Positions 1 through 64,000 of a stretch of DNA of 64,000 nucleotides are shown piece by piece. This DNA comes from Terriglobia bacterium. Lineage in GTDB: Bacteria > Acidobacteriota > Terriglobia > JAIQFV01. The stretch lies in the NCBI GenBank assembly GCA_028716525.1, contig JAQUPQ010000021.1:1-64000 (forward strand). Direction: 5' to 3'. Positions within the stretch are counted from its first letter, which is position 1. Each line of letters starts with the position of its first letter. The translations under genes and the position numbers were made by a program. The notes under the pieces are model-generated. The model was given only the letters and a program-made list of their open reading frames with translations. It did no database searches and was not told the DNA's origin.

Positions 1-410
1 ACGGCACAAAGGAGAAAGACCAGAAGCATCCCCAGGCAGTACTCTCGACTGATGACGCCATACTCATACAACGGGAAATACCCAAACGCGAATAGGACCT
101 TCAGCCAACGCGGAAATGGCGAAAAACAGCTAAACACATAGATCGCACCTAAAGCAAAGACCAGATTCAGAAGTTGTATCGCAGCAGGATTGCGCGCAAA
201 TCGCGAAATGCCATAAACAAACACGAACCATAGACCCGGGTGACCACTGAACCTTGCGTAATCCATCAGACTGCTAAACGAAGAACTGTCTCGAGCTGTG
301 ACGAATGTATCGAGCTCATCTCGCCACATCTCATGGTGCAAGATGGCGGTCAGGCACACTACGCCGAACACAAGCGTCACGAGCAAGGCAAAAAATTGGT
401 CACGCTTCAT
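1..410 (-). CDS. Membrane glycosyltransferase-like protein, GT-C type (partial, 3' end outside window)
   Basis: The frame is open from an ATG at 410 to the window edge, giving 136 visible residues. A GGGAGAAGG Shine-Dalgarno stretch precedes the start. Residues 6-26 form a hydrophobic helix. The first outer loop then carries W29-R30-D31-E32 and, further on, GHPGLW; more hydrophobic segments follow. An acidic DE pair in the first loop is typical of GT-C (GT39/ArnT-like) enzymes, which move sugars from polyprenyl-phosphate carriers outside the cytoplasmic membrane. The gene follows a glycosyltransferase gene on the same strand, in keeping with an envelope glycan cluster. The family assignment is tentative because most of the protein lies outside the window. 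Confidence 0.6.
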   Translation of the reverse strand, partial: MKRDQFFALLVTLVFGVVCLTAILHHEMWRDELDTFVTARDSSSFSSLMDYARFSGHPGLWFVFVYGISRFARNPAAIQLLNLVFALGAIYVFSCFSPFPRWLKVLFAFGYFPLYEYGVISREYCLGMLLVFLLCA

Positions 411-637
411 GCCGCCTTCTCCCACCCCTTTCCATTGAGTTAAGTCAAGAACCTCCAATTTGCTGACGGATGCCTCCCGGTGGGCTACCTTGGAGCTCAG
501 GCAGTTTCAACTCTAACAAATAAGGGTTCAATCATGGGTAAAGTTTGATCGAGCCGATCCCGGACCTGGCCAGTTTGACGCGAAGGTAGATTGGAATTCA
601 TCAACCAGTTCATGACGGACGTGTTGAAGTGCACATA

Positions 638-2251
638 CTATGATGGCTTGCCTGCGGGACCACTTGTCCGAGACGCAACTGAACCGGCTGAGGGAATATC
701 ATCGTGAACAGAGCAACAAGGATGCCCATCGGTTGGTGAGGCTAAGCTGATGGTCTCTTCAACTAAATCTCGCAAAACAGGAGTCTTGCGTGCCACCACC
801 AAGATTTGATATCCGAATAGCCGTGGGAACAATCGGGCACACCAAAATAAAACAGTATCTGAGGCTCGCAAGAGGAAAGAATCGTTGCCAATCAAGTCAC
901 GAATGGGAGGCCCGAAAGCATGCAATTCCAAAACTTCAAACCCACAGTGATGAAGCAGTCTCCGAAAGGATCCAACGGTAAACAGTCGTGCATGAGTATG
1001 ATCGAGGATGCCTCTCCTCCCGTAATTGAAAAAACCTAGCAACAATAAGAGACGGAGAGGCAGGAACGAAACATTCCCTGTGCTGGCATAGAGGATGCCA
1101 CCGGTGGTCATTTTCTGGGCGATATCCTTCAAAGCATCTTCAGGCCGTTTAAGATGCTCAATCACGTCAATTGCTAATACAGTATCAAAGTCACGCCTAA
1201 ACAACTGGTGTTCCAAGGGCAGGTCAAGGTCAACCCGAACATGCTCGCTGGCGTTCCCTTCTTGGGGCACGAATTGATCGATGCAGGTCACGTGGCAACC
1301 GCGGGCCACCCAATCCTTGGCAATTGCCCGGCCATCGCCTCCCCCGACATCCAGTGCACGTTTCCCTGGATTGGCGATCGTACGAATATAATGTTGAAGA
1401 GTGGTGGGCGCTTCCTTACGGGTGTAACGATAGGCATCCTCTTTTGGCACAAGATCGAATTTTGGATCATAGAAGAGTTCCAATTTCATGAGACAGAAAT
1501 GCAGGGTACACCCGAGGCTTTTTAGACCGCACCGAATAGCGTTGATGCGGCGAATCTCTTTGCCGTAATAGGTGGGGACTGGAACCTCAATGATTTTATG
1601 ACCTGCTGCCAGCACCTGAATAATGATTTCGGTATCAAAGTCATAATCCGAACTGTTGTTGCTGTAGGGAATTTTCTTCAGCAGCGCAGTCCGGTAAGAA
1701 CGATAGCCGCAGTGCCATTCTGAGAGCTGAGCACCCAGCCCAACATTCTGAAGAGCTGAAAGAAAACGATTACCAAGAAATTTGTAGAGGGGCATGCCAT
1801 CTCTGAGAGGAGAGCCGCCGAAAAGAAAGCGAGAGCCGAAAACCGCATCGGCCCCATCGGCGTATGGTGCCAGGATCTCAGGCAACGCTTCAGGCGCGTA
1901 TTTTCCGTCGCCATGCAGGTGGATGACAATATCGAATTCTCTATCAATCGCATAAGAAAATCCGATCTTTTGGTTGCCACCATAGCCTTGGTAGAAAGGC
2001 GTTTTAAATATTCTGAGAGGGGCGAAATTCCGAGACCACGAAACCGTCGTGGCCGCAGCGATAGTGTCATCTCCGGAACAATCATCAATGACATAAATCT
2101 CGGCGAGCTTCTCCGCCACCCAATGGGGGATGCGTGACAGAACCTTTCCTATGCTGCGACCGGCGTTATAGGCCACAACGTGAATCGCCACGTGCTGCGT
2201 CTCCAGCACCTCTAAGGCTTTGTCCGCAATTGACTGTTGGTCAGTGACCAT
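638..2251 (-). CDS. Bifunctional GT2 glycosyltransferase / SAM methyltransferase fusion
   Basis: The protein has 537 residues from the ATG at 2251; a TTG 66 bases upstream would extend it but shows no better ribosome site. The N-terminal half (about 20-260) is a GT2 domain with YNAGRS, the nucleotide-binding VIDD (about 54-57) and HGDG (about 113-116), as in dolichol-phosphate-mannose-synthase-like enzymes. The C-terminal part (about 295-500) is a class I methyltransferase with LDVGGGDG (300-307) and DVIEHL (about 362-367). The fusion suggests that one protein transfers and methylates a sugar or lipid-linked sugar. The gene follows the dapF homologue on the same strand with a gap of about 120 bp. 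Both domain calls are strong; the substrate is unknown. Confidence 0.85.
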   Translation of the reverse strand: MVTDQQSIADKALEVLETQHVAIHVVAYNAGRSIGKVLSRIPHWVAEKLAEIYVIDDCSGDDTIAAATTVSWSRNFAPLRIFKTPFYQGYGGNQKIGFSYAIDREFDIVIHLHGDGKYAPEALPEILAPYADGADAVFGSRFLFGGSPLRDGMPLYKFLGNRFLSALQNVGLGAQLSEWHCGYRSYRTALLKKIPYSNNSSDYDFDTEIIIQVLAAGHKIIEVPVPTYYGKEIRRINAIRCGLKSLGCTLHFCLMKLELFYDPKFDLVPKEDAYRYTRKEAPTTLQHYIRTIANPGKRALDVGGGDGRAIAKDWVARGCHVTCIDQFVPQEGNASEHVRVDLDLPLEHQLFRRDFDTVLAIDVIEHLKRPEDALKDIAQKMTTGGILYASTGNVSFLPLRLLLLLGFFNYGRRGILDHTHARLFTVGSFRRLLHHCGFEVLELHAFGPPIRDLIGNDSFLLRASDTVLFWCARLFPRLFGYQILVVARKTPVLRDLVEETISLASPTDGHPCCSVHDDIPSAGSVASRTSGPAGKPS

Positions 2252-2373
2252 TGGAATTGAACCAGAACATTCCCGGGTCCCCAATGCATTGGGGCCATTC
2301 CGGACATCTCTTTTCAAGGGCCGTCAAGCGCGAGGCCGAGAGCCCGCGAGCAGCAGAACACCCAACCATAGTC

Positions 2374-3282
2374 CTATCCACAAAAGGTCCCCTTCGCAAC
2401 GACTTCTGCTTCGCCGGTGAGAAACACAGCATGATTTTGTCCTTCCCATTCGATCAGAAGCTCGCCGCCCTCAGTCCGAACACAAATGGGACTCTTGGCG
2501 CGGCCATTCAGAATGGCGCCGATGGCGGATGCCATAGAACCGGTGCCCGACGATTCTGTGTGTCCGGCTCCTCGTTCCCAAATGCGAATTTCAAGGGTGT
2601 GTTCATCAAGGACGCGCACAAACTCCACATTCGCTTTGTTTGGAAATCGGATATGGGATTCCAACGCCCGGCCATAACGCTTCCAGTCCAGGGAATCAAA
2701 AGACTCGACGATGGTGATGCACTGAGGATTTCCAACCCACATGGCCGTCAGGTCAAACGTTCGATCTTCGACACTCACAGGGACTGAAACCACGTCACAA
2801 CCTTCAACCGGTCGCACGCTTTGTGGAAGCCCCTCTGTTTTGAAGGGAATCGATTCGGCTTTAAATTCAGGAATCCCCATGTCGGCAGAATAAATGAACA
2901 CATTCTGGATGCGCTCCTTCATCCGCAAAGTGCGCCGGCCCGCAACAGAGCCGATCACCACTTCCTGAGAAGCTCCGGGAGCGTTGAAGTGATGAACTGC
3001 AGCGGCGCATCGAATACCGTTTCCGCTCATTTCCGCTTCGCTGCCGTCGCTGTTGAATAGGCGGATTGAAAAATCCGTCTGGGGATAATCCGTGCCGGGA
3101 TAAAGAACCACCACCCCATCGGCCCCCACACCGCGATGGCGATCGCATATTCGATGGGATAATTCCTGCAAAGCGGCATCAGGCGCTGATGGCAAACTGT
3201 TGCTGTCGACAACCACAAAATCGTTGCCCAACCCATGCGCTTTGTGGAATGGAATTCCTGAAGGTTTCATGCCTTTCGTCAC
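2374..3282 (-). CDS. dapF: Diaminopimelate epimerase family protein with Ser in place of both catalytic Cys
   Basis: DapF interconverts LL- and meso-diaminopimelate for lysine and peptidoglycan synthesis, using two cysteines as acid and base. This 302-residue protein has normal length and the hallmarks HGLGNDF (16-22), GVGADG, SGNGIRC (86-92), WERGAG and SSGTGS (244-249). In the usual motifs the catalytic residues are the Cys of CGNG and of ACGTG; here they are Ser86 and Ser245. The GTG start overlaps the stop of the upstream gene by 4 nt (GTGA), with GAAGG in front; an ATG at 3270 is the alternative. The family is certain. Whether it is an active DAP epimerase, or acts on another amino acid, cannot be told from sequence alone. 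Confidence 0.85.
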   Translation of the reverse strand: MTKGMKPSGIPFHKAHGLGNDFVVVDSNSLPSAPDAALQELSHRICDRHRGVGADGVVVLYPGTDYPQTDFSIRLFNSDGSEAEMSGNGIRCAAAVHHFNAPGASQEVVIGSVAGRRTLRMKERIQNVFIYSADMGIPEFKAESIPFKTEGLPQSVRPVEGCDVVSVPVSVEDRTFDLTAMWVGNPQCITIVESFDSLDWKRYGRALESHIRFPNKANVEFVRVLDEHTLEIRIWERGAGHTESSGTGSMASAIGAILNGRAKSPICVRTEGGELLIEWEGQNHAVFLTGEAEVVAKGTFCG

Positions 3283-4928
3283 CTCAAACCTTCACCGGCG
3301 AAATGCCGGTACACGTGAATGACGTGAGCTCGTACGCCTCGAACCTGCTTCACTTCCTGATAATAGCGATGATACGCCGGAACAGTTTGAATCATGCGCC
3401 ACACGTCATCCCCCTCCTCCGCAAACACCCACTGGACACGGGGGAAAGGATATCGCAACGCAAATTCCCAAGCCCTCAGATTGGACTCGATAAAACAATT
3501 CTTCAAAGGGATGGCATCCAGTTGAACGATCCGGCCCAAATATCCTGAATTCATCAAGATCTTCTCACCATGCCAGCGCGGTTTGAGATACTCGGCCAAC
3601 TCCTTGAGAGTTCTTCGATCGTCCAGGTTGTTGTAATAAGGCTCTTCCTGGGCCGGCAATGAATGCAAGTGCGTTTTGATGGCCAACGCGACAGGAAAAA
3701 TCAAACCGATTATCAACACCGTCCCCAAGCTCATCAACAGAAGCTTCGAAGACAGCCACCGACGCACAAATTCCATGGTTATGGCGGCCAACATGACTAT
3801 CGCCGGGATGGCGAGATGCCCGTAGCGCACTCCAAAATTTTGATAGGGGTAGTAGTCCACCACATAGGTGGGTACTCGGCCTTTCGAAAGCGCATAAATA
3901 TAAAAGGCACAGGGGACCAAGAGCAGCAGAAATGTGGCGTTCGAAGAAAGCCAATAGGACTTCAACCCCGCCTTGAAATCGCCCCGTGGCTTCAGCCCCC
4001 AAGCGATAAACACACCCAATCCCAAAACTGCCAGCCAAAAACAAATTTCCCCACCGCAATACCGCATTGATTTCGAAAAGTACAAAACGGAAAGCCATAA
4101 ATGCCCTTCCGTGGGATACTTGAAATGCAGTTCCGCAACTTGCCGCATATACAATGCCCACGCGGAATACGGACCGCGGACAAATTCCAAAGCATCACCG
4201 TACATGAACCAGTTGTGGGCGAACCAATACAGCGGGGCCAACGAGGCGATAAAGCCGTAAAGACATGCGTCCCACCATCGCCGCGGCCAGGTACGAACCG
4301 ATCCATCTATTTCCGCAATGAGAATCCAAATCGTTGCAAAAGGAATGAAGACCCAGCCTTCATACCGATTGAGGGCTGCCAGAGCATTGATCAACCCGGC
4401 TAAAAATAGAAAAGAGCGGCGGGATTGTTGCTGCCACCGCACCAGAAATACGACATTCCATACCGACAACGCTACAGACAGCGGTTCCTGCATGGGTGTG
4501 GATTGATAATAGAGCCAGCTGGGATTCAGCAGATAAAAAACCATTCCCAACACAACAACAGACCGCGTCAGCGCCGTTCTCGTCAGCAATCGATACAACC
4601 CCAAACCGGCGAACACAAAACTCAGCATGGAAACCACGCTACCCGCCAATCCGGTCTTCCAAAGGTAATCATTGGCGGCCAACGGAGCTGCCAGCAGATG
4701 AAACAGCGGCAACCATACCGTGCCGATCTGCTCATATCCGGGGTTCACCGCGTCCGTCCAAAGGCGGGCGATCTTGACGTGCGCCCAGCCATCCCCATCG
4801 AGATCGGTGTCGCCCAGCGAATAAACATAAATAAACGCCAAAAGGGAACACACCACGAGTATGCAGACAACCGCAAGAAATCTCCGGTTGGATCTATCCT
4901 GGGAATTGGAGGCTGGAATTTGATCCAT
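3279..4928 (-). CDS. Polytopic membrane glycosyltransferase (GT39/ArnT-like)
   Basis: The protein has about 549 residues from the ATG at 4928; a TTG at 4991 would add 21. After a first helix (about 16-37) the periplasmic loop has the acidic run DTDLDGDGW, the position of the catalytic acidic residues in GT-C enzymes. Many hydrophobic helices follow, then a soluble C-terminal tail. GT39-like proteins transfer sugar from a polyprenyl-phosphate donor to protein, lipid or glycan. The stop overlaps the start of the dapF homologue by 4 nt, so the two are co-translated. The PfkB gene lies just upstream. The GT-C class is likely; substrate and precise family are not determined. Confidence 0.65.
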   Translation of the reverse strand: MDQIPASNSQDRSNRRFLAVVCILVVCSLLAFIYVYSLGDTDLDGDGWAHVKIARLWTDAVNPGYEQIGTVWLPLFHLLAAPLAANDYLWKTGLAGSVVSMLSFVFAGLGLYRLLTRTALTRSVVVLGMVFYLLNPSWLYYQSTPMQEPLSVALSVWNVVFLVRWQQQSRRSFLFLAGLINALAALNRYEGWVFIPFATIWILIAEIDGSVRTWPRRWWDACLYGFIASLAPLYWFAHNWFMYGDALEFVRGPYSAWALYMRQVAELHFKYPTEGHLWLSVLYFSKSMRYCGGEICFWLAVLGLGVFIAWGLKPRGDFKAGLKSYWLSSNATFLLLLVPCAFYIYALSKGRVPTYVVDYYPYQNFGVRYGHLAIPAIVMLAAITMEFVRRWLSSKLLLMSLGTVLIIGLIFPVALAIKTHLHSLPAQEEPYYNNLDDRRTLKELAEYLKPRWHGEKILMNSGYLGRIVQLDAIPLKNCFIESNLRAWEFALRYPFPRVQWVFAEEGDDVWRMIQTVPAYHRYYQEVKQVRGVRAHVIHVYRHFAGEGLR

Positions 4929-5000
4929 CGAATTGCTGGGGTAATTCAGGTGGAACGCGTTTTTCCGTCTACGAAAACCAGAGAACGACAAACGTGGAAC

Positions 5001-5924
5001 TCAAAGGGGCTTTCTGGAGTTCCCATCGAAATGAGTCAACTTTTCAAACTGGCGAAACCGGCCATCGATTTCCGAACGCCGCAAACCCAACAGTCTCTTA
5101 AAAGTGAAGTCTTCCACTTTGAAGGACGCCATGACCGATCCATACACTACGGCGCGCCGCAGATTGGCCTCGTTGACTGCACCGGTGGCAGCCAAATACC
5201 CCATGAACCCGCCGGCAAAACTATCGCCCGCCCCGGTGGGATCACATACCCGCTTGAGGGGAAAGGCCGGAGCAACAAATGTCGAGCCTTTGCGGAACAT
5301 CGACACTCCATATTCGCCGCGCTTAACCACCAGCGTACGCGGGCCCAAGGTCAAGATTTTCTCGGCGGCCGCGACGACATTCGATTGGCCGGTCAAAAGA
5401 CGGGCTTCGTTGTCATTGATCATCAGAAGGTCCACCAAGCGAAGTGTTTTGCGCAGCTCCTCGGGGGTGTGATGAATCCAATAATTCATCGTGTCCAAAG
5501 CCACCAGCTTGGGTTTCTTCACCTGCCGCATAACGGCGTGCTGAAGAGTGGGGTCGATGTTGGCCAGGAAGACGAATTCCGTGGATTGATATTCACGCGG
5601 AATTTCGGGAGCGAATTCCGCAAAAACATTGAGTTGGGTGTCACGAGTCACGCACTCATTTAAATTCTCTCCGTACTCGCCACTCCAAAAGAACGATTTC
5701 CCGGGGCGTCGTTGCAGTCCCCGAAGGTCCACGCCGTGTTTGTGAAACAAGGCTTCGTGACTGGCCGTGAAGTCATCTCCCACGACCGCCACCAAATTAA
5801 CCTTCGAGAAAAAACTGGCGGCCAGGGAAAAATAGGTTGCCGACCCTCCCAACCCGTTCTTCACTTCGCCGAGTGGGGTCTTAATGCAATCAAAAGCTAC
5901 CGAGCCTACAACCAGGATCGACAT
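5001..5924 (-). CDS. PfkB family carbohydrate/nucleoside kinase
   Basis: The protein has 307 residues from an ATG. It shows the ribokinase-fold signatures: an N-terminal GGSATYFSLAA substrate loop (26-36), NDNEARLL (170-177) and the C-terminal DPTGAGDSFAGGF (228-240) with catalytic Asp234 and the anion hole. It phosphorylates a sugar or nucleoside with ATP in the cytoplasm. It sits between a VWA protein gene and an envelope glycosyltransferase, and mtnP is two genes upstream. A role in methylthioribose or adenosine salvage is therefore as possible as one in sugar supply for glycan assembly. The exact substrate cannot be read from the motifs. Confidence 0.85.
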   Translation of the reverse strand: MSILVVGSVAFDCIKTPLGEVKNGLGGSATYFSLAASFFSKVNLVAVVGDDFTASHEALFHKHGVDLRGLQRRPGKSFFWSGEYGENLNECVTRDTQLNVFAEFAPEIPREYQSTEFVFLANIDPTLQHAVMRQVKKPKLVALDTMNYWIHHTPEELRKTLRLVDLLMINDNEARLLTGQSNVVAAAEKILTLGPRTLVVKRGEYGVSMFRKGSTFVAPAFPLKRVCDPTGAGDSFAGGFMGYLAATGAVNEANLRRAVVYGSVMASFKVEDFTFKRLLGLRRSEIDGRFRQFEKLTHFDGNSRKPL

Positions 5925-5978
5925 GCGACGCCTTATCCTCCCCGGGAACAGCGGATTTCGAAACCCGCATTGACGAGC

Positions 5979-6893
5979 TTACCGATTTGCAAATCGCGCC
6001 GTAATTTCCAGGTTCTTATCCTCCTTCAAACCGCGATCAATCTGAACGCGTAACTTACTCTGGGCCAGATCCAGCGGGAGCGCGGGTGCATCAACACTCA
6101 ATTCATAATATTCTCGTCCGGCTGTCCCACCCATAATCTGGTTCACGATGCCGCCGATATCCGGGGCACGGCGCGGATAGAATGCGTGCCCACCCGTGGC
6201 CACGGTCAGCTTGTCAAAAATCTCGCTGGCGCCCCCGCCATAAAATCCCCGCCTTCCCAGCGAAATGGCATACAGAACAATATGGTGTTTCTTGAGCACG
6301 GGCGCAAGGTCTTTCAAAGCGACCCGTGAGCCCGTATCAATGCCGCTTGAAACCACCACCATCACGCGTTGCGCGGTGGAATTGGCGTAACCCCCATCGG
6401 CAGTCGCATAAATGGCGTCCAGCAGGGCCGCTCCATTCCCATATTTCAGACCGTGCGCGGAGGTCAGCAGCGATTCATGCGAAGTGGTGAAGTCCTGAAC
6501 CAGGCTGGCGGAGGAATCAAAAGACACCAGCCCCATCTGATCCCCGCTCCTCAAATGCTTTACAAACAACTGCGTGATGTCGAGAAGTGAATCGGCCATC
6601 TGCCCCGCAATCACGCTGGTCTCGAGCACCAAGCTGATGTCCATGGGCGCGGCATCCGATTTCATCTGAACCGCCTGAACCGGGAGTTTGACCTTATCGA
6701 CTGAAACCACAAAATCACCCGCCTTGAGACCCTCAACATAAGCGCCCGTTTCGTCGGTTATGACCACCTGGAGAGTCGCTGGGCCGGTTTGTGCCCGCCC
6801 CACCCCCGACCACAGGGTGCCCCCCAGGAGGCACACGATGAAGAGCCAAAGTGCGGGTGGACATTGACGTCCATTTTGAAATTGATTTCTCAA
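5979..6893 (-). CDS. Secreted VWFA-related protein with degenerate MIDAS
   Basis: This 304-residue protein starts at a TTG and has a signal peptide (hydrophobic core about 14-30, then GRAQ). A short beta domain follows (about 38-80, with VTDETGAYVEGL), then a VWA-like fold from about residue 84. This is the architecture of the acidobacterial VWFA-related family. The metal-site motif, normally DxSxS, reads LVLETSV here, so metal binding through the classical MIDAS is doubtful, unlike the paralogue at 23.6-24.6 kb. It probably acts in the periplasm or at the cell surface in protein binding. The function of the family is not established. Confidence 0.75.
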   Translation of the reverse strand: MRNQFQNGRQCPPALWLFIVCLLGGTLWSGVGRAQTGPATLQVVITDETGAYVEGLKAGDFVVSVDKVKLPVQAVQMKSDAAPMDISLVLETSVIAGQMADSLLDITQLFVKHLRSGDQMGLVSFDSSASLVQDFTTSHESLLTSAHGLKYGNGAALLDAIYATADGGYANSTAQRVMVVVSSGIDTGSRVALKDLAPVLKKHHIVLYAISLGRRGFYGGGASEIFDKLTVATGGHAFYPRRAPDIGGIVNQIMGGTAGREYYELSVDAPALPLDLAQSKLRVQIDRGLKEDKNLEITARFANR

Positions 6894-6953
6894 AAGGAAA
6901 CCTTGTAATTCTGTATTTCCGCCCGGCCTGTACCGAAAATCATTACAGACAGC

Positions 6954-7859
6954 CTACAAATATTTTCCGACGATCAATCCCAAGCGTCGCTTGGCGGCGG
7001 TAGAAATCTTTTTTCGGTCAGTGATCAGAGCATGCGCCAATGCCTCGCCGCAACGACAGGTGCGTTCCAAAGGCAGGGCCTCCACACAGGCCGCAATGAT
7101 TTTTTGGGCATTGACGGCATTGCGATTCAAATTGTCGATAATTTGCTTAACCGTGACGGCGTCGTGATCGGGGTGCCAACAATCATAGTCGGTCACCAAG
7201 GCCACGGTGGCGTAACAGATTTCCGCCTCCCGCGCCAGTTTGGCTTCCTGGAGATTAGTCATTCCGATGACATCCATGCCCCAACTCCGGTAGACATTGG
7301 ATTCCGCTTTGGTGGAAAACGCCGGGCCTTCCATACACAGATAGGTTCCACCCCGGTGTACCGGAATCGATTCACTGCGCCCCGCCGTTTCCAGCACATC
7401 ACACAACTGAGGGCAGACTGGATCTGAAAATGAAATGTGCGCCACCAAGCCGTCGCCAAAAAACGTATCGTGGATACGATGGCGGGTCCGATCGAAAAAT
7501 TGATCGGGGATGAGGAGATCGAGCGGCCGGTGTTCTTCTTTGAGGGATCCGACAGCGCTGGCGGAGATAATGCGTTCCACGCCGAGCTTCTTCATCGCAT
7601 AAATATTGGCGCGAAAGTTCAGCTCCGTGGGCATCAAGACGTGTCCGCGGCCGTGTCGCGAAAGAAAAGCCACGCGGCGCCCCCTCAACATACCCACCAC
7701 CAGGCGATCCGAAGGAGCCCCGTAGGGAGTGGAGACGGCGAGTTCCTTTCGATCAGTCAACTCGGCCATTTCGTAGAGGCCGCTGCCTCCAATGACTCCA
7801 ATGGAGATCGGATCCCAACGGGCTGCAGATTTCTTGAGAGTCGGTTTCTTTTTTTTCAT
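6954..7859 (-). CDS. mtnP: S-methyl-5'-thioadenosine phosphorylase
   Basis: This enzyme splits methylthioadenosine with phosphate into adenine and methylthioribose-1-phosphate, recycling the by-product of polyamine and related syntheses. The 301-residue protein has GVIGGSGLY (21-29), the phosphate/ribose motif RHGRGH (68-73) followed by [28 protein letters not shown] and TDYDCW (223-228). The last motif, with two Asp residues contacting the adenine, marks the MTA phosphorylase type rather than plain purine nucleoside phosphorylases. The ATG at 7859 has no clear ribosome-binding site; the sequence upstream is A/T-rich. The VWA gene follows on the same strand. Confidence 0.9.
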
Positions 7860-7937
7860 AAAAAATATCGTTCGTTCAATTTTGAAGAGGCGCCGTGGGA
7901 CACCCCGCGACGCTCCGGGCCATCCTCCGACCCGGGA

Positions 7938-8774
7938 TCATTGCACGGGAACGGCGACGATCTTTCCTTCCCGCTCTTCGAGATAGCCCATGGGACAATG
8001 CGTGTCGTGATAAAACACGCATAACCAATGTTCCTGCAGAGCTTGCTCGATCAAGGGTTTCTTGTTGGCCACGACCTCCAGGGGAAACAAGTCGAAGGCC
8101 GTAATCCACTGCGGACTCAAGTGAAGCCGTGTCGATACCAAATCGGAAAACACGATGGTCTTCAATCCCCGGGATTCCAGCTCGACGATCTGCATGGATC
8201 GATTGTGTCCCGGTTTGACACTCACCCGAATGCCGGGTACCACCTCGACATCTCCGTCCAGCAGTTCATAATCGCAGTAGGGCGGCATGAATTTGACCCG
8301 ATCCAAAGCGTAGCTGGCCCGATCGCGATCATGCGGATTCAGTGCATGCTCATACTCCTCACGCTGGGCGAAACACCGGGCCTTGGGAAAAGTTTTCACG
8401 ATGGTCCCGTCCGGCAGGAGCGTGGTGTTGCTGCCGGCATGATCGAAATGCAGATGCGTGTGAATGATGACATCGATATCTTCGGGTTGGACTCCCAATC
8501 GGGCCAATGAACCCAGCAGCGTCGAAGACCGGTCGATATCGTAAATTGCATTCCATCGGGCGTCGAATTTATTTCCAATGCCGGTGTCGATCAGCACCCG
8601 ATGTTCGGGGGTATGAACGTACAAACAGTTCAGGGCCAGTTTGACTCGATTCCGGGAGTCCACGTCCACCGACCCCTCCCACAGTGCCTTCGGAACGATG
8701 CCGAAAAATGCCCCGCCATCCAAACGGAAGGAACCGTCTGAAACAACCGCCAGTGTAAAATCTCCCCACTTCAT
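7938..8774 (-). CDS. MBL-fold metallo-hydrolase
   Basis: This 278-residue cytoplasmic protein belongs to the metallo-beta-lactamase superfamily. The binuclear metal site is complete: H107-x-H109-x-D111-H112 in HTHLHFDHAG, H190 in KPGHN, D211 in FSDL and H256 in YHDTH. The overall shape, with LIDTGIGNKF before the His motif and no extra C-terminal domain, resembles lactonase or esterase-like members such as the quorum-quenching lactonases. The substrate is unknown. The start is the ATG at 8774. Gaps to the neighbours on the same strand are 68 bp upstream and 78 bp downstream. Confidence 0.8.
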   Translation of the reverse strand: MKWGDFTLAVVSDGSFRLDGGAFFGIVPKALWEGSVDVDSRNRVKLALNCLYVHTPEHRVLIDTGIGNKFDARWNAIYDIDRSSTLLGSLARLGVQPEDIDVIIHTHLHFDHAGSNTTLLPDGTIVKTFPKARCFAQREEYEHALNPHDRDRASYALDRVKFMPPYCDYELLDGDVEVVPGIRVSVKPGHNRSMQIVELESRGLKTIVFSDLVSTRLHLSPQWITAFDLFPLEVVANKKPLIEQALQEHWLCVFYHDTHCPMGYLEEREGKIVAVPVQ

Positions 8775-8842
8775 GGGTTCACCTTTCGGTCGGAACTTTA
8801 CTTTGGCGCCTGGCGCAGATCAACAGTCCATCCTTCATCCGG

Positions 8843-9850
8843 TTACTTCTTGAAACCTGTGCCTTGAACAGTCGTCTGTTCCTCTTTAACGACTCTGCCG
8901 TCCTTCAATATTTTGACGCCTGCAGGAATCTCCAAGGCAGGGGCTTTAAAGAAATCCAAGTTCAGCGCCGGTTTCATTTCAGTGACGAGAGAGGGAACAG
9001 ACATCTGTAACATTTGGTTCTTGAGAATTTCGACAATCGCTTCTCGCGCGCCCGTCAAAGGTTGTGGCCGTCGTCCAATCGCTTTGAAAATATGCATGGA
9101 CCCGGGGGTTTCCACTATCGGACTGACCTGTCCCGGCTGCAATTGAAAAATGACGTTGTCCACCGCCTCACCCAATTTGCCCCGACCCATAAATCCCAAG
9201 TCGCCGCCCAAAGCCGCGTCGCTGTCCTTGGAATATTCCTGGGCCAGCCTTCCGAAATCGGCGCCTGCCACTGCGCGATCGTGCAATTGCTGCATCGTTT
9301 GCCGTGTGTGCTCCGATTCCTGAGATGATCCTTCCTTGGAGAACGGCACCGAGATGTGCAACAAATGAAGCTCCACGAACCGGGACTGGTTGGTGTTGTA
9401 GAATTTCTGAATCTGATCCTCTGTTACTGTGGCCCGATCCAGGATCGCCTTTTGCTCCGCGAACGCCAACAATTGCAGGCGCCCCAATTCCATTTGGGAT
9501 GTCACCATCGGGTTATGATCCAACTTTTCCTTCTCGGCAGCCTGCGACAGGGCCAACAATTGAATCAGATAATTTGCAAACGCCTGCCGGCCTCCCGGGC
9601 CCTGATATTGTCGCTGCTGGTCAGGTGGAACCACACTCATGAGACGATTAAACTCGCTGGCGGTAACCACCCGGGTCCCCACCCGGAGGACAATCGGATC
9701 ATTTTCAAGTTGTAGATTGGCCCGTGCGGGAGCACCCGTGGAAGTCGGGGATTCAGGGGAGTGTTGAGCCCAGGAAAGACCGGCCATCCCCACTGCGGAC
9801 AAAATGATAACCACAGGTACTGCGAAGCACTTCGATTTCTTAGATGTCAT
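8843..9850 (-). CDS. Periplasmic parvulin-type peptidyl-prolyl isomerase (PpiC/SurA-like)
   Basis: This 335-residue protein has a cleavable signal peptide (positively charged MTSKKSK, hydrophobic 9-27, then SWAQH). A helical chaperone-like segment follows (about 60-150), then a parvulin PPIase domain (about 158-258) with GGDLGFMGRG, a hallmark of the fold. Such proteins assist folding of exported and outer-membrane proteins. The start ATG overlaps the stop of mce by 4 nt (ATGA), so the two genes are translated from one mRNA even though their roles differ. PPIase class is clear; whether it is a true SurA orthologue is not. Confidence 0.85.
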   Translation of the reverse strand: MTSKKSKCFAVPVVIILSAVGMAGLSWAQHSPESPTSTGAPARANLQLENDPIVLRVGTRVVTASEFNRLMSVVPPDQQRQYQGPGGRQAFANYLIQLLALSQAAEKEKLDHNPMVTSQMELGRLQLLAFAEQKAILDRATVTEDQIQKFYNTNQSRFVELHLLHISVPFSKEGSSQESEHTRQTMQQLHDRAVAGADFGRLAQEYSKDSDAALGGDLGFMGRGKLGEAVDNVIFQLQPGQVSPIVETPGSMHIFKAIGRRPQPLTGAREAIVEILKNQMLQMSVPSLVTEMKPALNLDFFKAPALEIPAGVKILKDGRVVKEEQTTVQGTGFKK

Positions 9851-10257
9851 ATTTTGGATTCCTCACTCAATTCAATTAAGACGCCATGCGTCGATTCAGG
9901 ATGCAGAAAAGCAATCTGACATCCCCCGGCCCCCTTTCGGGGAATTTCATCAATCAATCGAATACCCTTGGCCTGGAGTTCTTTGAGGGCTCCTTTAATG
10001 TCTTCAACAATGAAACAAACATGATGGATGCCCTCTCCGCGTTTTTCCAGAAACCGCGCCACCACCGAGGAGGGATCGGTCGGTTCGAGGAGCTCAATGC
10101 GGCTTTTTCCAACCGGATGCCATGACAATTGAACCCTTTGATCCTCGACCCTTTCCTGCCCCCCGGCCGGAAGACCCAACGCCCCGGAGAAGAATTTCGT
10201 AGCCTCGTCGACCGATCGGACGGCCAATCCCAAATGGCTGATCCCCAGAATCTTCAC
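9847..10257 (-). CDS. mce: Methylmalonyl-CoA epimerase
   Basis: This 136-residue protein of the VOC superfamily converts (2S)- to (2R)-methylmalonyl-CoA. The two beta-alpha-beta-beta-beta units are visible: KILGISHLGLAV at the N-terminus and GIHHVCFIVEDI in the second half, whose His residues are metal ligands. IELLEP and GVLIEL supply the acidic ligands. The usual family length is about 130-150. meaB lies 21 bp upstream on the same strand. This supports a role in propionyl-CoA and odd-chain or branched-chain catabolism together with a methylmalonyl-CoA mutase encoded elsewhere. Confidence 0.9.
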   Translation of the reverse strand: MKILGISHLGLAVRSVDEATKFFSGALGLPAGGQERVEDQRVQLSWHPVGKSRIELLEPTDPSSVVARFLEKRGEGIHHVCFIVEDIKGALKELQAKGIRLIDEIPRKGAGGCQIAFLHPESTHGVLIELSEESKI

Positions 10258-10278
10258 GGTCCACCCTCCCGGACCTTT

Positions 10279-11250
10279 CTATCGCCCAAGACTTTTGGAA
10301 GCCTGCTTCTTGCAAAAATTGGCAATAATTTCCTCGACCACGGAATACGGATCCTTCTCACGCGAGGCAATGTGAGCCACGCAGCGCTCAAAATCCCGGG
10401 CATCCAATTGTTCCTCCACCACGCGGGCCACCAATTGCTCGCTCAACAGTTGCAACAGGCGCTCCCGGGCGTTGCCTTTGCTCTTCTGTTCGAAAAGATG
10501 GGAGGCTCGGGCAAAATCCACGTATTTTTCGATCGCCCCCGCCACCTCTGCGGTACCTTCATTCATGGTCGCAATCGCTCGAACGATGGGCGGCGTCCAG
10601 CCGTCAGGGCGGTGGGATATCGATAACATGGCCTGCAATTGTGCTTCAATCCGATCCACGCCTTCACGATCCGCCTTATTGACGACAAAGATATCGGCAA
10701 TCTCCATGATACCGGCCTTGATGGCTTGAATGTCGTCACCCATTCCCGGAACGAGCAGCACCAGATTGATGTGCGCCAACTTCACCACATCGATTTCATC
10801 TTGTCCCACACCGACGGTCTCGACAATGATGATGTCTTTCTTGGCGGCGTCCAATACTGAGACGGCATCATGGGTGGCACGAGCCAGTCCGCCCAGATAT
10901 CCTCGGGTAGCCATGCTGCGAATGAAAACGCCCTCCTCGAGCGATACATTCTGCATGCGAATGCGGTCGCCCAGGATGGCGCCTCCACTGAACGGACTGG
11001 TGGGATCGACCGCGACGATACCCACCGACTTCTTTTGTTCGTTCCAATAAAACTTTGCCAGCCGGTCCACCAGCGTGCTTTTGCCCGAACCCGGCGCTCC
11101 CGTCACTCCCACGATCAAGGCCCGGCCGGTGTGAGGGAAAATTGTCTTCAACAACTCGGCCGTGCCGTTGCGGTCGTTCTCGATTTGGGTTATGGCTCGG
11201 GCGATGCTCCGCGGATCGCTCCGCAGCAAACTTTCAACATCAAAGGCCAT
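10279..11250 (-). CDS. meaB: Methylmalonyl-CoA mutase-associated GTPase MeaB
   Basis: MeaB is a G3E-family GTPase that loads and protects the B12 cofactor of methylmalonyl-CoA mutase. The 323-residue protein has the P-loop GAPGSGKST (51-59), the VDPTSPFSGGAILGDR switch region (81-96), ETVGVGQ (144-150) and NKAD (191-194) for guanine recognition. It is adjacent to mce and downstream of an acyl-CoA dehydrogenase gene on the same strand, so the three probably form one catabolic operon. Normal length and an intact G-domain give high certainty. The mutase itself is not in this window. Confidence 0.93.
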   Translation of the reverse strand: MAFDVESLLRSDPRSIARAITQIENDRNGTAELLKTIFPHTGRALIVGVTGAPGSGKSTLVDRLAKFYWNEQKKSVGIVAVDPTSPFSGGAILGDRIRMQNVSLEEGVFIRSMATRGYLGGLARATHDAVSVLDAAKKDIIIVETVGVGQDEIDVVKLAHINLVLLVPGMGDDIQAIKAGIMEIADIFVVNKADREGVDRIEAQLQAMLSISHRPDGWTPPIVRAIATMNEGTAEVAGAIEKYVDFARASHLFEQKSKGNARERLLQLLSEQLVARVVEEQLDARDFERCVAHIASREKDPYSVVEEIIANFCKKQASKSLGR

Positions 11251-11283
11251 CCGTCTTCACCCGTACAAGGACTAACAATCAAC

Positions 11284-12432
11284 TCAGCAGGCCCTTTTCA
11301 GAAGTTCGCGGGCAATGATGAGGCGCTGAATCTCACTGGTTCCTTCGCCGATCGTGCACAGTTTGGAATCCCTATAAAATTTCTCAGCCGGAAAATCTTT
11401 GATGAATCCATAGCCGCCGTGAATCTGAACGGCTTCATTGGAGGCGCGCACCGCCAGTTCACTGGTGTAGAGCTTGGCCATCGAGGATTCCAATGTGGTT
11501 TTCTTGTGCTGGTCATACAGCCAGGCGGCGCGGTAGGTCATCCAGCGGGCGGCATTTACCTCGGTGACCATATCGGAGAGCTTCCACTGAATCGCTTGGA
11601 ATTCGCTGATGGCTTTCCCGAACTGGCGGCGCTGTTGGGAATATTGCAGGGAAACATCCAGAGCGCCCTGGGCAATCCCCAAACCCAAGGCGGCAATGGA
11701 AATGCGGCCCCCTTCGAGAACGCGCAGGCTTCCGGTGAATCCTTCCCCTTCTTTTCCGAGCCGATTCTCAACCGGCACCTGACAATCTTCGAAAATCACT
11801 TCGGAGGTGTCGCTGGCCCGCATGCCCAGTTTGTTTTCATGCTTGCCGGCCCGAAACCCCCGAGTTCCTTTTTCAATGATAAATGCGGAAATTCCCTTAT
11901 GCCCTTTCGAGGGATCGGTGACGGCCATGGCCACGCACGTATCACACACGCCGCCATGCGTCGTAAATGTCTTGGCGCCATTGAGAACATAACTGTCGCC
12001 CTTTCGGACGGCCGTGGTTTTCATGCCGCCCGCATCGCTGCCCGCTTCGGATTCCGTCAATCCCCAGGCTCCTATCTTTTCTCCACGAGCGAGCGGCGAC
12101 AGAAATCTCTTTTTCTGCTCCTCGCTCCCCATCAGGTAAATATGGCCGCAACACAAGGAATTGTGCGCCGCCACAGAAAGGGCCACGGAGGGATCGACTC
12201 GTGCCAATTCTTCCACCAAAACCACGTATTCCTGATAACCCATCCCGGCACCCCCATATTCGGGCGGGTAAATGATGCCGAGAAATCCCAATTCCCCCAG
12301 TTTCTTCATGATCTCGCGCGGATACTGCTGTGCTTCATCCCACTCCATCACATGCGGTGCAATTTCAGCTCGTGCAAATTCACGGACAGTGCGCTGCACT
12401 TGAAGCTGCTCGTCACTTAATTCGAAATTCAT
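11284..12432 (-). CDS. Acyl-CoA dehydrogenase (short/branched-chain type)
   Basis: This flavoprotein introduces the alpha-beta double bond into acyl-CoA and passes electrons to ETF. The 382-residue protein has the FAD/substrate motif [10 protein letters not shown], the helical C-terminal domain with [10 protein letters not shown] and QIHGGYGF, and the catalytic base Glu363 in [10 protein letters not shown]. Placement of that Glu in the C-terminal helix fits short-chain and short/branched-chain enzymes. The gene stands 33 bp upstream of meaB on the same strand, which fits branched-chain or odd-chain acyl-CoA oxidation feeding propionyl-CoA metabolism. The exact chain-length preference cannot be read. 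Confidence 0.9.
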
Positions 12433-12804
12433 AAGTCCATACCCTCTGCAGGAATTTAGAAAAAATAATGAGGCCGGGCGAGCTTGGATCGAGGACGGTC
12501 CCTGTTATCGGCGTTCGGCTTTGTCAGCAAATGCGCTGCAACTTCGGGGGTTCCGTCAAACCAGAACATCTGAACCAACACACATTACAAGGTTTTATAT
12601 CATAGCGATTTTCAGTGCGTCAACGCGCGATTTGCACGAACTGAATTACACTCGGCGAAGCATCAGACGGCGCTGGGCACGCGGGTGATCGCTCTCCGGC
12701 GGGACCGGAACAACCATAGAAAAGCAGCACACCTGCCGCTGCGATTTGGCACAACGGTGCTTCGGAAAGAAAAGCCTCCTCCAGGAAACCAGGGGCCTTG
12801 TCGG
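12433..12804. other. Intergenic gap without a supported gene
   Basis: About 370 bases lie between the acyl-CoA dehydrogenase gene and the secreted protein gene. A 67-codon open frame on the minus strand (12620-12823) overlaps the end of the next gene, has no recognisable domain and is not supported. The segment probably holds the promoter of the acyl-CoA dehydrogenase-meaB-mce unit; an A/T-rich stretch at about 12580-12610 is the only notable part. Confidence 0.4.
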
Positions 12805-13611
12805 TTACCGAATTCGGCGCCACTGAGATCCGCCGAAATCGTCTCCGCTCTTCGATTCGCGATGAAATTCGTTGATGGAATCGATATGCAGACGCATGGC
12901 GCCATTATCACGATCGCGTCCCTTGGGCACGTCCAACCACAGTCCCTCCAACCAGTCTCCGTCGAGGGCTCCGTGAAAGATGTTGGACCATTGCCCGTTG
13001 GATGATTCTCCGTACCACCAGAGGTTGTTTCCGAGCTGGCGGATATAATAGGTGCCGCCATCATTGCAACTCCACACGCCGGTCATATCGAAGCGCCAAC
13101 GTTGAAAGCCGCCATTGTACTTGGGCACAATGGGTCCCTCGCGCCGTTCATAGTTCCGGCTCGGCGGTGGTCCGAACCCCCCGCTTCCCTGATACTCTCC
13201 AGCCTGGAAAATGGTCGCATTCCAATTCATTCTCGGTCCGTTGTTGCAACTCACCCAGCCTTGCGCGGAGCGACCGTCTCGAGAGATCTGCCCCCGATAT
13301 TCGCATCGAAGATTGGTAAAATTGTCGGTTCGGCGGATGCGCACATTACGATCGTCAATGTTCATTTCCAGAACACCCTGAATATCAGGCTGGCCGGGCA
13401 AGCTCCACTGGCCGTCGAAGACATTGGAGTTTCCGCGCCGAATCCAAACCCCCGACCCATCCTGCTCCGACACCTGCCAGCGGGCCCCCAATCGATAGTC
13501 ATTTCGATCGGCCCGAACACCTTGAGGAATGATCAGCAGCCCCAAAACGAAAAATGCCGGAAACATCCAAGGTGTCAACCCTAAGTGTTTTCTCGCACTG
13601 CGTGTCATCAT
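12805..13611 (-). CDS. Secreted protein of unknown function
   Basis: The protein has 268 residues, starting with a signal peptide (hydrophobic about 14-31, then GVRA before DRND). The mature part is rich in Trp, Gly and Asn. Two similar beta-rich segments are visible: a first around residues 40-125 with GQWSLPG and CEYRGQIS, and a second around 180-240 with GVWSCNDGGTYYIRQLG, WWYGE and the GLWLDVPKG turn. Repeated W-G-x patterns suggest a small beta-barrel or lectin-like binding module outside the cytoplasm. The function is not recognised. The neighbours (larB, acyl-CoA dehydrogenase) give no hint. Confidence 0.6.
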   Translation of the reverse strand: MMTRSARKHLGLTPWMFPAFFVLGLLIIPQGVRADRNDYRLGARWQVSEQDGSGVWIRRGNSNVFDGQWSLPGQPDIQGVLEMNIDDRNVRIRRTDNFTNLRCEYRGQISRDGRSAQGWVSCNNGPRMNWNATIFQAGEYQGSGGFGPPPSRNYERREGPIVPKYNGGFQRWRFDMTGVWSCNDGGTYYIRQLGNNLWWYGESSNGQWSNIFHGALDGDWLEGLWLDVPKGRDRDNGAMRLHIDSINEFHRESKSGDDFGGSQWRRIR

Positions 13612-13637
13612 GATCCCTCCAGTTGCACAAAATCTAA

Positions 13638-14384
13638 TTACAGGCGATTAATGATGCTGGCGACATAACCGGCGCCAAAGCCGTTATCAATGTTCACAAC
13701 CGTGACGTTTGAAGCGCATGAATTCAGCATTCCCAATAATGCCGCGACACCTTGAAAGGAAGCGCCGTATCCGACCGAAGTGGGCACGGCGATGACCGGT
13801 GCAGCCACCAAACCTCCCACCACACTGGGCAAAGCCCCTTCCATGCCGGCCACACAGATGATGACGCGGGCATCGCGCAGGCGCTCATTTTCCTTCAGCA
13901 GACGGTGAATTCCCGCGACTCCGCAATCGTAGATGCAGTCCACCCGGTTCCCCATCACACGCGCGGTGACCAGGGCTTCCTCCGCCACCGGCATATCGGA
14001 GGTCCCGGCTGAGACGACTAAAATCGTGCCATGTCCATATATTTTCTTGTCTTTGGTCATTTCAATAGCGCCGCAAGCTTCGTGAAATTTCGCTCCGGGA
14101 AAGAGCTTCTTCACGGCCCGGAATACTTCCCCGTCAGCGCGGGTGACCAAGACGTTGTGATCGTTCTTGAGCAGTCGCCGGACAATTTCGACAATCTGAA
14201 AACTGGTCTTGCCGCGGCCAAACACCACCTCCGGATATCCCACCCGCAGCAGTCGGTGGTGATCGACCCGAGCAAATCCCAAGTCTTCAAACGGCAGGCG
14301 GCGCAGACTTTCCACAGCGGACTCTATCGAAAGCCGCTTTTCGCGCACCCTTCTCAAAATCTTTCGCACCTCGGCTGGCGTCAT
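13638..14384 (-). CDS. larB: Pyridinium-3,5-biscarboxylic acid mononucleotide synthase LarB
   Basis: LarB carboxylates and hydrolyses nicotinic acid adenine dinucleotide in the first step of nickel-pincer nucleotide synthesis. The 248-residue protein has the family pattern: N-terminal helical part, [12 protein letters not shown], then the AIR-carboxylase-like core with [48 protein letters not shown] and the C-terminal [10 protein letters not shown]. All expected motifs are intact. larC, larE and a LarA-type racemase are not nearby. Assignment is strong; the pathway is completed elsewhere or the protein works alone. Confidence 0.9.
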
Positions 14385-14455
14385 GGCTCAATGGGCGATT
14401 TCTATTGAAGCAACAAAGCGAGTATATCAGAGCTCTGAAGCATTTTCAGCGTGCC

Positions 14456-14489
14456 AAAAAAATCCCCGACGGCCTTTCGGCCGTCGGGG
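14456..14489 (-). terminator. Rho-independent terminator of the TonB receptor gene
   Basis: A perfect 11-bp stem (CCCCGACGGCC / GGCCGTCGGGG, 14464-14489) with a 4-nt loop is followed, reading the minus strand, by a run of seven T within ATTTTTTTGG. It lies 30 bp after the stop of the TonB receptor gene and insulates larB from it. Confidence 0.9.
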
Positions 14490-14519
14490 CGGAGGTTATC
14501 GAAGGCCTGCAAAACCTGC

Positions 14520-17500
14520 TCAGAAGGAGTACTTGAAGGCGAACTGGATCACGCGTGGTCCCGCGGACGTCGACAGAATCTTTCCGAAGGTTGCGGGCGT
14601 GAGCACATTGGTTTGGGGTTGAGCAAAATTAACCGTGTTGAAAATGTTGAAGAACTCGGTTCGAAACTCCAGGCGTTGATGCTCTTTGATGGGGAAAAAC
14701 TTGATGATCGAGAAATCCACATTGCGCTGATCCGGACCGAAAAACATATTGCGCCCCGTGGTCCCAAACGGCGCCGACAAAAAGAAGTTGGGATTGGGAG
14801 TGGTGCCGATGTATTGCTGGGAAGAGGTGAACGAACTCAGCCCAATGTAGTTATTCAGACGGGAGTTCACCGAGCCGTTGGTCACAGCACTCGCGGCCGT
14901 CGCCCCGGATGCAAAATTGGCCCGCGAAATGATCGAGGTGCCGTTGGATTCAAACACAGAGAACGGCAGGCCGGATTGCCAGGTCGCAATGGTCGCAATC
15001 TGCCAGTGATTGGCCAGATACTTGCCCCAAGCCGTGCTGTCGTCCGCCACTTTCGGCAAATCGTAGACCAGAGAAGTGACAAATCGATTGAGACGAATGA
15101 AATCGGACAATCCGTGATTGGTTCTCAGATTTCGCTGGTCTCCAGGCGCATTGAAGAGCTCGTTGATCGCCGACCCGGAGTAAGTATCAAACGATTTGGC
15201 ATAGGTATACGAGGTCAAGAATTGCAATCCTTTGCTGAAGCGCTTGGTCACGCTGATCTGCAAAGAGTCGTAGCGCGAGTTGCCTCCCGACTGAACCTGC
15301 TGAACACCGCCCGTCACGTTCTTCTGGGTCGACAAGCAAGGAACGGCCAGCCCACAGGAGAAGGGCACGGTGGGCGGCAGTAGCGTCGAGGTGTAAATCG
15401 GCTGGTTGAAGCTGACCACCTGCAGAAGTTTTGTTCCTTTCGACCCCACATAACCCACCTCCACCAAATAGTCCTTTACCGGTTCCCATTGAATGTTCAG
15501 ATCGAACTGCTGGATGTAAGGCGTTCGGAAGTTGGGATCGTAAAACACCCCGGCAATGGACGCCGGGAACGGAGCCGGGAATCCCGGCAAAGTCGAAGGA
15601 ATTGTCGTGGCCACCGGAAATTGGGTCGGAGAAGGCAGCGCCGGGAAGGGGTTGGTAAACGGCTTGGCCACCGCAATGGCCACGGCATAATACGGATAGT
15701 CCAAGAAGGAGGTGTTATAGACGCGCGTGGAGGTCCGGTCGTAATAGATTCCATAGCCTCCGCGCAGCACCAACTTCGAGGAGTGAGTCGGCTGCCAGGC
15801 AAAGCCCACCCGCGGCGAAAAATTGTTGTAGTCGTTGGGAATCAGCGTGTCGTCTACTTTGGGGACGCCCGCAAGTCCGGGACTGGCATTCCCGGCTTGC
15901 ACAAATCCGTTGGGAGGTCCCAAAGGCGCGGCGATAGTTCCAAACGCAAATTGCGACGGAATGAAATTCACCAGCCGGCCGCTCGTGTCGCTGGCCCCGC
16001 CGTACATGTCATACCGTAGGCCGAGATTCAGCGTCAGCCGCTCCGTCACCTTGATATCGTCCTGAACAAATCCGCTCCAATCCAAGGTGCGCAGGGCGCG
16101 GTTGTTCACACCCGATCCCAGGATGCCCACCCCCAAGCCCATCAGGAAGGACGGCATGTTGGAGAAGTTCACTTGCCCGCGGGAGAAGGCATTGAAGTAG
16201 AAATTCACCTGAGCACGCCGGATCTCACCGCCTACACGGATCTGGTGACGGCCCTTGGTAATAGAAAAGGTGTCGCTGATTTGGAACAGATTGATGCGCG
16301 AAGACTGGTCGGCAAAGGCGTTGGACCCGATGGTCCACTGCCCTGTGACGCCGAGAGTCGACATGCCCGGGAAGAAATTCCCGATGGGATTGGTGATTCC
16401 GAACTGGGCATTGGTGAACGGCTCTTCGGGAACTGAAGTTACCCGCAAGCGGCTGAAGCCGAACCGAAAATCATTCACCATGGTCGAGCCAAAGATATGC
16501 GTCTCGTTTAGGCTCAACAGCCGTTGTTCATTCTCCAGGCTGCCCCCGAATCCCGGAAGCTGATTGGCATTGAACAACCCCGCAAAACTATATAGCGCTT
16601 GGAAAGTCGGATTGGTTGCAAAGAAAAACTTTCCCGAGAACGTGTCGCGGTCACCGAAGCGGTGGTCGAAATTGGCGTTGAATTGATCCTCTCGGAAGGT
16701 CGACACGGCCGAAATCGGCGTCAACCCGCTGGGCGTGGCGGCCGAGGGAACGGCAAACCGCCCGTTGGGGAGTTTGGCGTTCAACAAGGCCACGGCCACC
16801 GGGCTGATCAACGCCGAGGGAAGGCCGAAAGCGGCGCCCAAACCCGTGGCCGTCCGATTGTTGTCGGTCAAGCGCGGGTCGATGAACGTTGTGGAGACGG
16901 AATTCGAAAGGGAAGCTCCGTTGCGTTCACGCGTCCCCTGATAAGATACAAAGAAAAACGTCCGGTCTTTTTTGATCGGACCGCCCACGGTTCCACCAAA
17001 CTGATTCCGACTGAGGACAGGGCGCGGCTGCCCGGCGGCATTGAGAAAGAAATCGTTGGCATTCAATGCCCGATTGCGCAGGAATTCATAAACATCCCCG
17101 TGCAGTGCGTTGGTCCCGGATTTGGTGATGGCGGCCACAGCCCCGCCGGCATTGCGCCCCTGGGAAGCGTCATACATGCTCGTCTGGACTTTGAATTCCT
17201 GAATGGAATCGGTGGCCGGCGTCGAAATGTTGGGTGTGGAATTGGTGCCGATGGAATTGGCGTCCACGCCGTTGAGGCGGACATCATTGGACGTGGTGCG
17301 TTGGCCATTCACCGAAATGGTGGTATCTCCGCGACCCAGTTCAGTGTTGTTGGCCAGCGAGGAAACGGTGCCCGCCGAGAGCGTCAACAACTGTTGAAAG
17401 TTGCGCGTCGGCAGCGGCAGCTGTCGAATTGTACTCTCCTCAATGACCCGGCCCTGGGTGACTTCCGAAGTTTGAAGCAACTCGGCATTGGCGGTGACAA

Positions 17501-17864
17501 GCACCGTTTGCTCAGTTTGGGACACCCCGAGTTGAATATCCAAATCCCGCGTCTCCGTGACGGCGACCCGCACCCCTTCAATTTTCTTGGTCGCAAAACC
17601 CTTCATGGAGACTTCCACGGAATACAGACCCGGCCGCAACATCGGGGCCGCATAGTTTCCGACGGCATCCGAAGTCAGGGTGCGATGTTCACCGCTTTCG
17701 GAGGTCAAGACAACCGTGGCTCCCGGAATGACTCCCCCGCTGGCATCGGTAACAACCCCGCGGAGCGTTCCCGTGGTGGCCTGACTCCAAGCCAGAACGG
17801 GAAGAAGCAGAAGGATGCCGCCCAGGAGCGTCATCAACCCTTTAAGAATTCGCCTGCCCTTCAT
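14520..17864 (-). CDS. TonB-dependent receptor, Oar-like, with carboxypeptidase-regulatory-like domain
   Basis: The protein has 1114 residues from the ATG at 17864, which has a strong AAGGAGG site 5 bases upstream. After a signal peptide (to about WSQA) comes a carboxypeptidase-regulatory-like beta-sandwich (about 32-115, GTLRGVVTDASGGVIPGATV). A plug domain follows (about 125-240, with QLPLPTRNFQQLLTLSAG), then a long outer-membrane barrel ending in the aromatic-terminal QFAFKYSF. Oar-like receptors of Acidobacteriota import large substrates or act in adhesion; the ligand is unknown. A palindrome like that in front of the TetR gene lies in its promoter region (17909-17924), suggesting shared control with the lipid operon. 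A clear terminator follows. Confidence 0.9.
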   Translation of the reverse strand: MKGRRILKGLMTLLGGILLLLPVLAWSQATTGTLRGVVTDASGGVIPGATVVLTSESGEHRTLTSDAVGNYAAPMLRPGLYSVEVSMKGFATKKIEGVRVAVTETRDLDIQLGVSQTEQTVLVTANAELLQTSEVTQGRVIEESTIRQLPLPTRNFQQLLTLSAGTVSSLANNTELGRGDTTISVNGQRTTSNDVRLNGVDANSIGTNSTPNISTPATDSIQEFKVQTSMYDASQGRNAGGAVAAITKSGTNALHGDVYEFLRNRALNANDFFLNAAGQPRPVLSRNQFGGTVGGPIKKDRTFFFVSYQGTRERNGASLSNSVSTTFIDPRLTDNNRTATGLGAAFGLPSALISPVAVALLNAKLPNGRFAVPSAATPSGLTPISAVSTFREDQFNANFDHRFGDRDTFSGKFFFATNPTFQALYSFAGLFNANQLPGFGGSLENEQRLLSLNETHIFGSTMVNDFRFGFSRLRVTSVPEEPFTNAQFGITNPIGNFFPGMSTLGVTGQWTIGSNAFADQSSRINLFQISDTFSITKGRHQIRVGGEIRRAQVNFYFNAFSRGQVNFSNMPSFLMGLGVGILGSGVNNRALRTLDWSGFVQDDIKVTERLTLNLGLRYDMYGGASDTSGRLVNFIPSQFAFGTIAAPLGPPNGFVQAGNASPGLAGVPKVDDTLIPNDYNNFSPRVGFAWQPTHSSKLVLRGGYGIYYDRTSTRVYNTSFLDYPYYAVAIAVAKPFTNPFPALPSPTQFPVATTIPSTLPGFPAPFPASIAGVFYDPNFRTPYIQQFDLNIQWEPVKDYLVEVGYVGSKGTKLLQVVSFNQPIYTSTLLPPTVPFSCGLAVPCLSTQKNVTGGVQQVQSGGNSRYDSLQISVTKRFSKGLQFLTSYTYAKSFDTYSGSAINELFNAPGDQRNLRTNHGLSDFIRLNRFVTSLVYDLPKVADDSTAWGKYLANHWQIATIATWQSGLPFSVFESNGTSIISRANFASGATAASAVTNGSVNSRLNNYIGLSSFTSSQQYIGTTPNPNFFLSAPFGTTGRNMFFGPDQRNVDFSIIKFFPIKEHQRLEFRTEFFNIFNTVNFAQPQTNVLTPATFGKILSTSAGPRVIQFAFKYSF

Positions 17865-17908
17865 AACAACCTCCTTGTCCATGCCGTTTTACGGCCGCGT
17901 TGATAGAA

Positions 17909-17924
17909 AAATGAACGTTCGTTT
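17909..17924. promoter_or_regulatory. Putative TetR-family operator upstream of the TonB receptor
   Basis: AAATGAACGTTCGTTT is a 16-bp palindrome with one mismatched pair. It lies between the TetR stop and the receptor start, where the promoter must be. Its half-site recurs at 18623-18640 and 23551-23570. Recognition by the adjacent TetR protein is inferred. Confidence 0.6.
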
Positions 17925-17948
17925 GGAATTCAAAGACAAAAAATCGCT

Positions 17949-18563
17949 TTACCGTCGCCAGACACGCTCATACATCTGGGACAGCCCTTTGACCACTGCC
18001 GCATCCGCCATTCCGAAATGGCGGCGGCCGCGGAACAGACGTTCCACCAGAAAGTAGTTGAAAAACTGCATCCACATGGCCGCAAAGACCATCCCCGGGT
18101 CCAGACCCTTCAAGCCCCGTCGCAGTTGCGGCTGGGAAAACTCCCGGCGAAATCTGTTCCGGAATTCATCGGCCAGACCCAGGAAAAACTTCTCGAAATG
18201 GCGGTTCCGGAATTCCGTCACATCCACGTACATCAACAACCAAAAGTCCCCGTAACGGTAGACCACATCCCGGATCCTTGAAGCCAGCCCCAGAATTTCA
18301 TCCCGTTCAAAGGGGGCATGAATGGATTCCAGGAGGCGGTCCCGCTGCGTATTCATCACCTGTCCATAATGATTGACTATGGAGGTGAACAGTTCGTCTT
18401 TGGTCTTGTAGTAATTGTAGATATTTCCCAAAGAAACGTGCGAGCGAGTGGCGATTTCCCGCATGGAGGTGCCGTGAAATCCCTGGGCGCAGAAAAGACG
18501 CAAGGCTACCCGCTCGATTTTTCTGCGGTTGGCATCGACGATGTTGGGATGGAGCCTTGGCAT
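17949..18563 (-). CDS. TetR-family transcriptional regulator
   Basis: The protein has 204 residues from the ATG at 18563. The N-terminal helix-turn-helix (about 12-58) is typical: KIERVALRLFCAQGFHGTSM, then REIATRSHVSLGNIYNYYKTK. The C-terminal ligand domain is helical and not assignable. It lies between the TonB receptor and the thiolase-ligase-KAS-SDR operon. Palindromic sites of one type occur at its own promoter, the receptor promoter and the operon promoter. Regulators in this position often sense acyl-CoA or fatty acids; that role is inferred from context. Confidence 0.88.
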   Translation of the reverse strand: MPRLHPNIVDANRRKIERVALRLFCAQGFHGTSMREIATRSHVSLGNIYNYYKTKDELFTSIVNHYGQVMNTQRDRLLESIHAPFERDEILGLASRIRDVVYRYGDFWLLMYVDVTEFRNRHFEKFFLGLADEFRNRFRREFSQPQLRRGLKGLDPGMVFAAMWMQFFNYFLVERLFRGRRHFGMADAAVVKGLSQMYERVWRR

Positions 18564-18622
18564 GTTGGGGTCTCTAAGGTGTTTCCCGGAGCCGGGCAAG
18601 CGGGCTTTTCAGCCTCTCAACA

Positions 18623-18640
18623 AAAATGAACGTTTGTTTT
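18623..18640. promoter_or_regulatory. Putative TetR-family operator at the tetR promoter
   Basis: AAAATGAACGTTTGTTTT is an imperfect palindrome overlapping the -10 region of the TetR gene promoter, which suggests autorepression. The other two copies are at 17909-17924 and 23551-23570. Confidence 0.6.
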
Positions 18641-18666
18641 TTAATAATTTTCGCGAAAACTGTCAA
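18638..18666 (-). promoter_or_regulatory. Promoter of the TetR gene
   Basis: On the minus strand a perfect TTGACA -35 box (18661-18666) is followed after 17 bases by TAAAAA (18638-18643) as a fair -10 box. Transcription would start about 70 bp before the ATG at 18563, inside or next to the operator. Confidence 0.65.
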
Positions 18667-18708
18667 GTCTTTTTTCGGTTGTGAAATGTGGAACCAGTCC
18701 CTGATCGG

Positions 18709-19917
18709 TTACACGGCCGGCCTCAAAACCGTGCACACCGAGGCACAAATCGGTCCCCCGATGTTGAAGGTGGCTGCTGCCCGGGCATTCCTGACTTGCA
18801 GCTCCGGCGGAACCTTCCCGCGCAGTTGTTGTGCCGCCCAGCCTACCATGGCAATGCCCGTGGCGCCGACAGGATGGCCCTTCGCGATCAAACCGCCGGA
18901 GGTGTTTATACCGCATTCTCCGTCGACGTTCGCCTTCCCTTCCGTCCAGTATTGGGCACCCTTCCCATAAGCCGCTTTGCCGATGACCTCGGCGCCGATG
19001 GCCCCCATGACGGTGAAGCAATCGTGGATCTCGGCCACATTGATGTCGGAGGGCTTCAAGCCCGCCATGGCATAAGCCTTGTTCATTGCCGTGTAGGCTC
19101 CCGCCGGTTTCAAAATATCGCGCCCTTCTTTTTTGAGAGGGTCGGTGGCTTGAGCATATCCGGCAATCTCGATGCAATCGGCCTTGGGTACTCCCAATTT
19201 CTCTAGACCGGCTTCGGTCGCCACAATCAGGGCCGCATAGCCGTCGGTGATCTGGGAGCAGTCGTAAGTCTTCAGCGGGAGACCTTCCACAACATAGCGA
19301 TTGATCCCCTCGATCTTCATGGCTTGTTCCAACGTGATTTGCACCTTTTGCATTTGAGCGAAGGGATTGAATTTGGCGTTGCCATATTCCGCAACGGCAA
19401 TTTGAGCCAGGGCCTCTTCACGGACGCCGTGAATCTTCATATAGCAATGCATGACCTCTGCAAAAATATGAGGGAAGATAAAGACTTTGCCTTCCCGTTC
19501 ATCGGGGTGTGAGAAGTAGCCCAAAACTTCTCCGATCAGTTTGCCGTCCATCTTGCCTTCGTGGTCGCGCATCTTTTCATAACCGATGGCGATGCCCACT
19601 TCACCCTGGCCAAGCAGGAGCTTGTAGATCACCGAAAGAATGGCTTGTCCGCCGGTGGCACAGGCGTTTTCAACCGATTCGATGGGCTTCCCGGCCAACC
19701 CGGGAACCATCGCCACCAGTCCGGCCAAGAGTCCCTGCTTGTTCAAAGAAAAATTGCAGGCGGCGCCGATCGAAGCGACGTCCAAAATCGAAGGATCCAC
19801 CTTGATTTCTCCACACACTCCCTCCACGGCATTGTTGACAATGTCGGGTATGGACAGGCCCAACAATTTCCCAAACTTGGATTGATGGTAAGCTGCAATA
19901 TAAATGGGTTTGATCAT
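18709..19917 (-). CDS. Thiolase, SCP2/SCPx type (acetyl-CoA acetyltransferase family)
   Basis: This 402-residue protein of the thiolase superfamily cleaves 3-oxoacyl-CoA with CoA, or runs in the condensing direction. Nucleophile Cys86 is in VENACATGG; His298 is in AEIHDCF, the SCP2-thiolase signature; His348 is in SGGLIAKGHPVGATG. The motif set separates it from the classical FadA type. A strong AAAGGAGGAGG site precedes the ATG. The acyl-CoA ligase gene ends about 180 bp upstream on the same strand. It is probably the last gene of the SDR-KAS-ligase-thiolase group, giving a CoA-dependent lipid or aromatic side-chain pathway. Confidence 0.88.
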   Translation of the reverse strand: MIKPIYIAAYHQSKFGKLLGLSIPDIVNNAVEGVCGEIKVDPSILDVASIGAACNFSLNKQGLLAGLVAMVPGLAGKPIESVENACATGGQAILSVIYKLLLGQGEVGIAIGYEKMRDHEGKMDGKLIGEVLGYFSHPDEREGKVFIFPHIFAEVMHCYMKIHGVREEALAQIAVAEYGNAKFNPFAQMQKVQITLEQAMKIEGINRYVVEGLPLKTYDCSQITDGYAALIVATEAGLEKLGVPKADCIEIAGYAQATDPLKKEGRDILKPAGAYTAMNKAYAMAGLKPSDINVAEIHDCFTVMGAIGAEVIGKAAYGKGAQYWTEGKANVDGECGINTSGGLIAKGHPVGATGIAMVGWAAQQLRGKVPPELQVRNARAAATFNIGGPICASVCTVLRPAV

Positions 19918-20098
19918 GACAGGCCTCCTCCTTTCTCCGATCCAGATATGATTGCGTTCAAGGCAAGAGCGCGCCTTCGAAACGTTCCTCCGGCAGCCAC
20001 AGCCTCCCGCAGTTAGATAATTCTACATCCAAGAAGTAAAAACATCCGCATTTCTCTCAACAAAAACCCTGGTGCCGTATCCGTCCTTACTTTTCACT

Positions 20099-21628
20099 TC
20101 AACGATGCAAGTACCCGGTCCGTAATTTGTCCTTGATTACCTTCCCATAGGCTGTCCGCGGCAGCTCTTCAACAAAAACAAACTCTTTTGGAATTTTGAA
20201 TTTGGCGAGAAGGCGGGTCAACTCAGCTCGCAAATCCTGTGCGGTCACGCCGCCCGTTTCGCGCGGAACCACAAATGCGACGCCGGCCTCACCCCATTTG
20301 GAATCGGGTACACCGACCACGGCCGCATCCCTCACCTGCGGGCACAACAGCAGCGCCCCTTCAATTTCGGCGGGATAAATATTAACTCCACCGCTGATAA
20401 TCATTTCCTTCAGGCGGCCGGCGATATAGAAGAAACCTTCCTCATCACAACGCGCCAAATCGCCGGTGTGAAACCAACCGTCCACATCCAGGGCGGCACG
20501 GGTGTCTTCGGGATTGTTCCAATACCCCCGACAGACATGAGGACCGCGCAGATGTAATTCCCCGACCTCTCCGGCCGGCACTTCTTCTCCCGCGGAATTC
20601 ACCAAGCGGGCCTGCGTAAACATCATGGGTCTTCCGATCGATCCTATTTTCTGTTGCGATTCCTCCACCGTCATCGTAAAACAGTTCACCCCCACTTCCG
20701 TCAAGCCATAGCCTTGCTTGAAGATCAGGCCGCGGCGCTGATAGGCTTCGATGATGTACAACGGAAGAGGCGCTCCCCCGCTGATGCACCACCGCACGTG
20801 GTGCACATCGACCGTCGGAAATTCCGGGGCTTCCATCAACATCCTGAAGATCGTTGGAACACCAAAAATGACGCTGCATCTCTCGCGCTCAATGGTCCGC
20901 AACACTTCCGAAGCCTCGAAGGATCGGTGTAAGACGACGCATCCTCCGATAAGAAAAATCGGGGTCAAAAAGACCGTCAAGCCGCCGGCATGGTACATGG
21001 GAGTAAATATCGGGGCCACATCGGTCGGGCGCAACTCCCAGCAGATCGCCGTCGCCACGGCATTCCACAGGATCATGCGATGAGGCAGTAAAACACCTTT
21101 GGGTCGGCCTGTCGTGCCGCTGGTATACAGGATGCAGAAAATATCCTCAGCATCGCACCTCGTCGGTTTCCACGGGTCGTTGCCAAGGTTGGCGACGGCC
21201 GCTTGAAGATTTAAGTGAAGGCTATGAGATGTTGCTCCCAGCGAGATCCAGTGGTCTACATGAACCTTCTGTTCCAGATCCTTCACAGTGGCGGCGAAAT
21301 CCTCTCCGTACATCAAGGCTTTCACACCGCTGTCGCATATCAACAATTCCAGCTCCGGAACCGTTAAACGAGTCCCCAGGGGCACGAGAATGATTCCTGT
21401 TTTTCCGGCCGCGAAGAACGCTTGCACATACTCGACGCCATTGTGCGCCAGAATTCCAACGCGATCGCCTTTCGATAAGTGGAGTGTCTCCTGCCACACA
21501 CGCGCACATAGGATGGCCGCGTGGTTGAGCTCTTCATACGATAATTTGCGGCCCGAGGAAACGTCGACCAAGGCCGTGCGCCTGGGGGTCAATCGTGCCC
21601 GCTCGCCGAGAATGTCGCTACTGATCAT
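20099..21628 (-). CDS. AMP-forming acyl-CoA synthetase (ANL superfamily)
   Basis: This 509-residue enzyme activates a carboxylic acid to acyl-AMP and then acyl-CoA. The P-loop-like A3 motif LYTSGTTGRPKG, A5 GYGLTEVG, A7 GWFHTGD, A8 GRLKEMIISGGVNIYPAEIE and the A10 lysine in TAYGKVIK are all present, so it should be active. Length is typical of medium- and long-chain fatty-acid or similar CoA ligases. It starts 14 bp after the KAS III-like gene and precedes the thiolase. It probably supplies acyl-CoA to the same pathway. The substrate is not determined by sequence. Confidence 0.9.
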   Translation of the reverse strand: MISSDILGERARLTPRRTALVDVSSGRKLSYEELNHAAILCARVWQETLHLSKGDRVGILAHNGVEYVQAFFAAGKTGIILVPLGTRLTVPELELLICDSGVKALMYGEDFAATVKDLEQKVHVDHWISLGATSHSLHLNLQAAVANLGNDPWKPTRCDAEDIFCILYTSGTTGRPKGVLLPHRMILWNAVATAICWELRPTDVAPIFTPMYHAGGLTVFLTPIFLIGGCVVLHRSFEASEVLRTIERERCSVIFGVPTIFRMLMEAPEFPTVDVHHVRWCISGGAPLPLYIIEAYQRRGLIFKQGYGLTEVGVNCFTMTVEESQQKIGSIGRPMMFTQARLVNSAGEEVPAGEVGELHLRGPHVCRGYWNNPEDTRAALDVDGWFHTGDLARCDEEGFFYIAGRLKEMIISGGVNIYPAEIEGALLLCPQVRDAAVVGVPDSKWGEAGVAFVVPRETGGVTAQDLRAELTRLLAKFKIPKEFVFVEELPRTAYGKVIKDKLRTGYLHR

Positions 21629-21641
21629 AAAAAGAAGGTGT

Positions 21642-22649
21642 TCAGATACCCAACTCAGAACCTATCCGAAAGGCCACTCCAGCCTGGTTGTACCCAACCC
21701 CGGAACCAATCAGCACAATCAAATCGCCGGAATGGACCTTGCCCTTCAACGCCGCATCGTGAAGCGCCATGCCGATACAGGCCGAGCCGGTATATCCCAT
21801 TTCTTCCATGATGGTATGAGTGCGCTCCACGGGAAGTCCCAGGTTTTCCATCACCAGTTCGATGGAGGGCTTGCGGACCTGCGTGAAAATGATGAAATCG
21901 ATATCGGAAATCTTGAAGTTCCCGTTTTCCGCCAGTTTCCGCACCAGTTTGGGCCAACCTTCGTGATTCACTTCGGGAGGATAGCGATTGATGATGCGAA
22001 CCTTGGTTCGACCCGCCTTGACGGCCTCTTCGCTGGCCGGCTCAAAGGTTCCGCCGGAATAAATTCCCCAGTAACTATGATAGGAACCGTCGGCAAAAAA
22101 GGCGGAGGAGATGAATCCGGGGTTATTCGCCACCTCGACCACGGCGGCACCCGCGCCGTCTCCGTAGAAAAAAATCATCGGATCATTGGGATCGGCGAGT
22201 TTGTGCATCAAGTAAACACCCACCACCAGGACAGTTCGGATCGAGGCATTGCCGGCGATGAATCCCGCCGCGGTACTGAGTCCCGTGGGAAAGGAAGCGC
22301 AAGCACACCCGATGTCGAAGGTGCCGGCATTCTTGGCGCCCAGCTTGTGCTGCAGAACCACCGATGTGGCCGGAGTGATGTAATCCGGCGAGTCGGTGCC
22401 CAACAGAATCAAATCCACTTCGGCGGGAGTCTTCTTGGCGCGTTCCAACGCCTGGCGAGCCGCCGGCAAAGCAACATCGGAGGTTGCCCAGTTATCCGGC
22501 GCGAACCAGCGCTTCCGAATCCCGGAACTCTCTTCCATCTTGTCGACGAAATCCGGAAGATGCGCAAATCGTTTCCGCAATTCATCATTGGTTACTTCTA
22601 TTTCGGGGTGATAACTTCCTGTTCCCGTGATGGTGCCGTATCGAGCCAT
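21642..22649 (-). CDS. KAS III-like thiolase-fold protein lacking the catalytic His and Asn
   Basis: The protein has 335 residues from the ATG at 22649, chosen because GGGGAG lies 5 bases upstream. A longer reading frame runs upstream but overlaps the SDR gene. The fold is that of beta-ketoacyl-ACP synthase III: NDELRKRF, the nucleophile Cys117 in GCACASF, YGDGAGAA, and a C-terminal GSGVGYNQAG. Where FabH has the His of PHQAN this protein reads FTQVRK, and where FabH has the Asn of GNTSA it reads GYTGSA. Decarboxylative condensation needs those residues, so this may be an acyltransferase or an unusual condensing enzyme. Operon partners are SDR, acyl-CoA ligase and thiolase. Confidence 0.8.
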   Translation of the reverse strand: MARYGTITGTGSYHPEIEVTNDELRKRFAHLPDFVDKMEESSGIRKRWFAPDNWATSDVALPAARQALERAKKTPAEVDLILLGTDSPDYITPATSVVLQHKLGAKNAGTFDIGCACASFPTGLSTAAGFIAGNASIRTVLVVGVYLMHKLADPNDPMIFFYGDGAGAAVVEVANNPGFISSAFFADGSYHSYWGIYSGGTFEPASEEAVKAGRTKVRIINRYPPEVNHEGWPKLVRKLAENGNFKISDIDFIIFTQVRKPSIELVMENLGLPVERTHTIMEEMGYTGSACIGMALHDAALKGKVHSGDLIVLIGSGVGYNQAGVAFRIGSELGI

Positions 22650-22692
22650 GTCTCTCCCCTCTGCGATTTTCGTTCGCCTCGGACAATTCCAT

Positions 22693-23475
22693 TTACGTCC
22701 CGAGAACGATGCCCCCGTCAATCGAAAGAACAGCCCCATGCACGAACGCCGCGGCATCGGAAGCCAGCCACACGTAAGCCTCAGCAATGTCTCGGGGTTC
22801 ACCTGTTCGCCCCAGGGGCGTGTGGCCGACCATGGATTCAATCACTTTGGGAGGCATGGACTTTACCATTTCGGTTGCAATGAATCCCGGCGCCACGGCA
22901 TTCACGCGAATCTTGTAGCGCCCCAATTCCCGCGCCCAAGTCTGAGTCATGGCAATGACTCCGGCTTTCGTGGATGCATAATTCGTTTGTCCGAAGTTTC
23001 CATGCAAACCGACGATCGACGAGGCGTTCAAGATGACGCCGCCTCCCTGGCGAATCATATGAGGGACGACCGCCCGGGTGCTTACGAACACGCCTTTCAG
23101 GTTTACGGCAATGACGTCGTCGAACTGCTCCTCGCTCATGGTCGCGGCCACAGCTCCGTCCTTCCATTTCACGAGTTGCGAATCCCGCACAATGCCGGCG
23201 TTGTTTACCAGGACGTCAATTCGAAACCATCGCTTCACAATTTTGGCGATCGCCGACTCCACGGCCGCGGAGTCGCTCACGTCCACTTGTTCAAATAACG
23301 CCTCCCCGCCGGCGACCTCCAACTCTTCAAGCAATTGCGGAACGCCGCTCTGGCGCACATCCCACACCGCGACGCGGCAATCTTCCTGAGCAAACCGGAG
23401 AGCCGTGGCGCGACCGATGCCGGCGGCCCCTCCCGTGACTAAAACGACTTTCTGGCGAAGCCCGGTTTCGATCAT
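22693..23475 (-). CDS. Short-chain dehydrogenase/reductase, FabG-like
   Basis: The protein has 260 residues from the ATG at 23475, with GGGAGG 9 bases upstream. It is a classical SDR: TGGAAGIG (14-21) binds the dinucleotide, NNAG (91-94) is present, and the catalytic Ser153, Tyr166 and Lys170 lie in ASSIVG and NYASTK. PGFIATEM and SIDGGIV complete the FabG-like pattern. It would reduce a 3-oxoacyl thioester or oxidise the 3-hydroxy form. It is the first gene of the operon that runs on to the KAS-like protein, ligase and thiolase, starting about 100 bp after a strong promoter. Confidence 0.9.
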   Translation of the reverse strand: MIETGLRQKVVLVTGGAAGIGRATALRFAQEDCRVAVWDVRQSGVPQLLEELEVAGGEALFEQVDVSDSAAVESAIAKIVKRWFRIDVLVNNAGIVRDSQLVKWKDGAVAATMSEEQFDDVIAVNLKGVFVSTRAVVPHMIRQGGGVILNASSIVGLHGNFGQTNYASTKAGVIAMTQTWARELGRYKIRVNAVAPGFIATEMVKSMPPKVIESMVGHTPLGRTGEPRDIAEAYVWLASDAAAFVHGAVLSIDGGIVLGT

Positions 23476-23550
23476 GAGCGCTGAACCTCCCTGCGAAACA
23501 ACGTGAAGAATTCGAAGATGAACCCGCGAGCCGGTAAGGTGAATATAAAA

Positions 23551-23570
23551 AAACGAACGCTCGCTCGTTT
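23551..23570. promoter_or_regulatory. Putative TetR-family operator of the lipid operon
   Basis: AAACGAACGCTCGCTCGTTT is a near-perfect 20-bp palindrome just after the expected transcription start of the operon promoter, a usual repressor position. Its half-site AAACGAACG is shared with the sites at 17.9 and 18.6 kb; the spacing is 4 bp wider here, so it may be two overlapping sites. Confidence 0.65.
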
Positions 23571-23581
23571 TAATGGAGAAA

Positions 23582-23610
23582 AATGTAACGCGGAGAATAT
23601 AAAATGTCAA
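23582..23610 (-). promoter_or_regulatory. Sigma-70 type promoter of the SDR-KAS-ligase-thiolase operon
   Basis: On the minus strand TTGACA (23605-23610) and TACATT (23582-23587) are separated by exactly 17 bases. Transcription should begin near 23575, leading into the operator and then the SDR gene start at 23475. Confidence 0.75.
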
Positions 23611-23634
23611 CTCGCGAAAAACTGGCGCCGCCGA

Positions 23635-24612
23635 TCAGTGGCGCGGGGCGTAGTAACCCCGTCGATATTGCAGGGAATACTCGGGATGGTCGATCAGCAC
23701 TTTGATGCGGCGGTACTTGCCGTTGCGGGCCGTGTTGGAGGGATAGTAGGCGATGGCATATTGACCTTTCAAATCAAACACAATGTCGCGGCAGGCCTGG
23801 GCAATTTCGTCAAGGTCCTTGACGAAGATAGCCCGGCCTCCGCTTTCATCGGCATAAATCTTCAATGACGTTCCGCGCACATTCATGGCCTGCATGTGGG
23901 CCCAGGCCCCCAACACTCCCCCAATGCCTTTGAGTCCGATGGCATAGACCAATGTCTCGTGGCTGCGTATCTTATCTTCCACTCCCCGACCCGGAATGTC
24001 GAGCCCGTCGGATATGACCACCAACGCCTGTTTTCGATTGGAAGCATCGCGCATCTTCCACAGTCCTTCCTCAACTGCAGCGCCCACCGAAGTGGCTCCT
24101 TTGGAGAACAACCGCGAGAGCGGACGGTTCAGATCCGTGCTGGCGGGAACAAAATCCTCCAGCAAATACGGTTGATCGGTAAATCCCATCAAAAAAATCT
24201 CGTCGCGCGGAGAAAGGGTCGCCGCCAGCACCTTGACGGCGTCGATGGCCTTGTCGATCTTCGCCTGGCCCATGCTTCCGCTGCTGTCGATCAGAATGCC
24301 CACCGTGACCGGCGTATCCGATTCCGGCCCGAATTTCGCGATCTGTTGCTCGACCTTGTCTTCATACACTTTGAAATCCGATTGCTTCATGCCTTGCACC
24401 GGTCGGCCGTTCTTATCAAAAACAGCGGCATGAAGATAGACGAGGTCGACTTGGACTCGAATGGGAGGCTGATCAGATGGAGGCGTGGCCGTCGGCTTCT
24501 TTTGAACCTTGGAAGACCCGCCGAGCAAGAAAGGGACAACAAACAAAAGGAAGACAAATCTAAACCGTTTTTTCTCGCAACCCAAAAATGCTTTCCCAAT
24601 GAAAGATTGCAT
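23635..24612 (-). CDS. Secreted VWFA-related protein with intact MIDAS
   Basis: This 325-residue protein of the acidobacterial VWFA-related family has an N-terminal hydrophobic export segment (about 17-32). A short beta domain follows (VQVDLVYLHAAVFDKNGR), then a VWA domain with the full metal site: D109-S-S111-G-S113 in LIDSSGSM and SDGLDIPG later. It resembles the protein at 6.0-6.9 kb but keeps the MIDAS. It is probably a periplasmic or surface protein that binds partners in a metal-dependent way. The ATG follows directly on the stop of the peptidase gene (TAAATG), so the two are translationally coupled. Confidence 0.8.
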   Translation of the reverse strand: MQSFIGKAFLGCEKKRFRFVFLLFVVPFLLGGSSKVQKKPTATPPSDQPPIRVQVDLVYLHAAVFDKNGRPVQGMKQSDFKVYEDKVEQQIAKFGPESDTPVTVGILIDSSGSMGQAKIDKAIDAVKVLAATLSPRDEIFLMGFTDQPYLLEDFVPASTDLNRPLSRLFSKGATSVGAAVEEGLWKMRDASNRKQALVVISDGLDIPGRGVEDKIRSHETLVYAIGLKGIGGVLGAWAHMQAMNVRGTSLKIYADESGGRAIFVKDLDEIAQACRDIVFDLKGQYAIAYYPSNTARNGKYRRIKVLIDHPEYSLQYRRGYYAPRH

Positions 24613-25740
24613 TTAATTCAAAGTCAACAATCGCGTCAGCAAAGCGATTCGTTCCGCCAGACGGCTCACATCAATGTACTCATCCACCGCGTGCGCGTTG
24701 TCTCCGACCATGCCCAACCCGTCCAGCGTCGGGACGCCCAGCGCTGCCGTGAAGTTTCCGTCGCTGCCGCCGCCGGTGGAGCCTTCTTTCAGCTCGATCC
24801 CCAATTCGCGGCCTAGGAGTCGCGCGCGGCGGAACAAGGCCGCAATCTGAGGCGTTCGTTCGAGGGGCGGCCGATTGATCCCTCCGCTGATTTCCAGCCG
24901 CGTTAGAGGGTTGACCGGCTTCAAGGAATAAATTTTCTTGGTGAGTTCGCTGCCTTGATGGGTCGATCGAATCCGCGCGTCGATCTCCGCCTCGGCGTAG
25001 GCTGGAACCACATTGGATCGCGTTCCCCCCTGCACCACCCCGACATTCACAGTAATTCCCTCCCGACGGTTGTTCATTCGCTGAAGCCTCAAGGTCTGAT
25101 GCGCCAACTCCTCCACGGCGTTGGCTCCGGCCTCGTGGGCAATACCCGCATGCGCGGCGACGCCATACACCTTGAGATGAAATACTCCCACGCCTTTTCG
25201 TTCGGTTTTCAAACCGCCATGGGGCGAAATAGGGGGTTCCAAAACGAATACGTGATCACTCTTCTTCGCCATAGAGGCAATCAACTTTCGGGAAGAATGA
25301 CTTCCGACTTCCTCATCAGAGTCGAACAACGCCACAATACGCCGCGGTGGACTGAGCTTCAAATCGCGGATGGCCTTCAAAGCAAAATAAAAGGCTGCCA
25401 GACTGGCCTTCATGTCAAAAATTCCGGGTCCCCCGGCAATTCGGCCTTGGACTTTGAAGGGAATCCTTTTCAGGGTTCCTAACGGCCAAACCGTATCCGA
25501 GTGCCCGAGAACAAAGACTTGGCGCTTGCCCCCGCCGTATTCCACCTGCAAATGATTTCCGAAGTTTTTGGTTCGATGAACCACGCATTTCGCCGGGAGC
25601 TCTTCAAATCTTCCGGCCAGGAATTCCACCAGGCGATCCACCGCGGCCTTGTTGTCCGACGGAGACTCCCGGACAACCAACTCTTCAATAAGCTTCATTA
25701 TGGAATCTTGCTGATTCCTAAAATAGGGAATGAGTTTCAC
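24613..25740 (-). CDS. M20 family zinc metallopeptidase (CPG2/ArgE-like)
   Basis: This 375-residue protein has the co-catalytic zinc site of family M20: H80-x-D82 in GHSDTVW, bridging D109 in GIFDMKAS, the catalytic Glu pair in SDEEVGSHSS (E143, E144), and a dimerisation lid domain with VYGVAAHAG. GSTGGGSDGNF near the C-terminus holds the substrate-binding part. Members cleave C-terminal Glu, N-acyl amino acids or dipeptides. Glutamate carboxypeptidase type is the best fit. No signal peptide is visible. It is coupled to the following VWA gene. Confidence 0.85.
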   Translation of the reverse strand: MKLIPYFRNQQDSIMKLIEELVVRESPSDNKAAVDRLVEFLAGRFEELPAKCVVHRTKNFGNHLQVEYGGGKRQVFVLGHSDTVWPLGTLKRIPFKVQGRIAGGPGIFDMKASLAAFYFALKAIRDLKLSPPRRIVALFDSDEEVGSHSSRKLIASMAKKSDHVFVLEPPISPHGGLKTERKGVGVFHLKVYGVAAHAGIAHEAGANAVEELAHQTLRLQRMNNRREGITVNVGVVQGGTRSNVVPAYAEAEIDARIRSTHQGSELTKKIYSLKPVNPLTRLEISGGINRPPLERTPQIAALFRRARLLGRELGIELKEGSTGGGSDGNFTAALGVPTLDGLGMVGDNAHAVDEYIDVSRLAERIALLTRLLTLN

Positions 25741-25843
25741 TGAAGTTCCTCAGCGCCCCTCGGCGTACTTTGCGGTGAGAGGCAGATCACGACCTTAGAG
25801 AATGACGGCTTGAAGCCAAAAACGGTTGGCCCACTCCTCAACC

Positions 25844-26002
25844 TTAAGATGCCGTCTTGGCCTTTTCGATTTCTTCGGGTGTCAGCTCAAATTTCATGCC
25901 CGGCAGCAGGTCTTTGGGAATGACGGTGGCTTCGCCGGATTTGATTTTCTGGTCGAGATCGAAGAACAGCTGATAGTATTTTCGTTGCTCGTCATAGGCC
26001 AT
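25844..26002 (-). CDS. Small conserved-looking protein of unknown function (52 aa)
   Basis: The reading frame continues upstream to 26080 (78 codons). The ATG at 26002 has GGAAGG 8 bases before it and the upstream candidates do not, so 52 residues are preferred. The protein starts MAYDEQRKYYQLFFDLDQKI, then has a charged middle and KFELTPEEIEKAKTA at the end, mostly helical. It has the composition of a real cytoplasmic protein. No domain is recognised. Confidence 0.5.
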   Translation of the reverse strand: MAYDEQRKYYQLFFDLDQKIKSGEATVIPKDLLPGMKFELTPEEIEKAKTAS

Positions 26003-26175
26003 GGCGCAGGCCTTCCGAAACCCGAAGCTGATATGAAACAATTCAAATGTCATGAAAAAATAATAACACGACTGCAGCAAAACCCTCGCAAGGTTCGCCG
26101 ATAATTTTCAATGAAATATAAATCCCACCTTCTTATAATGGGCCTGCACCGACGATTGCAATCCCATGGAGTTCG

Positions 26176-27504
26176 ATGATGCGCAGAGCTCACCCGTTCA
26201 AAAAGTCGTGGCGGTTTGCCTCCACCGTAGCTTTCCTTCTTTTTCTTTTCCCGATCACGGCGGCCGCCAGCCAGGCGCCCTTGCCCGGTGAATCTGCGTC
26301 GCCCGAGACAAGTCGATCCATTGCGACGCCCAATTCCCTATTTGAGACGGTGGAGCGGATCATCACGGAGCATCAAAGGCTCCTCCAGCTGCAAAGTGAA
26401 CAATCTGCCCAACAAGACCTCATCGACCAAACGCACCTGGCCATCGGTGATCTGACCGAAAAACTTCAGCGTACTTCGGGCGCAACGACCAATGGCGCCG
26501 TGAGTGCCGAACGCGCCGAATTGGAGAAGAGCTTCACGGCGGCGCAAACCCGCTTGGAGACTCTTACCCAGCACATGGCGCGTCTCAACGAAGATATTGA
26601 TGATGCCGCGTCCACACAAAAGTCGCTCCTTTTGGCGCTGGGCCGCCGTGTGGGATTGTTCATCATCTTTCTCCTCGTCATGTGGATTCTGGTTCGTGTA
26701 CTTCGCCGGGTACCTGAGCGCGTTGTCAAGAAAGACGAAGATCGGTTTTATATCCACAAGATCATTACTTATTCCAGCCGGCTTATCATTATTCTGGTCT
26801 TTCTGTATACGATTTTGGGCGAACTGGGATCGTTTTCGGCATTTCTCGGGCTTACCGGCGCCGGCGTGGCCATTGCCCTCCAGGATGTCATTGTCAGCTT
26901 CGTCGCTTGGTTTTTCATTATCGGCCGGCGGGGCTTTGCCATCGGTGACCGCATTGAGGTTTCCGGCGTGCGCGGCGATATTGTCGATATCGGAGTGATG
27001 CGCATCGCGGTACAGGAAGTGGGAAACTGGTTGAGCAACGACGTGCCGACGGGGCGCCGGGTCTTCATCCCCAACAGCTTTGTTTTCAAAAATTATTTTT
27101 TCAATTACACCAAGCCGCGTCCTTTCATCAACGACGAAATCAAACTGCTGTTCACTTTTGAGAGCGATTGGGAGAAGGCCGTCGAGGTGGTTCGGAACAC
27201 GGCGAGAAGCGTCATGACGGAGTTCCTGGGGGATAAACACACAACCCAAGAATTGCTGCCTCAAGACGAAGCCTTCACGCATTGGGGTGTGGGATTAAGT
27301 CCGTCTTTTCCCGAGGTCTTCACGCGTATCGCGGAAAGTGGTGTGGAATTGCGCCTGGTGTATCCGACTCGTGTACCAGAGCGAAATAAGATACGCGACG
27401 CCATGAATCGAGCTCTCTTGCGGGCTTTAAAGAGCCATCCGGAAATGACGATTGCTTATCCCACCTCGCGTGCCATTCCGACACCGCCGGGAGCCAAACC
27501 GTGA
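26176..27504 (+). CDS. MscS-type mechanosensitive channel with extended N-terminus
   Basis: The protein has 442 residues. A signal peptide (about 12-32) is followed by a periplasmic coiled-coil segment (about 55-145, rich in Glu, Gln and Leu). Membrane helices follow at about 155-178 and 200-222, then the MscS pore helix with GLTGAGVAIALQDVI. The cytoplasmic beta domain has GDRIEVSGVRGDIVDIG and GRRVFIPNS. MscS channels release solutes on hypo-osmotic shock. A TATAAT hexamer at 26134-26139 is a plausible -10 box, about 35 bp before the start. Two adjacent ATG codons (26176, 26179) are both possible. Confidence 0.88.
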   Translation: MMRRAHPFKKSWRFASTVAFLLFLFPITAAASQAPLPGESASPETSRSIATPNSLFETVERIITEHQRLLQLQSEQSAQQDLIDQTHLAIGDLTEKLQRTSGATTNGAVSAERAELEKSFTAAQTRLETLTQHMARLNEDIDDAASTQKSLLLALGRRVGLFIIFLLVMWILVRVLRRVPERVVKKDEDRFYIHKIITYSSRLIIILVFLYTILGELGSFSAFLGLTGAGVAIALQDVIVSFVAWFFIIGRRGFAIGDRIEVSGVRGDIVDIGVMRIAVQEVGNWLSNDVPTGRRVFIPNSFVFKNYFFNYTKPRPFINDEIKLLFTFESDWEKAVEVVRNTARSVMTEFLGDKHTTQELLPQDEAFTHWGVGLSPSFPEVFTRIAESGVELRLVYPTRVPERNKIRDAMNRALLRALKSHPEMTIAYPTSRAIPTPPGAKP

Positions 27505-27517
27505 GATTCGATTCAAC

Positions 27518-28741
27518 ATGGGTACTTCAACGGCTTCAAAATTAAACATTGCGATCGTCGGGGCCGGACCGGCCGGCTGTATGGCTGCCGCCCAACTTGC
27601 TCCCGCAGGTCATCGTGTCCTGCTATTCGAACGGCAAGGCGGCGCCTGGGAAAAACCCTGCGGCGGCGGTATTACATCGAAAGGCATCCGACGGTATCCC
27701 TTCCTGCTTGATGCCATGACCGAAAAGAAATCCATCCGCCACATCGAGCTTCTCGATCATGCCGGACGCCGCTTGAAAATTCCGTTGCAAATGCCGCTCT
27801 ATGTTTATTCACGAAGAGCGCTCAACGAACTGATGTTGAAACGCGCCCTTCACGCAGGTGCCGAATTGGTGACGGCACACGTCAAGAGCCTGGACAGAAT
27901 GAATTCTGCAAAAGACGCGAGTTTGAAGGCGGATGCCCGCAACGCCCCGTGGGCACTCCGCACTTCCGAAAAGGCATTTGAAGCTGATTTTGTGATTGTC
28001 GCCAACGGCGCTAAGAGCTCGTTGGCCGAATCGCTCGCCCACAACTTTTCGACCGGCGATTACAGCTCCGCGATGGGCTACCATCTGCATCTGAAGGAAG
28101 ACTTCATTCGGATTCAATTTCTGAAGCAATTTAAAGGGTATATCTGGACATTTCCACGGGCTGACCACGTATCACTGGGGATCTGCTCCAAACTTTCAGA
28201 ACACACGGCGGGAGAGCTGAAGGAGCAGTTGCACTCCTTTGCGCAAGAGACCTACGGCATTTCGATTGGCCCGGATGATTATTTTTATTCGGCACTGATC
28301 CCCACTCCGGAACTCGAGACCATGCAACGGTTGCGAATCGCCGGATCGGATTGGGCACTGATCGGCGACGCCGCCGGTCTGGTCGACCCCATCACCGGTG
28401 AAGGAATCTATTTCGCGCTTCGCTCCGGCGAATTGTTGGCCGATGCCCTTCTTGCCGGACATGTCGAACACTACCCCGACGAGGTTCGAGAGGATTTCGG
28501 ACGTAACCACCAACGCGCCGCTCAATTGATGCCCATGTTTTATACCAGCCGCTTCTGGGGCGAGGAATTCACAACACGGATGATTCAATTCGGCCGGGCC
28601 TCTCGAACGCTGCATGCCATCCTTCGCGAACTCTTCGAAGAACAGGATTACATCCATCTTAAACGGCACCTGCAACGACAGATGCTGCGGTCCCTGGCAG
28701 AGGCAATTTTTGGACTCAAACCGCGATTTTCTCCCCAATAA
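27518..28741 (+). CDS. Geranylgeranyl reductase family FAD-dependent oxidoreductase
   Basis: The protein has 407 residues from the ATG at 27518. The FAD site is clear: IAIVGAGPAGCMAA with the following acidic FERQ, then EKPCGGG, the GGR-family motif, and GDAAGLVDPITGEGI near residue 280. Enzymes of this type saturate the double bonds of isoprenoid chains (menaquinone side chains, archaeal-type lipids) or hydroxylate related substrates. It starts 13 bp after the MscS gene on the same strand, so the two may be co-transcribed. The precise substrate is unknown. Confidence 0.85.
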   Translation: MGTSTASKLNIAIVGAGPAGCMAAAQLAPAGHRVLLFERQGGAWEKPCGGGITSKGIRRYPFLLDAMTEKKSIRHIELLDHAGRRLKIPLQMPLYVYSRRALNELMLKRALHAGAELVTAHVKSLDRMNSAKDASLKADARNAPWALRTSEKAFEADFVIVANGAKSSLAESLAHNFSTGDYSSAMGYHLHLKEDFIRIQFLKQFKGYIWTFPRADHVSLGICSKLSEHTAGELKEQLHSFAQETYGISIGPDDYFYSALIPTPELETMQRLRIAGSDWALIGDAAGLVDPITGEGIYFALRSGELLADALLAGHVEHYPDEVREDFGRNHQRAAQLMPMFYTSRFWGEEFTTRMIQFGRASRTLHAILRELFEEQDYIHLKRHLQRQMLRSLAEAIFGLKPRFSPQ

Positions 28742-29033
28742 TTTGCTTTTTTGTGTTTAAGAGCAGGGTGGCAAAGACATGCGTTTCTGGCATGTCTTCG
28801 GTGTTCGAGAAATCCGCCGGCTCAAAGAACGGCCGGCGCTACCAGAAATCTCAGAACGAACCTCGAATCCACGATCCCCCGCAGGGGATCGTGGCTACCA
28901 GAGCGCGCTTCATTCCCACTCTTGGCAATCCCTCGAAAAATCGAATAAGATATTGGGCTGGATTGGAGCCTTTGAAGGACACAAGCAAGGTCCATCCAAC
29001 ATGCCATCATGAGTTTTGGGAAAGGACTCTCCT
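28742..29033. repeat. Intergenic palindromes with a constant CTACCAGA-type flank
   Basis: The segment holds a 9-bp hairpin AAGACATGC/GCATGTCTT (28774-28798). It also holds a GCCGGC-bounded hairpin ending in GCTACCAGAAATC (about 28818-28848), and a perfect 11-bp stem CCACGATCCCC/GGGGATCGTGG (28869-28894) followed at once by CTACCAGAGCG. None has a T-run, so they are not simple terminators. The same tail follows an unrelated stem at 49344-49376. Confidence 0.75.
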
Positions 29034-30593
29034 ATGCTTCATCCTTTTAAAAATCAAACGTTCATTGATTTCTCGATCGAAAAAAACGTTGCGGCCATGA
29101 ACACAACCTTAGCAGCGGTGGAAAAGCAATTCTGTCAAAAATATCCGTTGGTGATTGGCGGCGAGCGTTACGAAACCGGCGATCTGCTTCCTACGATCAA
29201 TCCCGCGCAAACGGACCAAGTCTTGGGCTCGTTTCATCGCGCCGATGAAAAATTGGCGGATAAAGCCATCGCCGCCGCCTGGAAAGCATTTGCGAGTTGG
29301 TCGAAGGTCAGCGCCCGCGATCGAGCCGAATATCTTCTGGCGGCTGCCGCCGAAATGCGGCGCCGCAAGATGGAATTCATGTCCTGGATGGTTTTCGAGG
29401 CCGGCAAGAGCTGGTTTGAAGCCGATGCCGACGTCAGCGAGGCCATTGATTTTCTGGAGTTCTATGCCCGTGAAGCCATTCGGTATGGCGAGCTTCAACC
29501 CCTGACGCCCTCCCCGCTTCCCGATGAAGTGAACGAGGCGTTCTTCATCCCGCTGGGCGTCGGCATTGTGATCCCCCCGTGGAATTTTCCTCTCGCTATC
29601 ATGGCGGGCATGACTTCGGCGGCCATTGCTGCCGGCAATTGCGTGGTGTTGAAACCGTCCAGCGAGTCCCCTTTGATCGCGTACCGATTCTTCGAACTGA
29701 TGGAAAGCCTTTCGCTTCCGCCCGGCGTCATTAATTTTTTACCGGCGAGTGGTGGCAAGACGGGCGATTTCCTCGTGTCCCATCCCCAGACGCGTTTTAT
29801 CGCCTTCACCGGATCAAAAGCCGTGGGATTGCATATCAACGAACTCGCGGCCAAAACAGCGCCGGGCCAAAAGTGGATCAAACGTGTGGTGGCGGAAATG
29901 GGCGGCAAAGACACGATCATTGTTGATGCTTCTGCCGATCTGGATTCAGCGGCAGACGGCGTGGTTGCTTCGGCGTTCGGATACCAAGGTCAAAAATGCT
30001 CTGCCTGCTCCCGCCTGGTCGCCGAGGAGAAAATCTATGACCGTTTGCTCGAGAAAATTGTCGAACGGTGCCGAAAAATCACCGTCGGGCCGACCCGCGA
30101 GCAGAAGAACACCATGGGCCCTGTCATCAGCCGTTCGGCCTATGAATCCATCCTGAATTACATTGAAATCGGAAAAAAAGAAGGAAAGCTAATTACCGGT
30201 GGCGGCAAAGATGAAAAAGCCGGAAACGGGTTCTTTATCCAACCCACGATTATCGGCGGCGTCGATCCCAAGGCGCGCATTTCCTGCGAAGAAATCTTCG
30301 GACCGGTTTTAGCCGTGGTTCGGGCTCGCGACTTCTCTCAACTGATGGAAATTGCCAACAACACGGAATACGGGTTGACGGGTTCGATCTATTCCCGCAA
30401 CCGCGCCCACATCGAACAGGCTCGCCGTGACTTCCATGTCGGCAATTTATATATCAATCGCAAGTGCACCGGCGCTTTGGTCGACGTGCATCCCTTCGGC
30501 GGATTTAACATGAGCGGTACGGATTCCAAAGCCGGCGGACGCGAATACCTGCTCCTGTTCCTGCAATCGAAAGCCGTGGCAGAGAAGTTTTAG
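29034..30593 (+). CDS. rocA: L-glutamate gamma-semialdehyde (P5C) dehydrogenase, RocA/PruA type
   Basis: This enzyme oxidises pyrroline-5-carboxylate/glutamate semialdehyde to glutamate, the last step of proline and arginine catabolism. The protein has 519 residues from the ATG at 29034, with AAAGGA 9 bases upstream. The aldehyde dehydrogenase fold is complete: PPWNFPLAI, FTGSKAVG, AEMGGKD with the general base Glu, and the catalytic Cys in GYQGQKCSACS. C-terminal GGFNMSGTDSKAGG is the P5CDH signature. The N-terminal extension and length match stand-alone RocA enzymes. No proline dehydrogenase is adjacent. Confidence 0.92.
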   Translation: MLHPFKNQTFIDFSIEKNVAAMNTTLAAVEKQFCQKYPLVIGGERYETGDLLPTINPAQTDQVLGSFHRADEKLADKAIAAAWKAFASWSKVSARDRAEYLLAAAAEMRRRKMEFMSWMVFEAGKSWFEADADVSEAIDFLEFYAREAIRYGELQPLTPSPLPDEVNEAFFIPLGVGIVIPPWNFPLAIMAGMTSAAIAAGNCVVLKPSSESPLIAYRFFELMESLSLPPGVINFLPASGGKTGDFLVSHPQTRFIAFTGSKAVGLHINELAAKTAPGQKWIKRVVAEMGGKDTIIVDASADLDSAADGVVASAFGYQGQKCSACSRLVAEEKIYDRLLEKIVERCRKITVGPTREQKNTMGPVISRSAYESILNYIEIGKKEGKLITGGGKDEKAGNGFFIQPTIIGGVDPKARISCEEIFGPVLAVVRARDFSQLMEIANNTEYGLTGSIYSRNRAHIEQARRDFHVGNLYINRKCTGALVDVHPFGGFNMSGTDSKAGGREYLLLFLQSKAVAEKF

Positions 30594-30595
30594 AA

Positions 30596-30657
30596 TGGGG
30601 ACAGACACCGGGTTTTATGAACTCTTTCATGGAATTCAGCAAAGGTGTCTGTCCCCA
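30596..30657. repeat. REP-like inverted repeat / shared terminator between convergent genes
   Basis: TGGGGACAGACACC (30596-30609) and its exact complement (30644-30657) enclose a 34-nt loop between the convergent rocA and DsbD-like genes, with AATTTTATT after the right arm. The GGGGACAGACACC arm resembles REP sequences associated with RAYT transposases. Recall of that resemblance is from memory, and no RAYT gene lies in the window. It could terminate transcription from either side. Confidence 0.65.
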
Positions 30658-30660
30658 ATT

Positions 30661-31203
30661 TTATTGAACCACCTCAACCGGGATTTCAAAAGGGACGGTT
30701 CGCGGAGGGAAACAGGTTTGGTTGTCACAGGCCTGGTAGACAACTTTTCCTGTGATCTTCTTCTTTCCCAAAGGCAGGGTTTTCAAACTGCGGGCAGGAA
30801 TTCGAGCCTGCACTTCGCCTTCAAACGCCGAAAGCGGTTCCGAAGAGAATTGAAATTTTGCATCCTGTGCCGACGGAAACCTGGCTTCGCCGTAGCTCAC
30901 GCCGGAAATCTTGTCGAGTGTGATTCGTGTGGGAATCAGATACTTGTCCTTAGGCCGGTTCGAATTGATGTGGAATCCCGGATTCACGTTGATCTGCACG
31001 CGCACCACAAAGGGCTTGCCACGAACGACTCGAAATCCGTCGATCAACGCCTCTACGCGGACCATGGCCGGGCGAGCACCGACCGTCTGACCCGCCGTCG
31101 GTCCTGCAGCCGGCCAAGGGTCGTTTAAGTTTGCTGTCCCCATAAAAGGTGTCGGACTAATCAGGACCAAACATAAAAGGGACTTTGAAAAAATTGAGTT
31201 CAA
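30661..31203 (-). CDS. Stand-alone DsbD N-terminal (alpha) domain-like protein
   Basis: The protein has 180 residues. After an export signal (hydrophobic about 8-20) and a Pro/Ala-rich linker it has an immunoglobulin-like domain of the DsbD-alpha type: FHINSN, then YQACDNQTCFPPRTVPFEIP, which holds a CxxxxC redox pair as in DsbD-alpha. DsbD-alpha carries electrons across the periplasm to disulfide isomerases or cytochrome maturation. The transmembrane beta and thioredoxin gamma domains that normally follow are absent. It probably works with a separately encoded CcdA-like membrane protein. Confidence 0.78.
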   Translation of the reverse strand: MNSIFSKSLLCLVLISPTPFMGTANLNDPWPAAGPTAGQTVGARPAMVRVEALIDGFRVVRGKPFVVRVQINVNPGFHINSNRPKDKYLIPTRITLDKISGVSYGEARFPSAQDAKFQFSSEPLSAFEGEVQARIPARSLKTLPLGKKKITGKVVYQACDNQTCFPPRTVPFEIPVEVVQ

Positions 31204-31401
31204 AGCAATTCCTCCGCATCACAATCGGAAAAGCCGCGACATTATAACATGCCGCCGTTTCGGGCCACGGCGGCGCCCACAGGAGTTCCTTTGACCGCGA
31301 AATCCTCCGGGATTGAATTTTTCTCGACCGCCGTCTAAACTCAGGACGCTTCACTACGACCGAAAGGGCAAGTCAACCAAAGATCTTCCGGGAGCATCTT
31401 C

Positions 31402-32580
31402 ATGGCGCAATTCAAAGGCGTCGATTTCATGGACATTGATTCTCTTTTTTCTGAAGAAGAGCTGCTCGTACGAAAAACGGTGCGGGAATTCGTGGACCGG
31501 GAATTCCTCCCCATCATCACCGAGCACAATCGAAACGCCACGTTTCCTAAAAACCTCATTCCGAAGATGGGGGAACTGGGCTTTTTCGGAGCCAATCTGA
31601 CCGGCTATGGATGCGCGGGAATGTCGAATGTGCAATACGGGCTGATCATGCAAGAGCTGGAACGCGGCGACAGCGGGCTTCGCAGTTTCGCGAGCGTTCA
31701 AGGCGCCCTGGTCATGTATCCGATCCACACCTACGGCACCGAAGACCAAAAACAGAAATGGCTTCCCCGTCTGCAATCGGGACAGGCCGTCGGATGTTTT
31801 GGTTTGACGGAACCCGATTTCGGTTCCAACCCCGCCGGGATGCGCACACGTGCCAAAAAGAAAGGTTCCGGATACGTTCTCAACGGAGAAAAACTCTGGA
31901 TCACGAACGGTTCGATTGCCGAAGTGGCCATGGTGTGGGCCAAAGTGGAGGACGAAGGTGATGAAATCGGCGGATTTCTCGTGGAAAGTAAGTCACCGGG
32001 ATTTTCGTCATACGACATTCATGGAAAGTTCTCCCTGCGCGCCAGCGTCACCAGCGGCCTCCTGATGCAGGATTGCGTGGTGCCGGCCGAGAACCGACTC
32101 CCTAAGGCAAACGGATTGAAGGCCCCGCTTTCCTGTCTCTCCGCAGCCCGTTATGGAATTGCCTGGGGCGCCACCGGGGCCGCCATGGATTGCTACGACA
32201 CGGCGCTTCGATACGCACTCGGACGCAAGCAGTTCGGCGACCAGCCCATCGCTTCGCATCAACTGGTGCAGGAAAAACTCGTCTGGATGATTTCAGAAAT
32301 CACCAAGGCGCAGTTGCTGGCTCTGCATGTCGGGCGGCTGAAGGACAAAGGACGCGCCGATTTTGCGCACATCTCCATGGCCAAACGCAACAATGTTTGG
32401 ATGGCTCTGGAATGCGCCCGCCGCGCCCGCGAGATTCTCGGTGCGCAAGGGATTGCCGATGAGTATTCGATCTTCCGGCACATGAGCAATCTGGAATCCG
32501 TGTATACCTACGAAGGGACACACGATATCCACACCTTGATCATCGGTCAACGCATCACCGGTATTCCGGCTTTTGAGTGA
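31402..32580 (+). CDS. gcdH: Glutaryl-CoA dehydrogenase
   Basis: This enzyme dehydrogenates and decarboxylates glutaryl-CoA to crotonyl-CoA in lysine, tryptophan and aromatic breakdown, with electrons going to ETF. The 392-residue protein has SFASVQGALVMYPIHTYGTE, GCFGLTEPDFGSNP, WITNGSIAEVAMVWAK and the C-terminal YEGTHDIHTLIIGQ with the catalytic Glu. These signatures separate GcdH from other acyl-CoA dehydrogenases. GGGAGC precedes the ATG. nth follows after 64 bp. The assignment is firm by motif; related enzymes of aromatic pathways are close in sequence. Confidence 0.88.
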   Translation: MAQFKGVDFMDIDSLFSEEELLVRKTVREFVDREFLPIITEHNRNATFPKNLIPKMGELGFFGANLTGYGCAGMSNVQYGLIMQELERGDSGLRSFASVQGALVMYPIHTYGTEDQKQKWLPRLQSGQAVGCFGLTEPDFGSNPAGMRTRAKKKGSGYVLNGEKLWITNGSIAEVAMVWAKVEDEGDEIGGFLVESKSPGFSSYDIHGKFSLRASVTSGLLMQDCVVPAENRLPKANGLKAPLSCLSAARYGIAWGATGAAMDCYDTALRYALGRKQFGDQPIASHQLVQEKLVWMISEITKAQLLALHVGRLKDKGRADFAHISMAKRNNVWMALECARRAREILGAQGIADEYSIFRHMSNLESVYTYEGTHDIHTLIIGQRITGIPAFE

Positions 32581-32644
32581 TTTGATTAAGACCCGTTTTG
32601 ATTCACTTCCTCGGAATCACTTTTGACCCAAGGATGCATAATTC

Positions 32645-33301
32645 ATGGATCTGAAGACCCGGCTTCCCGTCATCTTGAAGAGGCTCGATAAGAGCTATCC
32701 CACGGCCGAGTGTGCCCTGTTGCATGACAATCCTTTTCAACTCCTGGTCGCGACCATCCTTTCAGCCCAGTGCACCGACCAGCGCGTGAACATTGTGACC
32801 CGTTCGCTCTTCAAGAAATACAAGACTCCACGCGATTTTGCTCGGGTTACTCAATCGGCCTTGGAAAAAGAAATCCGCTCCACCGGATTCTTCCGCAACA
32901 AAGCCAAGAACATTCGCAGCGCCTCCAAAATAATTGCCGGGACATTCAACGGTAAAGTCCCCCAAACCATGGAGGAGTTGTTGACGCTGCCCGGAGTCGC
33001 ACGCAAAACCGCCAACGTAGTCCTCGGCAGCGGATTTGGAATTGCCGTCGGCGTGGTGGTGGACACGCACGTCCAGCGGGTCTCGCAGCGGCTCGGCCTC
33101 ACCCGCCAAAAAGACCCGAAAAAGATCGAGCACGATTTAATGAGGATTCTCCAGCAAGAACGCTGGATCGGATTTTCCCATCAGCTCATCTGGCACGGCC
33201 GCCGCTTGTGTGTGGCGCGCAATCCCAAATGCCTTCAGTGCATGCTGCTCGACGTCTGCCCCTTTGGACAGAAAGAAGCGATTACGAAGTCGCGAGCGTA
33301 G
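32645..33301 (+). CDS. nth: Endonuclease III (DNA glycosylase/AP lyase)
   Basis: Nth excises oxidised pyrimidines and nicks abasic sites in base excision repair. The 218-residue protein has the helix-hairpin-helix LPGVARKTANVVL with the catalytic Lys, the catalytic Asp in VVDTHVQR, and the C-terminal 4Fe-4S loop C-x6-C-x2-C-x5-C in CVARNPKCLQCMLLDVC. Length is normal. All functional residues are present. The palindrome-rich gap 33302-33575 follows. Confidence 0.95.
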   Translation: MDLKTRLPVILKRLDKSYPTAECALLHDNPFQLLVATILSAQCTDQRVNIVTRSLFKKYKTPRDFARVTQSALEKEIRSTGFFRNKAKNIRSASKIIAGTFNGKVPQTMEELLTLPGVARKTANVVLGSGFGIAVGVVVDTHVQRVSQRLGLTRQKDPKKIEHDLMRILQQERWIGFSHQLIWHGRRLCVARNPKCLQCMLLDVCPFGQKEAITKSRA

Positions 33302-33575
33302 TTTTTGGAGTGCGCCGCCTGCGGCGGCGCTTTGGATGGGATTTCAGAAATAAGGTGGAGGCGCATAGCGTTAGAAGATGCCCCAAATCCCCGACCACCG
33401 CCGCGAATGAGAGCCTTCCACGCAAGCCGTCTACTCCAACTTGGTTTCAAGGTCCAATTCAGGTTGAAGTGATTCCCCGCGGAACTCCGCAAGGCGCCAA
33501 AGCGCCCCGACCAGTCGGGGCGCTTTGGCTCCTCGATACGCAGTAAGAATTCGCTTCAAGAAGCTCATCGAAAGA
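33302..33575. repeat. Palindromes of the TTGGAGTGC/GCTTTGG family (two copies)
   Basis: Copy one (33305-33335) is TTGGAGT, then the stem GCGCCGCC/GGCGGCGC, then TTTGG. Copy two (33496-33529) is a perfect 16-bp stem GCCAAAGCGCCCCGAC with a 2-nt loop. The outer bases match further copies at 38.4, 38.5 and 51.0 kb while the inner stems differ. The first could also help to terminate nth. The bases between the copies show nothing else. Confidence 0.75.
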
Positions 33576-34352
33576 TCAGGGATTTGATTTAGGACTCCCC
33601 CACTGATGTCGGATCACTTTTCCCATGCGCGACCATCGAGTGCGCGTGAAGAAGTGCTCGGCGATGTCGATGTCGTCGCGCAGTCGCTGCGTCAGATCGG
33701 TCGCCGTCCAAACGTCCGTGGGTGCGTCGTAGGACCAGTGGATAAACATGGGCTCGCCCACCAGGTTGGACATGGGAGCAAATCCCCAAAAGCGGCTGTC
33801 GAAAGATTCGTCGCGGTTGTCGCCCAAAGCAAAGATCGAGTTCTGAGGGACAGTCAGCGGACCGAAATTATCACGCCTTCGAAGTTCTGTCGGAACCCCA
33901 GCGGCATCCGGATACACCTGCGGGTCGCTGTGAACGACGTAAGGTTCCTCCATTGGATGTCCATTCACATAGAGCTGCTTCTTGTGCATCCGGAGGGTAT
34001 CGCCGGGCAATCCGATCAATCGTTTCACCAGCACAATGTTGGGATCCACGGGAGAGACAAACGCAATCACGTCGCCATGTTGGTAGTGCTTGATGGCCGG
34101 CAAACGCAGCGAGGTGAATGGAATTCGAGGTCCATAAGCAATCTTGTTGAGAAAAAGATGGTCTCCGACCAGGATGGTATTCTGCATGGAGCTCGTGGGC
34201 ACAACGGTGGCTTCAATGACGACCGCGCGAATGCCCAGGACGGCGACAATCACAATCCCGAAAGACTTGACGTTTTCCCACAGAAGTTGCTTCCACGATT
34301 TTCGAATCCGGGGGGACGGAACACTTTTCCTCTTCTTGGATCTTCGGCCCAT
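33576..34352 (-). CDS. lepB: Signal peptidase I (second of a tandem pair)
   Basis: Signal peptidase I removes N-terminal signal peptides on the outer face of the cytoplasmic membrane. The protein has 258 residues from the ATG at 34352; a longer frame starts upstream. It has one N-terminal membrane helix (about 30-47), the catalytic Ser55 in PTSSMQNT, the catalytic Lys110 in VKRLIGLPGD, and ALGDNRDESFDSRFWG (box E). All catalytic boxes are intact. The upstream paralogue at 34392-35159 has Ser and Lys at the same residue numbers, so the pair arose by tandem duplication. The Arg/Lys-rich N-terminus is specific to this copy. Confidence 0.93.
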   Translation of the reverse strand: MGRRSKKRKSVPSPRIRKSWKQLLWENVKSFGIVIVAVLGIRAVVIEATVVPTSSMQNTILVGDHLFLNKIAYGPRIPFTSLRLPAIKHYQHGDVIAFVSPVDPNIVLVKRLIGLPGDTLRMHKKQLYVNGHPMEEPYVVHSDPQVYPDAAGVPTELRRRDNFGPLTVPQNSIFALGDNRDESFDSRFWGFAPMSNLVGEPMFIHWSYDAPTDVWTATDLTQRLRDDIDIAEHFFTRTRWSRMGKVIRHQWGSPKSNP

Positions 34353-34391
34353 GGGCACAAACCTCCACCGAAGCGGGTAAATCACAAGATC

Positions 34392-35159
34392 TTATCTAGG
34401 CTCGCCGCAATCGCTCCGAACAACCTTTCCCATGCGCGCCCAGCGCGTGCGGGATGCAAAGTGAGTGATGATATCGAGATCGTCACGAATGCGTTTCGAG
34501 ATGTCGCTGGCGGTCCACACATCGGTGGGCGCGTCGTACGACCAATAGACGAACATGGGTTCACCCACCATGTTTTCGGCGGGCACAAATCCCCAATAGC
34601 GGCTGTCGAGTGACTCGTCGCGATTATCGCCCATCGCAAAGTAATGGTCCGGAGGCACGGTGACCGGGCCGAAGTTGTCGCGAATGCGCGCTTCGCGGGG
34701 AATCCATTCGGCATCGGGATAGGTTTGCGGGTCCCGATGAATGACGCACGGTTCGTTGAGCTTCTTGCCGTTGATGTAGAGGTCCTTTTGCTTGACCTGG
34801 ATGGTGTCTCCCGGCATTCCAATCAGCCGTTTCACAAACACCACACTGGGATCCACCGGATATCGAAACGCCACCACGTCCCCGCGCTGATATTTCTTGA
34901 TGGCGGGAAAATGATAGTCGGTAAAGGGAATCTGCGGGCCGTAAAGGATTTTGTCGAGAAAAAGATGATCGCCGATTAGGATGGTGTTCTGCATCGAGCC
35001 CGTCGGAACAACGGTGGCTTCCACGACGACGGCGCGAATCAGGAGAACCGCAATCAGCACCATGGCCAACGACTTGATGTTTTCCCAAAGCGATTCCAGC
35101 CAGGTAGCCGGTTTCTTTTCCTCGATTTCCTTCGCCGTGCCGGTCTTCTTTTCTTTCAT
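34392..35159 (-). CDS. lepB: Signal peptidase I (first of a tandem pair)
   Basis: The protein has 255 residues from the ATG at 35159. A charged N-terminus precedes one membrane helix (about 30-47). The catalytic Ser55 is in PTGSMQNT and Lys110 in VKRLIGMPGD; AMGDNRDESLDSRYWG completes the box E region. It differs from the downstream copy chiefly in the N-terminus and the loop after PFT, which may change substrate preference. The intergenic space is about 40 bp and both are on the same strand. Confidence 0.93.
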   Translation of the reverse strand: MKEKKTGTAKEIEEKKPATWLESLWENIKSLAMVLIAVLLIRAVVVEATVVPTGSMQNTILIGDHLFLDKILYGPQIPFTDYHFPAIKKYQRGDVVAFRYPVDPSVVFVKRLIGMPGDTIQVKQKDLYINGKKLNEPCVIHRDPQTYPDAEWIPREARIRDNFGPVTVPPDHYFAMGDNRDESLDSRYWGFVPAENMVGEPMFVYWSYDAPTDVWTASDISKRIRDDLDIITHFASRTRWARMGKVVRSDCGEPR

Positions 35160-35295
35160 TTCATCTCCTCAATTCGATTTCCCTTCCGCAAGATCGCAAC
35201 CCCAGTTTTTACCACAGAACTCTCGATCGCATAAACAAGAAATACATATTCCCGGGATTTTGCGGGCAGGATTCGATCGGATTATACGCGACCTT

Positions 35296-37104
35296 CTATG
35301 CTTTTTTTCCAATCACCAATAAAGCGCCAATTTCCCTGTATTTCTTCAAATCTTCCAGCGTCTCGATTCCCCAGCCGGGTTTGAACTGACGCTCATCGAT
35401 GGGGGTTTGATCCGGAATCCTCTTGCTTCGGACGCCCGAAAACCCGGCCCCGGAAAAAAGCTTGCGATATTCCGCTTCACCCAAACAATGAACCTTCACG
35501 TTCAACAAATCCACCCACGCCAGAGTATACGGATTTTCCCGGTATAAGTTCACAAGGCAGAAAAACTCTCCTCCCGGCTTGAGGACACGCCAGACTTCCT
35601 TCAGGGCGCGACGCAGGTCGGGATAGTAATAAAAAGATTCGCAGGAAAAAACCTTGTCAAAGGTCCCATCGCCGAACGGGAGGGCTTCCACATTGGCTAC
35701 GCGAAATTCGACGCGAGGATCACTGGGTGGATGCCTTCGCGCTCGTTCGATCATGCCTTCTGCGAGATCGACTCCAACCACATGCCCGTCCGCAACCCGT
35801 TGGGCCATGCGGCGAGCGGCCCAGCCGCTACCGCACCCAAGATCCAGAACTTGATCACATGGAGACCACGGAATCTGTTCAAATGTCGCTTCGGCGATGG
35901 CGCTGTGGTGATTTTCCATTTTCTCGCCGCGGTCTTGAGCCGCCCACTCGTTGAACTCTGTCTCAAGGAGTTTTCGTCGCGATGGCGAAAGACCCAACAC
36001 GGATCGTAGGACATCGCTTACTGGAGAGGCATGTTGTTCCACGTAAACCTGCCAGGCCTTTTCCGACATTCTTTTTCTCAATGATTCATCTGAAATCATC
36101 CGATCGGCTTTCTCTCGAAGCCCCTGTTTGTCTCTTGCAGACAGCCCCACCTGCCACTTCTCGACCAGTTCAAAATGTTTTTCTTCGGCCCCGGGCAAGG
36201 GGTCCAAGGCAAGAATCGGAACGCCCGCTGCCATGGCTTCAGTCAGCGTGAGTCCGCCCGGCTTGGCAACGAGGACATCGTGCCTTTGGAGCACGCGGAA
36301 CATCTCGTCGGTCCACGGCTGAATCTCAATAGGAACTTTTCTGGACTGGCTTTCCCGCCGGGTTTCTTTTCTCAAGGTGGCGCTTTTGCCGGCCAAGATG
36401 GTGACGGATCCAACACCCGGAATTTTCTCGAAAAGGTCAACGAGATCATGAAATTTCAACAACGATTCCCCGCCCCCACCCAGCAAAATCTTCACACCGG
36501 GCGATGGCGTATCCGTTTCAGGCTGGTCCAATGCCTCGCGCGAGTTCAGCTCAAAGCGACCATCCACCGGAATTCCAGTCACATGGATTCTTTCAGGCGC
36601 AGCTCCCGCTTTTTTAAGTTCATCGCGCACCTCTTCAGACCCGGCGCAAAAGGCAGTCACCTCCGGCTGAATCCAGGCGCGATCGACATCGTAGTCCGTC
36701 AACACGGCAACCAAAGGAGCCTTGGGAAAATAATTCTTTTTCAAGAGCGCTGCGATCTCGTTCACGCCTACTTCGGTTGAAACCATAGCCGCCACATCAA
36801 AGGCTGCAATTTCACGATGAATCCGTTTGGCAACCTGCGCCAGCATCCATAGAGGGGCTGTATGAGATTGCTTCTTTTGACGGGCTTCATATCCTCCCCA
36901 TAGTCCCGGGAAATGTCGAATAACAAAAAGATACAAGTCCACATAGAACCAGCGAAACCACGCCGGCAGCAGTGGCGTGATATCCACCACTTGGGCCTCA
37001 CCCTCGGGAATGCTTTGTCCGCACAGGCGGGCGACGGCGTCAGCGGCGCGTTGATGTCCCGCCCCAAATCCGATGGTCAAAATGAGAATGGTTTTGGCTT
37101 TCAT
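35296..37104 (-). CDS. Fusion of an MGDG-synthase-like GT28 glycosyltransferase and a SAM methyltransferase
   Basis: The protein has 602 residues. Residues 1-385 match the MGDG/UgtP type: an N-terminal acceptor-binding domain (LTIGFGAGHQRAADAV) that binds the diacylglycerol side, and a C-terminal GT-B donor domain with GGGGES and KPGGLTLTEAMA. Residues about 400-602 form a class I methyltransferase with VLDLGCGSGWAARR, GVDLAEGMIERAR and LKPGGEFFCL. GT28 enzymes of this class glycosylate diacylglycerol. An attached methyltransferase is not a standard partner. A radical SAM gene follows upstream on the same strand, 150 bp away, hinting at a lipid-modifying set. Family calls are solid; substrate and product are inferred. 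Confidence 0.85.
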   Translation of the reverse strand: MKAKTILILTIGFGAGHQRAADAVARLCGQSIPEGEAQVVDITPLLPAWFRWFYVDLYLFVIRHFPGLWGGYEARQKKQSHTAPLWMLAQVAKRIHREIAAFDVAAMVSTEVGVNEIAALLKKNYFPKAPLVAVLTDYDVDRAWIQPEVTAFCAGSEEVRDELKKAGAAPERIHVTGIPVDGRFELNSREALDQPETDTPSPGVKILLGGGGESLLKFHDLVDLFEKIPGVGSVTILAGKSATLRKETRRESQSRKVPIEIQPWTDEMFRVLQRHDVLVAKPGGLTLTEAMAAGVPILALDPLPGAEEKHFELVEKWQVGLSARDKQGLREKADRMISDESLRKRMSEKAWQVYVEQHASPVSDVLRSVLGLSPSRRKLLETEFNEWAAQDRGEKMENHHSAIAEATFEQIPWSPCDQVLDLGCGSGWAARRMAQRVADGHVVGVDLAEGMIERARRHPPSDPRVEFRVANVEALPFGDGTFDKVFSCESFYYYPDLRRALKEVWRVLKPGGEFFCLVNLYRENPYTLAWVDLLNVKVHCLGEAEYRKLFSGAGFSGVRSKRIPDQTPIDERQFKPGWGIETLEDLKKYREIGALLVIGKKA

Positions 37105-37255
37105 TATCAGGAGGACGGACGAAGCAAATTGAATGGCCGGAATGCCAAGAATCGATCGGGCCGCCTGTCGAGATTCCCGGCGCGCGGCTCCTTCATAATC
37201 GTCTCTATGGGGTTAAGCGGGTCAGGCTCACTGTGAACCCACCCTGAGGAAAGTG

Positions 37256-38275
37256 TTAACGGTCCACCCAAAAATCCGATGTCCCTTGAATCGCCAACAG
37301 CGGATGGGTATACAGCGTTACCTCGAACGGGCATCCAATCTTGCAGCCTTGACAAAAATCCCACATCCCGTTCGTTTCTTGTTTGATTAAAGCCCGAACT
37401 TCGGGACTCTTGAAGATTTCCTGCAGGGTCATGTTGGCGTTGCCGCGGTGTTTCATCACGAAAGCACAGGGAAACTGCACCGTGCCATCGGGTTTCAGGT
37501 TGATCAGATGCGAGGCGGAGCGGCAGGGAAATTTCGAACTGAAACCGCCGTCTCGATAAAACTTGTAGTAATAAGAATAAAAACGCACCGACTTGTGTTT
37601 TCGTTTCAGCTCGTGAAGAAAAACTTCCACCTTGCGAATTTCATCCGGAGTCATCTCGCCGTCGCCCGGCAACAGTCCGTAGCGCATGACGTTATGAACG
37701 GCCTCGGTATGGAGATGGATCCCCCGCTCATCGGCAAAGGCCGCCAGCGCCGGCAAATCGTCCAAATTTTCCAAATTGACCGCGGCATTCAACTGAATGT
37801 CGCGCGGGCGATGATGCGCGATCAAGAAATCCAACTGTTCGATGATATTCGTGAGGGAATCCAAACCACGGCGCTTGGCGAATTTCTTTTCGTCGAGTGT
37901 GTCGATGGAGACTTCCAAAAGGTCCAGCCGTTGGAGCGCGGTGGCATATTTCTTCAACGCCAAACCATTCGTCGGCATCGAAACGAACAATCCGCGGTCG
38001 GCGCCGTAAACGATGTAATCCGCCGTGTTGGGATTCAACAGCGGCTCGCCGCCCGAAAAACTCAAGGCAAAGATGCCGAGATCGATGGCTTCATCGATGC
38101 GTCGAAACGCCTGCTCCTGGGTCATGACCTTCTCGTTGCGGTCGTTTGACCACACGGTGCAGTACTCGCACGCCATGTTGCAGTGCAGAGTCGTCTCAAA
38201 CATCATCATGAACGGGCGTTGGAATCCGTGAAAGAACTGCTTCACGCCGTTCTTGACCATCAATCCGGCTTTCAT
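37256..38275 (-). CDS. Radical SAM protein with C-terminal cysteine cluster
   Basis: The protein has 339 residues. The radical SAM motif C32-x3-C36-x2-C39 is in TLHCNMACEYCTVW, followed by SFSGGEPLLNP (the GGEP motif that orients SAM). A C-terminal CQGCKIGC (about 308-315) and further cysteines at PCRS and PCAF suggest an auxiliary Fe-S cluster of twitch/SPASM type. Such enzymes modify peptides or small molecules by radical chemistry. No precursor peptide is visible. The GT28-methyltransferase fusion downstream could be a functional partner in lipid or cofactor modification. Confidence 0.8.
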   Translation of the reverse strand: MKAGLMVKNGVKQFFHGFQRPFMMMFETTLHCNMACEYCTVWSNDRNEKVMTQEQAFRRIDEAIDLGIFALSFSGGEPLLNPNTADYIVYGADRGLFVSMPTNGLALKKYATALQRLDLLEVSIDTLDEKKFAKRRGLDSLTNIIEQLDFLIAHHRPRDIQLNAAVNLENLDDLPALAAFADERGIHLHTEAVHNVMRYGLLPGDGEMTPDEIRKVEVFLHELKRKHKSVRFYSYYYKFYRDGGFSSKFPCRSASHLINLKPDGTVQFPCAFVMKHRGNANMTLQEIFKSPEVRALIKQETNGMWDFCQGCKIGCPFEVTLYTHPLLAIQGTSDFWVDR

Positions 38276-38880
38276 TGGTTACGCTGCCCGGTCCCTTTCA
38301 CTGACTAATTAGAATCCGCTATTTTACAACAGAAGAAGCTGCAGGCGGCGGATTTTTCGATTCCGCCACCAAAGCATGCAGTTTTGCCAAACTCCAACTT
38401 GGAGTGCGCCCCGAACAATCGGGGCGCTTTGACTCGTCGCCGAGCACCACAGAGAATTGTCCTTACCCGATAGTTCCAACCAAAGCGCCGCCACAGGCGG
38501 CGCACTCCAAACGCTGCCGCGGATCATTGGGATGGTCAGTCTTGCGGACGGATAAAATCGCCCAGCCCCGGCAGGGGCGACAGAAACCTCTCCTATTTTC
38601 GCGGCAGCCCGACCTGTTTCCGAGGCAGTCACTTATGGTCGCCGCGGCGACCAGTCAGGAGCATGAAAATGAACTCGGGCACTTAAAGCGACAGTTTTCT
38701 GGTCCCTGCAAGGGACATCTTCAATGGCCCAGTCCCCCGCGGGGGACTGGACTGACAATCTTGCGGACGGATGAGATCGCCCAGCCCCGGCAGGGGCGAC
38801 AGAGACCTCTCCCATTTTCTAAGCAGGGATAATGTCGAGCAAGGCTGGGTTGAAAGAAGTAAAGGAACTTTCGAATCAGA
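38276..38880. repeat. Palindrome island with 61-bp direct repeats
   Basis: About 600 non-coding bases are filled with short palindromes. Members of the TTGGAGTGC/GCTTTGG family lie at 38399-38431 and, inverted, at 38480-38510. Two 61-bp direct copies (38540-38600 and 38759-38819, four mismatches), each with GCCCAGCCCCGGCAGGGGCG, flank TCCCTGCAAGGGA and a perfect 22-bp palindrome at 38729-38750. No coding frame is supported. The island lies between the radical SAM gene and tRNA-Leu. Confidence 0.8.
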
Positions 38881-38968
38881 TGGTGCAGGAGGAGGGAATT
38901 GAACCCTCAAGGATCAAAGATCCGCCAGATTTTGAGTCTGGTGCGTCTGCCAATTCCGCCACTCCTGC
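38881..38968 (-). tRNA. tRNA-Leu (anticodon CAA)
   Basis: This 88-nt tRNA includes an encoded CCA. The acceptor stem GCAGGAG pairs with CTCCTGC, and the D-arm, long variable arm (GGATCTTTGATCC) and T-loop (GGTTCAATTCC) are present. The anticodon stem CCAGA/TCTGG holds the loop CTCAAAA, so anticodon CAA (38932-38934) reads UUG leucine codons. The long variable arm is typical of tRNA-Leu. Confidence 0.95.
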
Positions 38969-39022
38969 AAACGAAAAAAGCGGATGTCAATATACTCAGG
39001 CGCGAAAGGTCTGTCAATCTTG

Positions 39023-39595
39023 TCAGTGCAGGGGATAATGCTCGTCCAGCTCGAGGTTCAGCTCCAGCACATTCACGCGAGCCTCTCCGAGAAATCCGAA
39101 TTGCCTGCCCTCGGTGTGCTGGCGCACCAACTGTCGAACTTGGTCGGGCGTGATCCTGCGCGCCCGGGACACGCGCAGCAATTGAAATTCTGCAGCTGCC
39201 GGAGAAATGTGAGGATCCAATCCGGAAGCCGAGGTGGTCACCAAGTCAACGGGGACCGGCGCGGCCTTGTTCTCGGCTTGAAGTGCGGCTGCGTCGGAGG
39301 TCACGCGTTCGATCAATTGACGATTCGTCGGGCCCAGCTGCGATCCATTGGAATTAGCCGCATCATAGCCGCTCCCCGCAGCAGAAGGCCGGGAATGAAA
39401 GTAGCCTGCTCCTGAGAAGGTCTGCCCGATGAGAGCGGATCCAACAATCTTCCCGTCCTTCGAAATCAGTTCCCCATTGGCCTGTTTCGGAAACAATACC
39501 TGAGCAATTGCAGTCACCACCAACGGATAAATGAGTCCCAACAGAATGGTTGTTGCGAGGGTCATCAATACGGCCGTGAGAAGGTTCTTCTTCAT
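39023..39595 (-). CDS. kdpC: Potassium-transporting ATPase subunit KdpC
   Basis: KdpC is the single-pass subunit that stabilises the KdpFABC potassium pump. The 190-residue protein has an N-terminal membrane helix (about 8-33) and a periplasmic domain with GQTFSGAGYFHSRPSAAG, SNGSQLGPTN and the family's C-terminal VNVLELN. Length is normal. It is the last gene of the kdp operon; the ATG lies 12 bp after the kdpB stop, with GAAAGGA in front. Confidence 0.95.
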   Translation of the reverse strand: MKKNLLTAVLMTLATTILLGLIYPLVVTAIAQVLFPKQANGELISKDGKIVGSALIGQTFSGAGYFHSRPSAAGSGYDAANSNGSQLGPTNRQLIERVTSDAAALQAENKAAPVPVDLVTTSASGLDPHISPAAAEFQLLRVSRARRITPDQVRQLVRQHTEGRQFGFLGEARVNVLELNLELDEHYPLH

Positions 39596-39607
39596 GGAAA
39601 ATTCCTT

Positions 39608-41635
39608 TCAGGCTAATCCAACCCTCGTGATCAGCATGTCGATCAGCTTGATCCCAATAAACGGGATGATGATCCCCCCCACGCCATAGATCCACAGGTT
39701 GCGGCGCAACAGAGCGGCAGCGCTCATGGGGCGATACCTCACACCGCGCAGCGCCAAGGGAATCAAGACGATAATGATTAACGCATTGAATATCACTGCC
39801 GAAAGGACGGCCGATTCTGCGGTGCGAAGATGCATAATGTTCAAGGTATTCAACACGGGAAACGTGCCTGCAAACATCGCCGGGATGATGGCAAAGTACT
39901 TCGCCACATCATTGGCAATCGAGAACGTGGTCAGAGAACCGCGAGTCATCAGCAACTGTTTGCCGATGCCCACGATTTCGATGAGCTTGGTAGGATTGGA
40001 GTCGAGGTCCACCATGTTGCCGGCCTCTTTGGCGGCTTGTGTGCCGGTGTTCATAGCCACGCCGACATCGGCTTGAGCCAGCGCCGGCGCGTCGTTGGTT
40101 CCATCGCCAGTCATAGCCACAAGCTTTCCGTTTTCTTGCTCTCGTCGGATGAGACGCATTTTATCCTCGGGTGTGGCTTGTGCCAAAAAATCATCGACGC
40201 CGGCTTCGCGAGCAATGGCGGCGGCCGTCAACGGATTGTCGCCGGTGATCATGACAGTCCGGATGCCAATGGCGCGAAGCTGTTCGAAGCGCTCGCGCAT
40301 GCCGCCCTTCACGATGTCCTTCAATTCAATGACCCCAAGTGCCCCGCGGGCCTTTTCAGCCACAACCAGCGGGGTTCCACCGGACCGCGCGATTCGTTCA
40401 ACGCTTTCTTTCACCTCGCCCGGCATAGGACGACCATTTTGCAAAAGGTAATTGGTGATGGCGTCTGCCGCCCCTTTGCGAATCTCGAAACCGTTAAGGT
40501 CTACGCCTGACATGCGTGTCTGCGCGCTGAACGGGACAAAATGAGCGTTCCGGGAACTTAATTCGCGCCCTCGCAATCCGTATTTCTCTTTCGCCAGCAC
40601 CACGATGGAACGTCCCTCGGGGGTCTCGTCGGCCAGCGAAGACAGTTGAGCCGCATCCGCAAGTTCCTGCTCATTCACACCCGGTGCGGCAAAAAAATGA
40701 GAGGCTTGACGATTTCCGAGGGTGATGGTTCCCGTCTTATCCAATAGAAGGGTGTTGACGTCACCGGCTGCTTCGACGGCACGACCAGACATGGCCAACA
40801 CGTTGTGTTGAACCAACCGGTCCATCCCGGCAATGCCGATGGCAGAAAGCAATCCACCAATGGTGGTTGGAATCAAACAAACCAACAGCGAGACCAGGAC
40901 AAATATGGTTTGCGGTGATCCCGAGTAAATGGCAAAGGGCTGCAGCGAAACAACGGCCAAAAGAAAAATGATCGTCAATCCGGCGAGCAAAATGTTGAGG
41001 GCAATTTCGTTGGGCGTTTTTTGCCGCTCCGCGCCTTCGACCAATGCGATCATGCGATCCAGAAACGTTTCGCCGGGATTGGAAGTGACCTTCACCTTGA
41101 TTCGGTCGGATAAAACGCGTGTGCCACCCGTCACCGCGGAACGGTCACCGCCTGCTTCCCGGATGACTGGCGCAGACTCCCCGGTAATGGCTGATTCATC
41201 CACCGAAGCCACGCCCTCGACGATTTCGCCGTCGGATGGAATCAATTCCCCGGCCGAGACGAGCACCAAGTCTCCGGTTCGCAATTTTGAACTCGGCATT
41301 TTTTCAGTTTCGCCATTCTCTAAAAGCCGATTGGCCACCGTCTCCGACCGTGCTTTGCGCAGGGTGTCGGCCTGGGCCTTACCGCGCCCTTCCGCCATAG
41401 CTTCGGCAAAATTGGCGAACAGCACCGTGAACCACAGCCACAGCGTGATCTGCAGGTTGAACTTGAAAGCAGCGCCGCCTTTGACCAACAGCGCCGTGGT
41501 AATCACGCTGCCGATCTCCACTACAAACATGACCGGATTGCCCATCATCTTTCGTGGGTTTAGCTTTCGCACGGCGTCCCACATCGCTCGTCGAACGATC
41601 TTCCATTCCCAAAGCGCTCTTCTTTTCTTTGCCAT
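39608..41635 (-). CDS. kdpB: Potassium-transporting P-type ATPase subunit KdpB
   Basis: KdpB hydrolyses ATP to drive potassium uptake. The protein has 675 residues from the ATG at 41635; an open frame runs further upstream but only over kdpA. The P-type signatures are present: [12 protein letters not shown] with the phosphorylated Asp, the TGES actuator loop, [13 protein letters not shown] and the Kdp-specific [10 protein letters not shown] in the first helix. The gene is in the usual kdpA-kdpB-kdpC order with a 12-bp gap from kdpA. Confidence 0.96.
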
Positions 41636-41646
41636 AACAGAATCCT

Positions 41647-43446
41647 TTAGAAAACCTTGCCCGCGCCCATGAGAAGGTGCTCCAAGATGGGCCCGAGACT
41701 GAGCGCCGGAAAGAACGTCAAAGCCCCCAGGATCAAAATCACTCCTATTAACAGCACCGTGAAAAGAGGCGTGGTCACAGGAAATGTTCCCAATGAAGGC
41801 GGAACATATTTCTTGCGTGCCAGATTGCCGGCAATCCCCAGCATCGGGATGATCATGAAAAACCGGCCAACCAGCATAATGAATCCCATGGTCGTGTTGT
41901 ACCAAAGCGTGTTGGCATTAAGTCCCCCGAACGCGGAACCGTTGTTGCCGGCCCCCGAGGTAAACGCATACAAAATCTGCGTAAACCCATGTGGCCCTGG
42001 ATTGGTGATGCCCGAGGTGCCGAATCCCTTCACAGACGAAATGGCTGTGAAAACAAGAATGACAAGCGGAAATACAAGTGCCACCAACATGGCCATCTTC
42101 ACGTCGTAGGCCTCTATTTTCTTTCCGAGATACTCCGGCGTCCGGCCCACCATCAGCCCCGCGATGAACACCGCCAGCACAACATAGATCAACATTCCAT
42201 ACATCCCGGCGCCTACCCCGCCGAAGATGACTTCGCTCAACATAATGTTCACGAGTGGGACCATGCCGCCCAAGGGAGTATAGGAATCATGCCATCCGTT
42301 GATGGCGCCACAGCTTGCATCGGTTGTGACCGTGGCGAACAAAGCGGAGTTCGCGATGCCGAACCGAACCTCCTTGCCCTCCATGTTGCCGCCCGGTTGC
42401 AAGGCACTCACGCGCTGGTTCTCGCCGATGAGCAGTGGATTACCGTGCGCCTCTGCCCAATAGGCCGTCGTCACACCGGCCAGGAATAAGGTCGCCATTG
42501 CCGCCCACACGGCCCATCCATGGCGCTGGGAGCCCGTCATACGCCCAAGCGTGTAAGTGAGGCCTGCGGATATGGCGAAGATGGAAAACAATTCGAGGAG
42601 ATTTGAGAAGGGAGTCGGATTTTCAAACGGATGAGCACTGTTCGCATTGAAGAATCCCCCACCATTCGTTCCCCACTCCTTGATGATTTCCTGCGACGCC
42701 ACCGGCCCTTGTGCAATCGTTTGCTCCGTTACGGTGTCCATAAGCACTTTGCCGTCCGAACCGACAACCGGCTTACCATCCCGACCGACCCTCTGCACCT
42801 GCTGAGGTACTACCAACTGGGCAGTGTCATAAGGCCTGAAGTTCTGGACCACGCCTTGAGACACCAACAGCAATGCCCCGACCAAGCAAAATGGCAGCAA
42901 TACCCAGAGACAGCTGCGAACCAGGTCGACCCAGAAGTTTCCAATGGTTTCCGTTTGGCGACGAGCAATACCCCGAATAAAAGCAATCGCCAGTGAGATA
43001 CCCACCGCCGCCGAGGCGAAATTGTGATAGGCCAAACCGGCCATTTGGGTGAAATAGCTCATCGTCGATTCGCCCGAGTAAGCCTGCCAGTTGGTGTTGG
43101 TTGTGAACGAAGCCGCCGTATTGAACGCCAAATGGGCCGGGTTAACAGCAGTAAACTTCTGCGGATTGAAGGGCAAAAAAAACTGAACGCGCTGGATGAG
43201 GTACAGGAGGAGCATAGAAACCAGGCTGAATAGCAGCATTGACACGGCATACTCGGTCCAACGCATCTCGTGATTCTCATCTACTCGCGTCAGCCGATAG
43301 AGGAGCCGCTCTATCGGCCGTAACACGAGATCCATAAACGTCCGCTCCCGGCTGAACACGCGCGCCAAGAAGACACCCAGGGGCTTGGTTACAAGAAGGA
43401 CCAGCGCAAGGAAGAACAGAATTTGGAGCCATCCATTGACTGTCAT
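41647..43446 (-). CDS. kdpA: Potassium-transporting ATPase subunit KdpA
   Basis: KdpA is the potassium-selective membrane subunit, related to Trk/KtrB channels. The 599-residue, polytopic protein shows selectivity-filter regions with [49 protein letters not shown] and [13 protein letters not shown]. Each of the four repeats keeps the family pattern. The ATG directly follows the kdpF stop (TAACATG), so the subunits are coupled in translation. Confidence 0.96.
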
Positions 43447-43447
43447 G

Positions 43448-43537
43448 TTAGAGCTTCTCCGGACGCAATAAGGCGTAAAACAAATAAATCATCAACAGAA
43501 CACTCACGGCGAGAACGATTCCCGTTTCCAGATTCAT
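43448..43537 (-). CDS. kdpF: KdpF, small subunit of the Kdp pump (29 aa)
   Basis: The frame runs from ATG at 43537 to TAA at 43448. The peptide [20 protein letters not shown], then YALLRPEKL, has one membrane helix and the typical C-terminal LRPEKL. KdpF binds KdpA and stabilises the complex. AAGGGGGG lies 6 bases before the start. Its stop is one base from the kdpA start. Confidence 0.93.
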
Positions 43538-43549
43538 TTCGACCCCCCT

Positions 43550-43636
43550 TCACTTCATCCGATCACAAAAGCGCACATAACCGATCGACAGGATGAAGAA
43601 CGCAACCGTCACGACGATGTAGATTATGTCTTGCAT
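43550..43636 (-). CDS. Additional 28-aa membrane peptide at the head of kdpFABC
   Basis: The frame runs from ATG at 43636 to TGA at 43550, with GAGGAG 7 bases upstream. The peptide begins MQDIIYIVVTVAFFILSIGY and ends VRFCDRMK: one helix and a short charged tail. It lies 12 bp before kdpF. Similar short ORFs are known to precede kdpF in some genomes, though usually unannotated. It could be an extra subunit or assembly peptide of the pump; this is inferred from position and from having its own ribosome site. Confidence 0.72.
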   Translation of the reverse strand: MQDIIYIVVTVAFFILSIGYVRFCDRMK

Positions 43637-44020
43637 GAATCATCTCCTCGAACGAGATTGCAATTTCCAAACTTCGCTTCGCAATAAGGCCTGGGCAATG
43701 GCTCCTCTGTCGTCCCGCAAGGCGGGACTTCACTTACCTGTTGGCTCTTTTACCCGGCACTTACGTGCCGGGCTAAAGATCTGTTGTCCTCCTGCGGAGG
43801 ACTCACTCACCGCCAATTCACCAGTCCCGATGCAATCGGGACGCCGGATCTTTAGCCCCGAACGTGAGTTCGGGGTAGAGTGCAAAGTCGGTGGTGCAAG
43901 TCCCGCTTTGCGGGACGACAGACGCACCGCAACTTTCACGTGAATCCCCCGACTTCGCCATCCCAACTGCATCTTCCATCCTCAATTCAAATCTCAAGGA
44001 TCCCTGAGACAACAGCTCAG
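43637..44020. repeat. Nested palindrome island between the porin and kdp genes
   Basis: Between about 43706 and 43921 stand six hairpins: TCCCGCAAGGCGGGA, CCCGGCACTTACGTGCCGGG, GTCCTCCTGCGGAGGAC, GTCCCGATGCAATCGGGAC, CCCCGAACGTGAGTTCGGGG and GTCCCGCTTTGCGGGAC. The first and last are inverted copies with the same CTGTCGTCCCGC flank. The second and fifth share GGGCTAAAGATC in opposite orientation, so the island is nested. No gene is seen. It may process or terminate the porin-kdp transcript. Confidence 0.75.
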
Positions 44021-45700
44021 CTAGAATTTCACCAGAATGGCCAGGTTAAACCGGTTTTCCGTCTTGCGGAGATCCGGTGTGAACCCCGGCACGAAAGAGC
44101 CGGGCGCACCTGTATTTCCCCCCGGTGGCGTAATTCCACCGCCTCCGGAAAAATAGGGAACGTTCGCGGCTCGATGATTAAACTCCCAGCGGAAAGTGAT
44201 GTACTGGCTGGGCATGTAATCAAACGTTGCAGAAGCATCCCAAGCCTTGTAGGGATCGCCGGGATTTTCGGTGAAGTAAGGTGTTCCGGACGCCGCTGTG
44301 GCGCCATTGATGGGCGGCAAGAGAACCAGATAGCGTCCCGGATTGTTGATGGCGCCGCCACCCACGGTCACGGCATACAGGTCCTTGTGGAACCAGACGC
44401 GGTTGTACAACATGAAACCCAAAAAACTCTGCTTGGGGCCGCCCGACCGATTGCCAAAGCAACTCACGCCACCACCACTCTCGCATCCTGCATCGACGGT
44501 CAATGAGAACGCCGCCTTGTCCACCATCCGATCCGGCCGGTCATAATATTTGATCTGAATGCTATCATCCGAATGCCAACGTGTGCGGCCGGTCACTCCC
44601 AACGTGTCGCGGCCAACACCGTATTGATTTCCTAGAATCGACAACCAACCATTGGGGCGCCACAACACTTGCATTCCCAGGCCGGGTCGTTTGTTGAATT
44701 TGCCGTACGATTGCCATCCGTTCACAAACCAACCTTCAAATTTCAACTTGTCAGTTGGAAAGGCTTGCACCCGAAGGCCATTAAAATACCAGGGAGTGTT
44801 CGAAGAGACATACGATGGCTGATAGGCCCAGTTGTCAAAGTTGTAGTAACTGAACAGTCCGACGTAGGACATGAAGATTCCTGCGTCTACATTGATCCCG
44901 TGCATCACATCAAAATGATATCCGCCGTAGGCTTCCGAAACGTAACGATAAGCCCCATCCAAATTCCATTGACCGCGAGCCGTGCTGGCGTCGTTCCGCG
45001 GTGTGGTTTGTGAATACATCCCGAATTGCGTCATAAGGCGGGCGCGCACATTGTCAAAGTGAAAATCGCCGCCCACGCCGAGCTGCGTCATCTGAAATTC
45101 ATTGGCACGAAAAACCTCGCTTGAGCCACCGATGGTGTTGTCCTGGGGATGGTTAAAATCGTAAACATAGTCAACGTCGGTTCTGATTTCCGGCGTGAAG
45201 AATTTAGTATCGAGCGCTGGAGTCTTTGTACGCGGATTGCCGTTCAGCCAAGTAAAGTCCGCGAATGCAAACGGTTCGGCCTTTGGAGTTTTGGTCGGGG
45301 CTGGCAAGGCGGACGCTGCTTGTTCGGCTGCTTTCGCTGTCGACCCCGCTGTATTTGTGCCGGCGAAGCGGGATGCGCTTGCCGTTGACGGTGGCGCGGA
45401 TTCAACCTTTTCAATGGCTCCGCTAACGCCTGATCGCTGCTTAAGCTGAGCTTCCAGTTCCTGGATTCGAGCGCGCATCACCTCGAGTTCCTGGAGAATC
45501 TTGGCATCTCGATCATCGGCAGGGCTGGCGTTCGTCGCCGTCCTGTCCGCTGACCGATCGGAGGAATTTGTTGGCGCATTCTGATTCTGCGCGATTGCCT
45601 GTGCCAACAAGCTTCCAGGGTGTGCTCCCAGACCCGCGGCGACCACCGCTACAGCAACAATTGCAATGGGGACGGTGAACCCGCAACGTTTGATATTCAT
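44021..45700 (-). CDS. Outer-membrane beta-barrel protein, BBP2/OmpL-like porin
   Basis: The protein has 559 residues from the ATG at 45700. It has a signal peptide (about 5-33) and an Asn/Ala-rich spacer. A short coiled coil follows (about 60-85, EVMRARIQELEAQL), then a Pro/Ala linker and a barrel of alternating aromatic beta-strands from about residue 150 (FADFTWLNG, FFTPEIRTDVDYVY) to the C-terminal NRFNLAILVKF. The coiled-coil-plus-barrel form fits the BBP2 porin group. Its place between kdpE and kdpFABC suggests a role in potassium or osmotic response, perhaps ion passage across the outer membrane. A direct repeat resembling a KdpE site lies upstream. Confidence 0.8.
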   Translation of the reverse strand: MNIKRCGFTVPIAIVAVAVVAAGLGAHPGSLLAQAIAQNQNAPTNSSDRSADRTATNASPADDRDAKILQELEVMRARIQELEAQLKQRSGVSGAIEKVESAPPSTASASRFAGTNTAGSTAKAAEQAASALPAPTKTPKAEPFAFADFTWLNGNPRTKTPALDTKFFTPEIRTDVDYVYDFNHPQDNTIGGSSEVFRANEFQMTQLGVGGDFHFDNVRARLMTQFGMYSQTTPRNDASTARGQWNLDGAYRYVSEAYGGYHFDVMHGINVDAGIFMSYVGLFSYYNFDNWAYQPSYVSSNTPWYFNGLRVQAFPTDKLKFEGWFVNGWQSYGKFNKRPGLGMQVLWRPNGWLSILGNQYGVGRDTLGVTGRTRWHSDDSIQIKYYDRPDRMVDKAAFSLTVDAGCESGGGVSCFGNRSGGPKQSFLGFMLYNRVWFHKDLYAVTVGGGAINNPGRYLVLLPPINGATAASGTPYFTENPGDPYKAWDASATFDYMPSQYITFRWEFNHRAANVPYFSGGGGITPPGGNTGAPGSFVPGFTPDLRKTENRFNLAILVKF

Positions 45701-45923
45701 ATTTGAATCCAAACCCTTTCTTGTGCAGTAGTGTTTGAGGTGTGAATTGAGGGACCGGACAATCAGATTTGACAACACAGTTTGATTGGAAAGTATAAAG
45801 AGCCATTCAGCGCTTATCGTTTTGTGAACCGAAGGCTTCAACTGCCGACGTTGTCGGTTATCAATCTTTCGACGCCGGCCTGGATATCAGATCACGGGAG
45901 CCATAAAATCGGTCTAAAAGGTT

Positions 45924-45940
45924 GGTAAAAAGTTCGTAAA
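45924..45940 (-). promoter_or_regulatory. Candidate KdpE-binding direct repeat upstream of the porin gene
   Basis: On the minus strand TTTACG (45935-45940) and TTTACC (45924-45929) recur with an 11-bp period, the spacing used by OmpR/PhoB-family regulators. The half-site resembles the TTTACA part of the E. coli KdpE box. A TTTATACTTT stretch at about 45790-45799 looks like the other part of that box and could include the -10. The function is inferred. Confidence 0.4.
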
Positions 45941-45963
45941 GAAAGGAAGAGGAGGCGGATTGA

Positions 45964-46659
45964 TTATCCGGCGGGGTTAAAACGATATCCGACCCAAGGC
46001 TCGGTGAGAATGTATCGAGGCGAGTTGGCTTGGAGTTCGATCTTCTTGCGCAACTGCCCGATGAAAACACGCAGATACTCGGGCTGTTCGACGCTGTAGG
46101 CGCCCCACACGGCAGAAAGCAAAGTCCGGTGGGTAACGACTTTCCCGGCATTTCGCACGAGGTACAGAAGCAGATCAAATTCCTTGGGGGTGAGTCGAAC
46201 GTCCAGTCCGCGGACCTTGACCTCGTGCCCGCCGACATCAACCTGAAAATCACCTATCTGAATATGGGGTAATGCTTCCGAAGGGGTCAGTGGCTGTCGC
46301 CGCAAATGCGCTCGGACGCGCGCCATCAGCTCGTTCATGTTGAAAGGTTTTGTAACGTAATCGTCCGCGCCGGCATCCAACGCCTTGACCTTCCACTGCT
46401 CCTGTCCCCGCACCGAGAGAATCAAGATGGGACAGTCTCCCAATGCCCGGACGCGCCGGCACAGCTCCACGCCGTCCAGATTCGGCATCATCAAATCCGT
46501 GATGATCAAGTGGGGCACCCAGTTTTTCATGATCTCAAGGGCCATCTCGCCGTCATTGGCGACCCGCACTTCATACTGATGGGCGGTCAACGCCGTACGC
46601 AGGACGCGCGTAATTTGCGGCTCATCATCCACCACCAGAATGCGTTGATTCTCGGACAT
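45964..46659 (-). CDS. kdpE: Response regulator KdpE (OmpR/PhoB family)
   Basis: The 231-residue protein has a receiver domain with DDE acidic pocket (11-13), the phosphorylated Asp55 in ITDLMMPN, and the conserved Lys in VTKPF. A winged-helix DNA-binding domain follows (about 130-229, with LTPKEFDLLLYLVRNAGKVV and the C-terminal VGYRF). KdpE switches on kdp transcription when phosphorylated by KdpD. The gene stands 12 bp after the KdpD sensor half on the same strand, while the kinase half is transcribed the other way. Confidence 0.93.
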   Translation of the reverse strand: MSENQRILVVDDEPQITRVLRTALTAHQYEVRVANDGEMALEIMKNWVPHLIITDLMMPNLDGVELCRRVRALGDCPILILSVRGQEQWKVKALDAGADDYVTKPFNMNELMARVRAHLRRQPLTPSEALPHIQIGDFQVDVGGHEVKVRGLDVRLTPKEFDLLLYLVRNAGKVVTHRTLLSAVWGAYSVEQPEYLRVFIGQLRKKIELQANSPRYILTEPWVGYRFNPAG

Positions 46660-46671
46660 TGAGGAAGCCCT

Positions 46672-47781
46672 CTATTGGCTGACAATGTGAACATCCACGG
46701 CCGGTGCATCGCGAAGGAAGCGTTGGATGGCCGTCATATAAAGGTAGCGTTGCCATCGGGAGCGGGCGGAACGCCCGAAGACGACTTGAGTGATGTGCTT
46801 TTCGCGAACAAAGTCAGCCACGGCTTTCGCCACGTTCGGCCCGTCCAGGCGTCGAACCGTGGCCCCCAGATTCTCCGCAAAGCGAATGTTTTCCAAGAGT
46901 GTTTTCTGGTTTTCCGGAAAATCGTCCTCGCGGACATTGACATAAACCACCAAAAGTTCCCCCGCAATGGCCTGGGCCATGCGCGATCCCCGGGCGATCA
47001 AGTATTGCGAGGCAGGATTGGAACTGATGCACACCGCGATACGTTCGCGCGCCCCCTTATGCGCCTCCCAATGCTCGCGTTCGGCGTAAGCTTCCAAACT
47101 TCTATCCACCACCTGCGTGACCTGGCGGAGGGCCAACTCGCGCAAGGCGATTAAGTTCCCCTGCCGGAAAAAATTGGCCAGCGCTCGTCCTGCCCGATCA
47201 GGAGGATATACATCGCCGCGTTGCATGCGGCTCTCGAGAGCCTGCGGGGTCAGGTCGGCCAGAACGATTTCATCGACACGTTGCATTACCCAATCCGGAA
47301 CCGTCTCCCGCACTTGAATTCCTGTGATTTGTCGAACCGTCGGCCCCAGGCTCTCGATATGCTGAACGTTCATCGTCGAGAGGACATCGATGTGATGGTC
47401 AATCAACTCCATGACGTCCTCGTATCGTTTGCGATGTTTGCTGCCATCCACATTGGTGTGGGCCAGTTCGTCGACTAAAGCGACCTGGGGTTTTCGAGCC
47501 AAGATGGCATCCACATCCATTTCCTGAAAAAGGGTTCCTTTGTATTCCAATGAACGCGGCGGAACGGATTCAAGTCGCGAAGCCAGTTCCCCGACTGCCG
47601 CGCGTCCATGAGTTTCAACCACGCCCAGCACGATATCTTCTCCCCGGCTGTGCCGCCGGATGGCCTCGCTGAGCATGTTATAGGTCTTGCCGACACCGGG
47701 AGCATACCCAATGAAAAGTTTGAAGATGGACTTCCGATCGGGGCTCGCTTCTTCCAACCATTGTTCCGGCGTCTTGGGCAT
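46672..47781 (-). CDS. kdpD: KdpD sensor half: KdpD N-terminal ATP-binding domain plus USP domain, no kinase
   Basis: The protein has 369 residues from the ATG at 47781. It contains the cytoplasmic KdpD domain with the Walker A-like GYAPGVGKT (25-33), VVETHGR, DELAHTN and NVQHIES, then a universal-stress-protein domain (about 245-369) ending in FGRSARSRW and VDVHIVSQ. In standard KdpD of about 900 residues these are followed by four membrane helices, a GAF and a histidine kinase domain. Here the protein stops after the USP, and the rest is encoded by the divergent gene at 47843. kdpE follows 12 bp downstream. The -10-like GATAAT exactly 7 bases before the ATG and the absence of a ribosome site suggest a leaderless mRNA. 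Confidence 0.9.
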   Translation of the reverse strand: MPKTPEQWLEEASPDRKSIFKLFIGYAPGVGKTYNMLSEAIRRHSRGEDIVLGVVETHGRAAVGELASRLESVPPRSLEYKGTLFQEMDVDAILARKPQVALVDELAHTNVDGSKHRKRYEDVMELIDHHIDVLSTMNVQHIESLGPTVRQITGIQVRETVPDWVMQRVDEIVLADLTPQALESRMQRGDVYPPDRAGRALANFFRQGNLIALRELALRQVTQVVDRSLEAYAEREHWEAHKGARERIAVCISSNPASQYLIARGSRMAQAIAGELLVVYVNVREDDFPENQKTLLENIRFAENLGATVRRLDGPNVAKAVADFVREKHITQVVFGRSARSRWQRYLYMTAIQRFLRDAPAVDVHIVSQ

Positions 47782-47788
47782 GGCCCGT

Positions 47789-47794
47789 ATTATC
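47789..47794 (-). promoter_or_regulatory. Candidate -10 element for a leaderless kdpD sensor-half transcript
   Basis: GATAAT on the minus strand is followed by 7 bases (ACGGGCC) and then the ATG at 47781, the geometry of a leaderless start. No good -35 is visible. Confidence 0.45.
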
Positions 47795-47829
47795 CTAAAC
47801 GAAAGTTCAAAAGTCGAATCCCGCGCGTA

Positions 47830-47835
47830 TATAAT
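47830..47835 (+). promoter_or_regulatory. Candidate -10 element for a leaderless kdpD kinase-half transcript
   Basis: TATAAT on the plus strand is followed by 7 bases (GGCTGCC) and the ATG at 47843. TTCAAA at 47806-47811 could act as a weak -35 with an 18-bp spacer. The arrangement mirrors that of the divergent gene. Confidence 0.5.
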
Positions 47836-47842
47836 GGCTGCC

Positions 47843-49297
47843 ATGAGAGATCATCTCTGGAAGCTCTCCTATCGTTTCGCCATGACGTTGATCTCCGTGC
47901 TGTTGGTGACGCTTCTTTACCGCCAGGCGATTCATGTGAATCCCACGACCGTGGCCCTGACATTTTTGTTAATGGTCCTCGTGGTCTCTGCGACCTGGGG
48001 CCTTCGGGAGGCCGTCTTTCTGGCGCTGATCGCGACGTTGGCTTTCAACTACTTTTTTCTTCCGCCGGTCGGGACCCTTACCATTGCCGATCCCCAGAAC
48101 TGGGTGGCTCTGTTTGCTTTTCTTGTGACGGCGGTGATTGCCAGCCAGTTGTCGGAGCGCGCCCGGCGAGAGGCCTTGGATGCTCACCGCCGCCGCCGCG
48201 AAGTGGAACGACTGTATGCCTTCAGCCAACAATTGCTGGTGACGGAAAACGTGTTACAGTTGTTGAATGCGATCCCCAATCACATCGTACGGTCATTCGA
48301 TGTCTCCGATGCTGCTTTGCTGCTTCAAAGCAGCGGTGAGATATACCGGTCCGGGCCGCATACGCGGAAACTGGAATTGGATGAAATGAAAGCCACGTTG
48401 GCACGCGGCGAGATGACTGTTGATTTCAACCGGAATATCTGTCTGGTGCCGGTGCGATTTGGTGTGCGGACGGTCGGGGCTTTCGCCGTGGCCGGATCTC
48501 TGTCGCGTGAAACGCTGGAAGCCATCGGCGGATTGATCGCCATCGCCATCGAGCGCGCCCACACCGTGGAATCTCTAACCCGCGCCGAAGCTACACGCGA
48601 GAACGAAAAGTTGCGGACCGCCTTGTTGGACGCGGTCACCCATGAGTTCAAGACGCCGCTCACGGGAATCAAAGCCTCCGTGACCAGTCTTCTTTCGAAT
48701 TTTGAATTGAAAGAAGCAGACCGTCTCGAACTGTTGACCGTCATCGATGAGGAATGCGACCGCTTGAATCGTTTGGTCGGAGAAGCGGCCGAGATGGCCA
48801 AACTCGAGGGTCACGAAATTCAGCTTGAAATTCAACCTCACCCCATTCAGGACGCCATCCATGCGGCGTTGGATTATTCCAAACAAGCCCTGAGCGACCA
48901 CCCGGTCGAGGTGAGCATTCCTGCTGACCTGCCCACGCTTTCTATGGATCTGGGCCGGATTCAGGAAGTGCTGAGTCACCTTCTGGAAAACGCTGCGAAA
49001 TATTCTCCTGTGGGTTCGTCCATTCGATTGACCGCAGAAACAAGTGGCGGCGCGATTACTGTCAGCGTGTCGGACCGGGGCATGGGCATCGACGACTTCG
49101 AACAAGCACTCATTTTCGACAAATTTTATCGCGGACGAGAACAACGCTACTCGGTTCAAGGAACCGGTATGGGACTTGCAATTGTGAAAGCCATTGTGGA
49201 AGCTCATGGGGGAACCGTCGGCGTGACCAGTCAACTCGGCCGCGGATCTGTTTTCCATTTTACCTTGCCGCTCCCAAGCGGCTCTCGTCCTCATTGA
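47843..49297 (+). CDS. kdpD: KdpD kinase half: DUF4118 membrane domain, GAF-like domain and histidine kinase
   Basis: The protein has 484 residues from the ATG at 47843; an ATG at 47834 would add three. Four membrane helices (about 10-105) form the DUF4118 domain with the usual NYFFLPPVGT. A GAF-like region follows (about 125-245). The HisKA domain has His267 in AVTHEFKTPLTG, and the HATPase has LLENAAKYSP, DRGMGI and GTGMGLAIVKAIVEAHGG. This is the part of KdpD missing from the divergent protein at 46672-47781. The two must meet as separate polypeptides, or the kinase uses its own signal. It is the only gene of the locus on the plus strand. Confidence 0.9.
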   Translation: MRDHLWKLSYRFAMTLISVLLVTLLYRQAIHVNPTTVALTFLLMVLVVSATWGLREAVFLALIATLAFNYFFLPPVGTLTIADPQNWVALFAFLVTAVIASQLSERARREALDAHRRRREVERLYAFSQQLLVTENVLQLLNAIPNHIVRSFDVSDAALLLQSSGEIYRSGPHTRKLELDEMKATLARGEMTVDFNRNICLVPVRFGVRTVGAFAVAGSLSRETLEAIGGLIAIAIERAHTVESLTRAEATRENEKLRTALLDAVTHEFKTPLTGIKASVTSLLSNFELKEADRLELLTVIDEECDRLNRLVGEAAEMAKLEGHEIQLEIQPHPIQDAIHAALDYSKQALSDHPVEVSIPADLPTLSMDLGRIQEVLSHLLENAAKYSPVGSSIRLTAETSGGAITVSVSDRGMGIDDFEQALIFDKFYRGREQRYSVQGTGMGLAIVKAIVEAHGGTVGVTSQLGRGSVFHFTLPLPSGSRPH

Positions 49298-50251
49298 GAG
49301 TGAAAAATTATAGTGACGCTTCAGGGCTCGCCCCGGCAGGATGCGCTCTGGTAGCCGCTCCGATCCATCGGAGCGGAGAGCCGCAACCTGTAAGAAAAAT
49401 GCCGCGATCCCCACAAGCACGATCGCGACTACCAAAGCCTGCCCGACTCCTCATCCGCTTCAAAGGGAGGCCACTCAATGCTGTCCAAACTGGCTGGGTT
49501 CAAATTGTGACCCTCTGTGAATATTGGCGAAAATGCCTTCATTCTTGAAGATTTCACGTCCAGGTCTGAACCCACGGGGAGGTTTGATGCCATAAAAAGC
49601 AAACAACATTCCTCCCCAGAGGAAATGTTTCCCCTAGTCCAGTATATCTGCGAGGGACGAACTGGGTTCGAGTCTGCTTCAGCGGAATTGCTTTCCCTCA
49701 GCCCGCTCCGATCTATCGGAGCGGGAACGAATACAACGAATCAATTGATTTTTCATAGTCCCGTTCACGGGGCTTGGTTTCCAGGAGCCTTCCCTTGAGG
49801 GGGCGGAATGGAATCGTTATCTAGAATCTCTGTCGTCCCCTGAACGGGGCTCAAAACAAAACCAGAAAAACAATAACGTTTTGGCCCTCCTTCCCCGCCG
49901 GTCAACCGGCGGGCTGAGAGAAGCAAGCCTCGTAAACGAGGCTCAAGACTGGAACGTCCCGCCCCACGCCTGCTCAAATTGGCCGAGCAAGGGGGCATTC
50001 GCACGAATTGAGCCATCGATCCTAAAGAAACAAAACTCTCGATCAAAAAGCGGCCTCGTTCCACTGAATCCTGCTGTCCATCTCCGACAATGTCGGCTCC
50101 CCAGACCTCCAAAACGCGGGTACAAATCCGCGCCTGATTAATTCTAGTTTCCTTTGAAAGACCCTTGGCGCCCTCGCTCGTGGACACACGAAATTCATGC
50201 CCCCAAGCCGAACCGGAGGACCATTTCGGGCCTAGGAATGGCGTGCCTTTC
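49298..50251. repeat. Palindrome-rich non-coding region
   Basis: No gene is supported here. Perfect palindromes are dispersed through it: CCGCTCCGATCCATCGGAGC plus GG (49355-49376), preceded by the constant flank CGCTCTGGTAG; a CCCGCTCCGAT stem at 49702-49725; CCCGCCGGT/ACCGGCGGG (49894-49913); and AGCCTCGT/ACGAGGCT (49926-49943). A CTGTCGTCCC flank at about 49828 matches the kdp-side island. An open frame of 140 codons at 49765-50187 on the minus strand lies across these hairpins and is judged spurious. Confidence 0.7.
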
Positions 50252-50280
50252 TTGACGGGTGCGCCGACCGGTGCTAGTCT
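50252..50280 (+). promoter_or_regulatory. Promoter of the tmRNA gene
   Basis: TTGACG (50252-50257) and TAGTCT (50275-50280) have a 17-bp spacer. Transcription would start near 50287, leaving a short leader before the mature 5' end at 50328. Confidence 0.5.
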
Positions 50281-50327
50281 TTTAGTGGTTCTTCAACCGA
50301 TTTGAAGAGGCCGAAAGACAACATCTT

Positions 50328-50705
50328 GGGGGCGAAACGGTTTCGACGGGAATCGTGAAGCTCAAGAGGCATGCCGAGGTCGTCACGTTCCTCGTTAAAC
50401 ACGTGGCACAATACAACTGCCAACACTGAATTGGCTCTCGCTGCTTAATTAAGCAGTGCGTCTCCTCTCGCGAGCCCGCGCGCGGGAACGAGGCGTCGAC
50501 TCAGCGGGATAAGTTCCGGGGCCGCCTGAACCCGGGAATGAAAATTTAGGGCTGGCTGACCTTCACTCTTGCCGGTTCATAAGAAGGTTGGCGAGATTCT
50601 TCTCCGGCGGCGCAGGCTGCCGTGAAAGATGTGAAACGGCTAAGCATGTAGGCTTTTGAAGCGGATCATTTTCGGACGCGGGTTCGACTCCCGCCGCCTC
50701 CACCA
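50328..50705 (+). ncRNA. ssrA: Transfer-messenger RNA (tmRNA)
   Basis: tmRNA rescues stalled ribosomes and adds a degradation tag. The 378-nt gene has the conserved 5' end GGGGGCGAAACGGTTTCGAC and a 3' tRNA-like end with GGGTTCGACTCCC and CGCCTCCACCA. The acceptor strands GGGGGCG and CGCCTCC pair with one G-U. The tag frame (50419-50448) reads ANTELALAA and ends TAA, followed by the GCTGCTTAATTAAGCAG hairpin after the stop. Resume codon GCC is the best guess. The tag ends in LAA as needed for ClpXP/ClpAP recognition. Confidence 0.95.
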
Positions 50706-51237
50706 AGAACTCTGGCTCGATCCGGCCTTAAGGACATTCCCACCTTAAAACAATACATGCGGGTTGCTAACATTCGCACGGCGCGATTGAGTTGATCCCT
50801 CTTCAAGGGTTCCATCCAACAGTGTTCGGAAGTTTGATGAGCCATTGGGTGTGGGTTCCCTGTAATAATAAATAAGAACGGCCGGCTGTTACTGCTTTTC
50901 TATGGCAAATAAATAATCTCTTGTCAATTTTGAAAATTCGAATCCGACGCGCCAATGTAGCAAATTCCATTGCCCCGGTCGGACACTCAAATTCGGAATT
51001 GTCCAGAAGTCCCGATCTGACTCCAGAAATTCGATTTAAATCCAAAGCCCCGACACGTCGGAGCACTCCAAAACTCTGCCGCCACATGGCAGCCCGCGCC
51101 AAGCCAACGGTAAATCAGTCCGTTCTTGTTTCCTTCCATAAATGGAACAGAAACAGCCATCATCTCCTTACAATTTGCAAAAAAAATTTCCGTGGAATTT
51201 GGCGGGGGAATTGAATGAGCAATCTTGGCAAGAGATA
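50706..51237. repeat. Intergenic gap after tmRNA with one TTGGAGTGC-family palindrome
   Basis: The only structure seen is an inverted copy of the constant-flank family at 51042-51071 (CCAAAGC..GCACTCCAA around CCGACACGTCGG), followed by GCTGCC/GGCAGC-type bases. A 99-codon open frame at 50803-51102 on the minus strand overlaps it and has no support. Confidence 0.6.
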
Positions 51238-51261
51238 AGGGGCAACGCCCGAGTTGCCCCT
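51238..51261 (-). terminator. Hairpin downstream of the small basic protein gene
   Basis: AGGGGCAAC/GTTGCCCCT forms a 9-bp stem with a 6-nt loop about 40 bp after the stop at 51301. The following bases (TATCTCTT) are only moderately T-rich, so termination is possible but not certain. Confidence 0.35.
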
Positions 51262-51300
51262 CATCGAATTCAAAACGAGGGGAATCTTTAAAGGAAGAAT

Positions 51301-51504
51301 CTATCCCCGTTTTACGGCAGCCCAGCGACGACGCATGGCTTCGGCTATCTTTTTCCGAGCCGCGGGCGACATGGTCTTGGTCTTAAATCCCGCCGACCCG
51401 GCTGATCCGCCCACCAGCTTTTGGGCTTCTCCCTTCAAGTTGATGAGTTGGCGTTCCAAGCTCTCAATTCTTCGTGCTACCGCTAAGAGTCGTTTGGTAT
51501 TCAT
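51301..51504 (-). CDS. Small basic protein with SPAARKKIAEAMRRRWA motif (67 aa)
   Basis: The protein has 67 residues, strongly basic, with AAGGAG 6 bases before the ATG. The N-terminal helix (RRIESLERQLINLKGEAQ) could form a coiled coil. The C-terminal TMSPAARKKIAEAMRRRWAA is a motif seen in many small proteins of Acidobacteriota and Planctomycetota. The motif looks suited to nucleic-acid binding, so a nucleoid or regulatory role is plausible. The function is not established. Confidence 0.72.
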   Translation of the reverse strand: MNTKRLLAVARRIESLERQLINLKGEAQKLVGGSAGSAGFKTKTMSPAARKKIAEAMRRRWAAVKRG

Positions 51505-51765
51505 GGTCTCCTTGTCCCTTGGTAATAGTATTTGTGAACCAGCGGTAATTCTGGATTTCAGTCTACCTGCGAAGTTCCAAATGCCTTATCAAACTCCGGG
51601 GCCATTCCCTCCCCATGCGGAAAAACCCCGAAGTCCATTTTCATTGTACATGATGTTCTAAATTTTGAAAATCCAGCTTTAAAAGTAAATTCGCCGGAAA
51701 TCGAACCCTCTGGTTAACAGTTCCGTTGTTCGGGTTTCCTTCGCCGGCTTGTCGAAAGAACCTTT

Positions 51766-52569
51766 TCAACCCTCCGATTTCTTGGATTCTCCTGCGGCCG
51801 CCGGGCGGGCGCCGGAACGTTGGGGCCGCGGAAACGGCAGCACCGTCAAAGGCCGGGCATGCCCTTGATGACAATCCATGCAAGTGATCGCGGAGCCATC
51901 CTTCTTGACCAGTCCTTGAGTGAATTGTGCAAACATGAAGCGGGCGATCTGCTTGCGCGGCGTTTCCTCTTCAGGATCGCTGGTATGGCAATAGTCGCAT
52001 TTCACGCCCAAGGCCTTGGAAAAGGCGTTCATCACATCCAGCATGTTGTCGCGGGTGATGGTCTTTAATTGGCGATGCGAATTCGCCGTGTTGACGGCGT
52101 TTTCAAAGGGGCGGCTGCGCAAAAAGTTGGCCTGGCCCATGTGACAATCATTGCATGTCAATGCCGTCCCATCTTTATGCTTAAGGCCCATCACATAATC
52201 ACGCAACATAAGCCGCGCCGTGCTTTTGCGTGGCGTCAACTGCGAGAAAGGATTGACATGGCAGTAACTGCACTCCACACCCAGCGCCGCGGCCATGGCG
52301 CGCATTTGTTGGATCACTTGCGGCATCGGCATGTCTTTGAGGAGTTGAAGATCCTTGGGCTCCGGCAGCGCCTGACGCCCTGGCGCCGCAGCAGCATTAG
52401 GTGGCGGGGTCTTCTGGTCCTCCGGTTTGGTTTGCGGCGCCGGGGTCGATCCCTGCATAGCCGGAATCCAGGATAGATGTAAGGGCTGTTCCGCCCTGGC
52501 GATGAAAACATAAAGTAGCGCGGCACAACCTACCAACATGATTGACAGCGCTCTCATGAGAGCGTGCAT
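51766..52569 (-). CDS. Tetrahaem cytochrome c, reaction-centre-cytochrome-like, with internal duplication
   Basis: The protein has 267 residues from the ATG at 52569, which has GGGAGGG 6 bases upstream. A signal peptide (about 8-26) is followed by a Pro-rich linker and four CxxCH haem sites: C100-H104, C139-H143, C191-H195 and C230-H234. The sites lie in two halves of the same form, LGVECSYCH...LTCNDCH and LGVKCDYCH...ITCMDCH, so the protein arose by duplication of a two-haem unit of the photosynthetic reaction-centre cytochrome c type. It is a periplasmic electron carrier. No oxidase or reductase gene is adjacent. Confidence 0.88.
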   Translation of the reverse strand: MHALMRALSIMLVGCAALLYVFIARAEQPLHLSWIPAMQGSTPAPQTKPEDQKTPPPNAAAAPGRQALPEPKDLQLLKDMPMPQVIQQMRAMAAALGVECSYCHVNPFSQLTPRKSTARLMLRDYVMGLKHKDGTALTCNDCHMGQANFLRSRPFENAVNTANSHRQLKTITRDNMLDVMNAFSKALGVKCDYCHTSDPEEETPRKQIARFMFAQFTQGLVKKDGSAITCMDCHQGHARPLTVLPFPRPQRSGARPAAAGESKKSEG

Positions 52570-52693
52570 AGTTTCCCTCCCTGGGAAAATTGACCCGCTG
52601 TTCAATTTGGAATAGAACTGAAAAGGCATTATATGGATTCCAATAGTTCGAAGCAACTGCAGGAATCCACGAACTGCCAGGAGATGGGGACCC

Positions 52694-53206
52694 TCAAGAT
52701 GAATTCTCGTCTTCCGGCGGAGTCGGCTCTGCTGAATTCCCGTTGTTCAGCTCTCGAAGTACTTTCAATTTGGCCTCGATGAGCTCGCTGTGGCGGAGAC
52801 CGACGAGGCTGGAAAGCTTGTGAATTAAATTGTCTTCCTGCATCTCCAACTTGCCGTCGTCGTAAATGATCTTCCACATCATCTCGACCAAATCTCTCTT
52901 TTGTTCGAGAGAGAAATTCTCGCCGATGAAATGGGTAAATTGCCACAATTCCACCGCCTGGCGCCGAACCTGATCGGCCAGCTCGAGCAGTTCTTCGGCG
53001 GCGGTTTCTGATAAACGGGCCCGACTCTCGACAAATTCCAGCAAGCGGGCCCGATCTTCAGGGGACAACGCGTCATCGGCATAGGCGACTTCCAGCAGGA
53101 CGACGCACACGGCAATTTCCAAAGCGTCCGCCCGGGAACTCCAGGGCGAACCGGATTCCCCGGGAACCGACAGGCTCGTCAACACACGCCGAATGGAATC
53201 AAACAC
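52694..53206 (-). CDS. TerB-like (DjlA-N type) helical protein
   Basis: The protein has 170 residues. The TerB fold is visible as seven helices with acidic metal-binding residues: LLEVAYADDALSPEDRARL in the first half and KIIYDDGKLEMQEDNLIHKL in the second, a duplicated pattern of the family. TerB-like proteins are linked to tellurite and stress responses and to DjlA co-chaperones. No ter operon is near, so the role is open. It lies 124 bp upstream of the tetrahaem cytochrome gene on the same strand. Confidence 0.78.
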   Translation of the reverse strand: MFDSIRRVLTSLSVPGESGSPWSSRADALEIAVCVVLLEVAYADDALSPEDRARLLEFVESRARLSETAAEELLELADQVRRQAVELWQFTHFIGENFSLEQKRDLVEMMWKIIYDDGKLEMQEDNLIHKLSSLVGLRHSELIEAKLKVLRELNNGNSAEPTPPEDENSS

Positions 53207-53452
53207 CGCCGCCCTTCCTTGAGATCAAAAGTCTTATGATAAAGACAGGCACTATAACACACCGCCGGACTCTTGATAAATTCCGCTTCAAAGCGCAGAA
53301 TATCTTCGTTTAAGGAATAGCAAATTCCTGATAAAAGAAACGGTGCGCAACCGTTGGGAATTCAGCCAGGCCCCTGGAGGGCTTGCAGGGCATTGTGCAA
53401 TCCCAAAAGATGAATGCCTGTCAATTACATTAAATTCAAGGAGCCTTCATTC

Positions 53453-54157
53453 ATGAAGAGAAGCTTTGCGTTGATCGCTGCGATTTTAGTGTTGTCGTTA
53501 TTCACAAAAACCTTCGCTCAGGCGCCGACGGTTGCAAATGCCCGGACGCTGGACACTTCGGAGGCCCTGGCATTGAAAACACCCGACAAATCCCAAGTCG
53601 TCATCGAAACCAATCTGGGAACCATGACCATGCAGCTCTACGGAAAAGCCGCGCCAAAGATGGTGGCGCATTTCAAGAAGTTGGTGGGCGAGGGATTTTA
53701 CAACGGCTTGAAATTCCACCGCGTTATTCCCGGTTTCATGATTCAGGGGGGCGACTACATGAGCAAATTCCCCGACAAATCCAAATGGGGAATGGGCCGT
53801 CCCAATGAAGAGAAGATTCCAGCAGAATTTCACGCGGATCTTCATCACATTCCGGGGACCGTGGCGGCCGCTCGAACCTCCGATCCCAACAGCGCCTCGA
53901 CGCAATTTTATATCTGTGTGGGTACTCCCAGTCACTTGGATGGACAATACACCATTTTCGGGCAGCTGGTCGACGGGGCCTCGCTGGCCGTTGCCAAGAA
54001 GATATCTGAAGTTCAACGGGACCCGTCGGACCATCCGCTGACTGATGTCGTGATGAAGCGTGTCTATCTGAAGGGACCGAAGAGCGCGATCCCCACTCAC
54101 ACCACCAAGAGCGGGGCCTCCAGTAAGAGTAAGACCTCCTCGGCGACCAAGAAGTAG
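53453..54157 (+). CDS. Secreted cyclophilin-type peptidyl-prolyl isomerase
   Basis: The protein has 234 residues from the ATG at 53453, with AAGGAG about 11 bases upstream. A signal peptide (about 3-22, then TFAQA) is followed by a cyclophilin domain (about 45-205). The active-site Arg/Phe motif is FHRVIPGFMIQGGD; other hallmarks are FYICVG and LDGQYTIFGQL. The tail is Ser/Thr/Lys-rich. It assists folding of exported proteins. The reading frame upstream of the ATG is less likely to be translated. Confidence 0.9.
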   Translation: MKRSFALIAAILVLSLFTKTFAQAPTVANARTLDTSEALALKTPDKSQVVIETNLGTMTMQLYGKAAPKMVAHFKKLVGEGFYNGLKFHRVIPGFMIQGGDYMSKFPDKSKWGMGRPNEEKIPAEFHADLHHIPGTVAAARTSDPNSASTQFYICVGTPSHLDGQYTIFGQLVDGASLAVAKKISEVQRDPSDHPLTDVVMKRVYLKGPKSAIPTHTTKSGASSKSKTSSATKK

Positions 54158-54262
54158 TTGTGAAAAGCGGGTAGGGTTGGCAACGGCTGAAGCGAGACTG
54201 TCTCCGCGCTGCATGGAGGGAAGTCGCGGTAACAATTCCAAGCCCCTATGGGGAGGGTCGTC

Positions 54263-54847
54263 ATGATCAGGACGCGAGCAATGTATCGGGCGGCGGGTCT
54301 CGTGGCGCTATGTTTCTCTGTGGTTCTTTTGGCCCACGATCCGCGCACCACATCAAAAGATTTCGCCACTTCGCTGCTGGTGGGTGGCGAAGGGAAAGTC
54401 GAGATCACATACAAAGGGATGCACTGGAATGGGCCGAACTATGAGCGGGCCATGTCCACCGAAGCCTATCGAAATAGCTTGAACAAGAACGTGTGGAGTG
54501 CCATCGGCAAGGCCCATTTGGATTTTGACATTCAGGTCGGCGATCAACCGGTTCCCAAAGGCGATTACGCTTTTGGAATCCTTCTGGAGCCGGGTCGAAA
54601 ATTCAGTCTTTCGTTTTCCAATGCCGCTCACCAGGTTGTGGTGCCGCTGGATACCACTTTCGATAACCCCGATCATCCCTACCTGTCTATCGACCTTTAT
54701 CCTGTGGATGCCATGGACAAGCCGGAGCTGTACACATTCGAAGCGCGCTGCGGACAGTTCCGTGGAGTCCAAATGATCACAGTCATGAATCTGTTGCCCC
54801 ACGAACACACGAAGCAGGACAAGAAGTCGACCGGGCACTCAAAGTAA
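54263..54847 (+). CDS. Secreted DUF2911-like protein
   Basis: The protein has 194 residues from the ATG at 54263, which has GGGAGGG 7 bases upstream. After an export signal (about 7-24) the mature part has KVEITYKGMHWNGP, VWSAIGKAHLDFDIQVGD and VPKGDYAFGILLEPGRKFSL. This order resembles the GKxLPAGxYSLF pattern of DUF2911-type proteins. The function of that family is unknown. It lies between a secreted cyclophilin and a secreted protease gene, all on the same strand. Confidence 0.55.
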   Translation: MIRTRAMYRAAGLVALCFSVVLLAHDPRTTSKDFATSLLVGGEGKVEITYKGMHWNGPNYERAMSTEAYRNSLNKNVWSAIGKAHLDFDIQVGDQPVPKGDYAFGILLEPGRKFSLSFSNAAHQVVVPLDTTFDNPDHPYLSIDLYPVDAMDKPELYTFEARCGQFRGVQMITVMNLLPHEHTKQDKKSTGHSK

Positions 54848-54868
54848 TCCGGGCTGAATTAAGATTTT

Positions 54869-57800
54869 ATGAAACATCGAAGAAGTTTGATGGCCAATAG
54901 GTTGGGGAAATTCCTTTTCGTCGGTTTTTGGTTGCTGTCGTCACTTTTCTGCATCCCTTTTTGGTCCGCCTCAAGTCCCCATTCAGAAATTACATTTAAT
55001 GCCCAAGCCTCTTCCATCCGAATAGCGTCTTTGAACCGCGCTCTCTATTCCTACCAGATCCTGGACTTGAATCTCGAGGAAATTTCAAGCAGCGTTCAAT
55101 CCACCCGCCGCTTGACAGTTCAGATCGATGGGACGGTCTGCGACTTGATCCTGGAAGCCAGTAACCTCTGGACTCCCGAATCACGTTGGACTGAAACCAC
55201 ACCTTTTGGGGTCTTTGAACTTCCCCCACCCCCGGTGACGACTTACAAAGGATATGTCGATGGTGATTCGACGAGTCAAGTCCGCCTCACCATCCAGCCC
55301 GATCTTTTCATGGGTTACATCCGGCGAGGTGACGATTATCTGTTCATCGATCCTCTTTCCAAATATTCGTTTGGGAGTTCTCCCCGACAAGTGGTGGCCT
55401 ATCACGAACGTGACATTCGACCGGAATTTCAGGCCCTTTGCGGGACCGGTCCGCTGCACGATATCGCGCGGCACTTGCGCCCCACTTTGCCTTCAGCCGC
55501 CAAGAGCAATCCTCGGCCGGCTGCGATTCTGCGCTTATTGAAGGTCGCCACGGATGCCGACTTTGAATTCTTCCAGGTCCACGGGTCGTCCAGTAACTCT
55601 TATATTGCGGGAATCATGAACCAAGTGAATGGGATTTATGCTTCCGATCTGAACCTGAATGTGGCCATCACCTTCCAAAATGTTTACACGACTCCTTTGA
55701 ACCCATACACATCCACCGATGCCAACACGCTTTTGGATCAATTTGTGGCTCATTGGAGTTCCAACACTTTGGTAGTGCGGGACGTCGCTCATCTTTTTAC
55801 CGGAAAAACTCTGAATAGCAACATCGTAGGAATCGCCTATGTGGGTTCCGCGTGCGATCCATCTTTTGAATATGGGGTCACCTCGGACACGACACCGTTC
55901 ACTCTGAAGGTGGCGGCGCATGAGATTGGACACAACCTCGGCGCAGAGCACGATGATCAATCTCCTCCGCCGATCCTGAGTTGCCCCGGCAATGGATTTT
56001 TGATGTGTTCAGCCATCCAGCCGGCAGGCCCGAATAATTTTTCTTCCAAGTCTCAAGACGCCGTTTCGAGTTTTGTCGTCTCGGTGGCCAATGCGGCATG
56101 TCTCGCTGCCATCGCCGGAACCCCCGCCGTTAGTACCGCGCCGCCGGGAAATGTGATGGCAACTTCTGCAACGCTAAGTGCCGCGGTGAATCCGAATGGC
56201 ACAGCAACCTCGGTGTATCTCCAATGGGGTACCACGACCGCATACGGCAATGTCACACCGCAGCAATCGATCGGCTCAGGAACCAGTGACGTGCAGGTCG
56301 CCTTTGGACTGTCCGGTTTGACTCAAAACACCGACTACCATTTTCAAATTGTGGCTACCAATGCGGCGGGTACTGCATTCGGAGGCGACTCCTCGTTTTC
56401 CACGCTGCAGTGCAACTACTCGACCAACATCTCCCAGCAGTCATTTCCTATGTCGGGAGGATCCGGAAATGTTTCAGTGGGGACATCCGTTTCAGATTGC
56501 CCATGGAACGCCAGCAGTGATGCCTCCTGGGTGACGTTCAGCCCTACAGCATTCGGCACCGGCAACTCCACCATCACTTTTTCGCTGGGCACGAACAATT
56601 CTCTGGGAGCCCGGTCGGCCCAGGTGAATCTTGCCGGGACAACCTTTGCGATCCTTCAAATTGGAACGGGATCGTTGGGATTTGATGCCACGATACCTGC
56701 TTCCCGCCTGCTTCATAAAACCTCAAACGGAGCCAGCAATCTGGCGGTCGATCATGGAATATTACTATCCACTCTTCTGCCTCCGCCTGCGGCGCTGGCC
56801 ATCTTCTCGTTGACCCTTAATGGCGCACTCGTCTCTGAAGTCAGCATCCCGGCCACTGCCCTCTTGAACCAGACGCGGCTGTTTGTGGATTTTTCAAGTA
56901 CCACCAACAGCGGAGTTGCAGTGGCTAATACCGGAAGTTCCTCTCTCGTTTTGAGTCTGTCACTTCGCGGCCAAACGGGCGGATTAGTAAGCCTCGGCTC
57001 GCTCACACTGGGTCCCGGCGCACAGACTGCGAGATTTCTGAATGAACTGGGCTTGAGCAATCTAACAAGCCCCTTCCTGGGAACCCTGACCTTGTCGGGC
57101 AATGGTCCCTTTGCAGTAGTCAATCTTCGTTCCACTCTGAACGGTCGCGGGGATTCGATATTGAGCGCTTTGCCGGCAGTGGATTTTAACAACCTGCCGG
57201 CGGGCCCCATGGCGGTCTTTCCGCAAATCATTAATGGAGGCGGCTCGGCAACACAGATACTGTTGATGAATCCCTCGGATGTGCAATCCGGCAGTGGAAC
57301 CCTGGCCTTCTTCGATGACAATGGAAATCCATTGCCTTTGGACTTCGGGGGAAGCATCGGGACTCAAAGTACGCAGAACTATTCGATCGGCCCAAGCGCC
57401 ATGCAAAAAATCTCCACCACCGGCTTGGGACCTTTGGCCGTCGGGTATGTATTGATCACACCCGGCTCAGGACCGGCGCCCATCGGGAGCATTGTCTTCT
57501 CCATAAATGGAATCTCGGGAACTTCCTCACAAGTGGGAGTCTTGGCCGCCGTTCCGACCGTCACCGAGGAGGCGTTCATGCAGGTGGCATCATCTCCCCT
57601 CCGACGCAACACCGGCATCGCCCTGGTCAACAACAACACCTCAGGTACAAATGTCGGCCTGGTCCTGGCAGGGACAGATGGCAGTGTCCGGAACGGAACA
57701 ATAGTCATGGGACCGCATGGCCATTTTGCAAAGTTTATTAATGAAATTTTTCTCGACCTGCCGGCTGACTTTGAAGGCATCCTGCACATGACTTCGAGTT

Positions 57801-58042
57801 TTCCGGTGTGTCCGTTGATTCTGCGGCAAACCACAAACCAACGCGGCGAAACCCTGCTTTCGGCGATTCCCGCCAGCACCTCGATTCGCGCCCTCAACTA
57901 TCCTGTTGTGATTCCACAAATCGCCAATGGGGGTGGATATCAAACGGAATTCATTGTTTGGAATCCGTCCGTCACCGCCCTGCAATTACATCTTGATTTT
58001 CTCGACAGCAGCGGAGTGTTCGTAGCGCTCCCCTTGAATTGA
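54869..58042 (+). CDS. Large secreted metzincin metalloprotease (M12B/adamalysin-like) with BACON-type and C-terminal beta domains
   Basis: The protein has 1057 residues. A signal peptide (about 10-35) is followed by a propeptide-like part (about 40-215). The catalytic domain (about 220-410) has the zinc motif HEIGHNLGAEHD (351-362), matching the HExxHxxGxxHD of adamalysin-type metzincins. An FN3-like domain (about 430-510), a BACON-like domain with SDASWVTFSP (about 515-600) and a long C-terminal region of repeated beta segments (PQIxNGGG, LMNPS/VWNPS) complete it. It probably degrades extracellular protein. An ATG seven codons later (MANRLGK) is an alternative start. Confidence 0.87.
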   Translation: MKHRRSLMANRLGKFLFVGFWLLSSLFCIPFWSASSPHSEITFNAQASSIRIASLNRALYSYQILDLNLEEISSSVQSTRRLTVQIDGTVCDLILEASNLWTPESRWTETTPFGVFELPPPPVTTYKGYVDGDSTSQVRLTIQPDLFMGYIRRGDDYLFIDPLSKYSFGSSPRQVVAYHERDIRPEFQALCGTGPLHDIARHLRPTLPSAAKSNPRPAAILRLLKVATDADFEFFQVHGSSSNSYIAGIMNQVNGIYASDLNLNVAITFQNVYTTPLNPYTSTDANTLLDQFVAHWSSNTLVVRDVAHLFTGKTLNSNIVGIAYVGSACDPSFEYGVTSDTTPFTLKVAAHEIGHNLGAEHDDQSPPPILSCPGNGFLMCSAIQPAGPNNFSSKSQDAVSSFVVSVANAACLAAIAGTPAVSTAPPGNVMATSATLSAAVNPNGTATSVYLQWGTTTAYGNVTPQQSIGSGTSDVQVAFGLSGLTQNTDYHFQIVATNAAGTAFGGDSSFSTLQCNYSTNISQQSFPMSGGSGNVSVGTSVSDCPWNASSDASWVTFSPTAFGTGNSTITFSLGTNNSLGARSAQVNLAGTTFAILQIGTGSLGFDATIPASRLLHKTSNGASNLAVDHGILLSTLLPPPAALAIFSLTLNGALVSEVSIPATALLNQTRLFVDFSSTTNSGVAVANTGSSSLVLSLSLRGQTGGLVSLGSLTLGPGAQTARFLNELGLSNLTSPFLGTLTLSGNGPFAVVNLRSTLNGRGDSILSALPAVDFNNLPAGPMAVFPQIINGGGSATQILLMNPSDVQSGSGTLAFFDDNGNPLPLDFGGSIGTQSTQNYSIGPSAMQKISTTGLGPLAVGYVLITPGSGPAPIGSIVFSINGISGTSSQVGVLAAVPTVTEEAFMQVASSPLRRNTGIALVNNNTSGTNVGLVLAGTDGSVRNGTIVMGPHGHFAKFINEIFLDLPADFEGILHMTSSFPVCPLILRQTTNQRGETLLSAIPASTSIRALNYPVVIPQIANGGGYQTEFIVWNPSVTALQLHLDFLDSSGVFVALPLN

Positions 58043-58148
58043 GCCGGCCGTTTTCAAGCAGCAATGGGCCGGTTTGACAGACCCCTTCGCTTTCCTCTAA
58101 AATGGCGCGCTTGGAGAGCAATCAGATTAACAGAAGGTGTCGGCGGAT

Positions 58149-59259
58149 ATGATTGAAGAACTATCCCATGCATTTGAAAAGTTGAAGGTGCGAGTCCACG
58201 ACATCCGGAGCTTTCTTTGACGCCCCCGTCAAGCAGCGCGAAATTGAAGCGCTCGAAAAGCTGACCCATCAGCCCGATTTTTGGAACGACCAGAAAAACT
58301 CCCAGAGAATCCTTCAAAAACGAAAATGGCTTGAGAACCAGGTCGAAACCGATTCTCGCCTTGGCCGGAGTGTGGAAGACATCTCGGCGTACTTCGAGCT
58401 GGCCCGCGAAGGAGAATCTGTTGAAGGCGATATCCAGGCCGAACTCGGCCGGCTGGAAAGCTTTCTCGGCACCGTGGAGACCGAAAGCCTGCTGAACGGC
58501 GAAAACGACCATCTCAATGCCATCGTCACCATTCATCCCGGCGCCGGTGGGACGGAGTCACAGGACTGGGCCCAGATGTTGCTGCGGATGTATCTGCGAT
58601 GGGCCGAACGGCATGGTTTTCGGACGGAGATGCTGGATCTTCAGGACGGCGAAGAAGCGGGCATCAAGAGCGCCACCTTCACAGTGAATGGCGAGCATGC
58701 TTATGGTTTGCTGATGTCCGAAATCGGGGTTCATCGATTGGTGCGCATCTCGCCCTTTGATGCCAATAAACGCCGCCATACCTCATTTGCCTCGGTGTTC
58801 GTTTCCCCTGAAATTGACGAGTCCATCGAAATCAAGATCGAAGATAAAGATCTGCGGGTCGACACGTTTCGCTCCACGGGCGCGGGAGGACAACACGTCA
58901 ACACCACGGACTCCGCGGTTCGAATCACCCATATGCCCAGCGGTATCGTGGTCACTTGTCAAAACGAGCGCTCGCAACACAAGAACCGCGACGTGGCCTT
59001 CAAGGTTTTGAGATCGAAGCTTTACGAAGTGGAGCTCGAGAAACGCCGTCAGGAAAGTCAACGGCAGGAAGATGCCAAGTTGGACATTGATTTCGGGTCG
59101 CAAATTCGCAGCTACGTGTTACACCCCTACCGGCTGGTCAAGGATCACCGCACGAAATTTGAAGTGGGAGACGCCGACCGCGTGCTCGATGGCGATTTGG
59201 ATGGACTGATCAAAGCCTACCTGTTGGCCAAACGCGACCGCGGCTCCAAAGCGGCCTAA
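58149..59259 (+). CDS. prfB: Peptide chain release factor 2, with programmed +1 frameshift
   Basis: RF2 reads UGA and UAA and triggers release of the finished chain. The first reading frame starts at ATG 58149 and runs 23 codons to a TGA at 58218-58220 within CTTTGAC, the classical autoregulatory slip site, with GGAG a few bases before. Shifting +1 gives GAC at 58219, and the frame is open to 59259, for a protein of 369 residues, the usual RF2 length. In the main frame the SPF codon-recognition motif (RISPFDANKRR) and GAGGQHVN with the catalytic GGQ are present. RF2 shortage favours the shift and so restores RF2. Confidence 0.95.
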
Positions 59260-59313
59260 CCGGAACTGCGCGCACCAATTCCTAAACTTCTCCTGAGAAG
59301 AGGATGTTCGAAA

Positions 59314-60264
59314 GTGATACCCGCCGGCCAAGACGCCACCGAGAAAAAGAAGTCCGGATTTTTTTCCAGGCTCAAGAACGCGGTTGCAAAAACCCGCGAT
59401 GTTCTGAACACGCCGGTCGAAGAAATCTTCACTCTCAAGAAAGCCATCGACAAATCCACTTTGGAATCGCTGGAAATGGCGCTTCTGGGGGCCGACATCG
59501 GGCCGGCCACTACATCCCATCTTATTGAGAAGATCCGCGACCAGGCCAGCCGCCAGGGGCTGAAAGATGCGGCTGAGGTAAAATCTCTCATTCGAAATGA
59601 ACTGTTGAAAGTGGTGCGGGGAGAGACTGCTCATCCCGTTTCGTTAACTCAAAAACCGCACGTCATCATCATTGTCGGAGTCAATGGCGTGGGAAAAACC
59701 ACGACCATCGGCAAGCTCGCCAACCAGTTTCGGAGAGACGGAAGGTCGGTAAAAATCTGCGCTGCCGACACCTTTCGTGCGGCCGCCGTCGAGCAACTGG
59801 AAATATGGGGACAACGGGCCGGCGTGGAGATCGTCCGACAGAAGCACGGGGCCGATCCGTCGGCCGTTCTATTTGACGCCCTGAAGGCTTCCAAGGCCGC
59901 CCACACCGACGTGGTCATTGTCGACACGGCGGGCCGTCTTCACACCAAACATAATCTCATGCAGGAACTTGAGAAAATGCGGCGGATTGCAGCTCGCGAA
60001 GTGGAGGGCGCACCCCACGAAGTCTTGCTGGTCATCGATGCCGTCACCGGACAAAACGGTGTTCAACAAGCTCGTGAATTTACGAAGTCTGCGGGCGTGA
60101 CGGGCATTGTGCTTACCAAACTGGATGGTACCGCCAAAGGTGGAGTGGTGGTGGCCATTGCCAAAGAACTGAATATTCCAATTCAGTTTGTCGGTGTCGG
60201 CGAGAAAATTGACGATCTCATTCCCTTCGACGCTGAAGAGTTCGTCGACTCCCTGTTCGAATAA
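59314..60264 (+). CDS. ftsY: Signal recognition particle receptor FtsY
   Basis: FtsY docks SRP-bound ribosomes at the membrane. The protein has 316 residues from a GTG at 59314; the nearby ATG at 59304 is in another frame. A short basic N-terminus leads to the NG domain: helical N part (FFSRLKNAVAKTRDVL), G1 GVNGVGKTT, the insertion box DTFRAAAVEQL, DTAGR and TKLDGTAKGG. The long acidic A-domain of E. coli FtsY is absent. It lies 54 bp after prfB on the same strand. Confidence 0.95.
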   Translation: MIPAGQDATEKKKSGFFSRLKNAVAKTRDVLNTPVEEIFTLKKAIDKSTLESLEMALLGADIGPATTSHLIEKIRDQASRQGLKDAAEVKSLIRNELLKVVRGETAHPVSLTQKPHVIIIVGVNGVGKTTTIGKLANQFRRDGRSVKICAADTFRAAAVEQLEIWGQRAGVEIVRQKHGADPSAVLFDALKASKAAHTDVVIVDTAGRLHTKHNLMQELEKMRRIAAREVEGAPHEVLLVIDAVTGQNGVQQAREFTKSAGVTGIVLTKLDGTAKGGVVVAIAKELNIPIQFVGVGEKIDDLIPFDAEEFVDSLFE

Positions 60265-60341
60265 TGCATTCGGAAAGAAATCACCAGCGCCTCCGGAAAG
60301 GAAGCCGAAGGGTTTCTTCAAAATCTTAGACTCTAAACTCT

Positions 60342-61463
60342 ATGAACACCTCAGCTGACGACCTCACGTTTATGAAGAAAGCGCTGGAATTGGCCCGGCG
60401 AGGTATCGGTCAGGTGTCGCCGGGAGCACTTGTCGGCGCAGTCGTGGTAAAACATGGGGACATCGTTGGAGAGGGATTTTACCAGTATGATCGAAGGAAG
60501 CATGCAGAAGTAATTGCGGTCGAGAAAGCGGGAAGGAAGGCGGCTGGAGCCACTCTCTACCTCAATCTCGAACCTTGCTCCCACTTTGGAAGGACTCCGC
60601 CCTGCGCCGATTTTCTGATTCAAAACAAGATTCGCCGCGTGGTCTGCGCCATGAAAGATCCCAACCCGCTGGTTTCCGGAAAAGGATTCCAAAAGTTGCG
60701 GAAGGCCGGAATTCCTGTTGAAACGGGTCTGTTGGGCGACGAAGCCGCTCGACTCAACGAACAATTCGTCAAGCATGTTGCCACCGGCAAGCCCTTCGTG
60801 ACCCTGAAAACGGCCATGACACTGGATGGAAAGATCGCGTTTCCAAATCAGAAGCGCGGATCGATCACATGGATTACGGGAGAATCGGCGCGCCGGCGCG
60901 TCCATGACATTCGCCATGCTCACGATGCCATCCTTGTGGGTATTAACACTGTTTTGAAGGACGATCCGCAGCTCACCGATCGTTCCGGCCGACCCCGCCG
61001 ACGCCGTCTTCTTCGCGTGATCCTCGACGCCCAATTGCGTCTCCCCTTGCGCAGTCAGATTGTTCGGTCGGCCCACGAAGATGTTCTGGCTTTTTGTCAG
61101 ACCAGCGCCAAGAAATCGGCGGGCCCGGCATTGGCAAAACACGGAGTTGAAGTCGTGCCTTGTTTGAAGACAGGTCTTTCGACTTCGGCGAATTGGAACA
61201 ACATCTTGAAGGAACTCGGCAAAAGGCAAATTCAAAGCCTTCTGATTGAGGGTGGTGCGGCCACCAACAGTAGTGCACTCCGAGCTGGAGTGGTGGATAA
61301 ATTTCATTTTTTCATTGCCCCGAAGATTTTGAATGGACGAGACGCCGTGCCCGTGTTCGCGGAAGACCTTGGTCGATCTTCGCGAGTGCCGGCATCTGTG
61401 GACCTTTGGAGTATCGAATTCGTTGGCGAAGATTTGCTTGTGACAGCCTATGCCGTAAATTAG
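60342..61463 (+). CDS. ribD: Bifunctional riboflavin deaminase-reductase RibD
   Basis: RibD carries out the deamination and reduction steps after GTP cyclohydrolase II. The 373-residue protein has an N-terminal CDA-like deaminase domain with zinc residues H54, C79 and C88 in KHAEVIAVE and EPCSHFGRTPPC. The C-terminal reductase domain has KTAMTLDGKIA, DPQLTDR and IEGGAATN. The usual PNPxVG before the zinc site reads SPGALVG here, replacing the conserved Asn and second Pro. It heads a ribD-ribE-ribBA group; the last two are separated by a hairpin-rich gap. Confidence 0.93.
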   Translation: MNTSADDLTFMKKALELARRGIGQVSPGALVGAVVVKHGDIVGEGFYQYDRRKHAEVIAVEKAGRKAAGATLYLNLEPCSHFGRTPPCADFLIQNKIRRVVCAMKDPNPLVSGKGFQKLRKAGIPVETGLLGDEAARLNEQFVKHVATGKPFVTLKTAMTLDGKIAFPNQKRGSITWITGESARRRVHDIRHAHDAILVGINTVLKDDPQLTDRSGRPRRRRLLRVILDAQLRLPLRSQIVRSAHEDVLAFCQTSAKKSAGPALAKHGVEVVPCLKTGLSTSANWNNILKELGKRQIQSLLIEGGAATNSSALRAGVVDKFHFFIAPKILNGRDAVPVFAEDLGRSSRVPASVDLWSIEFVGEDLLVTAYAVN

Positions 61464-61503
61464 TCCGTGATATCGGCGACCCCATTTACAAAAGGAATGT
61501 TCT

Positions 61504-62199
61504 ATGTTTACTGGAATCATTGAAGAATGCGGAAAGATCGTCGGCATTCGTCCGTTGGGAACACGCGGAAAGACCGTTGAAGTCAGGGCCAAAGCAGTCT
61601 TGGAAGATTTGAAGGTGGGCTCTTCAATCGCCGTCAATGGGGTTTGTTTGACAACCATTCGTTTCGGGAAGCAAACGTTCTTCACCGAGCTTTCGACCGA
61701 AACGGTTCGCCGCACCACGTTCTCGAAGATGTCTGTCGGAACGCCCGTCAATTTGGAAAGGCCGATGAGTGCCCAGGCTCGTTTCGGCGGCCACATTGTT
61801 CAGGGACATATCGATACGGTTGGAAGATTCGTGGGCGCCGCTGCTTTGAAAGATTCCTGGATGTACGCCTTTGAAGTTCCAATTGAGTTTCTGCCTTTGG
61901 CGGTCTTCAAGGGATCCATCGCCATCGACGGCGTCAGCCTGACCATCGCCGAACTGGAAACGGGTCCTGCGCTTCAAAAGCGCAGAGTTTTTCGCATCAC
62001 CATCGCGATTATCCCCCACACTCACGACGTTACAAATTTCAAGACCTTGAAACGCGGCCAAGGTGTCAATTTGGAGTTCGACGTCGTCGCCAAATATGTG
62101 CAGCAAATGCTCGAAAAGATCCGCCTGCCAAAAGCAAAGTCCTCTCGCTCCGCAAAGGTGAAACTCACCGTGCAATCCTTGCGACAGATGGGATTTTAG
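61504..62199 (+). CDS. ribE: Riboflavin synthase, alpha chain
   Basis: This enzyme dismutates two lumazine molecules into riboflavin. The 231-residue protein has two lumazine-binding barrels. The N-terminus MFTGIIEECGKI is diagnostic, followed by GSSIAVNGVCLT and FGGHIVQGHID; the second barrel has GSIAIDGVSLTIAE and IPHTHDVTNF. The C-terminal extension after DVVAKYVQQML is basic. It starts 40 bp after ribD. Confidence 0.95.
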   Translation: MFTGIIEECGKIVGIRPLGTRGKTVEVRAKAVLEDLKVGSSIAVNGVCLTTIRFGKQTFFTELSTETVRRTTFSKMSVGTPVNLERPMSAQARFGGHIVQGHIDTVGRFVGAAALKDSWMYAFEVPIEFLPLAVFKGSIAIDGVSLTIAELETGPALQKRRVFRITIAIIPHTHDVTNFKTLKRGQGVNLEFDVVAKYVQQMLEKIRLPKAKSSRSAKVKLTVQSLRQMGF

Positions 62200-63176
62200 G
62201 GATGAAGATAAAATATAGTGACAGACAGTGACTCGTTTCGACGCGTCATGGCTCGGGTAGCCGCAGTGTGGTTTCTGCACCGCGGGCCTCGAGGCGTCAC
62301 TATATTCTGTCATCATCTGTAAGCAGGTGATCGATCTGCATTAAGCCGGAAATTGAAAGGCGATTTGCCCTAAAGGAGCTATATGGACCAACTGTGGGCA
62401 GCGCCAGCGATGATGTTCTTCTTGTCGCCCTAAATAGGCCGCCTTTGAACTGTCGAAGGCATCAGCAGCGCTAATGTTCCTCTTGTCTTGGAGAGAGCAT
62501 TTTTTTGCTCTTGCCCTGAAAGGGCATCCATCTTGCCCTTTCAGGGCAAATGCACTACTTGCAAGGGCCATTACCTCGATGAGATTTGAATCGAATGGGT
62601 AGGTGACGCCTTATGTCAAAGGCCCCCAACTCAATTGCCAAATGCAATGATCTGACACTCTCTTCTCGGCGTTTGCGGTTATGGTAGCGATGCCAAGTCC
62701 CCCGCGGGGGACGCAGGCAGCGGCTTTTAGTGCGCCGGGAAAACACTCGCCTCTTCATGAGGACCGGTTGCTCGCATTTGGGCTTGGGCGCTCGTGGTAC
62801 CGGCATCGAATTCTTCAAAATACGATTTTTAGATTGCCCTTTCAGAGCAAGGAGGTAATCAACTGAGGTCTTCGATCCCAGGGCGTTGCCCTGGGCTATT
62901 CAAGATTGCCCTTTCAGGGCATGAACAACAAGTATGCCCCTTCGGGGCAAGGGCAAGATGGATGCCCTTTCAGGCCAATAGCAAAAAGGACGCTCTTTCA
63001 AGAGAAGAACTAGCAAGATGCCCTATCAGGGCAAGAGCACTATCGACAGGCGCTCCTTTCCTTGCCGTTAACGCCTATCTGATTTAGAATTCCTGCTGGT
63101 CCATTTGCCAGGACGTTGAGGCAGTACGCCCAGTGGACTTTGGAATCGAGAAGTTCGCTTAAGGATACCGACAGAG
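62200..63176. repeat. Hairpin array between ribE and ribBA
   Basis: A long imperfect hairpin directly follows ribE: AATATAGTGAC (62212-62222) pairs with GTCACTATATT (62296-62306). From about 62511 to 63033 there are at least seven irregularly spaced copies or variants of TGCCCTTTCAGGGCA, at 62511, 62533, 62834, 62906, 62935, 62963 and 63019. A CCCCCGCGGGGG hairpin is at about 62700. No coding frame is supported, and neither an FMN riboswitch nor a CRISPR is seen. The array could affect ribBA expression or be mobile. Confidence 0.75.
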
Positions 63177-64000
63177 ATGGCTGAAAAACACAACGTGGTT
63201 CCTATTGCACGCGGCGAGTTGCTGTTGGACTTTGCGACCGCGGAGGATGCCATTGAAGACATCCGGGCCGGCAAGATGGTGGTTGTGGTGGACGATGAAG
63301 ATCGCGAGAACGAAGGCGATTTGACGCTGGCCGCCGAAAAAGTAACCCCCGAGGCCATCAATTTCATGGCCAAGCATGGCCGCGGTTTGATTTGTCTCGC
63401 CATGACACCGGAGCGGCTCGACGAGCTTCAAATTCCCATGATGGTCACGGAGAACACCTCGAATTACGGCACGGCGTTTTGCGTTTCAATTGAAGCCAGG
63501 CACAAAGTAACGACGGGAATTTCTGCGGCGGACCGCGCCAACACCATCCTGGTCACGCTCGATCCTTCCACCAAAGCCAACGACCTGGCACGTCCGGGTC
63601 ACATCTTTCCCTTGCGGGCGCGTCGCGGCGGCGTGCTGGTGCGCGCCGGCCAAACCGAGGCTGCTGTGGACCTCGCCCGGATCGCGGGCTTGAACCCGGC
63701 GGGCGTCATTTGCGAAGTCATGAATGAAGACGGGACCATGGCGCGGGTCCCGCAGCTGATGAATTTCTGCCGAACTCACAAGCTCAAACTCGTGACGGTC
63801 GCCGATCTGATTCGATATCGCATGCGGACCGAGCGGTATGTTCATCCCGTAGCAGAAACGGTGCTTCCCACCGCCTACGGCGATTTTCGAATGATCGCTT
63901 ACGAAAGCATGGTGGACGGCGAAACCCACATCGCACTGGTGAAAGGAAACATTGAAAACGGCGATCCCGTTCTTGTGCGCGTCCATGCCCATTGTTTGAC
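63177..64000 (+). CDS. ribBA: Bifunctional RibBA: DHBP synthase / GTP cyclohydrolase II (partial)
   Basis: The frame is open from the ATG at 63177 to the window end (274 codons). The RibB domain is complete (about 20-220) with the metal-binding [20 protein letters not shown] and [18 protein letters not shown]. The start of RibA follows ([16 protein letters not shown]). RibB makes the four-carbon unit and RibA opens GTP, the two inputs of riboflavin synthesis. AAGGA lies about 12 bases upstream. It is the third gene of the rib group but is set apart by almost 1 kb of palindromes. Confidence 0.95.

What the first reader, a model, noticed from the sequence alone, without database searches (positions are those of the whole stretch)
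46672..49297. KdpD split into divergent sensor and kinase genes
The KdpD/USP part and the DUF4118-GAF-kinase part are both complete at the domain level but lie on opposite strands, so a frameshift or sequencing error cannot explain it. The sensor stays with kdpE. Signalling must use two proteins, or the sensor half has gained a separate role such as nucleotide sensing.
Basis: partly seen in the sequence, partly recalled or inferred. Interest (0 to 1): 0.55.

Follow-up and report, generated by a model that had tools for sequence, protein, structure and literature searches.

The report
Split KdpD: two head-to-head potassium kinases
In this soil bacterium the usual potassium sensor kinase KdpD is made as two proteins from two genes facing away from each other, one probably switching the potassium pump's genes on and the other probably switching the pump itself off; this two-protein form is already described for this bacterial phylum, so the locus is a clear example of a known kind.

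Summary
KdpD-N/Usp (46672-47781, minus) and a DUF4118-GAF-HisKA-HATPase kinase (47843-49297, plus) are complete, separate and head to head. No second KdpD-N and no second kdp pump was found in the held genome. It is no artefact: 127 of 141 genomes of the class with this KdpD-N type have the same head-to-head pair, none codirectional, and all 30 sampled rows form one clade. [quoted passage not shown] coli KdpD is an atypical serine kinase that shuts off KdpB. The residues tested are kept here, except the adenine-stacking Trp, which is Tyr. Added here: one origin of the head-to-head form, back-to-back probably leaderless promoters, a regulator swap within the window's family, and, in sister families, a tandem KdpD-N copy lacking the catalytic glutamate.

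The parts
46672..47781 (-). kdpD-N: KdpD domain + Usp domain, 369 aa, predicted atypical serine kinase (ASK) for KdpB
   Evidence: PF02702 295 bits, PF00582 27.6 bits; NF038185 KdpD_non_kinase 374 bits, below its cut-off of 550; PDB 2r8r and 7ji4; Walker A G25-X5-G31-K32-T33, Walker B D104-E105, R185
47843..49297 (+). split histidine kinase: DUF4118 (TM) - GAF - HisKA - HATPase_c, 484 aa; alternative in-frame ATG at 47834
   Evidence: Pfam; GAF by structure model against E. coli KdpD GAF 4y2f, Z 14.7; phospho-acceptor His267 numbered from ATG 47843
47782..47842 (.). divergent intergenic region with back-to-back sigma70-like promoters, both -10 boxes close to the start codons (probably leaderless)
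   Evidence: TTCAAA-18-TATAAT on + at 47806-47835 and TCGACT-17-GATAAT on - at 47817-47789, 2 found against 0.2 in shuffles; conserved -10-to-start spacing in relatives
45964..46659 (-). kdpE response regulator, 12 bp downstream of kdpD-N
   Evidence: Response_reg + Trans_reg_C; phospho-acceptor Asp55
44021..45841 (-). BBP2-type outer-membrane porin between kdpE and the pump genes (upstream start uncertain)
   Evidence: PF07642 135.6 bits
43550..43636 (-). 28-aa predicted one-TM small ORF upstream of kdpF
   Evidence: read from sequence; similar small ORF in 37 of 56 kdpA upstream regions
43448..43537 (-). kdpF, 29 aa (name by position and by recalled resemblance)
   Evidence: read from sequence; no family search run
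41647..43446 (-). kdpA
   Evidence: PF03814, TIGR00680
39608..41635 (-). kdpB, with the TGES motif whose Ser is the predicted ASK target (E. coli Ser162)
   Evidence: TIGR01497 1088 bits; TGES; start inferred from the listed ORF 39608-41905
39023..39595 (-). kdpC
   Evidence: PF02669

Best explanation
This is the split, two-protein form of KdpD. (1) The plus-strand protein is a complete membrane histidine kinase: four TM helices (DUF4118), a KdpD-type GAF domain, then DHp and CA. At low K+ it should phosphorylate KdpE and switch on kdpFABC. [quoted passage not shown] (3) Both genes start from one short region with back-to-back promoters. Shown here: domains, kept residues, gene order and its conservation. 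Shown by others in E. coli or Deinococcus geothermalis: the serine kinase and its c-di-AMP control. Inferred: all activities in this organism.
For: Domains. KdpD-N keeps G-X5-GKT, D-E and R185 in 80 of 80 loci; KdpB keeps E and S of TGES in 52 of 52 assessable of 80; HK keeps His in 76 of 77 assessable; KdpE keeps Asp in 76 of 76 assessable. [quoted passage not shown] E. coli KdpD 1-230 alone phosphorylates KdpB, and mutation of D109 or E110 abolishes it. A DAC (c-di-AMP synthase) gene is present. The one genome-wide PF02702 match and the only KdpB over cut-off share this locus. 12 of 12 relatives without the pump in the flank have KdpB elsewhere.
Against: No experiment exists for this organism. 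The E. coli adenine-stacking Trp39 is Tyr here (Tyr 55, Phe 22, His 3 of 80). The S. aureus c-di-AMP motif SXS-X20-FTAXY is only half kept: the Ser244 and Tyr271 equivalents are there, but Ser246, Phe267, Thr268 and Ala269 are not, so the c-di-AMP step is weak. R185 = E. coli R190 rests on a constant numbering offset, not on an alignment with the E. coli sequence.
Confidence: 0.78

Rival explanations
1. The two proteins re-form one KdpD in trans: KdpD-N/Usp binds the HK and sets its kinase/phosphatase balance, and the HK's K+ sensing gates the serine kinase. Not exclusive of the main reading.
For: The pair is head to head in 127 of 141 genomes and 76 of 80 loci. Among 41 loci with all six genes, KdpD-N and HK distances correlate best (0.91; 0.64 after removing the pump's distances; KdpD-N with KdpE 0.75 and 0.38). 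In L105 the divergent HK has lost its His (V) and a second HK-KdpE pair sits by the pump, yet the HK stays beside KdpD-N. An Anabaena KdpD-N is recalled to work with the E. coli KdpD C-half (Ballal 2005, not seen).
Against: Neighbouring genes co-inherit without binding. L105 is a single MAG; 30 of 30 HK hits nearest to it keep His. PMC11018627 argues that separate chains point to separate control.
Confidence: 0.3
2. KdpD-N has become a pure nucleotide (c-di-AMP or ATP) sensor that acts on KdpE or the HK and has no KdpB kinase role.
For: A Usp domain is present, a DAC gene is in the genome, two motif residues shown to matter for c-di-AMP binding are kept. NCBI calls the nearest family 'non-kinase potassium sensor'.
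Against: All catalytic residues tested are kept in 80 of 80 loci; lost catalysis would be expected to show, as it does in the tandem copies of sister families (D-E to D-G in 12 of 12).
Confidence: 0.08
3. Artefact or recent lesion: an assembly inversion or a mis-binned contig that cut one kdpD in two.
For: The genome is a draft of 104 contigs; KdpD-N is only 42-43% identical to the copies of the same family.
Against: The same head-to-head pair is in 127 of 141 genomes and forms one supported clade; each protein has its own start, promoter-like boxes and intact ends; a neighbouring acyl-CoA dehydrogenase is 87 and 86% identical to the same-family genomes against 74% for the next, so the contig belongs.
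Confidence: 0.02

Closest known systems
Split ASK/HK KdpD of Acidobacteriota and Chloroflexota (PMC11018627, sections 8 and 9 part 1 seen)
   Same: Same domain cut: KdpD/Usp on one chain, TM/GAF/DHpCA on the other; kdpE present.
   Different: The parts of the paper seen do not discuss strand, promoters or a single origin; its supplements were not seen.
Deinococcus radiodurans kdp (PMC5716572, passages seen)
   Same: kdpD-N separate from the kinase; the SK-RR operon lies in opposite orientation, immediately upstream of kdpBAC-kdpD-N.
   Different: There kdpD-N follows the pump genes and the RR is with the SK; here kdpD-N and kdpE lead the pump strand and kdpD-N itself faces the HK.
E. coli KdpD (full length)
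   Same: All domains, in two proteins.
   Different: One chain in E. coli; in the class tree the fused Acidobacteriota KdpD form their own clade.
Short KdpD/Usp of Deinococcus geothermalis (PMC11018627)
   Same: KdpD/Usp only, DAC in the genome.
   Different: Here an HK of KdpD type and KdpE are encoded alongside; the c-di-AMP motif is only half kept.

Membership tests
Split KdpD (ASK and HK on separate chains) | KdpD + Usp domains on one chain without HK domains | tested here: met
Split KdpD (ASK and HK on separate chains) | separate TM/GAF/DHp/CA histidine kinase | tested here: met
Split KdpD (ASK and HK on separate chains) | no full-length KdpD in the genome | tested here: met
   one PF02702 match; genome 96.5% complete
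KdpD atypical serine kinase | Walker A (G-X5-GKT) and Walker B Asp-Glu | tested here: met
   80 of 80 loci and the window
KdpD atypical serine kinase | Trp/Arg pair for adenine (E. coli W39/R190) | tested here: inconclusive
   Arg kept (by numbering offset), Trp is Tyr
KdpD atypical serine kinase | Ser and Glu of the KdpB TGES target | tested here: met
   window and 52 of 52 assessable loci
KdpD atypical serine kinase | phosphorylates KdpB | not testable with these tools
   needs a kinase assay
c-di-AMP-binding KdpD (S. aureus type) | SXS-X20-FTAXY motif in Usp | tested here: not met
   only Ser244 and Tyr271 equivalents kept
NF038185 KdpD_non_kinase | score over the curated cut-off | tested here: not met
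   374.3 bits against 550
KdpD-type histidine kinase | phospho-acceptor His and KdpD-like GAF | tested here: met

The most novel reading that the evidence does not exclude
The head-to-head pair is a two-protein sensor in which the histidine-kinase protein also gates the serine-kinase protein in trans, so that one K+ signal sets both transcription and pump shut-off across two chains. The partner role can outlive histidine-kinase activity (L105) and has been elaborated in sister families into a serine kinase plus a pseudokinase encoded in tandem.
Probability: 0.2. Interest if true: 0.55.

Novelty: new member of a known kind. Interest (0 to 1): 0.22.

Why it matters
The split gives a clean natural way to assay the two KdpD activities apart: histidine kinase to KdpE, serine kinase to KdpB. 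It also corrects the naming: the piece left with kdpE is probably the pump's off-switch, not its sensor. The side result, a conserved serine-kinase/pseudokinase tandem in related families, was not found in the papers searched and makes a direct test possible of whether dead KdpD-N copies regulate live ones.

Tried and rejected
Rejected: assembly or frameshift artefact. Rejected: orphan regulators without a pump; 12 of 12 genomes whose flank lacked kdpABC have KdpB elsewhere. Tried without result: a c-di-AMP riboswitch ahead of the pump (no ydaO-type Rfam hit among the matches in 38500-50000; none at gathering score in 43400-44100). Pfam found no GAF, and the whole-HK fold comparison was filled by the kinase core and barely tested the GAF part, so the GAF stretch was modelled alone. 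Stop-to-stop frame length is a poor test of fusion: of 150 rows printed, 10 have frames of 850 aa or more, but G165 and G025 among them are head-to-head splits. Papers searched without a hit on point: 'KdpD' with 'pseudokinase' (5 papers hold both words, 4 listed, each naming the second once; none opened); 'kdpFABC', 'Acidobacteria', 'KdpD'; 'KdpD', 'Acidobacteriota', 'serine kinase' (only PMC11018627).

Rows dropped before counts: the tree used 69 of 125 KdpD-N rows; the head-to-head class was thinned from 83 to 30, and L058, L079 and L010 (truncated neighbourhoods) were left out. Loci that were refetched larger were used once. Of 141 genomes, 12 had no HK among the rows printed and 2 had it elsewhere (G348 on another contig, G137 2957 bp away). 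In one search, 26 of the 80 extrapolated KdpD-N starts are not start codons and were still counted in n. In one search, 41 of 79 loci had all six genes.

Full report
What is there. On the minus strand, 46672-47781 encodes 369 aa with a KdpD domain (PF02702, 295 bits) and a Usp domain (27.6 bits). On the plus strand, 47843-49297 encodes a kinase with DUF4118, HisKA and HATPase_c. Pfam shows no GAF even at E 1, but a model of residues 126-252, numbered from ATG 47834 (29 sequences, pLDDT 91.8), aligns with the solved GAF domain of E. coli KdpD (4y2f, Z 14.7, rmsd 2.7, 122 aligned, 19% identity). kdpE begins 12 bp behind kdpD-N; then come a BBP2-type porin, a small ORF, kdpF, kdpA, kdpB and kdpC, all on the minus strand. 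The start codons of kdpD-N and HK are 61 bp apart.

Is a full-length KdpD elsewhere? The window is G000:C21:1-64000 of a 4.2 Mb, 104-contig, 96.5% complete genome. PF02702 has one match, this one; KdpB has one match over its cut-off. DUF4118 has two matches over its cut-off, this HK and one on C22, plus one below it.

Is the split real and general? In a scan of named genomes, 80 loci came back, 79 from Acidobacteriota records and one Streptomyces. In 76 of 80 the HK lies head to head with kdpD-N within 400 bp. The other four are L058 and L079 (contig ends before the HK), L082 (the HK is in two pieces, the near one being head to head) and the Streptomyces locus (fused). These loci were picked by likeness to the window. 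The less biased survey is the class: 399 genomes, of which 277 have PF02702. Of 141 genomes with a KdpD-N at least 55% identical to the window's, 127 have the HK head to head within 400 bp, none has it codirectional, 2 have it elsewhere, and 12 had no HK among the rows printed (coordinates typed).

One origin. A tree of 69 KdpD-N rows (quick IQ-TREE, so support is SH-aLRT only; long branches present) puts all 30 head-to-head rows on one side of one branch (100*); seven fused Acidobacteriota KdpD form another group (100*), as do codirectional split copies with a tandem partner (100*). The two genomes of the window's own family carry yet another type: there porin, KdpA, KdpB and KdpC are 73-88% identical to the window's, but KdpD-N, HK and KdpE are only 42-43, 38-39 and 58-59%, all codirectional, with an extra histidine kinase (L131, L132). 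The closest KdpD-N copies, 73%, are in family f9, while a neighbouring acyl-CoA dehydrogenase is 87 and 86% identical to the same-family genomes and 74% to the next. The regulatory module has therefore been exchanged around a conserved pump, by transfer into one lineage or the other; which one is not settled.

How it most likely works. PMC11018627 (outline, abstract, passages, section 8 and section 9 part 1 seen) shows that the KdpD domain of E. coli KdpD is an atypical serine kinase: residues 1-230 alone phosphorylate KdpB Ser162, and mutation of Walker A, D109 or E110 abolishes it. [quoted passage not shown] This is the window's arrangement. In the window and in 80 of 80 loci KdpD-N keeps G-X5-GKT, Asp104, Glu105 and Arg185; the Trp39 position is Tyr in 55, Phe in 22, His in 3. 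KdpB keeps Glu and Ser of TGES in 52 of 52 assessable loci, the HK keeps His in 76 of 77, KdpE keeps Asp in 76 of 76. The plain reading is: HK reads K+ and drives KdpE; KdpD-N shuts the pump at high K+.

The Usp input. The genome has one diadenylate cyclase (DAC) match. The S. aureus c-di-AMP motif SXS-X20-FTAXY (PMC4686210, passages seen) is half kept: against the S. aureus KdpD Usp chain (7ji4), the window has Ser and Tyr at the two positions shown to matter, and Asn, Leu, Leu, Val at the other four. So c-di-AMP control is possible, not supported.

Promoters. The 61-bp region holds two sigma70-like sites with adjoining -35 boxes: TTCAAA-18-TATAAT (plus) and TCGACT-17-GATAAT (minus); shuffles give 0.2. 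Each -10 ends about 7 nt before a start codon. In relatives a [TG]ANAAT box ends 4-12 nt before the kdpD-N start in 42 of 80 (27 at exactly 7 nt; shuffled mean 1.3, maximum 5), and on the HK side a box is followed by a start in 45 of 80 (shuffled mean 3.1, maximum 8). PMC3160421 (passages) lists leaderless genes, marked by such a box about 12 bp upstream, in 3 of 3 Acidobacteria. I infer leaderless, co-expressed divergent genes; no transcript data exist here.

Do the halves still act together? KdpD-N and HK distances correlate at 0.91 over 41 loci, 0.64 after taking out the pump's, which fits a partner but also mere linkage. In six loci (L095, L097, L098, L100, L101, L104) kdpE has moved to the HK strand while the pair stays. 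In L105 the HK has Val for His while the ATP-binding motifs stand, and another HK-KdpE pair lies by the pump; 30 of 30 nearest HK hits in the class keep His, so it is one case.

Side result. In several sister families the kdp operon ends in two tandem KdpD-N genes. In 12 of 12 such upstream copies Walker B is Asp-Gly in place of Asp-Glu, with GKS in Walker A where that part is covered (11 of 12); the partner copy keeps Asp-Glu. The 12 form one clade (100*), on a long branch. Since E110A kills the E. coli enzyme, the upstream copy is predicted to be a pseudokinase. Searches for this in print gave nothing on point.

Verdict. It is a well-conserved example of a known kind.

Noticed in passing
L133-L136, L144, L145 and L014, L022, L025, L029, L030, L035 (other families of the class): Two tandem KdpD-N genes behind the pump; the upstream copy has Walker B Asp-Gly instead of Asp-Glu in 12 of 12, so a predicted kinase-pseudokinase pair.
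   Followed up: partly
window 43550-43636 (-): A 28-aa, probably one-TM small ORF just upstream of kdpF; a similar small ORF lies within 500 nt upstream of kdpA in 37 of 56 loci.
   Followed up: partly
L131, L132 against window 39023-49297: Same-family genomes share porin and pump (73-88% identity) but have a different, codirectional regulator set with an extra histidine kinase: the regulatory module was swapped.
   Followed up: partly
L105:8474-9907 (-): The divergent HK has lost its phospho-acceptor His (Val) but keeps its ATP-binding motifs; another HK-KdpE pair stands by the pump.
   Followed up: partly
L095, L097, L098, L100, L101, L104: kdpE sits behind the HK instead of behind kdpD-N and the pump genes converge on it, with the head-to-head pair unchanged.
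   Followed up: no
window 44021-45841 (-): A BBP2-type outer-membrane porin lies between kdpE and kdpFABC; matched in 20 of 80 loci, also next to the pump in L131 and L132.
   Followed up: no
window 43753-43803 (+): Sub-threshold Acido-Lenti-1 RNA match (33.1 bits, gathering 37) in the porin-kdpF gap, on the strand opposite the operon.
   Followed up: no
window 50328-50705 (+): tmRNA gene, tag ANTELALAA, about 1 kb past the HK.
   Followed up: no
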